NCBI RefSeq assembly: GCF_036250695.1
Contig: NZ_CP109427.1
Location: 3,100,001-3,164,000, forward strand
DNA length: 64,000 bases
Direction of reading: 5' to 3'
DNA from: Streptomyces sp. NBC_01497
GTDB taxonomy: Bacteria > Actinomycetota > Actinomycetes > Streptomycetales > Streptomycetaceae
Shown here: one piece after another, positions 1 through 64,000 of the stretch
How positions within the stretch are numbered: the stretch's first letter is position 1
Layout of the letters: the number at the start of each line of letters is the position of its first letter
Translations under genes and position numbers: made by a program
Notes under the pieces: model-generated
The model's database searches: none
Told to the model about the DNA's origin: nothing
The model's input: the letters and a program-made list of their open reading frames with translations, nothing else

Positions 1-587
1 GCGTGTGGCCCGGGCGGCTCGGAGGCCGGACGCCCGAGGAGATCGTCGCCCTGCCGATAGCCGACGACTGGCGGGCGGACCTGCATGCGGCGTGGTGCAA
101 GGCGACGATCCGGCAGCGCGACGAGGGCTGGGCCCGTGCCTTGCTGGACGGCGCTCCGCCGTCGGACCGTTCGCGCCTGCTGGCGGTGCTGCCGCGGCAG
201 GAACGGGCGCGGCGAGTGGCCTCGTTCATCGCGACGGACGGCCTGTCCGAGGCATTCCAACTGCTGGCCGTGTGCGCGGTGCCCTGGGCGGAGCCGCTGG
301 GCGGCGCGGTGATCGACGCACTGGACATCGCGCGGGAGACGGGGAGTTACCCGTGGAGCTTCAGCGGGGCGATGGGCCTCGCGGAACGCTGCCTGGACCC
401 GCGGGAGGCGGACCGCCTGGAACTGCTGACGGCACCTTTGACCGAGACGGAGGACACCTCACCGGGAGCCGGCGGCTACTGGTCCGAAGCCTTCAGGCGG
501 CTCGTGTCGACGCTCCGGCTACGGGCCCGCATGCATGACGAACTGTGCGGTGGGGCCGGGGGAGGAACCGGGAGGGCGACGACTTGA
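1..587 (+). CDS. DUF5691-like protein, C-terminal fragment (cut by window edge)
   Basis: This is the last 194 codons or so of a protein whose beginning lies left of the window. The frame is already open at base 1, and the first GTG (base 3) is probably internal. The sequence is helical, rich in Arg, Ala, Leu and Trp, and ends in a region containing FRRLVSTLRLRARMHDEL. That ending and the repeated-helix character recall DUF5691 proteins, which in Streptomyces sit with SWIM zinc-finger and MoxR/VWA genes; the placement next to icmB also fits. No catalytic motif or membrane segment is visible, so the function is unknown. The family assignment is from memory of the family, not a search. Confidence 0.6.
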   Translation, partial: VWPGRLGGRTPEEIVALPIADDWRADLHAAWCKATIRQRDEGWARALLDGAPPSDRSRLLAVLPRQERARRVASFIATDGLSEAFQLLAVCAVPWAEPLGGAVIDALDIARETGSYPWSFSGAMGLAERCLDPREADRLELLTAPLTETEDTSPGAGGYWSEAFRRLVSTLRLRARMHDELCGGAGGGTGRATT

Positions 588-1162
588 GGAGCTGAGACGC
601 GGGGCGAGGCGGGCCCCGCCCGGGAGGAGTCGGGGGCCGCCGGGTCACCGGGCTCCGGCCTCCGGGTTCCGAGCGCTGACGTTCCGGACACTCGGGGTTC
701 CGAATGCCGGGGGTTCCGGGGGTTCCGTCCGCCGGCGTTCCGAGTGCTGAGGTTCCCGACGCAAGGAATGCCACCGAGGAGCACGCCCGAGGAACGCGAG
801 CCGACAACCCGTACAACACCGGCCCAGGCGAGCCGAGATGGCCGGGCCGACGGTACTCGCAGGATGTGCACCAGCCGTCAGCCGGCACTCGCAGGCCGTC
901 TCGCGGACGCCGCCTCGTCGAACGTGCGGGCCGAAGACACGGACCTGAGCTCCAGGTTGACGACGCGGACCGATAACGCGGACCGGAGGGGCCGAGCAAG
1001 GCGCTGCCCGGGCGTGCGGGTTCGGCCTCGCGCGTCGGCGCCTCCTCACCGCGCGACGGGCCATCGCCGACGCCACCCCCGAGCCCCGGCCCTCGGTACG
1101 GGACGGGGGCTGAGACTGGGGCAGGGACGCGGGGCCGGCACGGGGAAAGGGGCGCGGCGGCG
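588..1162. other. gene-free stretch with degenerate GTTCCG repeats
   Basis: No convincing gene lies between the DUF5691 fragment and the convergent icmB. Bases 662-755 hold loosely repeated blocks of the type GGTTCCGAGTGCTGA and GGGGGTTCCG, five or more degenerate copies. The overlapping frames in both directions are Pro/Arg-rich and have no family resemblance. It is probably a shared 3' region of the two convergent genes. Confidence 0.5.
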
Positions 1163-1576
1163 CTACGCGCCCGCGGACTCCCGTACGTTCGCGTTCACCC
1201 ATGCCACGATCGATGTCGTCGTGGCGCCCGGGGTGAAGATCTCCGCGACGCCGTGCTCCTTGAGCGGCGCGATGTCCGCCTCCGGGATGATCCCGCCACC
1301 GAACACCTTGATGTCCGCCGCGTCGCGCTCCTTGAGCAGTTCGATGACCTTCACGAAGAGCGTGTTGTGCGCACCGGAGAGGATCGAGAGGCCGATCGCG
1401 TCGGCGTCCTCCTGGATCGCCGTGTCGACGATCTGTTCCGGGGTCTGGTGCAGCCCCGTGTAGATGACTTCCATGCCCGCGTCACGCAGCGCACGCGCGA
1501 TGACCTTCGCGCCGCGGTCGTGGCCGTCGAGGCCCGGCTTCGCGACCACTACGCGGATCGGACCGGTCACACCCAT
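1163..1576 (-). CDS. icmB: isobutyryl-CoA mutase small (cobalamin-binding) subunit IcmB
   Basis: This 137-residue protein is a stand-alone B12-binding domain. It begins [20 protein letters not shown] and carries the DxHxxG cobalamin motif (D-G-H-D-R-G) within the first 25 residues, whose His replaces dimethylbenzimidazole as the lower cobalt ligand. Later motifs LSILSGAH and [11 protein letters not shown] are typical of the family. With a separate large subunit it forms the adenosylcobalamin enzyme that interconverts isobutyryl-CoA and n-butyryl-CoA, linking valine catabolism to polyketide precursors. The large subunit is not in the window. A GTG four codons upstream is in frame, but GGAGG lies between it and the ATG at 1576, so the ATG is preferred. 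A general methylmalonyl-CoA mutase C-terminal-type protein is the alternative. Confidence 0.88.
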
Positions 1577-1776
1577 CACTGCCTCCACTCACCACACCAT
1601 CACGACGGACCAAGTGAACGAACGTTATCCACAGCATCGCGCACGCGGCCATTTCCCGGTGCGAGGCATGGGCCAAATCACATGACGCATTTCGAACATC
1701 GCGTCGAGTGATCGGCCGGTCCCCGCCGAAACACACGTGATTGCCCGGTTCCGCAACGGCCGGAACCTCCAGAAGA

Positions 1777-1806
1777 TTGTCCGCGTCGCATACCGCCGGG
1801 TACAGT
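1777..1806 (+). promoter_or_regulatory. candidate promoter of the M23 peptidase gene
   Basis: TTGTCC (1777-1782) and TACAGT (1801-1806) are separated by 18 bp and resemble the -35 and -10 of the principal sigma factor. The -10 lies about 35 bp before the start codon of the downstream peptidase gene. Confidence 0.5.
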
Positions 1807-1840
1807 CGCGGCCACTGCTGTCGAGGCGAGAGAGAAGTTG

Positions 1841-3505
1841 GTGGAAGACCAGCCCGCCCAAGCCGACTACGCCGCTTACGAGACGGATCCGCTCTTCGGG
1901 GCGCTTCCCGGCGGTTACGACGCGCAGCAGCACGGGAGTGAGCAGTACCAGTACGGCGCCGGTCAGTATCCGGAGCAGCAGCACACGTATGCCGGGACGA
2001 CCGGAGAGTGGGACGGCGGGACGGCGGGCTCATACACCCCGACACCGGCTCCCCGGGCTCCCGGTCACCAGGCCCCGGGTCCCTCGGCACAGCCCTACGA
2101 CTGGGCGCCGGCTCCCGAATTCCAGCACGAGCACGGATACGCCTACCCGGCGGCGGCCACGGCGGTCGGCCCCACGCCCACCCTCGTCCACGGCGTCCAG
2201 GTTCAGGATCCGTACGGCTACTACCAGCAGCACGAGTCCGCCGCGCCCGGCTACGAGCCCACCATGCAGTGGACCGTCCCGGCGGAGGTCCTTGTGGACC
2301 CGCAGGACCAGCAGACCCAGATCCACCTTCAGGTTCAGGTTCCGCCGGCGGCGCACGTCCACCACCAGCAGGGCGGGCACCACAGCGGCCAGGGCCACGG
2401 GCAGGCGCAGCCGGAACCGGAGCCCGCTCCGGCTCCCGCGCCTTACGACGCCGGCTGGTACGCGTCCCAGGACACCGTCATCGCCCAACTCGTCGTCCCG
2501 TTGGCCGAACCGGACCAGCATCAGCATCCGCGGCAGGACCCGGCCCAGGACGGCGCGGCGGGCCATGATGGGCACGCTCACCCTGACGCCGCACCCGTCG
2601 GGAGTCCCGCTGCGGACCCCGACGCCGGCCCCGGCGGGGAGCCGGAAGCGGAATACGGCGCCGATCCTGTCGCGGAGCCCGGCGAACCCGTGGCGGAGCC
2701 GGCACCACAGTCCCGGGTGACCCGCGCCGGCACCCGAACGACCGCCCGCGCGGCAGGCAGTGGCAGCCGTCGCCGTGCCCCCGCCAAGCGTTCCGCGCTG
2801 CTGACGATCGCTGTCCCGTCCGCCTGCGTGATGGGCGTGGCCGGGATCGCCGCCGCGTCCATGAACGCGGTGGGCGGCGGTGACGACAAGCAGGACGACA
2901 CGACGACCACGGCCGCCGCCGATCCCGCGTCCGTGAAACCCGTCGCCGCCAACGACAAGATGGACACGCAACTGGCCGCACTCAGCGCGGACGCCCGTGA
3001 CTTCGGGGACCGCGCGAGCCGCACGCAGGAGCGCATCGACCTCAAGGAACGCCAGGCGGCGGACAAGAAGAAGCGTGACCAGGAGGCGGCCCGCAAGGAG
3101 GCCGCCCGCCCCAAGTACCTGCTCCCCGTCAAACAGCGCGGGTTGAGTGCCTACTTCGGACAGGCGGGCGTCAACTGGATGTCCGTGCACACCGGTATCG
3201 ACTTCCCCGTCATGACCGGTACGCCGGTGATGGCCGTCACCGACGGCACCGTACGCACGAAGTGGAACCCCAGCTACGGCAACATGGCGATCGTGACCGC
3301 GCCGGACGGCACGGAGACGTGGTACTGCCACCTCAGTAGCACGCGCGTGCGATCGGGTTCGGTCAAGGCCGGGGACGTCATCGCGTACTCCGGCAACACC
3401 GGCAACACCACAGGGCCGCACCTGCACTTCGAGGTACGGCCCGGGGGCGGCGCCGCGATCGACCCGCTGCCGTGGCTCCGCAGCCACGGCCTCGACCCGA
3501 CCTGA
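1841..3505 (+). CDS. membrane-anchored M23 (LytM-type) metallopeptidase
   Basis: This 554-residue protein has three parts. Residues 1 to about 315 are low-complexity, rich in Gln, Tyr, Pro, His, Ala and Glu, and probably cytoplasmic and disordered. A hydrophobic segment (SALLTIAVPSACVMGVAGIA) at about 321-345 follows a basic stretch and should be a signal anchor. A charged coiled linker leads to a C-terminal M23 peptidase domain, with HTGIDF near residue 449 and HLHFE near 527 supplying zinc ligands. The family cleaves peptidoglycan peptide cross-bridges, so a role in wall remodelling is likely. The start is GTG 1841, with TTG 1838 equally in frame. A purine-rich GAGAGAGAAG lies just upstream. 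Confidence 0.85.
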   Translation: MEDQPAQADYAAYETDPLFGALPGGYDAQQHGSEQYQYGAGQYPEQQHTYAGTTGEWDGGTAGSYTPTPAPRAPGHQAPGPSAQPYDWAPAPEFQHEHGYAYPAAATAVGPTPTLVHGVQVQDPYGYYQQHESAAPGYEPTMQWTVPAEVLVDPQDQQTQIHLQVQVPPAAHVHHQQGGHHSGQGHGQAQPEPEPAPAPAPYDAGWYASQDTVIAQLVVPLAEPDQHQHPRQDPAQDGAAGHDGHAHPDAAPVGSPAADPDAGPGGEPEAEYGADPVAEPGEPVAEPAPQSRVTRAGTRTTARAAGSGSRRRAPAKRSALLTIAVPSACVMGVAGIAAASMNAVGGGDDKQDDTTTTAAADPASVKPVAANDKMDTQLAALSADARDFGDRASRTQERIDLKERQAADKKKRDQEAARKEAARPKYLLPVKQRGLSAYFGQAGVNWMSVHTGIDFPVMTGTPVMAVTDGTVRTKWNPSYGNMAIVTAPDGTETWYCHLSSTRVRSGSVKAGDVIAYSGNTGNTTGPHLHFEVRPGGGAAIDPLPWLRSHGLDPT

Positions 3506-3682
3506 GCCCCGCGCCGGGCTGCTCGGAACCGCCCCGGGGCACGGCCCCCGGACACTCGCTCGGAGCCGTCTCCGGAACCCGGCCCGGAGCCCCCGGTTTC
3601 CCGGGGCGCCCCGGCCGCCGGCTCCGGACCCCGGGCCGCGGACCCGGGACCACAGGCCTCGCCGCCCCCGATCCCTACCGCT

Positions 3683-6400
3683 TCACAGCTTCTCGACCGG
3701 CGCGTAGCGCAGCAGCAGCCGCTTCGGCTTCGGATCGCCGAAGTCGATCTCGGCCTGCGCCTCGGAGCCCGAGCCCGACATCGCGACGACCGTGCCCAGT
3801 CCGAACTTGTCGTGGGTGACCCGGTCGCCGACGGCGAGAGCGATGACCGGACGGTCGGTGATCTGCCCCTTCTGGCGCGATCGCGTACCGCCCCGACCGA
3901 TTCCGCCGCCCGACAGCGGCGAGAACGCGCCACCCGACGACGAGGACGACACCGGGCCCGCCGGGATCTGCGCGCCGGTCCGCTTCCAGTCCAGGTGCGC
4001 TCCCGGAATCTCCTCCAGGAAGCGCGACGGCGGGTTGTACGACGGCTGGCCCCACGCGCTGCGCATGGAGGACCGCGTCAGGTACAGCCGTTCGCGGGCG
4101 CGCGTGATCCCCACGTACGCGAGGCGGCGCTCCTCCTCCAGCTCCTTCGCCTCGCCGAGGGCCCGCATGTGCGGGAAGACGCCGTCCTCCATGCCCGTCA
4201 GGAAGACGACGGGGAATTCGAGGCCCTTGGCGGTGTGCAGCGTCATCAGCGTGATGACGCCGGAGCCGTCCTCGTCCTCGTCGGGGATCTGGTCGGAGTC
4301 GGCGACCAGCGCGACCTGTTCAAGGAACTGAGCCAGGACGCTCCCGCCGGCCGCGGCACCGGCACCGGCACCCGCAGCCGTGCCCGCATCAGCCCCGGTC
4401 GCAGCGTCGCCGGCAGCACCAGCACCAGCCGTCGTACCGGCTCCGGCACCGGCGTCAGCGGTCGTTCCGGCGCCGGCGTCGGCACCGGCGTCAGCAGTCG
4501 TTCCGGCACCGGCGTCGGCGGTCGCACCGGCTCCGGCGCCGTCCGCGTCCCCTGCCGGAGCCCCGGCCGCCGTCCCCGCCTGTTCGCGCGCCTGCTCGAA
4601 CTCCAGCGCCACTGAGGCGAGTTCCTGGAGGTTCTCGATGCGCGTCTCGTCCTGGGGGTCCGTCGAGGACTGCAACTCGGCGAGGTAACCGGTCCGTTCG
4701 AGGATCGCTTCGAGCACCGTCGCGGGACCCGCGCCGCCCTCGACGACCGTCCGGAGGTCTTCCATCAGCGTGTTGAACCGCTTGACCGCGTTCGCCGAGC
4801 GGGCCGCCATCCCGTACGCCTCGTCCACGCGCACGAGTGCCTGCGGGAAGGTGATCCGCTCGCGCTGCGCCAGCGCGTCGATCATCGCCTCGGCACGGTC
4901 GCCGATCCCGCGCTTCGGCACGTTGAGGATCCGGCGCAGCGGGACGCTGTCCTCGGGATTCGCGAGGACGCGCAGGTACGCGAGGACGTCGCGGACCTCC
5001 TTGCGCTCGTAGAAGCGGACGCCGCCGACGACCCGGTAGGGCAGACCCACACGGATGAAGATCTCTTCGAAGACACGCGACTGCGCGTTCGTGCGGTAGA
5101 AGATCGCGACGTCGCCGGCCTTCGCGTCACTCGCGTCGATCAGCCGGTCGACCTCGTCGGCGACGAACTGGGCCTCGTCGTGCTCGGTGTCCGCCACGTA
5201 GCCGGTGATCTGCGCGCCCGCGCCCGCCTTGGTCCACAGGTTCTTGGGGCGGCGGCTCGCGTTGCGCTCGATGACGGCGTTGGCGGCGCTGAGGATGGTC
5301 TGCGTGGAGCGGTAGTTCTGCTCCAGCAGGATCGTCGTCGCGTCCGGGTAGTCCTCCTCGAACTGGAGGATGTTGCGGATCGTGGCGCCCCGGAACGCGT
5401 AGATCGACTGGTCCGCGTCACCGACGACACACAGCTCGGCCGGGTCGTACGCCTCACCGGTGGACTTGTCGACGCCCGACGGGCCCACCAGTTCCCGTAC
5501 GAGGGTGTACTGCGCGATGTTCGTGTCCTGGTACTCGTCGACCAGGACGTGCCGGAAGCGCCGCCGGTAGTGCTCCGCGACGTCCGGGAACGCCTGGAAG
5601 AGCTGGACCGCCGTCATGATGATGTCGTCGAAGTCCAGGGCATTGGCCTCGCGCAGCCGCGCCTGGTACATCCGGTACGCCTCGGTGAGCGTCTTCTCGA
5701 AACCTCCCCCGGACTCCGTCTGGGAGGTGCCCCCGGACACCTGATCCGCGAAGGTCTCCTCGTCGATGAGCTCGTTCTTGAGGTTGGAGACCTTGGCGGA
5801 GAACGACTTGGGCGGATAGCGCTTCGGATCCAGCTCCAGATCACGGCAGACCAGCGCCATGAGCCGCTTCGAGTCGGCGGCGTCGTAGATCGAGAAGGAC
5901 GACGTGAACCCGAGCCTCTTCGATTCGCGCCGCAGGATCCGTACGCACGCACTGTGGAACGTCATCACCCACATGGCCGCGGCACGCGGTCCGACGAGCT
6001 GCTCGACGCGCTCCTTCATCTCGCCGGCGGCCTTGTTGGTGAACGTGATGGCCAGTATCTGGCCGGGGTGCACGTCGCGCGTCGCCAGCAGGTGGGCGAT
6101 GCGGTGCGTGAGGACGCGGGTCTTGCCCGACCCGGCGCCCGCGACGATGAGCAGCGGCGAGCCCGTGTGCACGACGGCGGCGCGCTGCTCGGTGTTCAGA
6201 CCGTCGAGCAGCGCGGCGGGGTCCACCACGGTGCGGGGGGCACCGTCGCGGTGGTACGCATCCCTGGCCGCGGGCACGTGGAACGCTCCCTCGAAGAGGT
6301 CGTCGGGCACCCGCTCGGGAGCGGTGTCCTCGGGCGGCGGAGGCTCTTCGCCGGGAGGCTGGAGGTCCGCAAGAAAATTGTCGTCAAAGAGGCTGCTCAT
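3683..6400 (-). CDS. pcrA: ATP-dependent DNA helicase PcrA/UvrD
   Basis: This 905-residue SF1A helicase has Walker A GAGSGKT near residue 80, the Walker B-type motif VDEYQDTN near 288, GDADQSIYAFRGA (motif III), QNYRST (motif IV) and TLHTAKGLEFPVV (motif V). A short C-terminal Tudor-like tail (DRVTHDKFGLGTVV, then AEIDFGDPKPKRLLLRYAPVEKL-type ending) is typical of PcrA. It translocates 3'-5' on single strands in repair and in clearing RNA polymerase or recombinase. About 85 residues (600-685) between domain 2B and 2A are replaced by an Ala-Gly-Thr-Asp repeat, whereas relatives have a short acidic linker. The ATG at 6400 begins MSSLFDDNFLADL. It converges on the M23 gene. Confidence 0.93.
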   Translation of the reverse strand: MSSLFDDNFLADLQPPGEEPPPPEDTAPERVPDDLFEGAFHVPAARDAYHRDGAPRTVVDPAALLDGLNTEQRAAVVHTGSPLLIVAGAGSGKTRVLTHRIAHLLATRDVHPGQILAITFTNKAAGEMKERVEQLVGPRAAAMWVMTFHSACVRILRRESKRLGFTSSFSIYDAADSKRLMALVCRDLELDPKRYPPKSFSAKVSNLKNELIDEETFADQVSGGTSQTESGGGFEKTLTEAYRMYQARLREANALDFDDIIMTAVQLFQAFPDVAEHYRRRFRHVLVDEYQDTNIAQYTLVRELVGPSGVDKSTGEAYDPAELCVVGDADQSIYAFRGATIRNILQFEEDYPDATTILLEQNYRSTQTILSAANAVIERNASRRPKNLWTKAGAGAQITGYVADTEHDEAQFVADEVDRLIDASDAKAGDVAIFYRTNAQSRVFEEIFIRVGLPYRVVGGVRFYERKEVRDVLAYLRVLANPEDSVPLRRILNVPKRGIGDRAEAMIDALAQRERITFPQALVRVDEAYGMAARSANAVKRFNTLMEDLRTVVEGGAGPATVLEAILERTGYLAELQSSTDPQDETRIENLQELASVALEFEQAREQAGTAAGAPAGDADGAGAGATADAGAGTTADAGADAGAGTTADAGAGAGTTAGAGAAGDAATGADAGTAAGAGAGAAAGGSVLAQFLEQVALVADSDQIPDEDEDGSGVITLMTLHTAKGLEFPVVFLTGMEDGVFPHMRALGEAKELEEERRLAYVGITRARERLYLTRSSMRSAWGQPSYNPPSRFLEEIPGAHLDWKRTGAQIPAGPVSSSSSGGAFSPLSGGGIGRGGTRSRQKGQITDRPVIALAVGDRVTHDKFGLGTVVAMSGSGSEAQAEIDFGDPKPKRLLLRYAPVEKL

Positions 6401-6609
6401 CGCTCACCGAGTCTAGGCGGTCCCACCGACAGCCCGCCGGGAGTCCCCGGAGTCCCAGGAGTCCCGGCAGCGCCACGGAGCGCCGGGGTGGTATGAGGGC
6501 TCAGGGGCAACCGAAGGATCCCGGGGTCACGGGGCCGGCACGCCGGAGATGCCGAACGGTGTCCTCTCCGTTCTTGCCGACGTGCCTCCCCGGCGAGTAG
6601 AAGACGCGT

Positions 6610-7156
6610 ATGGGGCTACGGGGGGACGGTCCGGCGCCTGAGGTGTACGGGCCCGAGTACAACAGCGCCGACGTCCGGGCCGACATGGCGCGACGCCGGG
6701 CGAGCCTGCGCGGAGAGCCACTCGGAGGGTGCCTGCGGTCCCTGCTGGGGTGCGCGTGTGTCCTTGCTCGGCGCGGCGGTGCTCGCGCTGGCGCTGCTCT
6801 GGTGGGTGCTGGCCCAGTGGCCGCATCCGGGGGCGAAACGTGCCCTCCCCCGTCAGCCCGCGCCGATCAGCGCGGCCATGGAACGGGTGAGGGAAGGGCT
6901 GGCGGCGGCGAACGCGGACCACAGGCTCACGGACGACGAGATCGACAGGGCGCTGGACCCGAAAGTCCCCCTGCTGGTCGAGCGCGGGACGGCGGCGACG
7001 ACGATCGTCGTGACGGATGCCCGGTGCCCGGCGTCCTGCGCGACCTTCACGGCGTACGGCGACGGCCGCGTGACGGACCGTGTCGCCCTGTGTCCGCCGC
7101 GCGGCACGGTCACGATCCGCAGCGGTACGGAGACCCGGCGGCCCCCGCGCGGCTGA
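6610..7156 (+). CDS. small single-pass membrane protein, apparent one-base frameshift
   Basis: Two frames join into one sensible protein. The first (ATG 6610) reads MGLRGDGPAPEVYGPEYNSA and continues with high GC3 to LRSLLGCACV near 6762. The next frame then supplies LLGAAVLALALLWWVLAQW, a good transmembrane helix, followed by a soluble domain with CPASC and a second Cys, ending at 7156. Dropping one T from the CCTT at about 6761-6764 fuses them exactly through the helix. The product would be about 181 residues with a cytoplasmic N-tail and a 110-residue exterior domain. Its function is unknown. The alternative is a short protein starting at GTG 6758, but the upstream frame looks coding. The shift may be a sequencing error or a real mutation. 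Confidence 0.6.
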
Positions 7157-7621
7157 GACCCGGCAGGGCGCGCGTCGCGCGGGGCTCAGGGTGCCGCTGG
7201 GCTCGGGGCACGACAAGGTTGAGGCCCGGCGGACCCGGGTCGCAGAAGGGCTCGGGTCGCGGCAGGGATCGGCGCGGTGCCAGGGCTGAGGAGCGGCACA
7301 CCTTGGGCCGACGGCGGGCCGGCCCCGGGACGACGGCGATGGCGATGGCGACTTCGACTTCGACTTCGCGGGCGCGGATTGCCGGACTCGGCTCGGGGCG
7401 CAGGGACACCGACAGCGACGAGGCCGCTCCGCTGGTCGCCACGATGGCCGGCACCCGTCACCGCCACGCCACATGCACAGGAGAGCTGCACAAGGAGTGC
7501 GAGCAGCCGACCGGCGTCGTGCCGAGCGACCTCGAATCATCCTCCCGGGGCCGGCCGGCGGGCGGGATGGAGCCGCCCCGGACCATCCTGTGCCGGCTCC
7601 GCGGGGCCGGATCATGCGGCC
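7157..7621. other. gene-free stretch with short tandem repeats
   Basis: Nothing convincing is encoded between the membrane protein and the leftward MarR gene. Around 7334-7372 there are runs of GGCGAT and GACTTC hexamers, about three copies each. The overlapping frames are Arg/Gly/Pro-rich shadows. Confidence 0.45.
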
Positions 7622-8146
7622 TCAGATCGCGCTGAGACCGGAGACGAGCGTGCTCGCCAGCAGGGAGAGGCGGGAGCACTGCTCCTCGGTCAGGCCCGCC
7701 GTCAGAGCGAGGACCCGCCGGTCGGCCTCGACGGTCAGTACGCGGGCCAGGATGTGCCCTTCCTCGGTCAGCGACACCTGCACCGCGCGTCCGTCGTGGG
7801 GTGAGGGGTCGCGGCGGACCAGGCCGCGGCGCTCCGCCCGGTCCACCAGACCGGTCATGCTCGACTTGTCCAGTCCCAGATGCCTGGCTAGCTCCTGCAT
7901 TCCGGGCTCGCGGTCGCGCAGCACACCGAGCAGCCGCAGCTGGATGACGGACAGCCCGTGGTCCGTGGCGACCTTCCCCAACGCGCTCTGCACCACGAAC
8001 GACAGCTGAGCCAGGCTGTCCACGATCCCCAGATCCACTACCCGCGCGGCCTCGGCCGGTGCCGCTGACCCCGCCGGTTCCGCGTGGGCGGGTCCGGCCG
8101 GGCGCGGTCGGGCGGAGCGCGTGCCGCGTGCGGCGTCGTCAGGCAT
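7622..8146 (-). CDS. MarR-family transcriptional regulator
   Basis: The 174-residue protein has a disordered 35-residue N-terminal extension, then a MarR winged helix. Motifs include LSVIQLRLLGVLRDREPGMQ, the recognition helix region HLGLDKSSMTGLVDRAERRG and the wing RRDPSPHDGRAVQVSLTEEG. It is divergently transcribed from an FAD monooxygenase gene, and the 131-bp gap contains a perfect inverted repeat inside both candidate promoters. MarR proteins usually repress themselves and such a neighbour until a small aromatic ligand binds. The start is the ATG at 8146. The ligand cannot be told from the sequence. Confidence 0.9.
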   Translation of the reverse strand: MPDDAARGTRSARPRPAGPAHAEPAGSAAPAEAARVVDLGIVDSLAQLSFVVQSALGKVATDHGLSVIQLRLLGVLRDREPGMQELARHLGLDKSSMTGLVDRAERRGLVRRDPSPHDGRAVQVSLTEEGHILARVLTVEADRRVLALTAGLTEEQCSRLSLLASTLVSGLSAI

Positions 8147-8160
8147 GCGCCCACCTTACG

Positions 8161-8215
8161 TGCCTACTTGACTTAGTACGTGACGCCAACTAATTTTGTT
8201 TGTGACACGTACTAA
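8161..8215. promoter_or_regulatory. divergent promoters with MarR operator
   Basis: TTAGTACGTG (8173-8182) and CACGTACTAA (8206-8215) are perfect 10-bp inverted arms with a 23-bp spacer. The rightward promoter is TTGACT (8168-8173), 17 bp, TAATTT (8191-8196). The leftward promoter reads TTGGCG (8189-8184), 17 bp, TAGGCA (8166-8161). The left arm overlaps both, so a dimer or pair of dimers here would block both genes. The segment is notably AT-rich for this genome. Confidence 0.72.
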
Positions 8216-8277
8216 CTCGTGCCGCCGGACCTTGCCCTGGCAGGTTCTGGCGACCAGCGGCGATGGAGAGTTGAGCT

Positions 8278-9780
8278 GTGGCGCGCATCGCGGACACCCA
8301 GGTGATCATCAGCGGGACAGGGGCCGCAGGGCTGACTCTCGCCCTCGATCTGGCCCGTCGGCAGGTGGACTTCCTGCTGATCGACAAGGCCCCGCAGCCC
8401 TTCGCCGGATCGCGCGGCAAGGGGATCCAGCCCCGGAGCCAGGAGGTGTTCGAGGACCTGGGCGTGATCGACCGGATCGTCGCCTCGGGCGGCGTGTATC
8501 CCGTCGAGCGCGTCTACACCAAGGAGGGGCCGGTCGACAGGCCGGCCGTCGTGATGCCGGAACCCACGCCGCAGGAGCCGTACCGGATCCCGCTGCTCGT
8601 GCCGCAGTTCCTCACCGAGCGCGTGCTGCGCGAGCGGCTGGCCGAGCTCGGCCATCTCCCGCGTTACGGGCACGAACTCGTCGGCTTCGACCAGGACACG
8701 GACGGGGTCGACGCGCGGATCGCGACGCCGGACGGTGAGCGGACCGTGCGCGCGGCCTATCTGGCGGGCGCGGACGGCGGATCCAGCTTCGTCCGCAAGA
8801 ATCTGGGCATCGGGTTCCCGGGCAAGACCCTGGGCGTCCGGGCGATCGTGGCCGACGTGCTGGTCGAAGGCGTGACGTCGGACGCCTGGCACCGCTGGGG
8901 CCAGGGGAGTCCGGCGCAGGTGTCGCTGTGCCCGCTCAGGGGCACCGACATGTTCCAGCTCCAGGCCCCCGTGCCCTTCGCCATCGATGTGGACCTCTCG
9001 GCCGACGGGCTCACCGCGCTGCTCCGGGAACGCACGGGCCGGGAGGACGTCGTGGTCCGCTCCGTGTCCTGGGGGTCCGCGTACACGATGAACGCGCGGC
9101 TGGCCGACTCGTACGGGCGCGGGCGCGTGTTCCTGACCGGGGACGCGGCGCACTGCCATCCGCCGACCGGCGGGCAGGGGCTGAACACCAGTGTCCAGGA
9201 CGCCTACAACCTCGGCTGGAAACTGGCAGCCGTCCTCGGCGGCGCCCCCGAGTTCTTGCTGGAGACCTACGAGAGGGAGCGCCGGCCGATAGCCCAAGAG
9301 GTTCTCGGCCTGTCCGAGAGGCTGCTCGAAGCGGCCAAGACCCGGGCCACGCAGCGGGGGCGCGAGGTGAGCCAGCTCGACCTCGGTTATCCGGACTCCC
9401 CCTTGACGATGACCGATCCCGGCCGCGACAAGGGCGTCCTGGCCGGCGATCGCGCGCCCGATGCCCCGGTGACCGGTGCGGGCGGGCTCGCCACCCGGTT
9501 GTTCACATTGTTCCAGGGGCCGCACTGGACCCTGCTCGGTTACGACGTCGCCCGTGCAGAGGCCCCCGCGCCGCGCGGCGGCCTCCACATCCACAGCATC
9601 GGCGCGCGGGGCGACATGTTCGACACCGGCGGCCACGTCCGGGACGCGTACACGCTGTCGTCCGGCCAGTGGGTGCTGATACGCCCGGACGGGTACGTCG
9701 CGGCCGTGGTCGCCACCTCCGGCCTCGGTGCCGTGGAGACCTACCTCGACGCGGTCGGCGTCCGGCCGCCCCTGCGGTGA
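8278..9780 (+). CDS. FAD-dependent aromatic monooxygenase (PheA/TfdB type)
   Basis: This 500-residue flavoprotein hydroxylase has the dinucleotide motif GTGAAGLTLALDLARRQVD near the start and the DG-type motif AGADGGSSFVRKNLGI near residue 160. The GD motif GRVFLTGDAAHCHPPTGGQG lies at about 280-300, and a C-terminal thioredoxin-like part follows. These are the class A NAD(P)H-dependent monooxygenases that hydroxylate phenols or polyketide-like aromatics. GTG 8278 is preceded by GGAGAG. The MarR gene opposite and the shared operator imply induction by an aromatic compound. The substrate is unknown; with no biosynthetic cluster nearby, detoxification or catabolism is likelier than antibiotic tailoring. 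Confidence 0.88.
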   Translation: MARIADTQVIISGTGAAGLTLALDLARRQVDFLLIDKAPQPFAGSRGKGIQPRSQEVFEDLGVIDRIVASGGVYPVERVYTKEGPVDRPAVVMPEPTPQEPYRIPLLVPQFLTERVLRERLAELGHLPRYGHELVGFDQDTDGVDARIATPDGERTVRAAYLAGADGGSSFVRKNLGIGFPGKTLGVRAIVADVLVEGVTSDAWHRWGQGSPAQVSLCPLRGTDMFQLQAPVPFAIDVDLSADGLTALLRERTGREDVVVRSVSWGSAYTMNARLADSYGRGRVFLTGDAAHCHPPTGGQGLNTSVQDAYNLGWKLAAVLGGAPEFLLETYERERRPIAQEVLGLSERLLEAAKTRATQRGREVSQLDLGYPDSPLTMTDPGRDKGVLAGDRAPDAPVTGAGGLATRLFTLFQGPHWTLLGYDVARAEAPAPRGGLHIHSIGARGDMFDTGGHVRDAYTLSSGQWVLIRPDGYVAAVVATSGLGAVETYLDAVGVRPPLR

Positions 9781-10253
9781 CCGAGCCGCCGGCATCACAC
9801 GCGAGCGATGCCGCGTCGGGGCGGGGCACCCCGGGCGCGGCCGGGTGGAGCACGGCGCCGCGGCGCACCAGGAGTGGGTGTGCCACCCGCGACCTCTTCG
9901 GAGTCTGGGCTTCGACGTGGTCACGAAAAAGTCTCGGGAATGTATCGGACCAATCGAACATGGTTCTTCCCAGCGGCAGCGCGGTTGGCTAGCGTGCTGG
10001 CTCGAACGATAGTCCCACCCACATCACTCACAACTCCCGCACCACGCACGCCACCCGTACGACCCGCACGGTCCCGGCACGACGCGCACGACCGGCGTCA
10101 CCCAGCACCACTCGTGCACCCCGCACGGCTCGTGCGCCCCGCATGCCGTTGCCAACGACGGCCCCAGCGCCGCTGCCAACTGCCGCCCCGCACGTCAGGT
10201 ATCCCCGGCCCTGTCGGCGCACCGCCGCAAGGGCCTGGAAGGAGACGCCCGTC
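9781..10253. other. long leader/promoter region of the first NlpC/P60 gene
   Basis: No gene is supported here. A TAGCGT hexamer (9990-9995), the same -10-like element found before the second NlpC/P60 gene, suggests a transcript with a leader of about 250 nt. The leader is rich in CGCACG/CGTACG-like steps. I looked for a ydaO-type c-di-AMP riboswitch, often found before such genes, but did not see its conserved GGGGAACC-like blocks. The ribosome site GGAAGGAGA is at 10237-10245. Confidence 0.4.
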
Positions 10254-11471
10254 ATGACCTCGCACCGTAAGCCGCGCGGCAGCACCCTCGTCCGCGCCGG
10301 CTCCCCCGCCGTCGGTATCACCACCGCGGCGCTCGCGTCCGTCACGCTCCTCGGGACCAGTTCCGGTACCGCGACGGCCGCCGGCTCTGCGACGACGTCC
10401 ACAACCAAGGCGTCGACGGTCTCCGCCACCACCGCGAGCCCGAAGCCGGGGCCGTCGATCGAAAAGGTGCGGCAGCAGGTCGACGACCTGTACCGCCAAG
10501 CCGGCTCGGCCACCGAGGACTACGACCAGGCCAAGGAGTCGACGGGCAGGCAACGGACGGCACTGGACTCCCTGCTGGACGACATCGCGCAGCGTGCGGA
10601 CCAGGTGAACGAGTCCAGATCCAGGCTCGGCATGTACGCCACGGCGCAGTACCGGCAGGGCGCGGTCTCCCCGACCGCGGCACTGATCTTCGCGGACAGC
10701 CCGCAGTCGTATTTCGACGAGACGCAGCTGATGAACCGCATGAGCGACCGGCAGAACGGCGCCCTCGCCGACTTCCAGAGCCAGCAGGCCGCAGCGGCGA
10801 AGAAGCGCGTGCAGGCGGCGAAGCAACTGCAGTCACTGACGGCGTCCCAGGCCGAACTGCAGGCGAGCAAGCAGGAGATCCAGCAGAAGCTGGGCGACGC
10901 GCAGGCACTCCTGTCGAAACTGACGGCGCGGGAGAAGGCTCGGCTCGCCGCGCTGGAGAAGAAGAAGGAGGCCGAGGCTCGGGCGAAGGCACAGGCAAAA
11001 GCCCAGCAGGAGGCGCAAGCCCAGGCGGCGGCGCGCAAGGAGCAGCAGGCGCGCGACCAGCAGAAGCCGTCCACCGGCACCGCCAAGCCGCCGGCGAGCA
11101 CGTCCCCTTCCTCCGGTTCCACTTCCCAGGCCGACCAGGCGCTCGCGTTCGCGCGGGCGCAGATCGGCAAGCCGTACGTGTGGGGAGCAACGGGCCCCAG
11201 TTCGTACGACTGCTCCGGTCTGACACAGGCGGCCTGGCGTGCGGCGGGCGTCGACCTGCCCCGCACCACGTACGACCAGGTGAACGCGGGCACGCGCGTC
11301 GCCACCGCCGATCTGCGCCCCGGCGATCTCGTCTTCTTCTTCTCCGACATCAGCCATGTCGGCATGTACATAGGCGGCGGCATGATGATCCACGCCCCGA
11401 AGCCGGGTGCGAAAGTGCGGGAAGAGTCGATCTACACGATGCCGATCTACGGCGCGGTCCGCCCGGCCTGA
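10254..11471 (+). CDS. secreted NlpC/P60 peptidoglycan endopeptidase with coiled coil
   Basis: The 405-residue protein starts MTSHRKPRGSTLVRAG after a strong GGAAGGAGA site. It has a signal peptide ending near TATA-AG (residues 1-45), and a long coiled-coil segment (about 65-275, rich in Gln, Ala, Lys and Glu). After a Pro/Ser linker comes a C-terminal NlpC/P60 domain. The catalytic Cys is in YDCSGLTQAAW, the His in DISHVGMYIGGG, and the third polar residue is His in MIHAPKPG. It should cleave D-gamma-glutamyl-diaminopimelate bonds outside the membrane, in RipA-like fashion. A paralogue with the same layout lies 700 bp downstream (12180-13319). Confidence 0.9.
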   Translation: MTSHRKPRGSTLVRAGSPAVGITTAALASVTLLGTSSGTATAAGSATTSTTKASTVSATTASPKPGPSIEKVRQQVDDLYRQAGSATEDYDQAKESTGRQRTALDSLLDDIAQRADQVNESRSRLGMYATAQYRQGAVSPTAALIFADSPQSYFDETQLMNRMSDRQNGALADFQSQQAAAAKKRVQAAKQLQSLTASQAELQASKQEIQQKLGDAQALLSKLTAREKARLAALEKKKEAEARAKAQAKAQQEAQAQAAARKEQQARDQQKPSTGTAKPPASTSPSSGSTSQADQALAFARAQIGKPYVWGATGPSSYDCSGLTQAAWRAAGVDLPRTTYDQVNAGTRVATADLRPGDLVFFFSDISHVGMYIGGGMMIHAPKPGAKVREESIYTMPIYGAVRPA

Positions 11472-11593
11472 CGCGCTCTCGGGGAACGCGCCCGGCACCT
11501 CCGGCTCCGCACGCTGTCCCGACCGCCCCGCCCGAGTCCGCCTGCCCCCAGCGGGCAACCCCGCCCCGGCCCCGGCCCGAACTCTGGAGTCCC

Positions 11594-12010
11594 ATGGACG
11601 AGCAGCGACACCCCGTCGACCACGAGCTGGTGGAGGCGGCCGCCCTCGTCGCGCGCACCCGCTCGCACGGCGACAACCACACCATGGCGGCAGCCGCCCG
11701 TACCCGTGAGGGCAGGATCGTGACCGGGGTGAACGTCTACCACTTCACCGGCGGGCCGTGCGCCGAGCTGGTGGCCATCGGCGCCGCCGCCACGCAGGGC
11801 TCGTACGAACTCGACACGATGGTCGCCGTCGGCGACCGCGACCGCGGAGTGGTGCCGCCGTGCGGCCGGTGCCGGCAGGTCCTTCTCGACTACTTCCCGG
11901 ACCTCAGGGTCATCGTCGGCACAGGCGACGGCCTCCGAGCCGTTCCTGTACGGGAGTTGCTGCCCGAGAGCTATGTGTGGGCCGATCATCAGATGGACGG
12001 CGACGGCTGA
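11594..12010 (+). CDS. cytidine-deaminase-family enzyme, blasticidin-S-deaminase-like
   Basis: This 138-residue zinc deaminase carries TGVNVYHFTGGPCAELVAIG and PPCGRCRQVLLDYFPDL. The first zinc ligand is Cys in P-C-A-E and the proton-shuttling Glu follows; the other ligands are the two Cys of PCGRC. Ordinary bacterial cytidine deaminases have similar motifs, but NVYHFTGGPCAEL and the ending VRELLPESYVW match, to my memory, the fungal/bacterial blasticidin S deaminase type very closely. It may deaminate a cytosine-containing nucleoside antibiotic, giving self- or cross-resistance. ATG 11594 has GGAG seven bases upstream. It lies between the two NlpC/P60 genes, all in one direction. Confidence 0.8.
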   Translation: MDEQRHPVDHELVEAAALVARTRSHGDNHTMAAAARTREGRIVTGVNVYHFTGGPCAELVAIGAAATQGSYELDTMVAVGDRDRGVVPPCGRCRQVLLDYFPDLRVIVGTGDGLRAVPVRELLPESYVWADHQMDGDG

Positions 12011-12166
12011 CCGACCAGAGCACCGACCGACCGGAACCCTGACCGACCGGAACGCGACAGGGAACACCATCGGTCACACAACAGCCATGGCGCACCACGG
12101 AAGGATCAGGTTCTCTCAGGTCACGCCAGTTCCCGTCTTACGAGTCCCTTCCGTGACCTGGCGGCC

Positions 12167-12180
12167 TAGCGTCCTGTCCA
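12167..12180 (+). promoter_or_regulatory. TAGCGT -10 element giving a leaderless start
   Basis: TAGCGT (12167-12172) lies seven bases before the A of ATG 12180, so transcription should start at the start codon itself. No Shine-Dalgarno sequence precedes the ATG, which supports a leaderless message. No good -35 is visible. Confidence 0.45.
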
Positions 12181-13319
12181 TGTCCACGCACCGAAAACGC
12201 ACCAAGCGCCCGCGACCGTTCGTCCTGGCCGGGGCGGTGTTCCACGGTTCCGCCGGGCGGACCGCCGCCACCGCCGCGACCCTGGCGCTCGCGGGCGCCG
12301 CATCCGCCGCCGCCTCCGGTGGCGTCGCACAGGCCGAGCCGCGGCAGACGCCCGCCCAGGTCAAGACCGAGGTCGACGGGCTGTACCAGCAGGCGGAGGC
12401 AGCGACACAGAAGTACAACGGCACGAAGGCGGACGTCGACCGGACCCGTTCGTCGCTGAACTCGCTGCGCGACGAAGCCGCCCGGACACAGGACCGGCTC
12501 AACACCGCTCGAAACGCGCTCGGTTCGGTCGTGTCGGCGCAGTACCGGTCCGGGGGTCTCGACCCGGCCCTGCAAGTGGCGTTCTCCTCCGACCCCGACA
12601 CGTTCCTGGACAGCGCGTCGGTCGCGGAACGCGCGGAGTCACGCAACGCACAGGCCGTCCAAGGCGTACGCGCGCAGCTCACGCAGCTCGGCCGGCTGCA
12701 CTCCACGGCGGATGGCCGGCTCACCACCCTCGCCGCGCAGCAGAAGCGACTCGCGCGCCAAAAGAGCGAGATCAACGACAAGCTCGGCGCCGCGAAAAGC
12801 CTCCTGGGCCGCCTCAGCGCACCTGAACGCGCCCGGTACGAGACAAACTCTCTGAACAGTTCCGGCGACGCGGTCGGCACGGGTTCTGCGGGCGCCTCCG
12901 CCGGCAGCGCCTCCGCCGTGCCCGCGGCGCTCCTGACATCCGCCGCACCGAGGGCGGCGACCGCCACGAACGCGCGGGCCGCCGCGGCTGTCGCGTTCGC
13001 GTACGCCGCGCTGGGCAAGCCGTATGTCTGGGGCGCGACCGGCCCGCACGCGTTCGACTGCTCCGGCCTCACCCAGGCCGCGTGGAAAGCGGCCGGCGTC
13101 TCGCTGCCCCGCACCACGTACACCCAGATCAATGCCGGCCAGCGGGTGTCGAAGTCCCAGCTGGCCCCTGGTGACCTGGTTTTCTTCTACTCGGGCGTCA
13201 GCCATGTCGGCCTGTACGTCGGCGGCGGGAAGATGATCCACGCGCCGCACCCGGGGGCCCCGGTGCGAGTGGCGCCGATCGACGAGATGCCCTTCGCGGG
13301 CGCCACCCGTCCGGCGTAG
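12180..13319 (+). CDS. secreted NlpC/P60 peptidoglycan endopeptidase, second paralogue
   Basis: The 379-residue protein begins MSTHRKRTKRPRPFVLAG. It has a signal peptide through ASGGVAQAEP (about residue 58), a coiled-coil region (about 60-215) and an Ala/Ser linker. The C-terminal NlpC/P60 domain contains FDCSGLTQAAWKAAGVSLPR, VSHVGLYVGGGK and MIHAPHPGAPV, which hold the Cys-His-His set. It resembles the 10254-11471 protein throughout, so the pair arose by duplication, although the deaminase gene separates them. Expected role: cleavage of stem peptides in peptidoglycan during growth, septation or spore formation. Longer upstream in-frame starts exist but would destroy the signal peptide. 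Confidence 0.9.
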   Translation: MSTHRKRTKRPRPFVLAGAVFHGSAGRTAATAATLALAGAASAAASGGVAQAEPRQTPAQVKTEVDGLYQQAEAATQKYNGTKADVDRTRSSLNSLRDEAARTQDRLNTARNALGSVVSAQYRSGGLDPALQVAFSSDPDTFLDSASVAERAESRNAQAVQGVRAQLTQLGRLHSTADGRLTTLAAQQKRLARQKSEINDKLGAAKSLLGRLSAPERARYETNSLNSSGDAVGTGSAGASAGSASAVPAALLTSAAPRAATATNARAAAAVAFAYAALGKPYVWGATGPHAFDCSGLTQAAWKAAGVSLPRTTYTQINAGQRVSKSQLAPGDLVFFYSGVSHVGLYVGGGKMIHAPHPGAPVRVAPIDEMPFAGATRPA

Positions 13320-13498
13320 CCCCGGAGGTCAGCGCGGGACGGCCGCGTCAGGATGAGCCGAGACACCGCGTACCCACCGCACACGCATGTTCACGGGACG
13401 CCGCTCGTACGAGAGCCGCGCCTGGCCCACCGCGCATGTCGGCCGCACCGCACACGCACTGCCCGGGGAGGGGGAGCGGCCAGGAAGGGACGACAGCC

Positions 13499-13894
13499 GT
13501 GAGACGAGCCATCGCCGTCAGAGCGACCGGAGCGTGCCTGGCCGCCGGCTCCCTCTTCCTCCTGGCCCCCGTGGGTCCCACGCCCCGCGGCTGCGGTGAC
13601 CTGACCTCGGGCCGGCTGTGCATCGACGGTCCCATCGGCGGCGCCGGCGGCTTCACGACGCGGTACACGCAGTACGACGGACGCCCGGCGGTCAACGTAC
13701 GCCTCGGGTACCAGCGCAAGGACCAGCGCCTGACGGCGTTCGCCGACTGGTTCGGGACCAGGACGACGTCCCACGGCACCGCACAGCTGTCGGGCCGCCT
13801 CGCCACGGCGGCCGACGAATGCATCAGGGGCGTCCTGATGGACCCCGGTGGCCGGGCGTACGTGACCGGGTGGAGGTGCGCGCCCGCGCGATGA
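13499..13894 (+). CDS. small secreted protein of unknown function
   Basis: From GTG 13499, preceded by AGGAAGGGA, the protein is 131 residues. It has a typical signal peptide (VRRAIAVRATGACLAAGSLF) and a mature part of about 100 residues. The mature part holds CGDLTSGRLCIDGP, a Cys near the end (ADECIRGVL) and a last WRCAPAR, so two disulfides are possible. I recall Streptomyces secreted proteins with the same CGDLxxGxLCI motif, but no function is known to me. No partner gene is apparent: the NlpC/P60 gene lies upstream and a convergent MarR gene downstream. Confidence 0.7.
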   Translation: MRRAIAVRATGACLAAGSLFLLAPVGPTPRGCGDLTSGRLCIDGPIGGAGGFTTRYTQYDGRPAVNVRLGYQRKDQRLTAFADWFGTRTTSHGTAQLSGRLATAADECIRGVLMDPGGRAYVTGWRCAPAR

Positions 13895-14011
13895 CCCGTT
13901 GAGGGCGGCCGCTTCTTCCCCGAAGCACCGGGCCGGGCTACGAAGGCGCACCGGCGGCGGACCCGGACCCGGAGCCGCACCCGACGGGCGTCCGCCAAGG
14001 CCGTTGGCGGT

Positions 14012-14069
14012 CCGAGACGTCTCCCCCATCGGTTCGCGGTCCGAGAGGTCTCCCCCATCGGTTCGCGGT
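14012..14069. repeat. 29-bp tandem duplication
   Basis: Two head-to-tail 29-bp copies (14012-14040 and 14041-14069) differ at one base. Each contains GTCTCCCCCATCGGTTCGCG. A third partial copy may follow (GCGGGACGTCCCC). It lies in the gap between the convergent secreted-protein and MarR genes. Confidence 0.75.
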
Positions 14070-14129
14070 GCGGGACGTCCCCGGTCCGTCGAAGTCCACC
14101 GCTCGGGACTACGGCCTGTGGCTCGCGGC

Positions 14130-14621
14130 CTACGGCCTGCGGCGTGGTGCGGCCGAGCGCGGCGGGACGCTGCGCATGTGATCGCGGACTCGTCCGAGCA
14201 CGCCACCGAGGTCGGTAATCTCCTGGCCGGACAGCGGCCCCAGCAGGAGGCGTCGCACGACCTCGACATGTCCGGGCAGGACCCTGGCGAGCAGGTCGCG
14301 GCCCGCCGGGGTGGCCGTGACGATCACGCTGCGTTCGTCGTCGCTGGAGGCCCCCCTGGTGACCAGTCCCGCCTCGCTCAGCCGGCCGATCTGGTAGGTC
14401 AGGCCGCTGCGACTGTGCACGAGGCGGTCGGCGATGTCGGTCATGCGCTCCCGCCCGTCAGGGCTCTCCCCGAGCACGGCGAGGATCTGGAACTGGGTGT
14501 GGCTGAGGCCGCCGTCGTCGCGCAACTGCTGTTCGACGGCGTGCTGGAGCATGTTGCCGACCTCCATCAGTGCGAAGTAGGCGGCCAGCTGTTCGGGATC
14601 GAGAGGCGCGGAGTCCTGCAT
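14130..14621 (-). CDS. MarR-family transcriptional regulator
   Basis: The 163-residue winged-helix protein starts MQDSAPLDPEQLAAYFALME at ATG 14621. The DNA-binding part includes LSHTQFQILAVLGESPDGRE, RLVHSRSGLTYQIGRLSEAG and the wing TRGASSDDERSVIVTATPAG. It is divergent from a cupin protein gene. The gap holds an 18-bp perfect inverted repeat over the cupin promoter, which is the likely binding site. The conserved Asp-Arg of the wing is present. The ligand is unknown. Confidence 0.9.
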   Translation of the reverse strand: MQDSAPLDPEQLAAYFALMEVGNMLQHAVEQQLRDDGGLSHTQFQILAVLGESPDGRERMTDIADRLVHSRSGLTYQIGRLSEAGLVTRGASSDDERSVIVTATPAGRDLLARVLPGHVEVVRRLLLGPLSGQEITDLGGVLGRVRDHMRSVPPRSAAPRRRP

Positions 14622-14634
14622 GGGCCGATAGTAC

Positions 14635-14688
14635 TTGCTGCGAATTCGAAGCAGAGGTACGGTTCTCACGTGCTTCGAATTCGCAGCA
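14635..14688. promoter_or_regulatory. cupin-gene promoter with 18-bp perfect inverted repeat
   Basis: TGCTGCGAATTCGAAGCA (14636-14653) and TGCTTCGAATTCGCAGCA (14671-14688) are exact reverse complements, with a 17-bp spacer. The candidate promoter is TTGCTG (14635-14640), 17 bp, TACGGT (14658-14663), so one arm fills its -35/-10 spacer. Each arm also contains an internal TTCGAA-like palindrome. This is a strong candidate operator for the adjacent MarR protein, whose start codon is 14 bp away. Confidence 0.75.
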
Positions 14689-14870
14689 CATGACACAGAC
14701 ACAGACACAGGTACGGGCGCGGGCGCGAGGTTCGGGGACAGGTTCACCGGCACCGGCACCGGCACCGAACCGCTCACGGGACGGCGGCACCCCCGCCTCC
14801 GGCCCACCGGCCCTACCGGCCCTGTCGCCCAGCGCCTTCCGCCTTCCGGCCCTCCCGCATCGGAGCAATC

Positions 14871-15338
14871 ATGAGCATGGCGTACCTCGCACAGCCCGAA
14901 CAGCAGCAGAAGCTCGAATGGCTGGACGGCGGGGTCTTCTCCGTCCTCCTCGACAGCGCAGCCACGGACGGGCAGTTGACCGTCGGACGCTTCAACGTCA
15001 GCAAGGGCGAGGCGCCCCCGTATCACGTGCACACCCGCGAGGACGAGGTGTTCATGCTGATAAAGGGCACCGCCCTCGTCTGGTCCGACGACCAGGAGAT
15101 GGAGCTGTCCGAGGGCGGCATCGTCTACCTGCCCAAGAACGTCCCGCACGGCTATCGGATCACCTCCGACACCGCCGACCTGCTGATGATCGCCACCCCC
15201 GGTGGCATCGAGGGGATGTTCCGGCACGCCGGACGCGATCTCGACTCGCCCCGGCCCGAGGGCTTCCGGATCTCGCCGGAGTCGCTGGCCGAAGCGGCTG
15301 ACGCCTACGGCCAGATCGTCGTGGGCCCGCCGCGCTGA
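14871..15338 (+). CDS. cupin-domain protein (quercetinase-like)
   Basis: The 155-residue protein is a single cupin barrel. Motif 1 is PPYHVHTREDEVFMLIKG (His, His, Glu metal ligands) and motif 2 is LPKNVPHGYRI with the fourth ligand His. The rest, including PGGIEGMFRHAGRDL, matches small actinomycete cupins annotated as quercetin 2,3-dioxygenase-like. It may bind iron or manganese and act as a dioxygenase, isomerase or simple binding protein; the substrate cannot be inferred. ATG 14871 has GGAG five bases upstream, and a second ATG is two codons later. It is controlled, by inference, by the divergent MarR protein. Confidence 0.85.
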   Translation: MSMAYLAQPEQQQKLEWLDGGVFSVLLDSAATDGQLTVGRFNVSKGEAPPYHVHTREDEVFMLIKGTALVWSDDQEMELSEGGIVYLPKNVPHGYRITSDTADLLMIATPGGIEGMFRHAGRDLDSPRPEGFRISPESLAEAADAYGQIVVGPPR

Positions 15339-15783
15339 CCGGCACTCCGGCGGACCGGGCCACGGCGTACCCGGACCACCGACGATCCGGGCCGCCCGAG
15401 CACCCGGAGCACCCGGAGCACCGACTGTCCCGCCCGCCCGACGACCCGGGCCGCCGGAGAACCCGAGCCGCCGGAGAACCCCCGCGCCGAAGGGCTCGGA
15501 CGCGCACGGGAGTCCGGCCACGACGGAAACCTGACCCCGCCGGAACACCCGGCAGCGCCAGGTCACTCGGCCCCGCCGGAACACCGGGCCGCCCCTGACC
15601 ACTCCGCCCCCGACCACTCCGCCCCCGGACCACTCGGCCCCGCCAGAACACCGGGCCCCTACCGATCACTCAGCCCCGCCGGAACACCGGCCGCTCCTGA
15701 CCACTCGGTAGCCCCTGCCCACTCGGCCGCGCCGGAGCGCCCGGCTCCGCTTGAGGCACCGGCCCCGGCCGCGACCGCGCCGG
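15339..15783. repeat. gene-free stretch of degenerate GCCGGAACACCGG repeats
   Basis: From about 15525 to 15760 a unit of the form CCCCGCCGGAACACCGG followed by a CCCCTGACCACTC-like piece recurs about five times with variation. A related CCGGAGCACCCGGAGCACC run is at 15396-15425. No coding sequence is supported. It lies between the convergent cupin and DinB genes. Confidence 0.6.
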
Positions 15784-16419
15784 TCAGGTCGACTTCTGCC
15801 CGTCGAGCGTCTCGCGCAGGATGTCCGCGTGCCCTGCGTGCTGTGCCGTCTCGGCGATCATGTGCATCAGCACTCGGCGTACGCTCCACAGCGTTCCGGG
15901 CTGGTTCCAGGGCGCCTGAGGCAGCGGATGCGTCGCCGACAGGTCGGACAGGGTCGTGATGATCTCCTCGCTCCGGGCTGCGACCCGTTCGTAGCGCGCG
16001 ACGATCCCGGACAGTGTCTCGCCGGGCAGCATCCGGAAGTCGTTGTCGTGGTCGATCGCCCACTGCGGGACTTCGCGTGCGGTTCCGTCCGCCATATCGG
16101 CCCATGTCACACCGTCGGGCAGATCGAATCGCATCGCGGATGGACCTTCCAGTACGAAGCGCAGCCATGCCTCCTCGATGGACGCGACGTGCTTGATCAG
16201 ACCGCCCAGGCACAGCGCGCTGACCGTCGGACTCTCGGCGGCACGGTCGTCGCCCAGTTCGCGCACGGTGTTCGTCAGGGCGGATCGCGCGGCCGCGAGG
16301 GCGGCGAGCAGGTCGGCCCGCTCGGCGTCGAGGGCTGAGTCTGATGTGGTCGTGGGCGTCACGGTGTTCGGGGCCTTTCGGTCGTCCTGGACGTTGTGAT
16401 GGCTCTCGTCGTTGGGCAC
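15784..16419 (-). CDS. DinB-family protein
   Basis: The 211-residue protein has a DinB/DUF664-type four-helix bundle. The metal-binding His candidates are in CLGGLIKHVASIEEAWL, the VLMHMIAETAQHAGHADILR motif near the C-terminus, and one between. The ending HxxxxxxHAGHAD is characteristic of this family. Relatives are thiol-dependent S-transferase-like enzymes using mycothiol or bacillithiol, but many have no known function. It starts with GTG 16419 and an N-terminal tail of about 28 disordered residues. The divergent neighbour is a WYL regulator, which may control it. Confidence 0.85.
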   Translation of the reverse strand: MPNDESHHNVQDDRKAPNTVTPTTTSDSALDAERADLLAALAAARSALTNTVRELGDDRAAESPTVSALCLGGLIKHVASIEEAWLRFVLEGPSAMRFDLPDGVTWADMADGTAREVPQWAIDHDNDFRMLPGETLSGIVARYERVAARSEEIITTLSDLSATHPLPQAPWNQPGTLWSVRRVLMHMIAETAQHAGHADILRETLDGQKST

Positions 16420-16438
16420 AGGACCACCGTCGCAGAGG

Positions 16439-16461
16439 TAGCGGTCAGGAAGTGGCCGCTA
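16439..16461. promoter_or_regulatory. short inverted repeat between DinB and WYL genes
   Basis: TAGCGG (16439-16444) and CCGCTA (16456-16461) form 6-bp inverted arms with an 11-bp spacer, in the 62-bp gap between the divergent genes. It could be the operator of the WYL regulator. The arms are short enough to be chance. Confidence 0.3.
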
Positions 16462-16481
16462 TCCGGGACACGATGGGCGGC

Positions 16482-17495
16482 ATGCCGAAAACCTCAGCAC
16501 GGCTCCTGTCGTTGCTCTCGCTCCTCCAGGCGCGGCGGGACTGGCCGGGGCAGTTGCTGGCCGAGCGTCTTCAGATCAGTCCCCGGACCGTGCGTCGCGA
16601 CGTCGAGCGCCTGCGCGAACTCGGCTATCCCGTGGTCGCCACCAAGGGTCCCGACGGCGGCTACCGGCTCGACGCGGGCGCCGAACTGCCGCCGCTCCTC
16701 TTCGACGACGACCAGGCCGTCGCGCTCGCCGTCGCCCTGCGGACCGCCGCCACCACGGGCGCCGGCATCGAGGAGGCCGCCGCCCGTGCGCTGAACACCG
16801 TCCGGCAGGTCATGCCCGTACGGCTGCGTCATCGCCTCGACGCCCTGGAGGTCACCGCCGTCGAACGGGCGGGGACGCACTCGCGCCCGCGAGTCGACCC
16901 GCGCGTCCTCATGGCACTGAGTGCGGCCGTCCACGCCCGCGAAGTGCTGCGTTTCGACTACGACTCTCCCGGCCCCGCGGCCCGAACCGTCGACGGGGAA
17001 AGCCCCGTCGCGGCTCCGCGCCGGGCCGAGCCGCACCATCTCGTCACCTGGGGCGGGCGCTGGTACTTCGTCGCCTGGGACCTCGACCGCGACGGCTGGC
17101 GCACCTTCCGCGTCGACCGGATCACCCCGCGCATCCCCACGGGCCCCCGCTTCGTCCCGCGCGAACTGCCCGGCGGGGACGTGGCCGCCTTCGTCGCCGA
17201 CCGGTTCCAGGGCGGCCTTGACGGCTCGGGCCCACCCTGCCGTGGTGAGGTGATCCTCCAGCTCCCGGCCTCCGTCGTCTCCGGTCACACCCCTGACGGC
17301 GTGGTCGAAGAACTCGGTCCCGACCGCTGCCGGCTCGTCCTTGCCGCGTGGTCGTGGGCCTCGCTGGCAGCGGTCGTCGGCAGGTACGACGCCGACATCC
17401 TGGTCGTCGGGCCGCCCGAACTCAGGGAGGCGTTCGCGCTGCTGGCCCGCCGTTACGCCAGAGCGGCGGCCGACAGCGCGTCCGAGTCCAGCTGA
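16482..17495 (+). CDS. HTH/WYL-domain transcriptional regulator (YafY type)
   Basis: Starting at MPKTSARLLSLLSLLQARRD (ATG 16482), the 337-residue protein has an HTH_11 domain (LAERLQISPRTVRRDVERLR, about 20-45). A WYL domain follows (about 140-225) with LRFDYDSPG and HHLVTWGGRWYFVAWDLDRD, then a C-terminal WCX domain. WYL proteins sense nucleic-acid or small ligands; in Streptomyces many pair with DinB or glyoxalase genes and act on the divergent gene. An in-frame ATG three codons upstream exists. The gene starts 62 bp from the DinB gene. Confidence 0.88.
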   Translation: MPKTSARLLSLLSLLQARRDWPGQLLAERLQISPRTVRRDVERLRELGYPVVATKGPDGGYRLDAGAELPPLLFDDDQAVALAVALRTAATTGAGIEEAAARALNTVRQVMPVRLRHRLDALEVTAVERAGTHSRPRVDPRVLMALSAAVHAREVLRFDYDSPGPAARTVDGESPVAAPRRAEPHHLVTWGGRWYFVAWDLDRDGWRTFRVDRITPRIPTGPRFVPRELPGGDVAAFVADRFQGGLDGSGPPCRGEVILQLPASVVSGHTPDGVVEELGPDRCRLVLAAWSWASLAAVVGRYDADILVVGPPELREAFALLARRYARAAADSASESS

Positions 17496-17606
17496 TGAGG
17501 GGTACGGCCGGTGCGATGTTCTGGCGTCCGACGTGCCGACGCGGGCATGCGGGAATGTACGGGTACACACGTGGCCACCCCGATCGGCGGCCCTGCCGGC
17601 GGTAGC

Positions 17607-17669
17607 TCTGGCGGCTGTGGCGATGGCTCTGGCGGCTGTGGCGGTGGCTCTGGTGGCTGTGGCTGTGGC
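17607..17669. repeat. three 21-bp tandem repeats
   Basis: Three head-to-tail 21-bp copies based on TCTGGCGGCTGTGGCGGTGG lie at 17607-17627, 17628-17648 and 17649-17669, with two or three changes each. In one frame they read as Ser-Gly-Gly-Cys-Gly repeats and in another as Ala/Val-rich repeats. Neither frame has a believable gene, so I treat this as a repeat in the 298-bp gap before the hydrolase gene. Confidence 0.75.
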
Positions 17670-17793
17670 AACGGCGGCGGTGGGTGTGCGCGTGACGGCG
17701 GTGGCCCTGGGTGTACGGCGGTCGTGACTGTGGCGGGGTGGCTGCTGGGAAAATCGGTGGACCGGCCCGCGCCGGCCGTGCGACCGTCCCGGC

Positions 17794-18654
17794 ATGCCGA
17801 GCGTGACCGAGTCGTCGGAGCCCTCCGGGGCCCACCTGTTCTTCGAGTCCTTCGACGGGACTCCCATCGGCTTCCGGCGGATCGGCACAGGGCCGCCGGT
17901 CGTCCTGGTCCACGGATCCGGCGGCGGGTCGCGCTCCTGGCATCCGGTGGCGGAACGGCTCGCCGACAGCTTCGAGTTGTGGCTGCCGGCGCGGCGCGGG
18001 TACGCCCCGAGCGGGCCGGGCCGCTCCCCGAAGGGCTTCGCCGACGAGGTGGGGGATCTCAGGGCGCTGGCCGACAGGATCGGCCGGCCCCTGCACCTGG
18101 CGGGGATGTCCTACGGCGCCACCGTCGCGCTGCACGCGGCGGCGGCCGGGCTCCCGGTCCTTTCACTGGTGCTGTGGGAGCCTCCGCTGTATGCGGCCGG
18201 TGCCGAACTGCTGCCCGTGCTCGCCCGGTTCGAGGAGCTGACCGCGCACGGTGATCGCAGGCGGGCCGACCGGCTCCTGGCCGAGAAGGTGGCCCGCCTC
18301 CCGGCCGCGTTCGTCGACCTCATGGACGCGGGTGAGCCGGCCGCCGACGTACCCGCCGACAAGCCTTCCGACGCGCCCGGTTGGTGCCGCGACCTGGAGT
18401 CGATGGCGGCCGACACGTCCGACGTGGAGCGCTGGTCCGGCGTCACCGCCCCGGTGCTGCTGATGCGAGGCGCCGACACGTGGCAGCCGATGCCCGCAAC
18501 CCTCGACCGGCTCGCGGCCGCGCTGCCGGAGGTCACCCTCACGTCGTTTCCGGGCCAGACGCACTTCGCGCCGTCGGTGGTCCCCGACGCCGTCGCAGCG
18601 GAGATCGACCGCTTCCTGGCCCGCCTGTCGCACGCTCCGTCGGTCGATGCCTGA
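17794..18654 (+). CDS. alpha/beta hydrolase
   Basis: The 286-residue protein has the complete alpha/beta-hydrolase pattern. The oxyanion motif is VVLVHGSGGGSRSW (about 37-50), the nucleophile elbow GMSYGA near residue 107, the acid Asp in LLMRGADTW near 228, and the catalytic His in PGQTHFAPS near 252. There is no signal peptide, so it acts in the cytoplasm. The family hydrolyses esters, lactones or epoxides; nothing here fixes the substrate. It begins MPSVTESSEPSGAHLFFESF at ATG 17794. Neighbours on both sides are separated by repeats and non-coding DNA, so it looks monocistronic. Confidence 0.88.
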   Translation: MPSVTESSEPSGAHLFFESFDGTPIGFRRIGTGPPVVLVHGSGGGSRSWHPVAERLADSFELWLPARRGYAPSGPGRSPKGFADEVGDLRALADRIGRPLHLAGMSYGATVALHAAAAGLPVLSLVLWEPPLYAAGAELLPVLARFEELTAHGDRRRADRLLAEKVARLPAAFVDLMDAGEPAADVPADKPSDAPGWCRDLESMAADTSDVERWSGVTAPVLLMRGADTWQPMPATLDRLAAALPEVTLTSFPGQTHFAPSVVPDAVAAEIDRFLARLSHAPSVDA

Positions 18655-19202
18655 CGCCCCGTCTTCTGCCTGATGTCTCATCGCAACGACGTCATCCGCC
18701 TGGCCCGAGTGGTCGCCGCTGCGGGGCTTGCCGCTGCCCGGCTCAGCAGGCGGCGGAAGTCCCGGTAGACCACGCGCCCCGTCGTGGGGAGCCCCGGAGC
18801 CCGGCCGACACCGCACCGAAACCCGAATCGAAACCCGCGCCGACGTCTCACCCGACGCCTCGTCAATCGCGTGAATCGTCACCGGAACCATGGCGAGGAA
18901 CGAGGGATCGAAGCCCACCGCGCCACTCCCCCAGGCGCCCGGAACCCGTGGCACGCACGGGCGCTCGTAAAGGCCCTGGCACAGCGCCGGGGCGCGGAGC
19001 CGCCTGCGTGCGGGACCGGCGAGACGGTGTGGTGCGAGACGGTGTGGTGCGAGACCGTGTGGTGCGAACTGCACTCGTCACGGCCGTGAACAGCCGTGAT
19101 TACCACGGAAGGGTCCTGCGCGCGGCGCGTCGAGGGGACATCACACCGAGGGACGAATCGCGTACCTCGTTCGCATGACGGAGGCGGCCGTGGCGGTGGT
19201 GC
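18655..19202. other. 548-bp gene-free stretch
   Basis: No gene is supported. It contains three tandem 15-bp repeats (19021-19065) and, near 19077-19105, a CCGTGAACAGCCGTGATTAC-type pair of CCGTGA steps that could be regulatory. The start of the downstream gene follows GGAGG at 19180-19184, which is rather far (18 bp) from its GTG. Confidence 0.4.
19021..19065. repeat. three 15-bp tandem repeats
   Basis: GAGACGGTGTGGTGC occurs three times head to tail (19021-19035, 19036-19050, and 19051-19065 with one change). A fourth partial copy starts with GA. It lies in non-coding DNA. Confidence 0.85.
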
Positions 19203-19973
19203 GTGGGCGACAGTGGCGCGGTGGATGCAGACGATCCCGCGTACCGAGTTCCCACCGGCCGTCCGGACCTGCTGGAGGAACTCCACCGCAAGCTGCCCGG
19301 CGTGGACGACCGGATCAGGCAGCTCCCGGTGCCCGCGGATCCCACGGAGTACGAGCAGATCGCGGACACCGTGTACGAGGTGTTCGTGGTGGCCCGTAAC
19401 CTCGTCGCGCGCCGGAGGTCGACCGGGTGCGCCCACCATCCGAACGGACCGGTGGACCCGCTGGCGCCGACCGGCTGGGGACACTGCCTGTTGTGCAACA
19501 GCAGGCGGCGGGTCGGCCGGCCGGATGTCAGGGCCGCCGAGCCGGAGCCGCCGCGCACCTGGGAGGTTCCCCAGGCGCCGTACGACCACAAGGTGCTCGT
19601 GCTGACCATGCGTCGGATCAACGAAGCCCTCGCGGACCTGCACCTGCGCTCGGCGGACGACGCGTTCGTGCGTCTGGCCGACCTCGTCCACTCGGCCTTC
19701 ATCGTCGCGCGGGAACTTTCGCGGCCACGGGCCGGCTCCGGCTGTCCGCGACACCCCGGAGCACCGGTGGACGAGGACGCTCCCGGCGGTCCGCGGTGCA
19801 TGTTCTGCCAAGGCAGGGAGCGCCTGCACCGCAGCGGCCCGCCGGTCGTGGCGGTCCGGCCCAGCCGTCCGGCTCCGCAGTACCACAGGCGGCGTTCATG
19901 GCCCAAGGATCCGGACGCCGAACCGGGCGGGCATGACGCGGACCCGGGTGGGCATCAGGAGCAGCGGCCGTGA
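19203..19973 (+). CDS. unknown protein with duplicated helix plus Cys/His module
   Basis: I do not recognise a named family. The 256-residue protein contains two copies of one module. Copy one has a helix (EYEQIADTVYEVFVVARNLV) followed by GCAHHPNGPVDPLAPTGW and C-LL-C. Copy two has AFVRLADLVHSAFIVARELS followed by GCPRHPGAPVDEDAP and C-MF-C. Each copy thus has C-x2-H-P, then a C-x2-C about 20 residues later, a plausible zinc-binding knuckle. The tail is Arg/Pro/His-rich. There is no signal or membrane segment. GTG 19203 is the first start after a stop in this frame. It converges on the response regulator gene, 28 bp away. Confidence 0.72.
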   Translation: MGDSGAVDADDPAYRVPTGRPDLLEELHRKLPGVDDRIRQLPVPADPTEYEQIADTVYEVFVVARNLVARRRSTGCAHHPNGPVDPLAPTGWGHCLLCNSRRRVGRPDVRAAEPEPPRTWEVPQAPYDHKVLVLTMRRINEALADLHLRSADDAFVRLADLVHSAFIVARELSRPRAGSGCPRHPGAPVDEDAPGGPRCMFCQGRERLHRSGPPVVAVRPSRPAPQYHRRRSWPKDPDAEPGGHDADPGGHQEQRP

Positions 19974-20001
19974 GGCGGGCCTGTGGATTGCGGCGCCGGC
20001 G

Positions 20002-20688
20002 TCAGACCAGGCGCCGTGCCGTCGCCCAGCGGGTGAGCTCGTGCCGGTTGGAGAGCTGGAGCTTGCGCAGGACCGCCGAGACGTGGGATTCGACCGTCTT
20101 GACCGAGATGAACAGCTGCTTCGCGATCTCCTTGTACGCGTAACCGCGCGCGATCAGCCGCAGCACTTCGCGCTCGCGCTGGGTGAGGCGGTCCAGGTCC
20201 TCGTCGAGCGGGGGCGCGTCCGTGGAGGCGAAGGCGTCCAGGACGAAGCCGGCCAGGCGCGGCGAGAAGACAGCGTCGCCCTCCTGGACGCGGAAGACGG
20301 AGTTCACCAGGTCCGTGCCGGTGATCGTCTTCGTCACGTAGCCGCGCGCACCGCCCCGGATCACCCCGATGACGTCCTCGGCCGCGTCCGACACCGACAG
20401 CGCGAGGAAGCGCACCGGATTCTCCACCGGGCCCATCAGGGGGGCGCAGCGCCGCAGTACCTCCACCCCGCCGCCGCCCGGGAGATGCACGTCGAGGAGT
20501 ACGACCTCGGGGCGCGTCGCCGTGATGACCGTGACCGCCTGGTCGACGTCGGCCGCCTCACCGACGACCTCCACGCCGGTCTCCTCCGTGCGTCCGATCT
20601 CCGCCTGCACGCCCGTACGGAACATCCGGTGGTCGTCCACCAGCACGACGCGCACGTGGCGCGCCCCCACTGCGTCGTCGCTGTTCAT
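20002..20688 (-). CDS. LuxR-type (NarL/LiaR) response regulator
   Basis: From ATG 20688 the protein (228 residues) begins MNSDDAVGARHVRVVLVDDH. The receiver domain has the acidic pair in VLVDDHRMF, phospho-acceptor Asp in VVLLDVHLPGGGG, Ser in LALSVSD and Lys in YVTKTI. The C-terminal LuxR-type HTH has LTQREREVLRLIARGYAYKE and SVKTVESHVSAVLRKLQL. It lies downstream of and on the same strand as a PspC-containing histidine kinase (20936-22255), with 247 bp between, so the two form a two-component system. A longer in-frame opening upstream is Arg/Gly-rich and unlikely. GAGGGACGGAC precedes the ATG. Confidence 0.92.
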   Translation of the reverse strand: MNSDDAVGARHVRVVLVDDHRMFRTGVQAEIGRTEETGVEVVGEAADVDQAVTVITATRPEVVLLDVHLPGGGGVEVLRRCAPLMGPVENPVRFLALSVSDAAEDVIGVIRGGARGYVTKTITGTDLVNSVFRVQEGDAVFSPRLAGFVLDAFASTDAPPLDEDLDRLTQREREVLRLIARGYAYKEIAKQLFISVKTVESHVSAVLRKLQLSNRHELTRWATARRLV

Positions 20689-20935
20689 GTCCGTCCGTCC
20701 CTCGGTCGTTTCCTGCGTGCTGTTTCCGTACCCACCGGTGCCGCGATACGGACGGTACGGCCCGTACGGCACCTGCGCGCCCTGTCCCCCGGGCCTGCCG
20801 GACACGGCGTGCCCGCCGCACGGGCCGTGCCGGGCACGGCCCGGCGCCGCGCCGTTTTCGCCATGCGCACGACGCCGGGTGCGTGCCCCCGGCACGGGCC
20901 GTGCCATGCGCCGGGTTCCGCGCGCCGTCGGGCCG

Positions 20936-22255
20936 TCATCCCTGCGCCCCCACGCCCGCCTCCGGTACCCGTTCCATCTCCAGCTCGACCACCGTGCCGC
21001 CCTCGGGGGCCGTCCGCAGCCGGGCCGTGCCGCCGTGCCGCTTCATTCTGCCGATGATCGACCCCCGCACGCCCATCCGGTCGTCGGGAACCGCGTCGAG
21101 ATCGAAGCCGGGGCCCCGGTCGCGTACGGAGACGAAGACAGAACGTCCCTCCACCTCCGCGTACACCTGCACCGCACCGCCCTCGCCACCGTACTTCGCG
21201 GCATTGACCATCGCTTCGCGGGCGGCCTGGAGTTGCGCGTCGAGCTTCTCGTCCAGGGGGCAGTCCCCGACGACCACGATCTCGATCGGGACCCCGTGGT
21301 GGTCCTCCACCTCCGCGGCCGCCTTCTTCACCGCCTCGGCGAGGGAGTCGGGCTCCTCCGCCTCGTCCTTGCCCCGGCCCTCCGGGCGATACAGCCAGGC
21401 GCGCAGCTCCCGCTCCTGGGCGCGGGCGAGGCGCCGCACCTCGCCGCCGTCGTCGGCGTTGCGCTGGATCAGGGTGAGGGTGTGCAGGACCGAGTCGTGC
21501 ACGTGCGCCGCGACTTCCGCCCGCTCCTGCGCCCTGATACGCATCAGCCGCTCCTCGGACAGGTCCTGCGTCATCCGTACGAGCCAGGGCCCGACGAGCA
21601 GGCCGACGCCGGCGACCACGGCGATCGACGCCGTGAGCACGTTGCCGAACTGGGCCGCGGAGCCTCGCACCACGACGAACACCGTCAGGCCGAGCCCCAC
21701 CAGAGCGACGCCCGCGACGCCGCGCGCCGCCTGCAGGACCCGGCGGCGGCGGCCGATCTCCGTCCAGCGGGCGCGGCGCGCGTTGTCCGCCTGCCGCCAG
21801 ACCAGCACCAGGCCCACGCCGATCAGCAGCATCGGCCAGATGTACCGGCCGGTGCCCGCGAGGCCCATGTTCACGTTGCCGATGAAGATGGCGGCACCGA
21901 CCACGAGCGCGACCAGCGCGAAGACCTGGCCCCTGTCCGGCTTGCGGAGCTTGCGTCGGCCGTCGGGGAGGATCTCGAACATCGACTTCGGCTGGGCCGC
22001 GGACGTGCCGCCGACGCCGAGCGGGACGACGATCCAGAACACCGCGTACAGCAGGGCACCGAGGCCCTGCGCGAAGAACAGCGCGAGGAACGCGAGCCGC
22101 ACCCAGACGACGGGCAGCCCGAGGTGGCCCGCGAGGCCGCGGGCCACACCGCCGAGGAAACGGCCGTCCGCGCTGCGGTACAGCTTGCGCGGTGACTGCT
22201 CCTCGGACGCGGCGGCTCGGGGCGTGGCGGCGGCTGGCATGTGTCTGATGGTCAC
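20936..22255 (-). CDS. PspC-domain sensor histidine kinase
   Basis: The 439-residue protein opens with a PspC domain (YRSADGRFLGGVARGLAGHL, then VWVRLAFLALFF), followed by about four further membrane helices (to about residue 225). The HisKA_3-type dimerisation helix is ERAEVAAHVHDSVLHTLTLI with the phospho-acceptor His. A HATPase_c domain has an N-box around AREAMVNAAKYGG and a G1 box VRDRGPGFDLDAVPDDRMGV. The architecture is that of envelope-stress kinases partnered with PspC/LiaF-like proteins. GTG 22255 is used, although ATG 22240 (MPAAATPRAA) is equally possible; neither has a strong ribosome site. The divergent PspC gene and the response regulator downstream complete the set. Confidence 0.9.
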   Translation of the reverse strand: MTIRHMPAAATPRAAASEEQSPRKLYRSADGRFLGGVARGLAGHLGLPVVWVRLAFLALFFAQGLGALLYAVFWIVVPLGVGGTSAAQPKSMFEILPDGRRKLRKPDRGQVFALVALVVGAAIFIGNVNMGLAGTGRYIWPMLLIGVGLVLVWRQADNARRARWTEIGRRRRVLQAARGVAGVALVGLGLTVFVVVRGSAAQFGNVLTASIAVVAGVGLLVGPWLVRMTQDLSEERLMRIRAQERAEVAAHVHDSVLHTLTLIQRNADDGGEVRRLARAQERELRAWLYRPEGRGKDEAEEPDSLAEAVKKAAAEVEDHHGVPIEIVVVGDCPLDEKLDAQLQAAREAMVNAAKYGGEGGAVQVYAEVEGRSVFVSVRDRGPGFDLDAVPDDRMGVRGSIIGRMKRHGGTARLRTAPEGGTVVELEMERVPEAGVGAQG

Positions 22256-22290
22256 ATGGACGGGCGCGGCCGGGTACGGGTCCGGGGCCG

Positions 22291-22322
22291 ATATCAGGGA
22301 CGTCGGGGGTCAATATCAGGGA
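22291..22322. promoter_or_regulatory. two 10-bp direct repeats spaced 22 bp
   Basis: ATATCAGGGA occurs at 22291-22300 and again at 22313-22322, so the repeats are on the same face of the helix two turns apart. They lie in the 122-bp gap between the divergent histidine kinase and PspC/LiaF-like genes. This is the arrangement expected for a NarL/LiaR-type response regulator dimer or tetramer. The motif is a candidate autoregulatory site. Confidence 0.6.
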
Positions 22323-22377
22323 TGGCCCAGGGTCGGTGCCGGTGGAGACGGGGGTGAGCTGCCGCCACCATGGACGT

Positions 22378-24063
22378 ATGACATCCCCGCCTGAGCCGAA
22401 CGGCCCCGACCGGCACGAGCCGGAGCGGGGTGGCCCGGAGCGCAGCTCCCAGGACCGCCCCGCTTCCGAGCCCCGCCAGGGGCGGCCCGGTGCCCGCGAG
22501 CAGGACGCCGCGTCCGGCTCGCGGGCACCCGGTGCCGGTCCGGCCCCGGGTGCGGGTCCGGCCGATTCCGGCGGTTCACGGACCGGCTCGCGCGCAGGTG
22601 GCTCCTGGGCCGGTGCTCCCCGGTCCGACGACTACCGGGCCGATGGGGGTTCGGACACGGCCGGGGCCGTACGGGGCGACGGCGGGGACGCCGGGAAGGA
22701 CGGCGCGAGGGGCAGCGGCAAGGAGGACACCGAAGGGCGGGGTCCGCTCACGCGCAGCCCCCGGCAGAAGGTCGTCGCCGGAGTGTGCGGCGGCCTCGGC
22801 CGCTACTGCGACATCGATCCGGTCGTCTTCCGCATCATCATCGGTGTCCTGAGCGTCGCGGGCGGGCTCGGGATGATCTTCTACGGGTTCGCCTGGCTGC
22901 TGGTGCCGCAGGAGGGCGAGGAGGAGAACGAGGGACGCAAACTGCTCTCGGGCCGGGTCGAGGGCCCGGCGCTCGTCGCCGTCCTGCTCGCCCTCATCGG
23001 CTGCGGCCTGTTCCTGTCCATGCTCGGCAACGGCGGGACGCTCAGCTTCGCCGTCATGCTGACGTGCGCGGTCGTCGCGTCCGCCGTCTACTCCAAGCAC
23101 CGGCGCGAGGCCGCGGCCGCCGGCGGTCCGCCCGACCCGGCCGCCGCGCACAGCGTCTCGGACGCACCGCCCGAGACGAAGGCGCCGCCCGTACCGGACA
23201 GCCCGTCATGGTGGCGGGACCCCATCATCAAGGACGGCACCACCGGGCACTACGGGAACACGTATCTGTGGGGGCCCGCGGAGGAGCCCGAGGACGTACG
23301 GCGCGGGCGTGCCCGGGCGCGGCGCGGGCGGCGCGCCGTCCGGACCGACTGGGGGTACGACGCGGCGGGAGCCACCGCATGGGCCCGGGAACCCCGGCGC
23401 ACGGCTGACGTCGGCGGCTCGATCTTCTTCGCGGCGCTGGCCGCGGGTGGGCTCGGCGGCTGGCTCTCCTGGCACACGCATCCGCTGGGGGTGAGCCTGC
23501 AGATCGGGCTGGCCGCCGCGCTCGCGGTGCTGGGGCTCGGACTGGCCGTGACCTCGTTCCTCGGCCGGGCCGGCTTCGGCACGATCTTCCTGACCATCGT
23601 TGCGACACTCCTGCTCGCGGCGGCCACGGCGCTGCCCTCCGACATCAGCACGCACTGGAGCAGGCACACCTGGCGTCCCACGGCGGCGTCCGCCGTGGCC
23701 GGTTCGTACCGGCTGGGATCCGGCGTGGGGACGCTCGACCTGCGCGGCCTGACCATCCCCGCCGGCACCACGGTGCGCACGTCGGCACATGTCGGCGGCG
23801 GACGCCTCAAGGTGTTCATACCGGCGGGCACCGCGCTCGACCTGCGGGCGGGGACGACCGCGGGGGCGGTCCGGCTGCCCGGGGATGCGCCGGACGAGCT
23901 GCACATCGCGCCGAACCAGACACTGCACAGGACGTATCCGGCGGCCCCGTCGCCGATGACGTCCCGGACGTCGCCGTCGAACGCGGCGAGTGAACCCGGG
24001 ACGCTCACGCTCACGCTCGATGTCGGTCTCGGAGAGGTGGAGGTGACCCGTGCGGCGTCATGA
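22378..24063 (+). CDS. PspC-domain membrane protein with LiaF-like C-terminal domain
   Basis: The 561-residue protein has a disordered N-terminus (1 to about 120, rich in Pro, Gly, Arg and Ser). A PspC domain follows (SPRQKVVAGVCGGLGRYCDI, about 125-185), then further membrane helices (about 200-245 and 345-425). The C-terminal domain is beta-rich (SYRLGSGVGTLDLRGLTIPA through TLTLDVGLGEVEV), with the G-x-G-x-L-x-L pattern of the LiaF/toastrack fold. In Lia-type systems such a protein restrains the histidine kinase until wall antibiotics act. ATG 22378 has no strong ribosome site. The next gene overlaps its 3' end by 14 bp. Confidence 0.85.
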   Translation: MTSPPEPNGPDRHEPERGGPERSSQDRPASEPRQGRPGAREQDAASGSRAPGAGPAPGAGPADSGGSRTGSRAGGSWAGAPRSDDYRADGGSDTAGAVRGDGGDAGKDGARGSGKEDTEGRGPLTRSPRQKVVAGVCGGLGRYCDIDPVVFRIIIGVLSVAGGLGMIFYGFAWLLVPQEGEEENEGRKLLSGRVEGPALVAVLLALIGCGLFLSMLGNGGTLSFAVMLTCAVVASAVYSKHRREAAAAGGPPDPAAAHSVSDAPPETKAPPVPDSPSWWRDPIIKDGTTGHYGNTYLWGPAEEPEDVRRGRARARRGRRAVRTDWGYDAAGATAWAREPRRTADVGGSIFFAALAAGGLGGWLSWHTHPLGVSLQIGLAAALAVLGLGLAVTSFLGRAGFGTIFLTIVATLLLAAATALPSDISTHWSRHTWRPTAASAVAGSYRLGSGVGTLDLRGLTIPAGTTVRTSAHVGGGRLKVFIPAGTALDLRAGTTAGAVRLPGDAPDELHIAPNQTLHRTYPAAPSPMTSRTSPSNAASEPGTLTLTLDVGLGEVEVTRAAS

Positions 24064-24322
24064 GGCGAAACCGGGACGGCTGATCGTGGGGCTCGTCGCC
24101 ATCGGCACGGCGGTGCTGTACGCGGGCGACGCCGCGGGCACCTGGGAAACCGAGTGGTTCACGGCGCTCCCGCTGTTGTTCGCCGGGCTGATGGTCGCGG
24201 CGGTCGTCGGGATCCTCGTTCACCGGGTCCGGCGGCGGCGCGGGCCGAGGCCCGACCACACCGAGTCGAGCGACAGCACCGGCGCGCCGACGAGCACCAG
24301 CGGCAGCCAGGCCATCAGGTAG
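24050..24322 (+). CDS. small two-helix membrane protein
   Basis: GTG 24050 follows GGAGGTG and overlaps the end of the PspC gene by 14 bp, so translation is probably coupled. The 90-residue product has two hydrophobic segments (LIVGLVAIGTAVLYAGDAAG and WFTALPLLFAGLMVAAVVGI) and a basic RRRRG turn. Its polar tail of about 28 residues is encoded opposite the end of the DoxX gene. It likely works with the Lia-like set, but its function is unknown. The tail may be the less conserved part, given the 103-bp overlap with the convergent gene. Confidence 0.7.
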   Translation: MRRHEAKPGRLIVGLVAIGTAVLYAGDAAGTWETEWFTALPLLFAGLMVAAVVGILVHRVRRRRGPRPDHTESSDSTGAPTSTSGSQAIR

Positions 24323-24759
24323 GCGAGGTCGTTGCCGTAGTAGTAGGGGGTGGACTGCCAACTCACGGTCAGCCAGAGGCTGAGTGAGATGAGCGCGCCA
24401 CCGGCGGCGGCGACGCGGCCCAGGATGCCGAACAGCGTGCCGATGCCGACGGCCAGTTCGCCGAGTGCGATCGCGTAGCCGAACCCGCCGGGACTCTTGA
24501 GCGCGAGGTCGACGAGCGCGGGGATCGCGGCGCTGTCGCGGACGCCGCGCATCATGTCGCCGACGGAGCCGGGCCCGGTGGCATCGAAGAAGCCATGGGT
24601 GGTGAGCTTGTCGATGCCCGCGTAGATGAAGGTCACGCCGAGGAACACCCGCAGCGGCAGGAGGCCGTAGACGGGAGGTATCCCCCGCCACCCGCGGGGC
24701 CTGTCCCTGCCGCCCTCGCCCACCGTCCCCAAACTGCTCGTCCGAACGCCCTGCGCCAT
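24220..24759 (-). CDS. DoxX-family membrane protein
   Basis: The 179-residue protein has four transmembrane helices in the DoxX/DoxD arrangement. LPLRVFLGVTFIYAGIDKLT is the conserved first helix motif, followed by IALGELAVGIGTLFGILGRV and LAYLMAWLPLVLVG. DoxX proteins are thought to take part in respiratory-chain or thiol/oxidative-stress membrane complexes, though most are uncharacterised. ATG 24759 is preceded by GGAAGG. Its 3' end overlaps the convergent small membrane gene by 103 bp. Confidence 0.85.
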   Translation of the reverse strand: MAQGVRTSSLGTVGEGGRDRPRGWRGIPPVYGLLPLRVFLGVTFIYAGIDKLTTHGFFDATGPGSVGDMMRGVRDSAAIPALVDLALKSPGGFGYAIALGELAVGIGTLFGILGRVAAAGGALISLSLWLTVSWQSTPYYYGNDLAYLMAWLPLVLVGAPVLSLDSVWSGLGPRRRRTR

Positions 24760-24900
24760 GGCCGGTCCGCCTTCCTGTCCACACGGATACCCACGGGCCG
24801 GTCCCGCCCGCGGGCTTCATTAGTGCATACGCAGACTGCGGCCCGGACGCTCACCCCCGGCAGGCCGAGCCGTGGTTCGGGCCGGATTCTCAGCGGGCTC

Positions 24901-25506
24901 TCAGACGGGTCCCGGCGACGCGGCTCCTGGGACGCGCTGGGGCAGCGCGTCGGAGCGGGCCAGGGCCCGGGCCAGGTCGGTGGTCGTCGCAAGGGTGTCG
25001 AGCGGAAGGGGCTGCGTGGCGAGGGCTCCCTCGTGCAGCACGAGCAGTCGGGTGGCGAGGGTGGCGGGCGCCACGCAGCCGGCGGCGGTGGCGAGTTCCT
25101 CGAACAGGTTGAGCAGCCAGAGCTTCTGGTCCGTGGCGATGCGGTGCGCGGGGTGCGCGGGGTCCGGGAGTTCGGCCAGCGCGTTGATGAAGGCGCAGCC
25201 GCGGGTGTTGTGCTTGTTCCAGGCCCGCAGGGCGTCGAAGGGCGCGGTGACGGCCTCGACGGGGCCCTCGCTCGCGTCGACGGCGGCGCGGACGAGTGAT
25301 CGCCAGCGCTGGTCGCGTCCCGTGAGGTAGGCCGCCACGAGGTGGTCCTTCGAACCGAACCGGTTGTACAGGGTCCGCTTGGTCACGCCTGAGTGCTCCG
25401 CGATCAGATCCACGCCGACCGCGGTGATGCCGCGGTTGTAGAACAGCTCCTCGGCAGCCGCCACGATGCGTCGGCCGGCCGGTGTCATGGGCGCCGTTTC
25501 CGGCAT
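24901..25506 (-). CDS. TetR-family repressor
   Basis: The 201-residue protein starts MPETAPMTPAGRRIVAAAEE at ATG 25506, with AGAGGTG upstream. The N-terminal HTH has GITAVGVDLIAEHSGVTKRTLYNRFGSKDHLV, the standard TetR pattern. The C-terminal ligand domain has the CAFINALAELPDPAHP segment seen in repressors of oxidoreductase genes. It is divergent from a quinone-oxidoreductase-like gene, and an 11-bp perfect inverted repeat lies between the two starts. Repression of both genes, relieved by an electrophile or quinone, is inferred. Confidence 0.9.
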   Translation of the reverse strand: MPETAPMTPAGRRIVAAAEELFYNRGITAVGVDLIAEHSGVTKRTLYNRFGSKDHLVAAYLTGRDQRWRSLVRAAVDASEGPVEAVTAPFDALRAWNKHNTRGCAFINALAELPDPAHPAHRIATDQKLWLLNLFEELATAAGCVAPATLATRLLVLHEGALATQPLPLDTLATTTDLARALARSDALPQRVPGAASPGPV

Positions 25507-25519
25507 CACGCACCTCTTC

Positions 25520-25557
25520 ACTGATCGGTGTACGGTGGCCGAAGTTCACCGATCAGT
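25520..25557. promoter_or_regulatory. TetR operator, 11-bp perfect inverted repeat
   Basis: ACTGATCGGTG (25520-25530) and CACCGATCAGT (25547-25557) are exact reverse complements with a 16-bp spacer. They sit midway in the 74-bp gap between the repressor and oxidoreductase start codons, where both promoters must lie. A TATACC hexamer (25557-25562) next to the right arm may be the rightward -10. Confidence 0.75.
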
Positions 25558-25580
25558 ATACCCGCGAGGAGGTTCACGCG

Positions 25581-26672
25581 ATGAGGGTGCCCGAGACCAT
25601 GCGTGCGGTGCGGATCACCGCGCACGGAGGCCCGGAGGTTCTCGAACTGACGGAGGTGGCCGTACCCGCCCCGCACGCGGGCGAGGCGCTGGTCCAGATC
25701 CGCGCGGTGGCACTGAACAACACCGACCTGTGGACCCGGGACGGTGCCTACGGCCGCCCGGAAGACCCGGAGGCCCGCTCGGGCTGGCGTGGGCCGCTCG
25801 ACTTCCCGCGCATCCAGGGCGCGGACGTGGCAGGCCGCGTCGTGGCAGTCGGCGCCGGCGTGGACGACGGCCTCGTCGGCCGCCGCGTGGTCGTCGACCC
25901 GGCGATCTACGACAGCGACGGGCCGGACGCGAACCCGGTGGGCCTGATGGGGAGCGAACGTGACGGCGGTTACGCGGAGTACGTGAGCGCGCCGGCGGAG
26001 CGCGTCCACGACGTGACGGAATCCCCGCTCACGGACGATCAGCTCGCGGCGCTGCCGACCGCCTACGGCACGGCCCTCGGCATGATCGAGCGGGGCCGAC
26101 TGCGGGAGGGGGAGACCGTCCTGGTCTCGGGGGCGTCCGGCGGTGTGGGCCTCGCGCTGATACAGATCGCCCGGGCGCGCGGTGCCAGGGTCCTCGCCAT
26201 CAGCAGCGGATCAAAGATCGACGCCGTGCGTGAGGCGGGCGCGCACGAGGTCGTCGACCGGCGGCGGGACGTCGTCGAGCAGATCCGCGCCGCCGCCCCG
26301 CAGGGCGTCGACGTCGGCCTCGACGTCGTCGCGGGAGACCTGGTGGGTGAGGGGCTGCCGCTGCTGCGCGAGGGCGGCCGGTGGGTCGTCGCCGGTGCGC
26401 TCGGCGGGTACGGCGTGTCCTTCGACGTGCGCCGTCTCTACCTGCACAACGCTCAGGTGATCGGCTCCGCGATGCACACGCCCACGCACTTCGCCCTCCT
26501 CATGGACCTGGCCCGTCAGGCCGCGGTCCGGCCGGTCATCGCCGCGACCTTCCCCCTGGACCAGGCGGCCCGGGCGCAGGAGGAACTCGCCCGCAGGAAT
26601 CACGTGGGCAAGATCGTCCTGCGTCCCCGGGCGGGTCGTCCCACGGGCGGTGGGCTCGAGGACGCGGTCTAG
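25581..26672 (+). CDS. MDR-superfamily zinc-independent oxidoreductase (quinone reductase-like)
   Basis: The 363-residue protein begins MRVPETMRAVRITAHGGPEV at ATG 25581, after a perfect AGGAGG. An N-terminal GroES-like domain (VALNNTDLWTRDGAYG, FPRIQGADVAGRVVAVGAGV) precedes a Rossmann domain with VSGASGGVGLALIQIARARG. The structural-zinc cysteines of classical alcohol dehydrogenases are absent, so it belongs with quinone oxidoreductases. It probably reduces quinones or enones with NAD(P)H. Its partner TetR gene is divergent. Its stop codon shares the palindrome CTAG with the stop of the convergent next gene. Confidence 0.88.
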   Translation: MRVPETMRAVRITAHGGPEVLELTEVAVPAPHAGEALVQIRAVALNNTDLWTRDGAYGRPEDPEARSGWRGPLDFPRIQGADVAGRVVAVGAGVDDGLVGRRVVVDPAIYDSDGPDANPVGLMGSERDGGYAEYVSAPAERVHDVTESPLTDDQLAALPTAYGTALGMIERGRLREGETVLVSGASGGVGLALIQIARARGARVLAISSGSKIDAVREAGAHEVVDRRRDVVEQIRAAAPQGVDVGLDVVAGDLVGEGLPLLREGGRWVVAGALGGYGVSFDVRRLYLHNAQVIGSAMHTPTHFALLMDLARQAAVRPVIAATFPLDQAARAQEELARRNHVGKIVLRPRAGRPTGGGLEDAV

Positions 26673-27955
26673 TCGCAGACCTCGATCACCACCGTGTTCG
26701 TCTCGACCCCGCCCGCCGTCACGACCCGTACCTCGACGGGTCCCGGCTCCACCTCCACCGGTACGGGCACGGTCAGTGCTGCGTCGGAGGGGTTCTGGAA
26801 GCCGCCGGGCACCGGGACCAGCGGAACGTGCACGTGGACGGGGCCGATCCGTACGACCATGCCCGCCAGCCGGTCCGGTGTCGCGGCGCCGGGCGGCACG
26901 AAGCCGGCGCCCCGGATCTCGATGTCGTCACCCGTCCTGATCGGCGCGTCCAGGTCGCCCGCCTCCCGGGCGCGGACCACCGAGAGCACGACGGGCCGGG
27001 TGCCCTCGGCGAACTTGCCGGCGAAGTACGTGGCGGCCGAGACCGCGACGAGGAGCGCCGGCGCCCACGGCAGGTCGGGCAGTTCGTCAGGACGGCGGGC
27101 CAGCCGTACGGCGGCGAAGACGACGGCCGCCGCGTTGACGAACACGTACTGCACGTCGGTGAAGCTGCCGCGGCGGTCGTCGTCGCAGAGCAGGTCGGCG
27201 AGGCGCGGCCGGTCCGCGCGCACCTTCTGTACGCGCCGGGCCGCGATACGCGCGGTGACGATCCGGCGGACGACGACGGCGACCGCGCACACCACGGCGA
27301 GCACGGTCAGCAGCCCGGCGCCGCGGGCGAGTCCGAGGCCGGAGACGAGCGCGTCCCGATCGGCGCCCCGGGACGCCCCGGCGAGCTGGAGGGCGAGCAC
27401 GAACACCGCGAACACCGCGAGCAGCAGCCACGCGGACGCGACCGTGCGCGACGTGGACAGCCGGTTGTCGTCCCCGATCAGCGGTGCCAGGAGGCCGCCG
27501 CGCGGGCGGTGCAGGGTCGCGGCGGCGGTCAGGAGCGCGCCGAAGAAGATCCCGGCGATCAGCCCGGCCGTGCGGGCCACGCTCCATCCGGCGCCGACGG
27601 CGGTCAGCGCCTGGACGAGGACCAGGACGACCACGCCGCCCCAGACGGCGAACAGCGAGGCCCGCCACACGGCGAACAGCCAGGCGTCCCCCGCCTCCCG
27701 GGCGCGCTCCGCGACCGCCCGGGCGGTCTGGGTCAGCTCGTCCGACACCCACTGGCGCGAGGCGCTCGCGGAGTACTCGACCGCCGCGGGCAGGCCCTGC
27801 CCGGCCGCGAGCTCGTCGCGTTGCGCGAGGAACGCGGCCACGGCCCGCCGATGCCCCTCACGCGCTCCGTGCGGACACCCGCCGCAGGTGCATCCACCCT
27901 CGTGCGCCACCCCGGACCGTTCCGCAGACTCCCGCACCGCCACGCCGAACGCCAC
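26669..27955 (-). CDS. multi-pass membrane protein with Cys cluster and IPT/TIG-like tail
   Basis: From GTG 27955 (GGAG seven bases upstream) the protein has 428 residues. An N-terminal C-T-C-G-G-C-P-H cluster (GGCTCGGCPHGAREGHRRAV) resembles a small metal site. At least five membrane helices follow, for example AVWGGVVVLVLVQALTAVGA and TAGLIAGIFFGALLTAAATL. The C-terminal ~95 residues form a beta-rich, IPT/TIG-like domain (GDDIEIRGAGFVPPGA, TVPVPVEVEPGPVEVRVVTA). I do not recognise the family. A longer in-frame start at 28144 runs into the promoter region and is less likely. It shares four bases of stop-codon overlap with the convergent oxidoreductase. Confidence 0.72.
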   Translation of the reverse strand: MAFGVAVRESAERSGVAHEGGCTCGGCPHGAREGHRRAVAAFLAQRDELAAGQGLPAAVEYSASASRQWVSDELTQTARAVAERAREAGDAWLFAVWRASLFAVWGGVVVLVLVQALTAVGAGWSVARTAGLIAGIFFGALLTAAATLHRPRGGLLAPLIGDDNRLSTSRTVASAWLLLAVFAVFVLALQLAGASRGADRDALVSGLGLARGAGLLTVLAVVCAVAVVVRRIVTARIAARRVQKVRADRPRLADLLCDDDRRGSFTDVQYVFVNAAAVVFAAVRLARRPDELPDLPWAPALLVAVSAATYFAGKFAEGTRPVVLSVVRAREAGDLDAPIRTGDDIEIRGAGFVPPGAATPDRLAGMVVRIGPVHVHVPLVPVPGGFQNPSDAALTVPVPVEVEPGPVEVRVVTAGGVETNTVVIEVCD

Positions 27956-28247
27956 CTTCCCGCTCCGTTGCCGGCTCCCCGAACTTCCTTGTGATGAGAG
28001 GGAATTCTGCCGTACATACCGCACCACCCCGGACCGGAACGGCCATCGCCGGGTGACGAGACCGTCACGATCCGGATCGGACCGCGGGAGTCGCACCGGC
28101 GAGACCGGGCAGGATCCAAAAACTGCCGCCACGATGACAGACATGCTCGCGCCACCAGCTAGAGTTTGTTACGGGCCACAGCAACCGGCCCGGTCATGGA
28201 GACCGGCGCCGCGCGAGGCAGGCCCTGTCTTTCCGGAAGAGGTACGC

Positions 28248-28649
28248 ATGCCGCCAGAAGCCCGGACCCGCGCGACGGGCCGGCTCGACGACGACGACTA
28301 CCCGGCCTTCACCATGGGGCGGGCGGCCGAGATGATCGGCGCCACCCCGGCGTTCCTGCGCGCCATCGGTGAGGCCCGGCTGATCACTCCGCTCCGGTCC
28401 GAGGGCGGCCACCGCCGCTACTCGCGCTACCAGCTGCGCATAGCGGCCCGCGCTCGGGAGCTCGTCGACGCCGGCACCCCCGTCGAGTCGGCCTGCCGGA
28501 TCATCATCCTGGAGGACCAGCTCGAAGAGGCCCTCCGCCTGAACGAGCAGCTCAGACAGGTCCCCGACGCGGAGGAGTCCGCGACGGGCCGCGGGAACCT
28601 GGGCGCCACGCGGACCAGGGAGCGCCACGAGAGCCGGAACGGCTCCTGA
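28248..28649 (+). CDS. MerR-family helix-turn-helix regulator
   Basis: The 133-residue protein (ATG 28248, GAAGAGG upstream) has a MerR-type winged helix. AFTMGRAAEMIGATPAFLRAIGEARLITPLRSEGGHRRYSRYQ is given here as two parts: the HTH at about 20-40 and the wing motif SEGGHRRYS at about 55-63. A short coiled coil (EDQLEEALRLNEQLRQV) follows. There are no metal-binding Cys residues. The last 30 residues are polar and disordered. In Streptomyces, regulators of this shape often precede cold-shock genes, as here (cspA starts 400 bp downstream), but no operator is obvious. Confidence 0.85.
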   Translation: MPPEARTRATGRLDDDDYPAFTMGRAAEMIGATPAFLRAIGEARLITPLRSEGGHRRYSRYQLRIAARARELVDAGTPVESACRIIILEDQLEEALRLNEQLRQVPDAEESATGRGNLGATRTRERHESRNGS

Positions 28650-29056
28650 CGAGCGAGGGGCCCGGGGCCGTGTCCACGTCGGAACGTACGGGAGTGCCCC
28701 GCGCGCCGGAGCGCAGGCGGGTGCGGCGCGGGGGCGGGGAGCGCCCGGCCGGGCCGCAGGCCCCGAATCTGTCGCAACCAGTGCAGGATTTGCGGTGGTC
28801 GGCGGTGGAAAATTTCCCTCGGCGCCGCCGCCAGTGAATCTTTCCGAGCGCATTCGCAGGTGCCGTGCTAGTGTGGAGCGCAGTTGCAGTTGTGGTTCCC
28901 AAAACTTCGAGTGCGCTTACCGGTTCTTTTTCGCCGGCGGGTGCACTTTCGTTTTTCCTGGATTTCCTGGTTCCGACCAGACCTCCGGGCGGGGCAATCA
29001 CCGGCAACCCAGGGCAGCACAGTGCGGCCCTGAATTTGCCCCGAATGGAGAATATT
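28650..29056 (+). promoter_or_regulatory. AT-rich promoter and 5' leader of cspA
   Basis: No gene lies here. From about 28785 the sequence is much richer in A and T than its surroundings (AAAATTTCC, TTTTTCG, TTTTCCTGGATTTCCTGG). TAGTGT (28869-28874) is a possible -10, which would give a leader of about 180 nt before ATG 29057. Long unstructured or thermo-switching leaders are the rule for cold-shock genes. The ribosome site GGAG is at 29046-29049. Confidence 0.6.
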
Positions 29057-29260
29057 ATGGCTACCGGAACCGTGAAGTGGTTCAACTCGGAAAAGGGCTT
29101 CGGCTTCATCGAGCAGGACGGCGGCGGCGCTGACGTCTTCGCCCACTACTCGAACATCGCGGCCCAGGGCTACCGTGAGCTCCAGGAAGGCCAGAAGGTC
29201 AGCTTCGACGTCACGCAGGGCCAGAAGGGCCCGCAGGCGGAGAACATCACCCTCGCCTGA
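29057..29260 (+). CDS. cspA: cold-shock protein (CspA family)
   Basis: The 67-residue protein is a single cold-shock domain beginning [23 protein letters not shown]1 is KGFGFI, and RNP2 is VFAHYSNI, where the usual VFVHF reads VFAHY. It binds single-stranded RNA and DNA and acts as an RNA chaperone. The ATG at 29057 has GGAG eight bases upstream. A perfect hairpin terminator follows 26 bp after the stop codon, and a DEAD-box helicase gene lies downstream, a common cold-adaptation pairing. Confidence 0.96.
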
Positions 29261-29286
29261 CCCCTGTAGCTCGCAAGAGCGTGTTC

Positions 29287-29324
29287 GAGCCGGGGTTCCG
29301 GTTTTCTCACCGGAACCCCGGCTC
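29287..29324 (+). terminator. cspA terminator hairpin
   Basis: A perfect 15-bp stem (GAGCCGGGGTTCCGG, 29287-29301, with its complement at 29310-29324) closes an 8-nt loop TTTTCTCA. No U-tract follows, as is usual in Streptomyces. Confidence 0.88.
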
Positions 29325-29750
29325 GCCGCTTGCCCCCGCAGAAACCGGTCGTGCGTAGCGCACGGACCGTACGGGCCACGGCCACCGGCCGTCGCCCGCC
29401 CCATGCGAGCGGGCCCGCCGTCGATCGCGACGGCGCACGGCCGCCGTATCCACAGATGTACACGGCCCACCGCAACCGGAGTATCACCGGGTTCTTCATC
29501 GCCGGTGTACGGGTGGTGAGTACGCGATGCGCCGCACGGCGCGCAGGTACACACCCGTACGCACCGTATTCGCAAATATCCGCGCATACATCCAGGTCCA
29601 GGCATTGCGCCCGGCTGTACCGGCAAGAATTCGGTCCCGCATAGCGACGGGGCCATCCATCGCTGTACCCCGGCTCGTTCCTGCGAATCTTCGTACCGTT
29701 CACGGTGCCGGGAATTCCTCGATACGTGCCGCATCGAGGAAGGTTCACCC
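29325..29750 (+). promoter_or_regulatory. long leader of the DEAD-box helicase gene
   Basis: No gene is visible in these 426 bp. Bases 29560-29740 are less GC-rich than their flanks. The sequence has GGCCACGGCCACCGGCCGTC-type self-complementary pieces near 29375-29397. The helicase uses TTG 29751, with GGAAGG at 29738-29743. A long leader before a cold-induced helicase suggests post-transcriptional control, but no known RNA element is recognised. Confidence 0.4.
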
Positions 29751-31421
<1,671 letters not shown>

Positions 31422-31431
31422 CACGAGCGAA

Positions 31432-31462
31432 GGCCGGGCGCGCCAGGACCGGGCGCCCGGCC
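31432..31462 (+). terminator. terminator of the DEAD-box helicase gene
   Basis: GGCCGGGCGC (31432-31441) pairs perfectly with GCGCCCGGCC (31453-31462) around an 11-nt loop, 10 bp after the stop codon. Confidence 0.8.
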
Positions 31463-31623
31463 ATCGGGCCCCGGCCGCCGCGCCAGGCCCGTACACGCCA
31501 CGCCTCCGTCCGCCCGGCCGCACCCGCGTCCGTCGGACACACCCCCGACAGCCCCACTCGTGCTGTCGAGCCGACGCACCACCCCCGATGACAGCTACCG
31601 CCGATCGACCCTGGTGAGGACCC

Positions 31624-31905
31624 ATGCGCTGCGTGATCGCACGATTCCCCTTCGACCTGATCAAGAGCGAGGTCGAACAGACGATGAAGGGCGTCAAGCC
31701 CGAGGCCGGCACCGGTGCGGCCGTGAAGATCGGCACCAAGGTCTACCCCGTCAAGCAGGTGGGTGAGCTGATCACGAAGCAGGACCGCAGGGACTTCACA
31801 GCGGACGAGGTGACCCGGGCGCTGATCCGTCTCGGATTCACCTGCCAGACGCTGCCCGTGCCCAGCGCCGCCCCGGCGACGGACACCGGAGACCTGACCC
31901 TGTGA
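31624..31905 (+). CDS. small conserved protein of the cold-shock cassette
   Basis: The 93-residue protein begins MRCVIARFPFDLIKSEVEQT (ATG 31624, GGTGAGGA upstream) and includes VYPVKQVGELITKQDRRDFT and RALIRLGFTCQTLP. I recall short actinomycete proteins with this MRCVIARFPFDL start encoded next to DEAD-box helicase and cold-shock genes, but know of no assigned function. There is no signal or membrane segment, and the protein is small, basic and compact. Its own terminator follows. A helicase cofactor or RNA-binding role is only a guess from context. Confidence 0.8.
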   Translation: MRCVIARFPFDLIKSEVEQTMKGVKPEAGTGAAVKIGTKVYPVKQVGELITKQDRRDFTADEVTRALIRLGFTCQTLPVPSAAPATDTGDLTL

Positions 31906-31911
31906 CGCGCT

Positions 31912-31953
31912 GAACGCCCGGCCGGCGCCCGTCAGGACCCCGGCCGGGCGTTC
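31912..31953 (+). terminator. terminator of the small conserved gene
   Basis: GAACGCCCGGCCGG (31912-31925) pairs perfectly with CCGGCCGGGCGTTC (31940-31953), a 14-bp stem and 14-nt loop starting 7 bp after the stop codon. Confidence 0.85.
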
Positions 31954-32050
31954 GTCCGTCCCCAAAAGGCCCGCTCGACACCGTCGGGTGGGCCTTTCCG
32001 CTGCCCGGGACCCGCGGGACTGCGGGGAGTGCCGATCGGCGTCGCCCGCG

Positions 32051-32776
32051 TCAGGGCCGGTCCGTCCGCCTGGCGCGTCCGAGCCCTGACGTGTCCTCGC
32101 CGGGCAGGAGCTCCGATCCGCCGTCCGGCGCGACCCGCCTGAGGGCGGGCTCCAGACCCCGCACCGGTCCCACGCCGCGCAGCGTACGGGGGAAGCGCAG
32201 GCAGGAGATGACGACCAGCAGGGGCCACATCGCCTGCGAGAAGGTGACGACGCGCTCGGCGACGCCCGGCATGCGCGGAGTGCCGTCCCGGTGCAACTCG
32301 ACCCAGAACCATGCCGCGCAGATCCACATCACGCCGCTCGCCACGCTCGCAGGGATGGGGCGCAGCCCCCATGGCACCCCGTCGCCCCCGCGCCCGACGG
32401 CCAGCACCGGCCACAGGGCGAGCAGGACGAACCCGACGGTCGCGACCGTCCCGTGGGTGAACGAGCCCCCGTTGCTGGGCGCCGGGACCAGGGTCAGCGC
32501 GATCGGTGTGACTCCCCCGCCGCCGAGCGCGGCCCTGCCCACACGGGTGGCTCCCCGCAGCCCCGCCGCGGTGACCAGGTAGCAGGTCCCGAGCGCGAGC
32601 AGCGAGGCGGTCAGCACCCAGTACCCGGGCGCGCCGTACGCGCCGAGGAGGCTGATCGACTTGGTCACGGGGTTGTAGCCCGGCCCCTGGATCACCTGGG
32701 CGACCGACCAGCCACCGACCAGTACGACGGGGGCGGCCGCCGCGGAGAGCACGATCCACCAGGGCACAATGCGCAT
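32051..32776 (-). CDS. DUF998-family membrane protein
   Basis: From ATG 32776 (MRIVPWWIVLSAAAAPVVLV) the protein has 241 residues and about six membrane helices. The N-terminal motif GPGYNPVTKSISLLGAYGAP (residues 30-50) is the conserved D/N-P-x-x-x-S-x-L-G loop of DUF998 proteins. Function is unknown in the family. The upstream DNA is AT-rich: TATGGT sits six bases before the ATG, so the message may be leaderless. A longer in-frame start at 32863 would add 29 residues but lies across this promoter. The last 40 residues are polar and cytoplasmic. Confidence 0.82.
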   Translation of the reverse strand: MRIVPWWIVLSAAAAPVVLVGGWSVAQVIQGPGYNPVTKSISLLGAYGAPGYWVLTASLLALGTCYLVTAAGLRGATRVGRAALGGGGVTPIALTLVPAPSNGGSFTHGTVATVGFVLLALWPVLAVGRGGDGVPWGLRPIPASVASGVMWICAAWFWVELHRDGTPRMPGVAERVVTFSQAMWPLLVVISCLRFPRTLRGVGPVRGLEPALRRVAPDGGSELLPGEDTSGLGRARRTDRP

Positions 32777-33143
32777 CGGAATACCATAAAACGTAATAAA
32801 CAGATCGGGCGGGTGCACACGCGGGCGAACGCGGGCCGTCCGGGAATCCGGGCGACCCGACAACCGGACAACCGCGAACCGCGAACCGCGAACCGGGAGC
32901 CATGAAGCCCGGGCGGCAGGGCAGGCGGAGAGTCCTGGATGCCCCGGACCGGATCGCCCCTGATCGGAGCGTCCGCCGATCGGGACGCCCGCGGCTCCTT
33001 CGGCCCGGGGCCGCCGGGATCGGGGTGGCGCCGGCGTCGGGCCGGGCGTGCCGTTGACACCGGGCCCGGGGCGCGTTGATCATCGCGGGGTCCGGCGGAA
33101 GGGCCGGACATCCGTGACGGTCCGAGAGAGGGTGCGGTATTCC
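32777..33143. other. divergent gap with AT island and heptamer repeats
   Basis: An AT-rich island at 32777-32806 (ATACCATAAAACGTAATAAA) is the probable promoter of the DUF998 gene. Further right, CCGCGAA occurs three times head to tail (32872-32892). No gene is visible. The start of the next gene may extend leftward to GTG 33114. Confidence 0.5.
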
Positions 33144-34055
33144 ATGACCGACAGCGAGGACACCGGAATGCGGGCGCGAGAGCTCGCGGCCGGACAGCGG
33201 ACCGTCGTGTGGACCGCCACCACCGGGCCGGGCGCGCCCGAGCCCCTCTTCGAGACGTCCGAGCTGCTGCTCGAAGCACCCAACTGGAGCCATGACGGCC
33301 GCAGTCTGCTGCTCAACGGCGATGGACGGCTGTGGCGGCTGGATGTCCGGGAGCCGTCGGGGCTGACGGAGATCGAGCTCGGGGGCGTACCGCCCATCAA
33401 CAACGACCACGTACTCTCACCCGACGGGCGGACCCTGTACGTGTCCGGCATGGACGGCCACCTGTACGCGGTGCCCGCCGAGGGCGGCGACGGTGTCCTG
33501 CTGACGAAGGGCGCCGATGACGTCCTGCACTTCCTGCACGGCGTCAGCCCCGACGGCACCACCCTCGCGTACGTGCTGATTCCCCGCGGTGTGCCCGGCG
33601 CGCGGGGGCGTCTCGCGCTGATGCCCGCGACCGGCGGCCCCGGCCGGGTGCTGGACACCGGCGACGGGCACATCGACGGGCCCGAGTACTCGCCCGACGG
33701 CGCGTGGATCCTCTTCAACACCGAGACGTTCACCGAGGCCCCGGGCCACGCCCAGCTGGCACGGGTCCCGGCGCTCGGCGGTCCGGTGGAGCGGCTGCAC
33801 ACGTCCGACACGGTCGACTGGTTCCCGCACCTGTCGCCGGACGGGCGCCACGCGACCTACCTGTCGTTCCCCGCGGGCACACTCGGCCACCCGGAGAACC
33901 TCGACGTCACGGTCCGGCTCGTACGGACCGACGACTGGAGTCTGCCCGTCCACTGCCACGCGCTGTTCGGCGGGCAGGGCACCCTCAACGTCAACAGCTG
34001 GGCGCCGGACAGCGAACGCTTCGCCTTCGTCTCGTATCCGCTCACCGGGCGCTGA
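33144..34055 (+). CDS. TolB-like beta-propeller (PD40 repeat) protein
   Basis: The protein (303 residues from ATG 33144) is built of PD40/TolB-type blades: WSHDGRSLLL, LSPDGRTLYVSG, VSPDGTTLAYV, YSPDGAWILFN, LSPDGRHATYLSF and WAPDSERFAFVSY, about six in all. There is no signal peptide, so it is probably a cytoplasmic propeller, like actinomycete proteins annotated as biopolymer-transport TolB homologues. Ligand and role are unknown. GTG 33114, with GGAAGG about 11 bp upstream, would add ten residues and may be the true start, since ATG 33144 has no close ribosome site. Confidence 0.82.
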   Translation: MTDSEDTGMRARELAAGQRTVVWTATTGPGAPEPLFETSELLLEAPNWSHDGRSLLLNGDGRLWRLDVREPSGLTEIELGGVPPINNDHVLSPDGRTLYVSGMDGHLYAVPAEGGDGVLLTKGADDVLHFLHGVSPDGTTLAYVLIPRGVPGARGRLALMPATGGPGRVLDTGDGHIDGPEYSPDGAWILFNTETFTEAPGHAQLARVPALGGPVERLHTSDTVDWFPHLSPDGRHATYLSFPAGTLGHPENLDVTVRLVRTDDWSLPVHCHALFGGQGTLNVNSWAPDSERFAFVSYPLTGR

Positions 34056-34155
34056 CGCCCGGGGCCCAGGCCTCGACAACCGGGCGCGGCAGCCGACGGC
34101 GAGGACCGGCGGCGGGAGCCCGGTGCGAGGACAGGCCGCGAGGACCGACGGCGAA

Positions 34156-34192
34156 GGGGCGCGGAGTCCGGTCGGCCCTGGCTCCGCGCCCC
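34156..34192. terminator. bidirectional terminator between TolB-like gene and guaA
   Basis: GGGGCGCGGAG (34156-34166) pairs perfectly with CTCCGCGCCCC (34182-34192) around a 15-nt loop, 18 bp past the guaA stop codon and in the gap between convergent genes. Confidence 0.78.
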
Positions 34193-34209
34193 TCGTCGTC
34201 AGGCTGCGG

Positions 34210-35844
34210 TCACTCCCACTCGATGGTGCCCGGCGGCTTGCTCGTCACGTCCACGACCACGCGGTTGACCTCCGCCACCTCGTTGGTGATGCGCGTCGAG
34301 ATCTTCGCGAGCACGTCGTAGGGCAGACGCGACCAGTCCGCCGTCATCGCGTCCTCGGACGAGACGGGGCGCAGCACGATGGGGTGCCCGTACGTCCGTC
34401 CGTCACCCTGGACACCGACGGAGCGGACGTCCGCGAGCAGCACGACGGGGCACTGCCAGATCTCACGGTCGAGGCCGGCGGCCGTCAGCTCCTCGCGGGC
34501 GATCGCGTCGGCGTCGCGCAGCAGGTCGAGCCGCTCGCGCGTCACCTCGCCGACGATCCTGATGCCGAGGCCCGGGCCGGGGAACGGCTGCCGCTGGACG
34601 ATCTCCTCCGGCAGGCCGAGCTCCTGGCCGACCATCCGGACCTCGTCCTTGAACAGCTCCCGCAGCGGCTCGATCAGCTCGAACTCGATGTCGTCCGGCA
34701 GACCGCCCACGTTGTGGTGCGACTTGATGTTCGCCGTGCCCGTGCCGCCGCCGGACTCGACGATGTCCGGGTAGAGCGTGCCCTGGACGAGGAACGCGAC
34801 GTCCTCGCCCTCCGCACCCGCCTCGGCGACGATCTCGGCCTGCGCCTGCTCGAAGACACGGATGAACTCACGGCCGATGATCTTCCGCTTCTGCTCCGGG
34901 TCGGAGACCCCGGCGAGCGCCCGCAGGAACCGCTCGGACGCGTCGACGACCTTCAGCTGTACGCCCGTCGCCGCGACGAAGTCCTTCTCGACCTGCTCGG
35001 TCTCGCCCTTGCGCATCAGGCCGTGATCCACGTACACGCAGGTCAGCTGGGAACCGATGGCCTTCTGCACGAGCGCGGCCGCGACCGCCGAGTCCACACC
35101 GCCGGACAGCCCGCAGATGGCGCGCTTCGTGCCGACCCGCTCACGGATCAGCGCGACCTGCTCCTCCACCACGCTGGACGTCGTCCATGTCGGCTCGATA
35201 CCCGCGCCCCGGTACAGGAAGTGCTCCAGCACCTGCTGCCCGTGCGTCGAGTGCATGACCTCGGGGTGGTGCTGGACGCCGTAGAGCTTCTTCTCGTCGT
35301 TCTCGAAGGCGGCGACGGGGACCACGTCCGTGGACGCGGTGACCGAGAAGCCCTCGGGAGCCGCGGAGCACGTGTCGCCGTGGGACATCCAGACGGACTG
35401 CTCGGCGGGCGTGCCCTCGAAGAGCGTCGAACCGGGCTTGGACACGTGCAGCGGGGTGCCGCCGTACTCCCGGGCGCCGGTGGCCTCGACCGTGCCGCCG
35501 AGGGCCTTAGCCATCAGCTGGAAGCCGTAGCACATACCGAAGACCGGGACGCCCGCCTCGAACAGCGAGCTGTCGAGGCTCGGCGCGCCGTCCGCGTACA
35601 CCGACGAGGGACCGCCGGACAGGATGATCGCCTTCGGCCTCTTCGCCAGCATCTGGGCCACCGGCATGGTGGACGGCACGATCTCGCTGAAGACCCGCGC
35701 CTCGCGGACGCGGCGGGCAATGAGCTGGGCGTACTGGGCGCCGAAGTCCACGACCAGGACCGTGTCCTCGTGGGCGCCGCCGGTGGCGGCTGCGCCCGCG
35801 GCGGTGTCGGCGGCGGTGGCGGCGGTGGGTGGTACTGCTGGCAC
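34210..35844 (-). CDS. guaA: GMP synthase (glutamine-hydrolysing)
   Basis: The 544-residue enzyme converts XMP to GMP using ATP and glutamine. A class I glutamine amidotransferase domain holds [19 protein letters not shown], the catalytic Cys in [12 protein letters not shown] (near residue 104) and the His/Glu of QHHPEV (near 194). The ATP-pyrophosphatase domain has the P-loop [12 protein letters not shown] near 248, followed by the dimerisation domain ending [15 protein letters not shown] 35844 is chosen because GGAAGG lies seven bases upstream; it gives about 20 more N-terminal Ala/Thr-rich residues than is usual. Purine genes guaB and guaB3 are 15-18 kb to the right. Confidence 0.96.
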
Positions 35845-36107
35845 GGGGCGGCCTTCCGGCGGTATGGCGGGGTGATCGGTAAAGTCGGTCGGTGCTCCCG
35901 ATTCTACCGGCGCCGGGCGACGAGCCGTCCGTGAGCCGTGCGTCCCGGGACCGCCCCCGGTCCGTGAACCGCGGACCCCGCGACCGCCCCCGGCCCGTGT
36001 GCCGTGCGCCCGCACCCGCCTCCCGGTCCGTGGTGCCGTGTGCCGTGCGCCCGGGACCGCTCCCGGCACTCCGCCGCCCTCCCCTGTCTCATCATGCGAG
36101 CGGCTCT

Positions 36108-36137
36108 TTGATCCCCGGCCGCCGCCTGGTCCATACT
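36108..36137 (+). promoter_or_regulatory. promoter of the chorismate mutase leader transcript
   Basis: TTGATC (36108-36113) and CATACT (36132-36137), 18 bp apart, look like a principal-sigma promoter. The predicted start point, seven bases beyond the -10, falls on the A of the leader-peptide ATG at 36144. Confidence 0.6.
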
Positions 36138-36143
36138 CGACGC

Positions 36144-36215
36144 ATGCGCGAGCACTCGACCTTCCTCTTTAGCTATGGCACCGGCCAGTCCGGGTGCCAT
36201 GGTCGTGCTGCTTGA
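36144..36215 (+). CDS. putative leader peptide with Phe/Tyr control codons
   Basis: A 23-codon frame reads [20 protein letters not shown] followed by RAA and TGA. The segment Phe-Leu-Phe-Ser-Tyr (36162-36176) uses TTC, TTT and TAT; TTT and TAT are rare in this genome, which would sharpen stalling. No ribosome site precedes it, and the predicted transcription start is its ATG, so translation would be leaderless. The control codons match the end products of the enzyme encoded 127 bp downstream. This is inferred from sequence only. Confidence 0.65.
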
Positions 36216-36271
36216 GCTGACAAGCGACTTCCGAAAGCGCCCCGGACCGGCACGGTCCCGGGGCGCTTTCG
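36175..36271 (+). promoter_or_regulatory. candidate ribosome-mediated attenuator of the chorismate mutase gene
   Basis: Pause hairpin: ATGGCACC (36175-36182) pairs with GGTGCCAT (36193-36200). Terminator: CGAAAGCGCCCCGGACC (36232-36248) pairs with GGTCCCGGGGCGCTTTCG (36254-36271), with one bulged base. Alternative antiterminator: GTCCGGG (36188-36194) can pair with CCCGGAC (36241-36247) in the terminator arm, and this pairing excludes both other stems. A ribosome stalled on the Phe/Tyr codons would cover the 5' arm of the pause hairpin and favour antitermination. Confidence 0.62.
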
Positions 36272-36341
36272 CTTTCCGGGCCCGACCCGCACCCCGGGGC
36301 TCCACCACCGCGCCGTACGCACCCCACGGAGGAGCACCCAC

Positions 36342-36656
36342 ATGGCCATCACCAGCAACGCCAGGACCAAGGCCAACGCCGCCGGCAGCGACACCGGCGC
36401 CCGTACCCCCGAGGCCACCACGGCCATCGAGGGGGCACGTGAGCGCATCGACGCACTGGACGACCGCATCATCGGGCTCATCCAGGAACGCATGGCAGTC
36501 TCCTCGGTCATCCAGAAGGCACGCATCGAGTCCGGCGGCCGGCGCGTGAACATCGGCCGCGAGAACGAGATCCTGGCCAACTACAGCAGGGCCCTGGGCA
36601 AGCCGGGCGCCGCCCTCGCACTGACCCTGCTGGAGCTGTCGCGCGGGCGGGTCTGA
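36342..36656 (+). CDS. aroQ: chorismate mutase (AroQ class)
   Basis: The 104-residue protein begins MAITSNARTKANAAGSDTGA, a short disordered tail, followed by the all-helical AroQ fold. IEGARERIDALDDRIIGLIQERMAVSSVIQKARI is represented by the Arg in GARERID, the LDDRIIGLIQER helix and the Lys in QKARI; the second half has GRENEILANYSRALG. The enzyme rearranges chorismate to prephenate, the branch point to Phe and Tyr. It is a stand-alone domain of the usual short actinomycete length. GGAGGAG lies upstream of ATG 36342. The leader to its left appears to be an attenuator responding to Phe/Tyr. Confidence 0.92.
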   Translation: MAITSNARTKANAAGSDTGARTPEATTAIEGARERIDALDDRIIGLIQERMAVSSVIQKARIESGGRRVNIGRENEILANYSRALGKPGAALALTLLELSRGRV

Positions 36657-37313
36657 CCGTGGCGACCGCCCCCGGAGCCCGCTCGTATCCCCGTTCGGGC
36701 ACCTCGCGTGCGCGGCTCCCACCCGTACGGCGCGTGACCGGGGCCGCCCGGACGTCGTTGGACCGTGCGTCCGTGCCCGCCAGGTGCGGGCGTCAGCAGT
36801 ACGAGCAGTAACCAGCATCACCACGCGTGGCTCTGCCGGGGTGTGTGGCGTACCGCAGGTGCGCCGTGGGACCTCGCCCCGGCATCGGTGACCGGACGGC
36901 AGGGGACAGCGGCCCGGTCAGCCGGTCCGGCCGGTTCCGGGGACGCCCGGGACCGGCCGGTTTCTGTCCGGTCAGGACCTGCGCTTCTCCAGTGCTCTCA
37001 GGGTTGCCCAAGGACGCGCCGTGCGGTCCGAGGACGCGCGGTCCCGGCGCGGCGTCCCGTCCCTCTCGTCCGCCCCTTGCACCCCATGCGTCACCGCGTC
37101 CCGTACGTGAGGCCGTTCGCGGCCACGGCGCACCCGGTCGCCGCCGCCTCGCGCGCGGCGGGCCCGGCCGGAGCGGACCGCCCCGGGTTCCCCTCCGTCC
37201 CGCACGCCCCGGGAGTGTGACGGTCATAGTGACGCAGCTCACATCAACTTCCTGGGATCCACGTGACAACCATCTACGCGGGTCACAGGTCTCTTATGCG
37301 TTGACCCGATGAA
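36657..37313. other. 657-bp gene-free stretch
   Basis: No gene is supported between the convergent chorismate mutase and GMC oxidoreductase genes. Bases 36918-36970 contain a GGTCCGGCCGG and CCGGCCGG inverted pair that may end the mutase transcript. The right end (37218-37310) is less GC-rich and promoter-like, but nothing rightward follows it. Frames here are Arg/Pro/Gly-rich shadows. Confidence 0.4.
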
Positions 37314-37349
37314 GGGGACGCTGCTCTCGGAGGGGGGTGCAGCGTCCCC
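37314..37349 (-). terminator. terminator after the GMC oxidoreductase gene
   Basis: GGGGACGCTGC (37314-37324) pairs perfectly with GCAGCGTCCCC (37339-37349) around a 14-nt loop. Read leftward it starts 27 bp after the stop codon of the oxidoreductase gene. Confidence 0.82.
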
Positions 37350-37376
37350 GTCGGTGTCGTGCGGGGCGCCGCCGGA

Positions 37377-39494
37377 TCAGCCGTCGCCGGCCCCGGCCCC
37401 CGGCCCGGTCGTGCGGGTCGCGTCTTCGGCCCCGGCCTCCTTCGTCCCGTTCCCACGCGTCGCCTTCGGGACCTTCGGCATCTCCACGAACGGCAGCCGC
37501 AGCGCGCCGAACGCCTCCGCCGGCACGACCGGCGACTTCGGCTCCACCGCCCGCAGCCTCGCGTACGCCTCGCCCTGCACGGGCCGTTCGTCGGCGTCGC
37601 CCTTGTTCGGCCAGAGCGACATCGCACGCTCCGCCTGCGCGGTGATCGTCAGCGCCGGGTTGACGCCCAGGTTCGCGGAGACGGCGGAACCGTCGACCAC
37701 CGAGATCCCTGGATGGCCGTGGATGCGGTGGTACGGATCGATCACGCCCTCCTGCGCCGAGGCGCCGATCGGGCAGCCGCCCAGGAAGTGCGCGGTCAGG
37801 GGGGTGCCCATCAACTCGCCCACGTTGCTGCCCGGGAAGCCGTTGATCTCCTCCGCGATGAGCGACGCCGCGCGGGACGCCTCGGGGATCTGCTTCGGGT
37901 TGGGTTCCCCGCGCCCCTGGCGCGCGGTCAGCAGGCCCTTGCCCGGCCCGCTCGGCTTGCGGTACGTGGTCAGGGAGTTGTCCAGGGACTGCATGACCAG
38001 CCCGATGATCGTCTTCTCGGACCAGCGGTGGTTGGACAGCGACCGCAGCATCAGCGCGGGGTGCCGGGCCGCGTGGCCGAGCCAGGCCCGTACCCGGTGG
38101 TCGCTGTGCGGGACCTGGAGGATGGACAGCGCGCCCATCGCGTTGGAGCCCCTGCCGTAGCGGACCGGTTCCACGTGCGTGTGCTCGTCCGGGTAGATGG
38201 ACGAGGTGATCGCCACGCCCCGCGTGAAGTCGGCGCGCTCGGCGCCGTGCCGCTCGCGGTAGCGGCGGTCGTCGGTCTGCGCGCCCACCAGGGCCTCGGA
38301 GTTCGTCCGGGTCAGCTCGCCGAGCCGCGGGGACAGCCGGGGCAGCAGTCCCCGGTCCCGCATCGTGTGCAGCAGGGTCTGGGTGCCGTACGTGCCCGCC
38401 GCGATCACCACGTACCGCGCCCTGAGGGTGCGGTACTTGCCGCTGCGGCGCCGGGCGTCGGTGGGGACGGTGACGACGCGGTGGCCGCCGTCCTCGTGCT
38501 CGGTCACGGCGGCGACGGTCGTCATGGGGTGGATGACGGCGCCCGCCCGTTCCGCGAGGTACAGGTAGTTCTCGGTGACCATGTTCTTCGCGCCGTGCCG
38601 GCAGCCCGTCATGCACTCGCCGCACTCGGTGCAGGCGTTGCGCTCGGGGCCGACGCCGCCGAAGTAGGGGTCCTGGACGCGGGCGCCCGGCGCGACCGAC
38701 TTCGCCGCCTCGCCGGGGCTCCGCGCGCCCCCTCCGGCCGTGCTGTCCGTGCCGTCCGCACCGGCCGTCGCGCCGGGGCCGCCGGAAACGGCCGTGCTGT
38801 CCGCGTCACCGTCCCGGCCGTCGCCGAAGAACACGCCCACCGGGGCGAGCCGGAACGTGTCGCCCACGCCCATCGCCTCGGCAGCCGCCTTCAGGTGCAC
38901 GTCGGAGGGGGTCATCGTCGGGTTGGTGCGCACCCCGAGCATCCGCCGCGCCTGGTCGTAGTACGGGGCAAGTTCCTGGTGCCAGTCGGTGATCGACGCC
39001 CACTGCGGGTCCGCGAAGAAGGCGGGCGGCGGCACGTAGAGGGTGTTGGCGTAGTTGAGCGAACCGCCACCGACCCCCGCGCCCGCCAGCACCATCACGT
39101 TCCCCAGCAGGTGCACGCGCTGGATCCCGTACAGGCCGAGCGCCGGTGCCCACAGGTAGTTCTTCACGTCCCAGGAGTTCCTGGGCAGGGTGTCGCGGGT
39201 GAAGCGGCGGCCCGCTTCGAGGACCGCCACCCGGTAGCCCTTCTCCGTCAGCCGCAGCGCGGCCACCGAACCGCCGAACCCGGAGCCGACCACGACGACG
39301 TCGTAGTCGAGGTCCCCGGGGTCGGGACCGGCGCCTTCACCGCTGCCGCCCGTACGTGCGTCCCGCTTCGACCGCCCGGCGGGAGATCCCTGCCGGGGGC
39401 CCGGCTCGCGTCCGGCGGACTTCCGGCCGGCCGCCTCGCGTGTGGCGGACTCCTCCGCTGGGGACTCGTCCTCGGGGAACTGTTCCGTGGGCAA
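37377..39494 (-). CDS. GMC-type FAD oxidoreductase, cholesterol-oxidase-like, with Cys cluster
   Basis: The 705-residue flavoprotein has a disordered N-tail (1 to about 60) and the FAD motif DYDVVVVGSGFGGSVAALRL. The GMC signature region is LAGAGVGGGSLNYANTLYVP. The C-terminal active-site segments are AHFLGGCPIGAS (His) and GVNPALTITAQAERA (Asn). Between them, ACTECGECMTGCRHGAKN has C-x2-C-x2-C-x3-C, which looks like an Fe-S ligand set and recalls ChoD-type mycobacterial proteins. It should oxidise a hydroxyl group on a sterol-like or other alcohol. The aldehyde dehydrogenase gene lies 64 bp upstream on the same strand, so the two may act in sequence. Confidence 0.87.
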   Translation of the reverse strand: MPTEQFPEDESPAEESATREAAGRKSAGREPGPRQGSPAGRSKRDARTGGSGEGAGPDPGDLDYDVVVVGSGFGGSVAALRLTEKGYRVAVLEAGRRFTRDTLPRNSWDVKNYLWAPALGLYGIQRVHLLGNVMVLAGAGVGGGSLNYANTLYVPPPAFFADPQWASITDWHQELAPYYDQARRMLGVRTNPTMTPSDVHLKAAAEAMGVGDTFRLAPVGVFFGDGRDGDADSTAVSGGPGATAGADGTDSTAGGGARSPGEAAKSVAPGARVQDPYFGGVGPERNACTECGECMTGCRHGAKNMVTENYLYLAERAGAVIHPMTTVAAVTEHEDGGHRVVTVPTDARRRSGKYRTLRARYVVIAAGTYGTQTLLHTMRDRGLLPRLSPRLGELTRTNSEALVGAQTDDRRYRERHGAERADFTRGVAITSSIYPDEHTHVEPVRYGRGSNAMGALSILQVPHSDHRVRAWLGHAARHPALMLRSLSNHRWSEKTIIGLVMQSLDNSLTTYRKPSGPGKGLLTARQGRGEPNPKQIPEASRAASLIAEEINGFPGSNVGELMGTPLTAHFLGGCPIGASAQEGVIDPYHRIHGHPGISVVDGSAVSANLGVNPALTITAQAERAMSLWPNKGDADERPVQGEAYARLRAVEPKSPVVPAEAFGALRLPFVEMPKVPKATRGNGTKEAGAEDATRTTGPGAGAGDG

Positions 39495-39558
39495 ACTTCC
39501 GGCCTCCCTCTCGGCATCACGGCGGGCGGGCGCGCCACGCTCGGGCGGCGCGCCGCGC

Positions 39559-41358
39559 TCAGCGCAGGCGCAGCGCCTTCATCGCCCGCAGGCTCCGGCT
39601 CATGAACTGCGCGTAGGCCTCGTCGTCCATGCCGAACGACGGGGCGAGCGGCATCAGGCGCTGTCGCGCCACCGTCTGGACCTCGGTGAACTTGTGGATC
39701 CCGTCGGCGCCGTGGCGCCGGCCGAGCCCCGAGTCCTTCATGCCGCCCATGGGCGCGCGGACGCTGCCGTAGGCCGCCGCGTACCCCTCGTTGATGTTGA
39801 CCGTGCCGGTGCGCAGCCGCCGGGCCACGTCCTGGCCGCGCCGGGCGCTCCTGGTCCAGACACTGGCGTTGAGGCCGTAGGCTCCCTCGTTGGCGCGGGC
39901 GAGCGCGTCCTCGTCGTCGCGGAAGCGGTAGACCGACACGACCGGTCCGAACGTCTCGTCCGCGCAGACCGCCATCGGCGCCTCGACCCCGTCGAGGATC
40001 GTCGGTTCGTAGAAGTAGGGGCCGATGTCGGGGCGCGCGGTGCCGCCGGCGAGGACCGTGGCGCCCTTGGCGACGGCCTCCTCGACGTGCGCGCTGACCG
40101 TGTGCAGCTGGCGTTCGCCGACGAGGGAGCCCATGTCGGCGCCGAACGCGAGCGCGGAGCCGAGGCGCATCGCCTTCGTCCGGGCGACGAACCGCTCCAC
40201 GAAGGCGTCCGCCACCGACTCGTGGACGTACAACCGCTCGATGGAGACGCACAGTTGACCGGCCGACGAGAAGCACGCCCGGACCGCGCCCGCCGCCGCC
40301 TTCTCGACGTCGGCGTCGGCGAGGACGAGCATCGCGTTCTTGCCGCCCAGCTCCAGCGACACCCCGACGAGACGCTCCGCCGCGCCGCGCGCGACCTCAC
40401 GGCCGGTACGGGTCGATCCGGTGAACGACACGTAGTCCGCGTGCCGCACGACCTCGGGCCCGACGACCGGGCCCTCGCCCAGGACCACCTGGAGGACCTC
40501 CGCCGGCATCCCGGCCTCGATCAGCAGTTCGCGGGCCCACAGCGCGGTCAGCGCGGTCTCGGAGTCCGGCTTCATCACGACTGCGTTGCCGGAGACGAAG
40601 GCGGGCAGCGCGTCCCCGACGGAGAGTTCGAGCGGGTAGTTCCACGGCACGATCTGGCCGACGACGCCCTTCGGCTGCCGCAACTCCGTGACCTTGGTCA
40701 GCGTGGGTACGACGCCGGTGCGGTGGCGGGGCCTGAGGTAGGTGTGCGCGGCGCGCCCGTAGTGCCGGGCCTCCACGGCGAGGCCCTGGACCTCTTCGTG
40801 CGCGTGCGCCCTGGCCTTGCCGGTCTCCAGCTGGATCAGGTCGAGCACCTCGGTCTGCCGGTCGAGCAGCAGGTCGTGGAAGCGCAGCAGGACGGCGGCG
40901 CGCCGCCGCACGGGCAGGGCCGCCCAGGCCGGCTGCGCCGCACGGGCGCGTTCGAAGGCCGTCGCGACGTCCTCAGGCGTGGAGGCGGGCAGTTCCGCCA
41001 GCACCTCCCCCGTGTACGGGGTGTGGCTCACGGTCCGTCCTGAGCCGACGACCCCCCTCGCGAGCCGGGCCACCAGTTCGGGGGTGACCACGTCGGACGC
41101 GGCACGGGCGGCGACGGTGGGCCGCGCCACCGGGTTGGTGCCCGGGGCGGTTGCGGCCTCTGCGGGCTCGGGTGCGGCCGTCCCGGCGCCGGTCGTGCCG
41201 CTCCCGGTGACCTCGTCATCGGTGGCCGTGCCCGCCAGGGCATCCGCCGCCCGGGTCCCGGCCGGGGCATCCGCTGCCGCCTGCGCCGGAGGGACGTCCG
41301 GTACGTCCGCGGTCCGCTCGGCGGACGCCGCTGACTTCGTCGACTCTGAGTCCGTCAT
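39559..41358 (-). CDS. aldehyde dehydrogenase (succinate-semialdehyde dehydrogenase-like)
   Basis: The 599-residue protein has a low-complexity Ala/Thr/Gly-rich N-terminus (about 85 residues) before a full NAD(P)-dependent aldehyde dehydrogenase fold. The nucleotide-binding motif is FTGSTRTGREVARGA, the general-base Glu is in LELGGKNAMLVL (near 335) and the catalytic Cys is in SAGQLCVSIERLYV (near 369). The GQLC variant and overall pattern match the GabD2/succinate-semialdehyde group. It begins at 41358 and is followed 64 bp later by the GMC oxidoreductase gene, suggesting an alcohol-aldehyde-acid pathway. The exact substrate cannot be told. Confidence 0.88.
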   Translation of the reverse strand: MTDSESTKSAASAERTADVPDVPPAQAAADAPAGTRAADALAGTATDDEVTGSGTTGAGTAAPEPAEAATAPGTNPVARPTVAARAASDVVTPELVARLARGVVGSGRTVSHTPYTGEVLAELPASTPEDVATAFERARAAQPAWAALPVRRRAAVLLRFHDLLLDRQTEVLDLIQLETGKARAHAHEEVQGLAVEARHYGRAAHTYLRPRHRTGVVPTLTKVTELRQPKGVVGQIVPWNYPLELSVGDALPAFVSGNAVVMKPDSETALTALWARELLIEAGMPAEVLQVVLGEGPVVGPEVVRHADYVSFTGSTRTGREVARGAAERLVGVSLELGGKNAMLVLADADVEKAAAGAVRACFSSAGQLCVSIERLYVHESVADAFVERFVARTKAMRLGSALAFGADMGSLVGERQLHTVSAHVEEAVAKGATVLAGGTARPDIGPYFYEPTILDGVEAPMAVCADETFGPVVSVYRFRDDEDALARANEGAYGLNASVWTRSARRGQDVARRLRTGTVNINEGYAAAYGSVRAPMGGMKDSGLGRRHGADGIHKFTEVQTVARQRLMPLAPSFGMDDEAYAQFMSRSLRAMKALRLR

Positions 41359-41546
41359 GCGGCGAGCGTATTCCGCGACGCCCCCTTTGGGTACCCGGCG
41401 GTAACCTTCTTCACCCCCCGATCACAAAGCCGCCAGTGATCGCTGGCACGAATCGCGGCGACCCGTGCGCGGACCCGTGATCCGGACCTCCGGACGCCGG
41501 TTCCTTCGGCGCCCGTCCCCCTCGCCGGGAGCCGCTGGTGCGCGGC

Positions 41547-43484
41547 TCACGCGCCGGGATCCGCCGGTGGCTGCCAGCCGCGCAGGACGGTGGAGAACCG
41601 CGCGTCGCTCCAGTCCGCCGTGGGCCCCGACATGTACAGCGCGTACTCCGCGCCCGTGTCGTCGTCCACGTACATCAGATCGACAGCCGTACGCGGTCCC
41701 GGTACACCCTGGCTCGCCGCCTGCGTCCAGGTGAACTCCCAGCGGGCGGCCTGCTTCTGGTCCCGGTAGGTGTCGGGGCCCAGCGTGACGCGGTGGTAGT
41801 CCGGCAGGGTGCCGACCTTGCCGCCCGAGGCCTCCAGGTTGTCGAGGTGGTCCAGCGGGCTCGGGAAGTCGGGCTGCGTGTCGATGCTGATCCGGACGAA
41901 GTGCTGGTCGTCGTCCGGGCTGTAGTCGATGGTCCCCACGCCCGGCACGCGCACGTACCCCTTGGGCAGCCAGAGGCTGAACCCCTCGGGCGCGTCGACG
42001 CGCTGCCAGCCCTTCGGCACGCTCTGGGCGTCCGGGGCGCCCGCTCCGTCGGACGGGGTGACCTGCCCGGGCGAGGAGCCGCCGTCCGGTGCGGAACCGC
42101 CGCCGGAGGCAGCGGAGTCCGTGTCACCGGAGCCCCGGGTCGCCGGGTCCGCCGTCGACCCGCCCGACTGCCCCCGGGCGGCGGAACCGCCGCTCTCACC
42201 GCCGAACTGCGTGACCCCGTAGCCGACCCCGCCACCGATGACGACCGCCGCGAGGACGGCGAGGACGACCGCACGGCCCCGGGACGTCCTGCGGCCCGCG
42301 CCGGTGCCGGCCCGGGTGGCCGCCTGGGCGGGCGCGCCGTCAACGGGCCGCCCGTGCGGTCCCGGTCCCCCGTAGCCGCCGGTGGCGCCGTACGGTCCCG
42401 CCCCCATCTGCCCGTCGGGACCGGCCGGGCCCCGGCCTGCGGCCGGACCGAGGGTGCCCGCGTGCCGTGCGTGGGTCTCCGCCTGCCCGGCCCGAGGCGA
42501 GGGGCCCTGCCCGTACGGATCCTGCCCGTACGGATCCGGCTGGTGGGGGGAACTCTGGTGAGGGGCCTGCGGGCCGGGCCCCCTGGGTATGCCGTACGAG
42601 GAGACCGGCAGGGTGAGACCGCCGGTCGGGTACGCGGTGGTGTCCGCCTGCCGGCCCTCCGCCACCTCGGTCAGCAGGCGCGCGCACGCGTCCGCGTCGG
42701 GCCGTAGCCCGGCGTCCTTCTGCAGCATCGCGACGATGACGGGAGCCAGTTCACCCGCCGCGGAGGGGTACGGCACGTCGTCGACGATCACCGCTTGCAG
42801 CGTGGAGAGCGCGCTGTCCCGGTGGTACGGCGAAATCCCCTGAACGGCCGTGTACAGCGTGGCGCCCAGCGACCAGAGGTCACCGGCGGGGCCCGGGGCC
42901 TCACCCCGTACCCGTTCCGGCGCCAGGTACTCGACGGAGCCGATGAGCTCACCGGTCCTGGTGACGGACGTGTCGCCCTCGACGGCTGCTATCCCGAAGT
43001 CGGCGAGCAGCACCTGCCCGTCGCGCGCCAGCATCACGTTGGCGGGCTTGACGTCCCGGTGCAGCACCCCCGCCGCGTGCGCGGCCCGCAGGGCGCCGAG
43101 CACGGCCAGGCCGATCCTGGCTGCCTCGCGTGCCTCGACGGGCGCGGACTCCTTGACGACGTCGGACAGCGAGCGGCCGTCCACGTACTGCATGACGATC
43201 CAGGGTCTGCCGTCGTGCTCCAGCACGTCGTGGACGGTGACGACGTTCGGATGGCTGATCCGGGCCGCGGCCCGCGCCTCCGTGCGGGTGCGCCCGTGCA
43301 GCACCTCACGGTCGGCCTCCGTCGCGTACAGGCCCGCGGTCAGTTCCTTGACCGCGACCGTACGGTGCAGCAGTTCGTCCTGGGCCCGCCACACCCGGCC
43401 CATACCGCCGCGGCCTATGGCTTCGGTGAGGCGGTAGCGGCCGGCGAGGAGTACTCCGGCGCCCGTGCTCTGTGAATCGTCCAC
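41547..43484 (-). CDS. receptor-type Ser/Thr protein kinase
   Basis: The 645-residue protein has a Hanks-type kinase domain (about 14-275). Its motifs are IGRGGMGRVW (P-loop), VAVKEL (Lys), LHRDVKPANVML (catalytic Asp), ADFGIA and APERVRGE. A Pro/Gly-rich juxtamembrane segment and a helix (VVLAVLAAVVIGGGVGYGV, about 400-421) follow. The ~165-residue exterior domain begins near PKGWQRVDAPEGFSLWLPKG. The exterior domain is not of PASTA type; it resembles those of the two kinases upstream. GTG 43484 follows GGGGGAA. It is third in a leftward row of three kinase genes. Confidence 0.92.
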   Translation of the reverse strand: MDDSQSTGAGVLLAGRYRLTEAIGRGGMGRVWRAQDELLHRTVAVKELTAGLYATEADREVLHGRTRTEARAAARISHPNVVTVHDVLEHDGRPWIVMQYVDGRSLSDVVKESAPVEAREAARIGLAVLGALRAAHAAGVLHRDVKPANVMLARDGQVLLADFGIAAVEGDTSVTRTGELIGSVEYLAPERVRGEAPGPAGDLWSLGATLYTAVQGISPYHRDSALSTLQAVIVDDVPYPSAAGELAPVIVAMLQKDAGLRPDADACARLLTEVAEGRQADTTAYPTGGLTLPVSSYGIPRGPGPQAPHQSSPHQPDPYGQDPYGQGPSPRAGQAETHARHAGTLGPAAGRGPAGPDGQMGAGPYGATGGYGGPGPHGRPVDGAPAQAATRAGTGAGRRTSRGRAVVLAVLAAVVIGGGVGYGVTQFGGESGGSAARGQSGGSTADPATRGSGDTDSAASGGGSAPDGGSSPGQVTPSDGAGAPDAQSVPKGWQRVDAPEGFSLWLPKGYVRVPGVGTIDYSPDDDQHFVRISIDTQPDFPSPLDHLDNLEASGGKVGTLPDYHRVTLGPDTYRDQKQAARWEFTWTQAASQGVPGPRTAVDLMYVDDDTGAEYALYMSGPTADWSDARFSTVLRGWQPPADPGA

Positions 43485-43614
43485 TTCCCCCGCCCTGTTC
43501 GTCGCGCCACCACAGGTTACGGAGGATCCCTGACGGTGCGGAACACCGGGACCGCATGAGACAGCACTGTGACGCGCACGGCCGCGATTGGTCCACGGAC
43601 CGTCAGCAGCCGTG

Positions 43615-46600
43615 TCAGCGTGTGGTCTTGTACGAGGCGGTCGCCTGCTGGTAGATCTCGCTGACCTCGTCGCGCTGGCTGTCCGGGCCGATCACCTGGA
43701 CGACGTGGTACCTGCCGCCGATGATCATGGCGAGGTTCCGGACGTACACCGTGCGGCCGTTGCTGTCCTGCCAGGTGTACTGGCCCTCGGCCATGGCCTG
43801 TTGGCCCACGTCGATGCGGCGCAGACCGGAGGCGCTCGCCCAGGTCGAGGCGCGGAACGGCTGGAGCTCGGGCTCCTTGTCGCTCTGGTAGACGAGCGGA
43901 TCGCCGCCGTCGGCCTTCACCGTGTCCCGGCCCGGGACGACGATCAGGCTGAAGTCCCCGCTCACGTAACGGACCTGGCCGCTGTCGTTCATCGCGCGGC
44001 GCTGCCAGTCCTGCCGCACCGCGATCTGGAAGCCCTCGGGGTCCTTGCGCAGCACGTACCCCTTCGCGAGGTGCGTGCCGGAGCCCGCGGCGACGGTCGG
44101 CGCGGTGGACGCGCCCGCGTTCCCGCTCCCGGCGGGCGCGCTGCCCGTGGCCGCCGGGGTGCCACCGGATGCCGCGGACGCCGGGGCCGATCCCCCGGAG
44201 CCCGAAGGCGCCGGGGCGGCGGACGAACCGGGCGGGACCTCCCGCACGCTCTGCCCCTGGGTGTCGCCCGACTTCGGCAGGAACATCACCGCGTAGACGA
44301 TGGCCCCGACGAGCACCAGCAGGATCAGGACCAGGAGCGTGCGGCCCAGCGACCTCGGCCGCCGGGACGCCTGCCGCTGAGCGGGCTGCCGGGCCCCCCG
44401 GCCCTCCTTGCGGGCCTTGCCCGCCTTGGGACGGCGCCCGGGGCCCTCGCGCGGTTCGCTGCCGGCGTGCCCGAAGAGGTCGGCGCTCAGGTCGCGCTCG
44501 TGCCCGGGGTCGGGCGTGCCCGCCGTGGAGTCGAAACCGGCCGCGCCCCCACCGTCGTACGGGGGCGCGTACGGGGCCGCCCGCGCGGTGTCCTCGGCCC
44601 AGGACGGCGCGGAGCCGGCCGGACCGCTCCCCCCGCCGGGCAGCGGGGCGTCGAGGGTCCGCTCCCGTACCGGCGCCTGCTCGGCGTACGCGTACGGACC
44701 GACGTCACCGGCCCGGCCGGCGATGGCGTCGAAGCCGTCCCGGCCGCGCTTGTGGCGGTGCTTGGTGGCGTCGCGGTCGGCCCCGGCCGCCTTCCCCCGC
44801 CCCCAGAAGCGGCGCTTGCGGACCAGCTCGCCCTTGCGGCGCTTGATGGGCAGTCTGCCGTCGACGGTCGGCACGGACACCAGGTCCTGCCCCGCGTCCG
44901 GCTCGGGCGCGGAGCGTACGAGCGACCGCAGCCAGCCCCGCAGTTCCTCGAAGTCGGGCCGCTCCATCGGATCCTGCCGCAGCAGTGACTCCACGACGGG
45001 CCGCAGCGGGCCGCACTCCTCGGCGAAGGCGGGCGGCTCCGAGCAGACGAGCTGCACCAGTTCGACCGCGCTGTCCTCGGGATACGGGGCATACCCCTGC
45101 ACCGCCCGGTAGAGCAGCGCGCCCAGCGCCCAGAGGTCCGTGGCGGGTCCGATCGGCGCCGCGAGCTGCCAGTTCTCGTGGACGGGTCCCGCCTGCTCGG
45201 GCGACCAGCGCTCGGTGACGGCGCCGACGACGGCGATCCTGGCCTGGCGCGCCCGTTCGGCGGCGAGGGGCGTGGCCGGTCCCCCGCCGTGGCGGACCGC
45301 GACGGCTCCGGCCGGGACGGGCTCGCCCCAGCCGACGGCAGCTGATCCGGCGGCCGCGGGCAGCGCGGGACGCTGACCCGGCCGCTCCTGGTCCTGGCCG
45401 TGCCCGGAGCGCTGGGCATCGGCGCGCAGGGCGTCGTTGCGGCCGCTGTTCGCGGGCGTGAACCCGGCGGGGAGGGCCGGGGTGCGGGGGCGCTCGCCGC
45501 CACCGCCCGCCGGCACGTTCCCCGCGGAGTCGTTCCAGGGGGCGGGGCCGTCGCGCCAGGTACCGGCGAGGCGCGGGCGGTACGGCAGCTGCGGATCGTC
45601 GTCGTCCGACTCGGCCTCGGGGTCGCCTTCGGCGTCGCCGAACCCGGTCGGCGGTTGGCTCCACCATTCGGGGCCGGGCCCCTGCCCGCCCGTCGGGGGT
45701 ACCGCGGGTGCTTCGCCCGCCGGGCCCTGACCCGCCGGTGGCTGCCCGATCGGCTCCTGCCCGGCGGGTTCGCGCTGTCCGGGCGGGGCGGGTTCCGCGC
45801 CCCGCCCGCCCTGGCCGGACGGGTCCTGAGACGCCACCTCCCCGGTTTCCCCGAGCTGTCGCGGCGGCTGCTCGTACTCTCCGGCCTCGGGCCCGGACCG
45901 GCGGGAAGCCTCCTCGTACTCCTGCGCGCGCGCCGCAGGACCGTGCGCCTGCTCCTCCTCGGAGGCGCGCGCGGCGGCCCGGGCGCCCGCGCGGTACGCG
46001 GCGATGGCGCCCGCGCGCGCGGCCCGGACCGCCTCGGAGGCACTGTTGGCCGAGGGCAGCGCGGGCTGCGCGTTGGGTCCGCCGTAGGGCGCGGGAACAC
46101 CCGGCGTGCTCTGCTGACGCGGCGCCCTGGGCAGCGCGCCCGACGTACCGGAGGAGGCGCCGTACGGGCTCTCGCCGCCGAACGCCGCGTGCCCCTGCGG
46201 GGCGGGCACACCAGCGGTGGAGGGCCCGGCGGCCGCCGCCGGAGCGCCACTCGGGAACGGATCGGGGCCGGGCGCTTCGTACGGCGGCGCATACGTCTCG
46301 TACGGCTCGTAGGGCGCGCTGGGCAGCTCGTACCCGGGGGCCTGCGGGGGCGGCGGGGTGAACTCGGGGTACTGCGTCGCCTCCGGCCGCTCCCGGCCCC
46401 GCGGATCCTGCTCCAGGCCCGGCACGCGTCCCTGGTCCTGCGGGGACAGGGCCGGTACCTGGCGTACATCGGGAACGCCCCGCGTCTCCGGCTGCCCGGC
46501 GAGCTGTCCGGGGGCTGCGAGCGGGGGGGCCGGCGCGTAGCCGCACAGGGCCTCCTCGGCGGCCCCGGCGGCCAGGCCGGTGAGCACGACACGGCCGTCG

Positions 46601-47118
46601 TCGCAGACCAGCACCGTACGGACGGTGATGTTGCGGTGGACCCAGCCGTGGCCGTGCAGCACGCGGACGGCGGTGAGCACGTCCGACGCGATCTCGGCGG
46701 CCCGGTACGGGTTGAGCGGGCGCTCGGCGATCAGCGCGGCGAGCGGGCGCGCCGCGACCAGTTCGCTCACTATCCACAGCGACCCGGCCTCGGCGAAGAC
46801 GTCGAAGACCTGGTCGAGCCGGGGGTGGTCGGGGACCTGCGCCGCGCTCTGCGCCGCCTCGATGGCCCGGCGCACGGCGGGGTCCGCGGGGCCGCGTGCC
46901 GCCTGCTGTCCGCTCGCCGCCGGGTACGGCACGGCGCTGCCGTCTGGGCCGACGACCTCCGCCTCCACGACCTCCGGCAGCGGCACCTGCCGGACCAGGA
47001 CCTCCTGGCCGCTGTACGTGTCGAAGGCACGCGTCTCGACGACGTCGTACGCGTCGGCGGGCGGCAACGGCAGGCGATAGCGGTCGGCCAGCACCCGTCC
47101 CGCGTACTCCTCCACCAT
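43615..47118 (-). CDS. degenerate protein kinase (pseudokinase) with giant insertion, membrane anchored
   Basis: ATG 47118 (GGGGAGG upstream) gives 1167 residues. The kinase fold starts at residue 1, but no Gly-rich loop is seen, the beta-3 Lys position reads VLVRQV, HRD reads HRNITVRTVL and DFG is lost (LTGLAAG). About 400 residues of Pro/Gln/Gly/Ala-rich disordered sequence (roughly 215-615) interrupt the activation segment before the C-lobe resumes at RWSPEQAGPV and PATDLWALGALLYRAVQGYA. A helix (TLLVLILLVLVGAIVYAVMF, about 925-945) and an exterior domain like those of its neighbours follow. It should bind rather than phosphorylate, perhaps as a scaffold or lipid-II-type sensor partner like MviN/FhaA-type pseudokinases. 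Confidence 0.83.
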   Translation of the reverse strand: MVEEYAGRVLADRYRLPLPPADAYDVVETRAFDTYSGQEVLVRQVPLPEVVEAEVVGPDGSAVPYPAASGQQAARGPADPAVRRAIEAAQSAAQVPDHPRLDQVFDVFAEAGSLWIVSELVAARPLAALIAERPLNPYRAAEIASDVLTAVRVLHGHGWVHRNITVRTVLVCDDGRVVLTGLAAGAAEEALCGYAPAPPLAAPGQLAGQPETRGVPDVRQVPALSPQDQGRVPGLEQDPRGRERPEATQYPEFTPPPPQAPGYELPSAPYEPYETYAPPYEAPGPDPFPSGAPAAAAGPSTAGVPAPQGHAAFGGESPYGASSGTSGALPRAPRQQSTPGVPAPYGGPNAQPALPSANSASEAVRAARAGAIAAYRAGARAAARASEEEQAHGPAARAQEYEEASRRSGPEAGEYEQPPRQLGETGEVASQDPSGQGGRGAEPAPPGQREPAGQEPIGQPPAGQGPAGEAPAVPPTGGQGPGPEWWSQPPTGFGDAEGDPEAESDDDDPQLPYRPRLAGTWRDGPAPWNDSAGNVPAGGGGERPRTPALPAGFTPANSGRNDALRADAQRSGHGQDQERPGQRPALPAAAGSAAVGWGEPVPAGAVAVRHGGGPATPLAAERARQARIAVVGAVTERWSPEQAGPVHENWQLAAPIGPATDLWALGALLYRAVQGYAPYPEDSAVELVQLVCSEPPAFAEECGPLRPVVESLLRQDPMERPDFEELRGWLRSLVRSAPEPDAGQDLVSVPTVDGRLPIKRRKGELVRKRRFWGRGKAAGADRDATKHRHKRGRDGFDAIAGRAGDVGPYAYAEQAPVRERTLDAPLPGGGSGPAGSAPSWAEDTARAAPYAPPYDGGGAAGFDSTAGTPDPGHERDLSADLFGHAGSEPREGPGRRPKAGKARKEGRGARQPAQRQASRRPRSLGRTLLVLILLVLVGAIVYAVMFLPKSGDTQGQSVREVPPGSSAAPAPSGSGGSAPASAASGGTPAATGSAPAGSGNAGASTAPTVAAGSGTHLAKGYVLRKDPEGFQIAVRQDWQRRAMNDSGQVRYVSGDFSLIVVPGRDTVKADGGDPLVYQSDKEPELQPFRASTWASASGLRRIDVGQQAMAEGQYTWQDSNGRTVYVRNLAMIIGGRYHVVQVIGPDSQRDEVSEIYQQATASYKTTR

Positions 47119-47323
47119 GCCTCCCCACACCCCGTAGGCCCGGCCGGTCCTCGCCGCTCTGGTGAAGCGTCAAGTCCGGTCGCTTTCTGGCCTCTTGCGA
47201 CTGCGTACGGTCCGCGACCTCTCACCATACGTGTCTGCGCGCGAACGCGCCGCCCGTCACGGCAACAGGTTGTGGAGGATCACCTTCCGTGACAATGGGC
47301 AAAGATCGTATGGCCGGAACCGT

Positions 47324-49330
47324 CTACATCGTCGGCTTGAACGTGTCGAACGCGGTGTCGCGGAGCGTCGTGCACTCCTTGCTGTTCCACCCACTGGACG
47401 GACAACTGATCATTATCGAATAGCCGTGCTTGGAGTCGATGCGGAAGCCGCGGTCGAGGACCGTGACCCGCTGCCCGCTCTGCTCCCGCTCGAACTGCCA
47501 GTCGGCGACCGTCGGATAACCCTTGTAGTCGGCCTTCTTGATACCGACGAGCTTGTAGTGGCTGCTGCTGCCGCGCACCGCCGGCTCCAGCTGCGTCCAG
47601 GCGACGAGGGCATTGGCTGTGGGGCTACCGGTGAAGTCGACCTGGATGCGCGGGAATCCGCCGTTCGCGCTGAATATCCCGCCCGAGCTCTGACCGGCCG
47701 TGCCCGTCTTGTGAAAGCCCTTCGGCATGGCCATGGAGAACCGGAACTGCCGGTCGGTGACGGTGGCATAGCCCGCCGGAAGCGACGATCCGCCGCCCGC
47801 GGCACCCGCGCTCGCACGACTCCCGCCGGCCGAGGCGGAGCCGGACGGGGACGTATCGCCGGCCGACGGGCTGCCGCCGGGCGACGACGGGGACGCCGAG
47901 CGCTCCCCGCCGGTCCGCGCGGTGCCGCCCGGGGAACCGCCGGCCTTCGCCCCGGCGGAAGCCGGCTGCCGCGGCGTGCCCTGACCCTGGGGCTTGTCGT
48001 CGTCCCCGCCGCTGAGGACGAGAGCGAGCACGATGCCTATCACCACCAGCGCGGCCACACCGGCAATGATCACCATGGTCCGGCGCGGGACCACGTCGGA
48101 CAGCGGCGCGCGCGGCGGGAGCGTCCTGGCCGGGGCCGCCGCCGGAGGTGACGCGGCGACGGACGCCATCGCGGCCGTGCCACGCGTGGCCGACCCGGCG
48201 GCCACCGGCGCCGGGGCCGGCTTCGCCGCGGCGCTCGACCGGGTGGACCTGGCGGGCTTCGACGGCTTGGACGGCCGCGCCCCCGCCGGCTTCGGCCGGG
48301 ACGCGACGGGCGCGGGCGGCGCCTCGGGGAGCGTGATCACCGGGACGGCACGCGTCGACTCCCCGTCGGCGACCGGCTCGGCCTTCCGCTCCGGCTTGTC
48401 CGGCGCGTCGACGATCCGCTGCAGCAGGGCGCGCGTGCGGGCGTCGTCGAGGCGCTGCTCGGGGTCCTTCGCGAGCAGGCCGTAGATGACCTCCTCCAAC
48501 GGGCCCGCGTGCTTCGGCGGATCCACGGACTCGGTCATCACGGCGGTGAGCGTCGCGATGGCGGAGCCCTTGTCGTACGGCGGGGTGCCCTCGACCGCCG
48601 CGTACAGCAGGCCGCCGAGCGACCAGAGGTCGGCCGCGGGCCCCGGCTTGTGGCCGCGGGCGCGCTCCGGCGAGATGTACGAGGGGGCGCCGACGAGCAT
48701 CCCGGTGGAGGTGACCGAAGGGTCGCCCTCGACCTGCGCGATGCCGAAGTCGGTCAGGACGACCCGGCCTTCCTCGGCGATCAGGACGTTGGACGGCTTC
48801 ACGTCACGGTGCAGGATGCCCTGGTCGTGGGCCTGCCGGAGCACGTCGAGGACGGCGAGACCGACCTCGGCGGCGCGGCGCGGGGTGAGCGTGCCGTCCT
48901 CGCGGATGACCTCGGCGAGGGACTTGCCCTCGATGAGTTCCATCACGATCCAGGGCCGGTCGTCCTCGTCCACCACGTCGAAGACGGTGACCGCCCCGTT
49001 GTTGCGGATACGCGCGATGGCCTTCGCCTCGCGCAGGGTCCGCGTGATGAGCCGGCGCTTCTCGTCCTCGTCGATGCTGGTGGGGAACCGAAGCTCCTTC
49101 ACCGCGACCGTACGGCCGAGCATTTCGTCCAGGGCGCGCCAGACGGTGCCCATGCCGCCGCGCCCGAGGACGCCGTTGAGCCGGTAGCGCCCGGCCAGCA
49201 GCCGGGCCTCCTTGGCCTCCTCGGTGTCCGGCTTCGGTGTCTTCGCCTCTTCCCGCTGGGATGCGTCCCGTTGGGGTTCGTCCCGTTGGCGGTCCCGCGC
49301 CGCGCCCCGCGGCTGCTCAGCCTCCGACAT
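47324..49330 (-). CDS. receptor-type Ser/Thr protein kinase
   Basis: The 668-residue protein starts MSEAEQPRGAARDRQRDEPQ at ATG 49330, with AGAGGGG upstream. The kinase domain (about 46-310) contains LGRGGMGTVWRA, VAVKELRFP, LHRDVKPSNVLI, LTDFGIAQVEGDP and SPERARGHKPG, all intact. An Ala/Pro/Lys-rich linker carries likely phosphorylation sites. The helix is MVIIAGVAALVVIGIVLALV (about 419-440). The exterior domain (about 520-668) has DRQFRFSMAMPKGF and ends DTAFDTFKPTM. It heads the three-kinase row, and 205 bp separate it from the pseudokinase gene, room for a separate promoter. Confidence 0.92.
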   Translation of the reverse strand: MSEAEQPRGAARDRQRDEPQRDASQREEAKTPKPDTEEAKEARLLAGRYRLNGVLGRGGMGTVWRALDEMLGRTVAVKELRFPTSIDEDEKRRLITRTLREAKAIARIRNNGAVTVFDVVDEDDRPWIVMELIEGKSLAEVIREDGTLTPRRAAEVGLAVLDVLRQAHDQGILHRDVKPSNVLIAEEGRVVLTDFGIAQVEGDPSVTSTGMLVGAPSYISPERARGHKPGPAADLWSLGGLLYAAVEGTPPYDKGSAIATLTAVMTESVDPPKHAGPLEEVIYGLLAKDPEQRLDDARTRALLQRIVDAPDKPERKAEPVADGESTRAVPVITLPEAPPAPVASRPKPAGARPSKPSKPARSTRSSAAAKPAPAPVAAGSATRGTAAMASVAASPPAAAPARTLPPRAPLSDVVPRRTMVIIAGVAALVVIGIVLALVLSGGDDDKPQGQGTPRQPASAGAKAGGSPGGTARTGGERSASPSSPGGSPSAGDTSPSGSASAGGSRASAGAAGGGSSLPAGYATVTDRQFRFSMAMPKGFHKTGTAGQSSGGIFSANGGFPRIQVDFTGSPTANALVAWTQLEPAVRGSSSHYKLVGIKKADYKGYPTVADWQFEREQSGQRVTVLDRGFRIDSKHGYSIMISCPSSGWNSKECTTLRDTAFDTFKPTM

Positions 49331-49873
49331 GCGTCCCCTCTGCGATTCCCGTAACGCGCCCTGGCAGAGGCTCCATTGTCCCCCACGCGGCGGCCCCGGG
49401 TCCCCCCGGGTCTGAAAGGTAGCGCAGGCTCCGGCTCGCCCGTGCGGGGGCGGGGGCATGTGCCGGGCGCACCCGCCCCGTCGGCAACCCCCGTCCCCAC
49501 CGCCCCGCTCCGCCCCCCGGCCCCGCACCCGGAACGCGGCGCCCGGCCGGCACCCGGTACGGCGGCAAAGACCTGAGCCGGTCCCGGCGCGCCCTCGTAC
49601 CCGCCCGAATGCCGCGCACGACGCACGGCACGCTCGCCGCCCCCGCACCCCCGACGTGACCCGCCCCACCTGCGACAACACGCCGACTTGCAAGATCCCA
49701 CAATGCGGCATATCGGTCATATTTACGCCTAGTCTGACAGCGCGTCCGATCGCTGCGTGCGTCGGGGCCGCCGTGCAGGGCGCGCACCACGCGTGCGCGC
49801 CAGGCCCCGCCCGACGCCCGCATCCCGGCGGGCGTCCACAGTCCACTCCGAACAGGGAAGGACGGCCGCCGCC
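49331..49873. promoter_or_regulatory. 543-bp divergent promoter region
   Basis: The region lies between the leftward kinase gene and the rightward sugar-nucleotide dehydrogenase gene. Most is Pro/Ala-coding-like GC sequence without a gene. Bases 49695-49742 are AT-richer (CACAATGCGGCATATCGGTC, then ATATTTACGCCTAG) and are the best place for promoters. GGAAGG just before ATG 49874 is the ribosome site. Confidence 0.4.
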
Positions 49874-51142
49874 ATGCCCGCAGACCTCGCCGTCGTCGGA
49901 CTCGGCCACCTCGGCCTGCCGCTCGCACGCGCCGCCGTGTCCGCCGGGATCGCCACCGTCGGGTTCGACACCGACCCGCGTCCGGTCGCACAACTCACCG
50001 CAGGACACACGCCCGCCGAGGGGGCCCTGACCGCGGCCGAGGCGCGCCGCATGCTGTCCGGCGGCTTCCGCCCCACCACCGATCCGGCCGAACTCGGCCG
50101 CGTCCGCACAGCCGTCATCTGCGCTCCCGCGCCGCTCGGCGCCGACCGTACGCCCGACCTGAGCGCCGTGGGCGAGGCCGCCCGCGCCCTGGCCGCGCGG
50201 TTGCGCCCGCACACGACCGTACTGCTGGAGTCACCCGTGGCGCCCGGCACCACGGAAGGCTTCCTGCGCGACCTCCTGGAGGAGGGGTCCGGGCTGCGCG
50301 CGGGCCGCGACTTCCACCTCGCGTACTCCCCCGGCCGGCTCGACCCCGGCAGCCGCACCCACGGCATCGCCAACACGCCCAAGGTCATCGGCGGTCTCAC
50401 CCCGGCCTGCACCGAGTCCGCCGCCGCCTTCTACGGCCGCCTCACCGAGAAGGTGGTCCGCGCGCGCGGCCCCCGGGAGGCCGAGACGGTCAAACTGCTG
50501 GAGACGAACTTCCGGCACGTCAACATCGCACTCGTCAACGAGATGGCGATCCTCTGCCACGACCTGGGCGTCGACCTGTGGGACGTCATCCGCTGCGCGG
50601 AGACCAAACCCTTCGGCTTCCAGGCGTTCCGGCCAGGCCCCGGCGTCGGCGGGCACGGCCTGCCGATCGACCCCGGTTACCTCCCGCACACCGGGCGCGC
50701 GCCCGGCCACCCCCACCCGCTGCGGATGGTCGGCCTCGCACAGGAGATCAACGGCCGGATGCCGCAGTACGTGATCCAGCGCTGCGCCACCCTCCTCAAC
50801 GAGCACGGCAAATCGGCCCGGGGCGCGCGGGTCCTGCTGCTCGGCGTCACGTACAAGCAGGACCTCGCCGACCAGGAGGCGTCACCCGCCACCGAGATCG
50901 CCGGCCGGCTGATGGACCTGGGCGCGACCGTCAGCTACCACGACCCGTACGTCGCGGAGTGGGGCGTACGCGGGCTGCCCCTGCCCCGGGCGGAATCGCT
51001 GTACGAGGCGGCGGCGGACGCCGACCTGACGGTGCTGCTCCAGCACCACCGCACCTATGACCTGCAGGGCCTCGCGGTCAAGGCGCAACTGCTGCTGGAC
51101 ACCCGGGGCGCGAGCCCCGCGGGGGCCGCCCACCGGCTCTGA
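49874..51142 (+). CDS. UDP-ManNAc/UDP-Glc dehydrogenase-like protein lacking the catalytic Cys
   Basis: The 422-residue protein begins MPADLAVVGLGHLGLPLARA, a GxGxxG Rossmann motif. Family segments are ESPVAPGTTE, LAYSPGRLDPG, KLLETNFRHVNIALVNEMAI (with Lys and Asn active-site residues), KPFGFQAFRPGPGVGGHG and GVTYKQDLADQEASPA. In active enzymes the GGH is followed by the nucleophile Cys (GGHC); here codons CAC GGC give GGHG, so the Cys is Gly. Normal two-step oxidation to a uronic acid would not work. It may be inactive, regulatory or perform only a partial reaction. ATG 49874 follows GGAAGG. No polysaccharide genes are near. Confidence 0.85.
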   Translation: MPADLAVVGLGHLGLPLARAAVSAGIATVGFDTDPRPVAQLTAGHTPAEGALTAAEARRMLSGGFRPTTDPAELGRVRTAVICAPAPLGADRTPDLSAVGEAARALAARLRPHTTVLLESPVAPGTTEGFLRDLLEEGSGLRAGRDFHLAYSPGRLDPGSRTHGIANTPKVIGGLTPACTESAAAFYGRLTEKVVRARGPREAETVKLLETNFRHVNIALVNEMAILCHDLGVDLWDVIRCAETKPFGFQAFRPGPGVGGHGLPIDPGYLPHTGRAPGHPHPLRMVGLAQEINGRMPQYVIQRCATLLNEHGKSARGARVLLLGVTYKQDLADQEASPATEIAGRLMDLGATVSYHDPYVAEWGVRGLPLPRAESLYEAAADADLTVLLQHHRTYDLQGLAVKAQLLLDTRGASPAGAAHRL

Positions 51143-51221
51143 GCCGGGTCGACCGCGTGCCGCCGGCGGGGCGGAGCTTCCCCGGAGTCCGCCGCCTCGC
51201 TCTCGGCAGGGCGACAGGAGC

Positions 51222-51268
51222 GGCCGTCCCGCTGCCCGCACCGGAACCGGCGGGGCAGCGGGACGGCC
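51222..51268. terminator. long hairpin terminator (first of two)
   Basis: GGCCGTCCCGCTGCCC (51222-51237) pairs perfectly with GGGCAGCGGGACGGCC (51253-51268), a 16-bp stem with a 15-nt loop, between convergent genes. Confidence 0.8.
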
Positions 51269-51279
51269 CAGGGACGACA

Positions 51280-51320
51280 GCGGCGGGGCGGCACCCGGTC
51301 ATCCGGTGCCGCCCCGCCGC
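51280..51320. terminator. long hairpin terminator (second of two)
   Basis: GCGGCGGGGCGGCACC (51280-51295) pairs perfectly with GGTGCCGCCCCGCCGC (51305-51320), a 16-bp stem with a 9-nt loop, 17 bp past the guaB3 stop codon. With the preceding hairpin it insulates two convergent genes. Confidence 0.82.
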
Positions 51321-51336
51321 CTCGCGTACGCCTGGC

Positions 51337-52461
51337 TCAGCGCTTGTGCTGCGCGTCCGCCACCGTGACCTCGACCCGCTGGAACTCCTTGAGCTCGCTG
51401 TAGCCGGTCGTCGCCATGGCGCGGCGCAGGGCGCCGAAGAAGTTCATCGAACCGTCGGGGAAGCGGGAAGGACCCGTGAGGACCTCCTCCGTGGTGCCGA
51501 CCATGCCGAGGTCGACGAGCTTGCCCCGCGGCACGTCCTCGTGGACGGCCTCCATGCCCCAGTGGCGGCCCTTGCCGGGCGCGTCCGAGGTGCGCGCGAG
51601 CGGCGAGCCGATCATCACCGAGTCGGCGCCGCAGGCGATCGCCTTCGGCAGGTCGCCGGACCAGCCGACCCCGCCGTCCGCGATCACGTGCACGTACCGG
51701 CCGCCGGACTCGTCCATGTAGTCCCGGCGGGCCGCGGCCACGTCGGCGACGGCGGTCGCCATCGGCACCTGGATGCCCAGCACGTTGCGGGTGGTGTGCG
51801 CGGCGCCGCCGCCGAAACCGACGAGGACCCCGGCCGCGCCCGTACGCATCAGGTGCAGCGCCGCCGTGTAGGTGGCGCAGCCGCCGACGATGACCGGCAC
51901 GTCCAGCTCGTAGATGAACTGCTTGAGGTTGAGGGGCTCGGCCGCGCCCGACACGTGCTCGGCGGAGACCGTCGTCCCACGGATCACGAAGATGTCCACG
52001 CCCGCGTCGACCACGGCCTTGGAGAACTGCGCGGTGCGCTGCGGCGAGAGCGCGGCGGCGGTGACCACACCCGAGTCACGCACCTCCTTGATGCGCTGCC
52101 CGATCAGCTCCTCCTTGATGGGAGCCGCGTAGATCTCCTGGAGACGGCGGTTCGCCGTGGACTCCTCAAGACCCGCGATCTCGTCCAGCAGCGGCTGCGG
52201 GTCCTCGTACCGGGTCCACAGCCCTTCGAGGTTGAGCACGCCGAGGCCGCCGAACTCACCGATGCGGATGGCGGTCTCCGGAGAGACCACCGAGTCCATG
52301 GGAGCGGCGAGGAACGGCAGCTCGAAGCGGTAGGCGTCGATCTGCCACGCGATCGAGACCTCCTTCGGGTCGCGCGTGCGCCGGCTGGGGACGACGGCGA
52401 TGTCGTCGAACGCGTACGCCCTGCGCCCGCGCTTGCCGCGCCCGATCTCGATCTCAGTCAC
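51337..52461 (-). CDS. guaB3: IMP dehydrogenase-related protein, GuaB3 family
   Basis: The 374-residue TIM-barrel protein begins MTEIEIGRGKRGRRAYAFDD and includes LPFLAAPMDSVVSPETAIRI, VIVGGCATYTAALHLMRTGA and VIADGGVGWSGDLPKAIACG. It lacks CBS domains. Where IMP dehydrogenase has the catalytic Cys loop (GSICTTR), this has GGGAAHTTRNVLG, so the Cys is missing, as is usual in actinobacterial GuaB3 paralogues. Its role is probably in purine balance, GMP-reductase-like or regulatory, but is not settled to my knowledge. It follows guaB on the same strand after 133 bp, the standard Streptomyces order. Confidence 0.92.
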   Translation of the reverse strand: MTEIEIGRGKRGRRAYAFDDIAVVPSRRTRDPKEVSIAWQIDAYRFELPFLAAPMDSVVSPETAIRIGEFGGLGVLNLEGLWTRYEDPQPLLDEIAGLEESTANRRLQEIYAAPIKEELIGQRIKEVRDSGVVTAAALSPQRTAQFSKAVVDAGVDIFVIRGTTVSAEHVSGAAEPLNLKQFIYELDVPVIVGGCATYTAALHLMRTGAAGVLVGFGGGAAHTTRNVLGIQVPMATAVADVAAARRDYMDESGGRYVHVIADGGVGWSGDLPKAIACGADSVMIGSPLARTSDAPGKGRHWGMEAVHEDVPRGKLVDLGMVGTTEEVLTGPSRFPDGSMNFFGALRRAMATTGYSELKEFQRVEVTVADAQHKR

Positions 52462-52594
52462 GTTGTGGCCTTTCCCTCTACGTCTGCCGCCCCAAGTATC
52501 CCCGAGGAGCGGCTGCGGACACGGCGCAGGGGCGGGCCCGGATTCCCGGTCACCGCCCCTGCGCCCCGGTGTCCCGGTGCGAACCGCGCGAACC

Positions 52595-54467
<1,873 letters not shown>

Positions 54468-55133
54468 TCACTGTTCGGCGAGCGCCCTGAGCCGGCTCAG
54501 CGCGCGGTGCTGCGCGACGCGAACAGCGCCCGGGGACATGCCCAGCACCTGGCCCGTCTCCTCCGCCGTGAGTCCCACCGCGACCCGCAGAACGAGCAGT
54601 TCACGCTGCATGTCGGGCAGGTTGGCCAGCAGCTTCTTGGCCCACTCGGCGTCGCTGCTGAGCAGCGCCCGCTCCTCGGGGCCGAGGGAGTCGTCCGGGC
54701 GTTCCGGCATCTCGTCGGACGGCACCGCCGTCGAGCCGGGGTGGCGCATGGCGGCCCGCTGCAGGTCCGCGACCTTGTGTCCCGCGATGGCGAAGACGAA
54801 CGCCTCGAAGGGCTTACCCGTGTCGCGGTAACGCGGCAGCGCCATGAGCACGGCCACGCACACGTCCTGCGCCAGGTCCTCCACGAAGTGGCGGGCGTCA
54901 CCCGGCAGTCGGCTCAGCCGCCTGCGGCAGTACCGGAGCGCGAGCGGATGGACGTGCGCCAGCAGGTCGTGGGTCGCCTGTTCGTCACCGTCCACAGCCC
55001 GATGGACGAGGGCACCGATCACCGTCGTCTCATCGTCGCGCATCGGTCCATGGTGCCTTGACACGCTCGGATCCGTGGCACCGCGTCTGTCGTTGTGCAC
55101 CGAAGCGTTATGAGCGGGTGCGGCGGAACTCAT
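54468..55133 (-). CDS. shbA: sigma factor ShbA (ECF-type, controls hrdB)
   Basis: The sigma-70 family protein has 221 residues from ATG 55133 (GGGGAGG nine bases upstream) or 191 from ATG 55043 ([20 protein letters not shown]). Region 2 spans [20 protein letters not shown] to [20 protein letters not shown] and [20 protein letters not shown]. Region 4 is [20 protein letters not shown] through [20 protein letters not shown] and [20 protein letters not shown]. Its position between guaB and bldM matches shbA, whose product is established as the main activator of hrdB, the principal sigma gene, in S. griseus. No anti-sigma gene is adjacent. Confidence 0.88.
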
Positions 55134-55601
55134 CCCCTGGGGCCTCCCCTCGCGCTCGTCCGGCTGGTTCCCGAGGAACCTCACACAGTCAAGGATGCGC
55201 CATCGCGCGGGAAACAGATGCGACGGGCGTACGCCCGGATGCCGCGGCGCCGGAGCCGCCCCGCTCTCCAGGGCCCCCGGCCGCGAAAAGCCGCAGCTCC
55301 CGGGGTCGGAGTTCACCACAAGGCGAATCCGGGCCCGGAGCATGTCGAGGAAATCCGGGAGGATGCGGAGGGCCGGATGGACGCGATCCCCCTTTTTCCA
55401 CGGGAGTCACGGGGATCGCCGGGATCAAGGGACATCGGGTCAGCGGGCCGTCGGATCAGCGGGCCGTCGGGCCGGGCACCGGGTCAGCGAGGGCCTTCCG
55501 CGGCACGGGAGGCTCCGGCGGAACCGGGAACGAGTCCGCCGGCGCACCCTCCGTGCGGTAAGCCGCGCGTATCGCAGCGGCGGGCGGTGGGCACCGGCCG
55601 C
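55134..55601. other. 468-bp gap between shbA and bldM
   Basis: The stretch between the bldM stop and the shbA start holds no gene that I can support. A CGGGTCAGCGGGCCGTCGGA-type direct repeat is present near 55437-55465. The shbA promoter must lie near 55140-55250. Confidence 0.4.
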
Positions 55602-56213
55602 TCAGCGCACCAGGCCCCAGCGGAAACCGAGCGCCACGGCGTGCGCACGGTCGGAGGCCCCGAGCTTCTTGAACAGGCGCCTCGCGTGGGTCTTGACCGT
55701 GTCCTCGGAGAGGAACAGCTCACGGCCGATCTCCGCGTTGGACCTGCCATGGCTCATGCCTTCCAGCACCTGGATCTCGCGCGCGGTGAGCGTGGGCGCG
55801 GCGCCCATCTCGGCCGAGCGCAGCCGCCGCGGGGCGAGCCGCCAGGTCGGGTCGGCGAGAGCCTGCGTGACGGTCGCGCGCAGCTCGGCGCGGGACGCGT
55901 CCTTGTGCAGATAGCCGCGGGCACCGGCGGCGACCGCGAGCGCCACACCGTCCAGGTCCTCCGCGACCGTCAGCATGATGATCCGGGCACCCGGATCGGC
56001 CGAGAGCAGTCGGCGCACGGTCTCCACGCCCCCGAGCCCCGGCATGCGGACGTCCATCAGGATCAGGTCCGAGCGGTCGGCCCCCCAGCGGCGGAGTACC
56101 TCTTCGCCGTTGGCCGCGGTCGTCACGCGCTCGACACCGGGCACGGTCGCGACCGCGCGGCGGAGCGCCTCTCGGGCAAGCGGGGAGTCGTCGCAGACGA
56201 GCACGGATGTCAT
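55602..56213 (-). CDS. bldM: BldM, orphan response regulator of sporulation
   Basis: From ATG 56213 (GGAGG upstream) the 203-residue protein reads MTSVLVCDDSPLAREALRRA, and the rest matches BldM as I remember it almost residue for residue. The receiver has DD, ILMDVRMPGLGG (Asp) and Lys in YLHKDAS. The LuxR-type HTH is LTAREIQVLEGMSHGRSNAE with LSEDTVKTHARRLFKKLGAS. BldM homodimers, and BldM-WhiI heterodimers, activate genes for aerial growth and sporulation; phosphorylation is not thought to be needed. In-frame ATGs upstream exist but have no support. whiD is divergent. Confidence 0.96.
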   Translation of the reverse strand: MTSVLVCDDSPLAREALRRAVATVPGVERVTTAANGEEVLRRWGADRSDLILMDVRMPGLGGVETVRRLLSADPGARIIMLTVAEDLDGVALAVAAGARGYLHKDASRAELRATVTQALADPTWRLAPRRLRSAEMGAAPTLTAREIQVLEGMSHGRSNAEIGRELFLSEDTVKTHARRLFKKLGASDRAHAVALGFRWGLVR

Positions 56214-56529
56214 GACCGGCCTCCGCAGCTGATGCGCGTCACCTTGAGCCTCCAGGCTGTACATGTCGTCACCTGCGCGGTTGACACTCTCGGACATGTG
56301 CCCGATCGCTCCTTCGCTCAACCGCCTGACCTCATCAACGATGGTCACCCGAAAGAGTTACGGGCCCCTCACACAGAGCTATGCCCCATTTAGTGGCTTT
56401 TCTTCGCTTCTGGTGGTGTCTGAGGCTAGATTCGCAAAGAGTCATATTTACATCTACTTACACAAGAGATGTACCGTCAGTACCGTCATGAGCATCTGAT
56501 GCCGTCCAGGTACCAAGGGGACATGAGCA
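56214..56529. promoter_or_regulatory. divergent bldM-whiD promoter region
   Basis: This 316-bp gap is AT-rich between 56370 and 56470 (CATTTAGTGGCTTTTC, GTCATATTTACATCTACTTA), marking promoters. GTACCGTCA occurs twice head to tail (56471-56479 and 56480-56488), 42 bp before the whiD start, and could bind a regulator. bldM is known to be transcribed by the BldN sigma factor, but I did not identify that promoter with confidence. Confidence 0.5.
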
Positions 56530-56883
56530 ATGGCAGATTTCTCCCGCCTTCCCGGACCCAACGCGGATCTGTGGGATTGGCAGCTCCTCGCGGCCTGTCG
56601 CGGTGTGGACAGTTCACTGTTCTTCCACCCGGAGGGCGAGAGGGGTGCGGCACGGAGCGCGCGCGAGAACTCGGCGAAAGAGGTGTGCATGCGGTGCCCG
56701 GTCCGCGCGGAGTGCGCGGCGCACGCGCTGGCGGTGCGGGAGCCGTACGGCGTGTGGGGCGGCCTGACGGAGGACGAGCGCGAGGAGCTGATGGGACGGG
56801 CGCGCACCCGGCTCGTACCGGCTTCGGCATCGGCCCCTGCGCCGGGAGCCCACAGCGGCACCGACGGTGTGACGGACGATTGA
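56530..56883 (+). CDS. whiD: WhiD, WhiB-like iron-sulfur regulator
   Basis: The 117-residue Wbl protein has the four [4Fe-4S] ligands: Cys in LLAACRGVD, then C-M-R-C-P-V-R-A-E-C. The turn GVWGG and the basic C-terminal AT-hook-like region follow. Wbl proteins bind sigma-HrdB region 4 through the cluster loop and act as NO-sensitive transcription factors. Position beside bldM is that of whiD, needed for late spore maturation. The ATG at 56530 has AAGGGGA upstream; the acidic tail (TDGVTDD) is short. It stands alone and is divergent from bldM. Confidence 0.94.
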   Translation: MADFSRLPGPNADLWDWQLLAACRGVDSSLFFHPEGERGAARSARENSAKEVCMRCPVRAECAAHALAVREPYGVWGGLTEDEREELMGRARTRLVPASASAPAPGAHSGTDGVTDD

Positions 56884-57167
56884 CAGCGATCCGTCCCGAC
56901 CTGACGAAGAAACGTTCCTGCACTGCCGCGCCCCCGCGTGGGTGAGCGACGTCCACGCGAGAACGCGACGACAAACGGCCCACGGCCGCGCCGGTCGCGC
57001 CGGCCATCGGCACGGCGGCACCACGTCACGGCCGCGACGACACGGCCGCACCGGAAGAGGGCCGCGCGTGAGCGGCAGGGGACAACGCGCGGCGCGACTC
57101 GCGTGGATCCGCGGGGGACGACCGGCGGACCACGGGGCCTGCGGGCAGCCGCGGGGGTCCGGCCGCG

Positions 57168-58067
57168 TCAGAACGCGGCGGCCGCCACCAGCTCGTCGAG
57201 CGTGGCCGCCACGGCAGGTACGCGTGCCAGATCGGGCAGCGTGAGCGCGACCACCTCCCGCGAGACCGCCGGAGTCACCGCGAGCCTCCTGACCCCGTCC
57301 GTACGGACCGGCGCGAGCGCGAGTTCCGGCAGCATGGCCACGCCCAGCCCCGCCGCGACCAGGCCGATCACGGCCGGGCAGTCGTCCGTCGCGAAATCGA
57401 TGCGGGGCGTGAATCCCGCCCCCGCGCAGGCGTCGACCAGCTGGGTACGGCAGCGCGGACAGCCCGCGATCCAGGACTCCTCGGCCAGATCGGCCAGGGC
57501 GGCCTCACCCGCGTCGGCCAGCGGATGGCCCTCGGGGACGAGCCCGACGAGCCGGTCCACGAGCAGCGGACGCACGACGAGGTCCTCCCACTCGCCCGGT
57601 CCGCCGGCCGCCCCGTCGTAGCGGAACGCGAGCGCCACGTCGCAGTCCCCGTCCCGCAGCATCCCGACCGAACGGGGTGGCTCGGCCTCGACCAGCGAGA
57701 CGCGTGTGCCCGGATGGGCGGCGCGCAGTGCCGCGAGCGCGGCCGGCACGAGCGTGGAACTGCCGCTCGGGAACGACACGAGCCGCACCCGTCCCGCCCG
57801 CAGCCCGACGATCGCGGCGACCTCCTCCTCGGCCGCGGTGAGCCCGGCGAGGATGCCCGTCGCGTGCCGCACCAGGACCTGGCCCGCCTGGGTAAGTCGT
57901 GTCTCCCTGCCCGTGCGCACGATCAGGCGCGTACCGGCCGAGGTCTCCAGGGACTTCATCTGCTGGCTGACAGCGGGCTGCGTACAGCCGAGTTCGCGGG
58001 CGGCGCCCGAGAAGGAACCGGTTGCGGCGACGGCGCGCAGGACGCGCAGGTGGCGTGCTTCGATCAC
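57168..58067 (-). CDS. LysR-family transcriptional regulator
   Basis: The 299-residue protein starts MIEARHLRVLRAVAATGSFS. The HTH is GAARELGCTQPAVSQQMKSL (about 20-40), followed by a two-lobed periplasmic-binding-type ligand domain (about 88-299). GTG 58067 is almost touching its GGAGG, so translation initiation may be unusual. It is divergent from a MOSC gene, with about 100 bp between, and LysR proteins usually act on the divergent gene. No clear T-N11-A palindrome stands out in the gap. The ligand is unknown. Confidence 0.9.
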   Translation of the reverse strand: MIEARHLRVLRAVAATGSFSGAARELGCTQPAVSQQMKSLETSAGTRLIVRTGRETRLTQAGQVLVRHATGILAGLTAAEEEVAAIVGLRAGRVRLVSFPSGSSTLVPAALAALRAAHPGTRVSLVEAEPPRSVGMLRDGDCDVALAFRYDGAAGGPGEWEDLVVRPLLVDRLVGLVPEGHPLADAGEAALADLAEESWIAGCPRCRTQLVDACAGAGFTPRIDFATDDCPAVIGLVAAGLGVAMLPELALAPVRTDGVRRLAVTPAVSREVVALTLPDLARVPAVAATLDELVAAAAF

Positions 58068-58130
58068 GCCTCCAGCGTACGTGAAACATAAGACACCCTT
58101 TCACTTGCCGCCAAAATCCGGGTCATACCT

Positions 58131-58169
58131 TTGGACACTCCGGCGGCCGCGCCGCTACCGTGACCGTCA
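58131..58169 (+). promoter_or_regulatory. promoter of the MOSC gene, possibly leaderless
   Basis: TTGGAC (58131-58136) and TACCGT (58156-58161), 19 bp apart, end seven bases before ATG 58169. The transcript would begin at the start codon. GTG 58160 in the same frame overlaps the -10 and is then excluded. Confidence 0.5.
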
Positions 58170-59083
58170 TGAAACTGCTGACGGTGAACGTGGGACGGCC
58201 CAAGCCCGTCGCGTACACGGACGCGGCCGGAGGTGTCACGGGCATCGACAAGCGCCCGGTCACGGGCCCGGTCCTCATCTCGGACCCCGGCCCGAAGGGC
58301 GTCGGCGCCAGCGGCGTCGCGGGCGACACGGTGTGCGACCTGCGTCACCACGGAGGGAGCGACCAGGCGGTGTACGCGTTCGCGCGCGAGGACCTCGACC
58401 GGTGGGAGCAGGAGATCGGCCGCCCGCTGGACAACGGGGCGTTCGGCGAGAACCTCACCACCTACGGCATCGACCTGACCCACGCGAAGATCGGCGAGCG
58501 CTGGCGGATCGGCGACGAGCTGGTCCTGGAGATCACGAGCGGTCGTATCCCCTGCCGGACCTTCCAGGGCTGGCTCGGCGAGGAGAGCTGGGTCGCACGG
58601 TTCATGCGGCGCTCGGAGACGGGCGCGTACCTGCGGGTACTCGTGCCCGGAGCGGCGCGCTCCGGCGACCCGATCGAGGTGATCCACCGCCCCGCGCATG
58701 ACGTCACGGTGCAGCTGGCCTTCCGCGCGGTCACGCTGGAGCGCGGGCTGCTCCCCCGCGTCCTGGCGGCGGGCGAGGCGCTGCACGGCGAGGAGCTGCG
58801 GCAGGCGCGGGAGTACGTGGCGAAGTACGGCACCGGCAGCGCGGAGGGCCCCGAGCGGGTCCGCACGGATGCCGGTGCGGATGCCGGAGCCCAGGCCGGG
58901 GCCGGTACGAGCGTCGCCGCCGGTACGAGCGTCGCGGCGACGGGAGCGACCGCGGCGGCCGGGACGGTGGTGCCGGGCCAGGGCGCGAAGGACCTGGCCA
59001 CCCCGGAGCCCGCTGCGGACTCCGCCCGGGCCTCCGCTCGGGATGCGGCGGCGCGGTCCTCGGTGGACACCGCGGCGAACTGA
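58169..59083 (+). CDS. MOSC-domain protein (YiiM type)
   Basis: From ATG 58169 the 304-residue protein has an N-terminal MOSC domain (about 1-165). Features are VNVGRPKP, GDTVCDLRHHGGSDQAVYAF, FGENLTTYGIDLTHAKIGER and the conserved Cys in SGRIPCRTFQGWLG (near residue 129), which in this superfamily handles sulfur or molybdenum-cofactor thiols. A 3-alpha-like segment (about 190-220) follows, as in YiiM. The last 85 residues are Ala/Gly/Thr repeats and disordered. Relatives reduce N-hydroxylated compounds such as 6-hydroxylaminopurine or act in sulfur transfer. A LysR gene is divergent. Confidence 0.87.
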   Translation: MKLLTVNVGRPKPVAYTDAAGGVTGIDKRPVTGPVLISDPGPKGVGASGVAGDTVCDLRHHGGSDQAVYAFAREDLDRWEQEIGRPLDNGAFGENLTTYGIDLTHAKIGERWRIGDELVLEITSGRIPCRTFQGWLGEESWVARFMRRSETGAYLRVLVPGAARSGDPIEVIHRPAHDVTVQLAFRAVTLERGLLPRVLAAGEALHGEELRQAREYVAKYGTGSAEGPERVRTDAGADAGAQAGAGTSVAAGTSVAATGATAAAGTVVPGQGAKDLATPEPAADSARASARDAAARSSVDTAAN

Positions 59084-59167
59084 GCCGCGCGGGAGGGCTT
59101 CCGGCCCGGCCGGGAGCCGTACCGCGCGCAAAGCCGCCGAGCCTGCCGGACCCCCCGCCGGTGCGGG

Positions 59168-61462
59168 TCAGGCCCCTGACGCCGGGGTGTCCGCCGCCCG
59201 TGCGGCAGGCCCGCCCCGGTGGAGCGCCGGCTGGTGCGGCCGCGCGTGCCGGGGATCGTGCCGGCCGGCGTGCCCCGTCCCCTCGTACCGCGGCCCTCCG
59301 TGAGATCCGTGTCGCGGTCCGCCGCGGTCCGGACCCCCGTGTCGCGGTCCGCCGTGGCCCGGGCCGTCGCCCTCTGGTCCGTGGCGGGGCGCGGGTTCGG
59401 GAATCAGGTTCCTGTTCAGGGTCTCCAGCGTCGTCGCCGTTCGCAGGCCGAGTGTCAGGGCACGGCCCCGCGGGTGCGAGACACCGTCCGGGGACGCGGC
59501 GTCCGCGAGGTCGGCGAGGCCGCTGCGGGACGCCACCGCGTCGAAGGCCGCGCGGAGTTCGCCCTCCGGCAGGGCGCCGCCCGCCGCGACCGCCGTCGTG
59601 AGGCGCGCGAGGTGGTCGGCGAGCACGGCGGCACATTCCGCCGCCTCCGGTACGGCCTCGGCCTGGTGGCGGGGCAGCCGGTCGTAGAGCAGGGCGGCGC
59701 AGCGCGTCACCTCGTAGACCGACTCCTGGATCGACGCCAGGCGGTCCGCGCTCCAGTGCGAGCGGTGGGCGCGCGGTTCGTGGCCGAGGCTGGCGACGGC
59801 CGCCTCGACGCGTTCGCGGCTCGCCCTCGCCTGTCCGCGCAGCACGTCGGTCTCCGTACGGTCGAGCGCGTCGACGTCCGTGAATCCGGCCACCAGCGAG
59901 GGCAGCAGGCGCTGCTGGACCCGCAGCCAGTCCGCGAGCAGCGTGTGCAGGCGGTGGTGGTGGTAGGTCGGCACGGCCACGAAGACGACGAGGCCGATCA
60001 GCGCCCCGAGCAGGGTGTCCGCCGGGCGGCCCCACGCGATGAGGTGCGGGGCGGAGCCGAGCCGGGCGATCAGGAAGACGATCCAGGCGGTGATGAAGAA
60101 GTTCAGCACGAGCTGGCCGACGCGCAGGGTGACATAGACCAGTGCGACCAGCACCACCGAACCGATCACCAGGGCGCCTGGGGTCCATCCGGCGGGCAGC
60201 AGCACCGCCCAGGCGGCGAGGCCGCCGAGGATCGAGCCGATGGGCCGGCCCCAGCCGCGCGCGAAGGTGTGTCCGTAGTCGGGGAACAGGACGAGCATGG
60301 TGGTGAGGGCGGCCCAGAAGCCGTGGTTCGGCAGGGCGTTGCCCCAGAAGTCGCCGAGCGCCCGCCCGGCCGCCTCAGCGGCGACGGTACCGAAGGCGAT
60401 CCGGATGGCGTGCCGGAACAGCGGTGCGCCGGGACGCAGTTCGGCACGGAGCAGCCGAGCGCCCGCCCGCAGGGGGTGCACGGCGGGAAAGGCGCTCAGC
60501 ACCTCGTCGAGGCCTTCGGGACCGCGCGCCCCAAGCCAGTGGCCGGCGAGGCGCGAAGCCTCCTTGAGCCGGCCGGGCAGCTCGTCCCCGACGAGGCCGG
60601 CGCGCTTCGCGACGGCGGCGTGTCCGGCTGCGTCGTCCTGCTCCCGGCCGGTGAGGAGGGCCGTCGCGACGCCGTCCAGTACGGACCCGATCCCGTCGCG
60701 CGGCAGGCCGTCCCCGTCCCCACTGGCGAGCAGCGCGCGCCGCAGACCCTCGGCCTCCGCGAGCAGCCCGTACAGCGGTGCCGCCGCCGGACGGGAGAAC
60801 CGCGGCAGCAGGTCGAGCGCCCGCCGGGCAGCCGTGAAGGGCGCGGAGGGCAGCCGGACGGCGGGGTCGGCGCTGAGGCGTGCGTAGGTGGCGAGGGACT
60901 GGTAGAGGGCCGCCACCGCCTTGCGCTGCGCGGGCAGCCGCCGCCCGTACGGCGGCAGCAGCTGTGCGACGAGGACGAGCCCTGCGCCGACCGCGATCCA
61001 GCCGGCCATGGTCAGTCCGGCCTGGGTGGAGGGCGTGAGATCGGCCGTGATCATCACGCCGATCGCGACGAGGCAGGCACGGATGCCGGGCGCGACACCG
61101 AACGCGCGCCAGAGCCCGGCCAGGTAGCCGATGACGCCGAGCGGGATGAGGAAGTACCAGCCCAGGGGGTGCAGGTAGACCCCGGCCAGAGTGGCGAGCG
61201 TGAATCCGGCGCCCAGGACGAACGCGTTGACGGCGCGGTGCCTGATCGGGGCGAGGAGCGTGCCGATGCCGCAGATGAACGCGCCCACGCTGATCATCGC
61301 CCACGCCAGCGGGTCTCCGATCACCCAGCCGATGACGGACGCCGCGACGACGGCGGCGAGGGAGCGCGCGATCGCCACCGGGTCGGAGAGGACGCGCTCG
61401 ATCTTCAGCGCCGCCACGAAGCTGCGCCGTAGGGAACTCCACCAGGCCTGTACCTCACTCAT
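59168..61462 (-). CDS. FUSC-family membrane transporter
   Basis: The protein (764 residues from ATG 61462, MSEVQAWWSSLRRSFVAALK) has two blocks of about six membrane helices each (roughly 30-165 and 360-500). They are separated by a soluble helical domain and followed by a cytoplasmic domain rich in His, Arg and Ala. The second block contains FWGNALPNHGFWAALTTMLV and GRPIGSILGGLAAWAVLLPA, the fusaric-acid-resistance/aromatic-acid exporter signature. The C-terminal ~60 residues are Gly/His/Pro/Arg repeats. Export of an aromatic acid or similar is inferred. An AT-rich palindrome just upstream may be an operator. Confidence 0.88.
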   Translation of the reverse strand: MSEVQAWWSSLRRSFVAALKIERVLSDPVAIARSLAAVVAASVIGWVIGDPLAWAMISVGAFICGIGTLLAPIRHRAVNAFVLGAGFTLATLAGVYLHPLGWYFLIPLGVIGYLAGLWRAFGVAPGIRACLVAIGVMITADLTPSTQAGLTMAGWIAVGAGLVLVAQLLPPYGRRLPAQRKAVAALYQSLATYARLSADPAVRLPSAPFTAARRALDLLPRFSRPAAAPLYGLLAEAEGLRRALLASGDGDGLPRDGIGSVLDGVATALLTGREQDDAAGHAAVAKRAGLVGDELPGRLKEASRLAGHWLGARGPEGLDEVLSAFPAVHPLRAGARLLRAELRPGAPLFRHAIRIAFGTVAAEAAGRALGDFWGNALPNHGFWAALTTMLVLFPDYGHTFARGWGRPIGSILGGLAAWAVLLPAGWTPGALVIGSVVLVALVYVTLRVGQLVLNFFITAWIVFLIARLGSAPHLIAWGRPADTLLGALIGLVVFVAVPTYHHHRLHTLLADWLRVQQRLLPSLVAGFTDVDALDRTETDVLRGQARASRERVEAAVASLGHEPRAHRSHWSADRLASIQESVYEVTRCAALLYDRLPRHQAEAVPEAAECAAVLADHLARLTTAVAAGGALPEGELRAAFDAVASRSGLADLADAASPDGVSHPRGRALTLGLRTATTLETLNRNLIPEPAPRHGPEGDGPGHGGPRHGGPDRGGPRHGSHGGPRYEGTGHAGRHDPRHARPHQPALHRGGPAARAADTPASGA

Positions 61463-61466
61463 ATAA

Positions 61467-61479
61467 ATGTACGTTACAT
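61467..61479. promoter_or_regulatory. ATGTA-CGT-TACAT palindrome before the FUSC gene
   Basis: ATGTACGTTACAT (61467-61479) is a 5+3+5 inverted repeat only 5 bp from the FUSC start codon, within an AT-rich run (61458-61488). The location fits a repressor operator over a promoter or leaderless start. The binding protein is unknown; the nearby XRE regulator at 61619-62470 is one candidate. Confidence 0.5.
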
Positions 61480-61618
61480 CTAAATAGGCCGGGGCGGACC
61501 GCTCCCGGCCCCCGGCACCTGTGAGACCTGCCACTGCCCGGCGATCCCGGCGCTCAGGGGGCGGCGTGGGCGCGCACGGGGTACGGACGCGGGGGTGCGC
61601 CCGCCGGGATCCGGGAGC

Positions 61619-62470
61619 TCAGCCGGACACGGTCATGCGCTGCGTACCGAGGACCGACAGCAGGCGCAGCGCCTCCTCCGACGGGGACCCGGGGACAGCG
61701 GTGTAGATCACGACCCGCTGGTCCCGGTCGGCGATGTCCAGGATGTCGCAGTTGACGGTGAGAGGGCCGACCAGCGGATGGTGGAACGTCTTGCACTGGG
61801 GGACGTGTTCGTACACGTCGTGCGAGGCCCACAGACGGACGAACTCCGCACTGCCCGCAAGGAGGTCGTCCACCAGCCGGGTCAGCTCCGGATCACCCGG
61901 ATAGCGTGCCGCGGTGGCACGCAGGTGCCGGGCCGAGGTGCGGGTGAAGGCCTCCGCGTCCGACAGCCCGTACAGGCGCCCCCCACTCGGGTGCGGCCCG
62001 AGGAAGACACGGCGCACGAGGTTACGGTCACGGCGCGGCAGCGCGGAGAAGTCCTCCATGAGGGCGGCCGCCAGATCGTTCCAGGCGATCACCTCGTACG
62101 TCGCGGACGTCACGATCGCGGCGGCGCGCGGCAGCCGGTGCAGCAGGTCGAGGATGCTCTGGCGTACCTCGCGCGACGGCCCCGGCGGGGGACCGGGCGG
62201 GGCCCCCGCGAGGTGATGGAGGTGGTCGCGCTCGGCGTCCGACAGGCGCAGGCCCCGGGCCAGCCCGGCCAGCACCTCGCGCGAGGGGCGCGGGGCGCGG
62301 CCCTGCTCCAGCCGCGTGTAGTACTCCGTCGAGATGAACGCCAGCTTCGCCGCCTCCTCGCGGCGCAGCCCCGGCGTGCGACGGCGCACCCCGGCGGGCA
62401 GCCCCACGTCCGCGGGGGTGATGCGCTCGCGCCTGGTGCGCAGGAAGGCCGCCAGTTCTCGTCTGTCCAC
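61619..62470 (-). CDS. XRE-family regulator with MmyB-like ligand domain
   Basis: The 283-residue protein has an N-terminal HTH_31/XRE domain (RRTPGLRREEAAKLAFISTE followed by YYTRLEQGRAPRPSREVLAG). A C-terminal PAS-like MmyB domain (about 100-275) contains TYEVIAWNDLAAALMEDFSA and HPLVGPLTVNCDILDIADRD. The MmyB domain binds fatty-acid-like ligands. In Streptomyces these regulators usually control a divergent short-chain dehydrogenase or similar gene, and here an SDR gene lies divergently 290 bp away. The start is GTG 62470. Confidence 0.9.
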   Translation of the reverse strand: MDRRELAAFLRTRRERITPADVGLPAGVRRRTPGLRREEAAKLAFISTEYYTRLEQGRAPRPSREVLAGLARGLRLSDAERDHLHHLAGAPPGPPPGPSREVRQSILDLLHRLPRAAAIVTSATYEVIAWNDLAAALMEDFSALPRRDRNLVRRVFLGPHPSGGRLYGLSDAEAFTRTSARHLRATAARYPGDPELTRLVDDLLAGSAEFVRLWASHDVYEHVPQCKTFHHPLVGPLTVNCDILDIADRDQRVVIYTAVPGSPSEEALRLLSVLGTQRMTVSG

Positions 62471-62748
62471 GCGTCCAGTGTGCGGGGGCGGACAGCGCCC
62501 ATCCAGGTACCGCCGATGCCTGGATGCGCATCAGGAGCGGAACCCGGACGGACGCGGGGACGGGGACTCGGACGCGGGGACGGGGCTCGGACGCGGACGC
62601 GGAAAGAGCGGAACGGCACCAGGACCGGGGCCCGGCGAGAGCCCGGGACATCCCGCGGAGCCCGCATGGCGGAAGGTGGGGGAACCCCCGGGGAGTACCT
62701 GCACGAACACCTCACCCGGCACCTGATCCGGCCGTCAGGAACAGGCGC

Positions 62749-62761
62749 TACCGTGCGCCTA
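62749..62761 (+). promoter_or_regulatory. TACCGT -10 giving a leaderless SDR message
   Basis: TACCGT (62749-62754) ends six bases before ATG 62761, and no ribosome site is present, so transcription probably starts at the ATG. The -35 is unclear. Confidence 0.45.
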
Positions 62762-63621
62762 TGACGACTGCTTTGATTACGGGCGCGACCGCCGGGATCG
62801 GCGCCGCGTTCGCGCGACGGCTGGCCACGGACGGGCACAATCTCGTCCTCGTGGCCCGGGATGTGGAGCGGCTGCGCGACTACGCCACGGAGCTCCACGA
62901 CCGCCACGGCATCGAGGCCGAGGTGCTCTCCGCGGACCTGTCGAGGGACGGTGGCATCGAGGCCGTCGAGAAGCGGCTCTCCGACGCCAGACACCCCGTC
63001 GATCTGCTCGTCAACAACGCGGGGTTCGGGGCGAAGGGGAAGTTCCTCGACGTCCCGCTCGGCGACGAACTCGCCATGCTGAAGGTGCACTGCGAGGCGG
63101 TACTCCGGCTCACCTCTGCGGCCGTCACCTCCATGCGGGCGCGCGGACGCGGCGCCGTCGTCAATGTCGCGTCCGTCGCCGCCTTCGTGCCCCGCGGCAC
63201 CTACGGGGCTTCGAAGGCATGGGTCGTCCAGTTCACCCAGGGCGTGGCCCGCGACGTCGCGGGCTCCGGCGTACGGATGATGGCGCTGTGCCCCGGGTTC
63301 GTACGGACGGAGTTCCACGAGCGCGCGGGGCTGGGAACGGACAACATCCCCGGCTGGATGTGGCTGGACGCGGACAAACTCGTGGTGGCCGCGCTCGCGG
63401 ACCTGGCACGCGGCAAGTCGCTCTCCATCCCGGACCCCCGCTACAAGGCGCTGATGGGCGCGGCGAAGCTCGCACCGCGCGGTCTGCTCGGCGGCATCTC
63501 CTCCAGGGCCGGGCGCAAGTACGGGCCACGGGACCTGGCCGACGACAACGAGGGCAGCGGCGGCGGTGACGCCGGCGGCAGCCGTGGTCCGGGCGCGGGC
63601 GGCGGGACGACCGCCGACTGA
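62761..63621 (+). CDS. short-chain dehydrogenase/reductase
   Basis: The 286-residue protein has the classical SDR pattern. Cofactor motif TGATAGIG is at residues 8-15, VNNAGFG near 85-91, the catalytic Ser in VVNVASVAAF, and YGASK supplying Tyr and Lys at about 149-153. The Arg after the first strand (LVARDVERL) suggests NADP(H). The C-terminal 40 residues are Gly/Ser/Asp-rich and extend beyond the fold. It matches actinomycete SDRs of the fatty-acyl/steroid ketoreductase-like type, but the substrate is unknown. The divergent XRE/MmyB regulator is its likely controller. Confidence 0.9.
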   Translation: MTTALITGATAGIGAAFARRLATDGHNLVLVARDVERLRDYATELHDRHGIEAEVLSADLSRDGGIEAVEKRLSDARHPVDLLVNNAGFGAKGKFLDVPLGDELAMLKVHCEAVLRLTSAAVTSMRARGRGAVVNVASVAAFVPRGTYGASKAWVVQFTQGVARDVAGSGVRMMALCPGFVRTEFHERAGLGTDNIPGWMWLDADKLVVAALADLARGKSLSIPDPRYKALMGAAKLAPRGLLGGISSRAGRKYGPRDLADDNEGSGGGDAGGSRGPGAGGGTTAD

Positions 63622-63641
63622 CGAGCGGGCCCGCCCCCGCC

Positions 63642-63722
63642 GCCGGGGCTCCTCCTGCCGGGACTCCTCCTGCCGGGGCTCCTCCGACGCCGGGGCTCCT
63701 CCTGCCGGCCGGGCCTCCTCCT
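63642..63722. repeat. about five 15-bp tandem repeats
   Basis: GCCGGGGCTCCTCCT and close variants repeat at 63642-63656, 63657-63671, 63672-63688 (with two added bases), 63689-63703 and 63704-63722 (with four added bases). They lie just past the SDR stop codon and include no terminator-like hairpin. Confidence 0.8.
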
Positions 63723-63758
63723 GCGACCGGCGCCCGGGTGCCGTGTCCGGCCGCGCCT

Positions 63759-63836
63759 CCCTCGATTACAGTGATCGAATGATCGAACCATGCCTCGGTT
63801 CGATCGACGCATCCGATCGGCGTACCCGATCGAGGG
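63759..63836. promoter_or_regulatory. nested palindromes upstream of the DeoR-type gene
   Basis: GATCGAACC (63781-63789) and GGTTCGATC (63797-63805) are perfect 9-bp arms with a 7-bp spacer. Outside them CCCTCGAT (63759-63766) pairs with ATCGAGGG (63829-63836). GATCG itself recurs about five times through the segment. It lies 21-98 bp before the start of the regulator gene, as an autoregulatory operator array would. Confidence 0.65.
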
Positions 63837-63856
63837 ACATAGGGAGAGACGCCGCC

Positions 63857-64000
63857 GTGCGTGAAGGGGCCGCAGAACGCCACGACCGACTGCTGAACCT
63901 GGTGCGCGAGCGCGGTACGGTCCGCGTCGCCGACCTTGCCGTCCAGCTCGCGGTGTCGCCGGTGACGGCACGCCGCGACGCCGAGGCACTGGCAGCCCGG
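63857..64000 (+). CDS. DeoR-type transcriptional regulator, N-terminal fragment (cut by window edge)
   Basis: GTG 63857, with AGGGAGAG upstream, opens a frame that is still open at the right edge after 48 codons. It reads VREGAAERHDRLLNLVRERG, then VRVADLAVQLAVSPVTARRD. That is the DeoR-type winged helix (HTH_DeoR): a helix with RHDRLLNLV, a turn, and the recognition helix around VSPVTARRDAEAL. In Streptomyces such domains are often fused to a LacI-type sugar-binding domain, which would lie outside the window. The palindrome array upstream is its probable binding site. Confidence 0.82.
   Translation, partial: MREGAAERHDRLLNLVRERGTVRVADLAVQLAVSPVTARRDAEALAAR

Follow-up and report, generated by a model that had tools for sequence, protein, structure and literature searches.

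The chorismate mutase (CM) gene of Streptomyces sp. NBC_01497 is preceded by an element that is almost certainly a translated, leaderless leader frame with aromatic codons and a terminator, and that very probably serves as a ribosome-mediated transcription attenuator sensing charged tRNA-Phe and tRNA-Tyr. The latter function is proposed from comparison of sequences and their predicted folds. Attenuation is a known kind of regulation, here with unusual breadth: within the sampled part of the class, leaders of this shape stand before CM in ten families and before DAHP synthase in nine. What is new here is a covarying stem at the leader's stop codon, placed at the tip of the antiterminator, for which no earlier description was found. 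"The window" refers to the whole 64,000-nt stretch of DNA that was analysed (contig NZ_CP109427.1, positions 3,100,001 to 3,164,000), and coordinates are positions within it (Table 1).

Table 1. Features of the leader and its neighbouring genes in the window
Feature	Position	Strand	Basis and remarks
guaA, GMP synthase, divergent neighbour	34210-36069	-	Pfam GATase and GMP_synt_C; start position approximate
-35-like hexamer TTGATC	36108-36113	+	Read directly; 4/6 match to TTGACA
-10 hexamer CATACT	36132-36137	+	18 bp past TTGATC, 6 nt ahead of ATG 36144
Leader peptide frame, 23 codons and TGA	36144-36215	+	Read directly
Control codons Phe TTC 36162, Phe TTT 36168, Tyr TAT 36174	36162-36176	+	Read directly
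Protector (pause) hairpin, core 36175-36200	36172-36203	+	Wholly within the leader frame
Composite antiterminator	36188-36247	+	GUCCGGG 36188-36194 with CCCGGAC 36241-36247, inner pairs, stop-codon stem
Stop-codon stem UGCUUG/CAAGCG	36209-36226	+	36209-36214 with 36221-36226; covariation; antiterminator apex
Terminator hairpin, weak U-tract	36232-36271	+	-34.6 kcal/mol, z -6.5
Shine-Dalgarno-like GGAGGAG of CM	36328-36334	+	Read directly
Chorismate mutase, AroQ type, 104 aa	36342-36656	+	Pfam CM_2, NCBIfam NF005894 and TIGR01808, all above cut-off

A sequence-only reading of this DNA had claimed a promoter (TTGATC-18 bp-CATACT) before ATG 36144, a 23-codon frame with aromatic codons including TTT and TAT, and a chorismate mutase downstream. 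The promoter hexamers were read at exactly the bases claimed, the coordinates of the frame proved right to the base, and the enzyme was borne out by Pfam, by NCBIfam and by its resemblance to solved intracellular CMs (PDB 2qbv and others). The neighbouring guaA is divergent, so the hairpin is not the terminator of a gene upstream. At the leader, simple consensus scans of the E. coli type returned no sigma-70 promoter and no U-tract terminator, and pattern alone therefore proves neither. The whole leader (36144-36341) folds with a z of -3.2. No match to any of 4227 Rfam families, T-box included, was obtained in the 64 kb at gathering thresholds. Elsewhere in the window, a 748-aa open frame (37359-39605, forward strand) lies antisense to a cholesterol-oxidase-like gene (37377-39494, reverse strand; below the curated cut-off) and is taken as the usual effect of high GC.

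Both the gene and its leader are conserved. CM is present in 195 of 199 sampled genus genomes and in 51 of the 61 in the family sample. Among the CM matches in these samples, the 58 best-scoring loci were read, and the leader lies upstream of CM in 57, the exception (L005) being a contig edge; the core UUUA[CG]CUAUGGC is invariant in all 57. Leader counts were made with R2, a covariance model built without the terminator, which matches 195 of the 199 genus genomes at E <=0.001 with a single match per genome and finds none in genomes G008, G073, G103 and G152. R2 has one strong match in the genome of the window, the leader itself (2.5e-16), and the runner-up is at 0.44. Tallies from another covariance model, R1 (195/197 and 130/296), were not used as leader counts because the terminator dominates that model. 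R1 matches at L143, L145, L147-L151, L154 and L155 were rejected because they are hairpins of terminator type beside other genes and lack an aromatic leader.

Scanning named genomes with a sequence pattern returned at least 120 stretches, of which the 80 listed come from Streptomyces and one Actinacidiphila; a strain recorded as S. griseus (NCTC13033, L248) is among the carriers of the leader. Among these listed matches, CM follows the leader in 75 of the 75 loci with enough room (61 recognised by a strict expression and 14 by a looser one), five stretches being too short; guaA is divergent in 76 of 80, the terminator is found by expression in 77 of 80, and the leaderless -10 spacing holds in 78 of 80. 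The sequence-only reading had tied its proposal to conservation of the leader frame and stems in relatives, and the leader, its aromatic codons, the leaderless promoter spacing, the protector hairpin and the terminator are indeed conserved across the family and, with altered sequence, in other families. Past the control codons, the protector loop of leaders L040-L060 (mostly from other genera of the family) often contains a Trp codon, in GTGW.

For wider comparisons, a set of 114 leaders was used, comprising 61 from the window's family, 21 others ahead of CM and 32 ahead of DAHP synthase. All 114 have a NANNNT hexamer 6 or 7 nt ahead of an in-frame start codon, against 403 of 9706 control start codons (4.2%), a figure that rises to a chance level of ~15% since for each leader the best candidate start was chosen, from 3.7 on average. 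A Shine-Dalgarno-like sequence precedes the start codon in two of the 114. From the -10 spacing, transcription in the window would start at 36144, on the leader ATG itself. A detector that requires five features together (a start codon with a -10 at 6 or 7 nt, a short ORF, an aromatic core, a hairpin and a terminator) accepts 114 of 114 leaders, which were chosen partly on some of those features. In the control, made up of 80 named loci from the same bacterial family as the window, it gives five matches in 1,203,014 strand-bases, or 0.00125 per 300 nt. Two of the control matches, on the minus strand of L246 and L292 (~5198 and 6513 on that strand), are similar short frames, VKSRPSPFLFRSVGRVATA and VKRRPAPFFLRSVGSAATA, which may lie antisense to a conserved gene close to the chorismate mutase locus.

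The control codons are strongly skewed towards codons that are rare in the same loci. Among the 72 Phe codons in 28 downstream genes of these loci, two are TTT, and among the 89 Tyr codons one is TAT. TTT serves as the last Phe control codon in 104 of the 114 leaders, and TAT as the last Tyr codon in 86; these totals include the 61 family leaders, located by an expression that itself holds both codons and that fitted 57 of 58 loci, and the counts outside the family are 43 and 25 of 53, respectively. UAU lies at the base of the hairpin and may be kept by pairing, whereas UUU lies outside it. In four leaders (L004, L056, L060 and L108), a 1-nt insertion alters the C-terminus of the peptide and the aromatic codons are retained. 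The choice of amino acid also varies with the gene controlled. CM supplies Phe and Tyr, and DAHP synthase supplies Phe, Tyr and Trp; Trp is among the control codons in eight of nine DAHP-synthase families versus two of ten CM families (Fisher p 0.0055, the families being partly dependent). For the view that the codons act through the amino acids they specify, this correlation is counted the best evidence.

The pause hairpin of the sequence-only reading, here termed the protector, is real by folding: its core has -14.4 kcal/mol (z -1.8), and with its base -19.3. The protectors of 40 leaders are on average more stable than synonymous-codon shuffles (mean z -1.37), with 11 of 40 at p<0.05, and the window's own is not exceptional (p 0.20). 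Pairing of the three bases that follow the last aromatic codon is seen in 35, 37 and 39 of the 41 representative folds. In other families, the protector is rebuilt from other base pairs, a comparison that is partly circular as the pairs come from each fold. The strong terminator that had been claimed is likewise a real hairpin, of the energy given in Table 1, and lacks a canonical U-tract. Its pairs covary in the family: over protector and terminator together there are 18 double-changed cells, all of them in the terminator, and none of 500 shuffles reaches this. In other families, a U-run follows a comparable hairpin in L115, L136, L202 and L205.

Between the two hairpins lies the stop-codon stem. 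Its 5' side takes in the final sense codon and the stop codon's first two bases, with the partner segment 15 columns further on in 40 aligned family sequences. In this alignment, 89.2% of cells are paired and 25 are double-changed; none of 500 shuffles, which ignore kinship, reaches either value, and two of five covariation measures, double-change pairs (2) and pair types (9), are at shuffle level. Slid versions of the stem are paired in <50%. Stem types include UGCUUG/CAAGCG, UGUCUG/CAGACA, GCCUG/CAGGC, UGUGUG/CACACG and GCAUG/CAUGC. The window's stem folds at -5.7 kcal/mol (z -2.5); individual stems seldom beat shuffles, and family leaders L060 and L110 show none. Outside the family, no stem better than shuffles was seen in f16, f14, f10, f26, f28, f4, f6, f37 and most leaders of f19 and f30, with isolated support in f48 (L167), f33 (L153), f20 (L173), f30 (L203) and f40 (L205). 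Because many other-family leaders show none above shuffles, the stem is claimed for the window's family only.

The earlier proposal of a 7-bp alternative pairing stands in part. GTCCGGG and CCCGGAC are exact complements, and their pairing excludes both the protector and the terminator hairpins, but the covarying stop-codon stem had been missed, and the 7 bp are the base of a composite antiterminator, because post-stall RNA folds as one long hairpin. For this folding, the Tyr codon was placed in the A site, with the ribosome edge assumed, after E. coli, to lie 11 nt past that codon. Of the 45 distinct family segments, 44 adopt the composite fold, versus 20.5 expected with the spacer shuffled. 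Covariation at the antiterminator base was sought in the family and not found, and RNAalifold applied to the 45 post-stall segments returned weak outer pairs only (-5.8 kcal/mol consensus), without the stop-codon stem. When native pairings were compared with swapped ones, all 41 representatives, related sequences included, gave p 0.017; when a single leader stood for each family, the native pairings were no stronger than swapped ones (median p 0.27). In eight representatives, the automatic protector was misplaced and the segments were set by hand. Since the terminator (-34.6 kcal/mol) exceeds the antiterminator (-26.2) in stability, the switch must be kinetic. Taken as a family structure, an antiterminator with the stop-codon stem is supported by these comparisons, and as a mechanism it appears plausible.

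From these parts we infer a start site, ribosome positions, a switch and a response to amino acids. Transcription would begin on the leader start codon, and ribosomes would load onto the leaderless end. With ample Phe and Tyr, the ribosome would reach the stop codon and open the stop-codon stem; the protector would re-form behind it, the antiterminator would be blocked, and the terminator would stop the transcript before CM. If charged tRNA-Phe or tRNA-Tyr were scarce, the ribosome would stall at UUU 36168 or UAU 36174 and cover the 5' arm of the protector. The freed 3' arm of the protector, zipped onto the stop-codon stem, could then take the 5' arm of the terminator before the 3' arm exists, and with that 5' arm captured, the polymerase would continue into the CM gene. 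The sequence-only reading had proposed ribosome-mediated attenuation, which finds support in the conservation of the leader and in a codon content that tracks the position of the downstream gene in the pathway.

Leaders of this shape extend well beyond the genus. There, 62 genomes have a CM match (E <=0.001, with the window protein as query); 20 upstream regions were fetched, one of which is a contig edge. In 16 of the 19 readable loci, CM is preceded by a short leader whose core is aromatic (e.g., FFYG or RFYGGR). No aromatic leader is visible among these 19 in L161, L165 and L169, all of family f6, which have either lost it or come under different control; the other two f6 loci read, L164 and L174, do carry one. 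R1 led to five further CM leaders among the 62 genomes (L113, L114, L140, L146 and L153) and also to leaders ahead of DAHP synthase. Fifty DAHP-synthase loci were read, of which 49 were readable and one was a contig edge. A leader is present in 27 of the 49, in families f4, f10, f19, f26, f28, f29, f30, f33 and f40, and none is recognisable in the other 22 (L185, L187, L188, L190, L192, L194, L195, L200, L201, L214, L217, L220, L221, L223 and L226-L233), which belong to f11, f14, f16, f20, f21, f22, f23, f31, f37 and, in one case, f28.

Both genes were read in five genomes (G427, G436, G498, G509 and G556, from families f14, f16 twice, f23 and f37), and in all five the leader lies on CM and none on DAHP synthase. 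The 27 genomes whose DAHP synthase has a leader all lack a CM match at E <=0.001 with the window protein as query, a search that a more distant CM would escape. R2 is weak on distant leaders (seven matches at E <=1 over 70 loci, six of them at leaders), and because it recognises so few, the case for relatives in other families depends on upstream regions read by eye. The shared shape, plus like wording of the spacer in f1 and f19, suggests that the CM and DAHP-synthase leaders may be homologous; convergence is possible. A fuller reading is offered tentatively, its prospects falling a little short of even: an ancient actinobacterial attenuator would sit on CM or DAHP synthase, its codons retuned between Phe/Tyr and Phe/Tyr/Trp, and in the window's family its antiterminator would have been built round the leader's stop codon.

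Among other explanations of the element, a rather unlikely one keeps the leader and its codons and makes termination dependent on assistance by Rho or NusG, or places part of the control at the level of mRNA decay. The few U residues in the terminator tail and the lack of covariation at the antiterminator base would agree with this, whereas a stem of -34.6 kcal/mol with pairs that covary in the family, and the U-runs that follow the hairpin in the four other-family relatives named above, speak for the hairpin itself. It is improbable that the element is a constitutive partial terminator with a translated leader and no physiological regulation. Data on regulation of the CM gene were not found in the open-access papers searched, as a passive element would allow; however, selection for rare UUU and UAU, codon content matched to the downstream gene and a covarying third stem would be unexpected in such an element.

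Two further readings set charged tRNA aside. Were the element an arrest peptide or a functional small protein, its effect would come from the nascent chain, and a conserved C-terminal GCHGRAA in many genus leaders could be read in that way. The same stretch, however, encodes the protector and stop-codon stems, the 1-nt insertions change the remaining peptide and keep the aromatic codons, leaders of other families have little in common beyond the aromatic core, and the identity of the aromatic residues tracks the downstream gene, all of which makes a peptide function highly improbable. A metabolite-binding riboswitch or T-box RNA that overlaps a short ORF by chance is scarcely credible. The near-invariant core inside the family, UUUACCUAUGGC, is what such an RNA might show, but Rfam gives no match at gathering thresholds, the sequence differs outside the family while the codons, the placement of the hairpin and the leaderless start persist, and all 114 leaders have a start codon at the predicted 5' end. 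Ribosome-mediated attenuation remains the preferred reading of the element.

The nearest known case is the aroR leader of aroF in Corynebacterium glutamicum, for which Neshat et al. 2014 is reportedly the original paper. Another is pheL, the enterobacterial pheA leader, with a Shine-Dalgarno start and a run of Phe codons. Priority for the CM leader is not certain, and a comparative study of attenuators is said to have come from the Lyubetsky group in 2010. According to the accessible part of a review (PMC11802643), aroR precedes the DAHP-synthase gene aroF and is responsive to Phe, with Tyr being without effect; the leader was predicted in PMC4046766, as far as the accessible text of that paper goes. 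As described in these partial texts, aroR resembles the window leader in being an actinobacterial leader peptide (with Phe-Tyr-Phe codons) ahead of an aromatic-pathway gene, and differs in that its gene is DAHP synthase, the window's being CM; the two are set side by side by description. The DAHP-synthase leaders of other families may be relatives of aroR. Given this precedent, a response of the window leader to Phe alone is a serious alternative to one that includes Tyr. The accessible part of the same review describes pheL as attenuating a CM-containing gene by way of charged tRNA-Phe (PMC11802643), which is like the window in pairing a leader and attenuation with such a gene and unlike it in phylum.

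In Streptomyces lividans, Droste et al. 2021 report leader peptides for alaS, ilvB, thrS, trpS, leuS, leuA, trpE and metN (PMC8079986). These are, in the accessible text, leaders of amino-acid genes, mostly reported as leaderless and with the same proposed logic as the window's; unlike the window, the list of eight in that text holds no Phe/Tyr or CM leader. Published maps of transcription start sites and Term-seq 3' ends report 79 premature units in S. griseus (PMC8914203) and 150 in S. clavuligerus (PMC8269248). The uORFC-13-1 motif, located before aroF and described in the accessible part of PMC8632094 for Acholeplasma and environmental sequences only, shares with the window a uORF with Phe codons, a terminator and the aromatic pathway, and differs in having a ribosome-binding site. 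In Actinobacteria, Seliverstov et al. 2005 found no conserved RNA structures before phenylalanine and tyrosine operons, according to the accessible part of that paper (PMC1262725). A description of the CM leader was not found in the open-access papers searched, nor in the accessible portions of PMC5784534, PMC1173090, PMC13236596, PMC4833913 and PMC2965389.

If the stop-codon stem acts as proposed, a ribosome that finishes the leader would directly dismantle the antiterminator, which would add a checkpoint to the classical protector. The stem is a directly testable extension of the classical attenuation model, and the 114 leaders represent a natural data set on the evolution of attenuator codons and helices. 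In antibiotic producers, such an attenuator would help to account for the partition of chorismate between Phe/Tyr and Trp, and it would give a simple handle on the supply of aromatic precursors.
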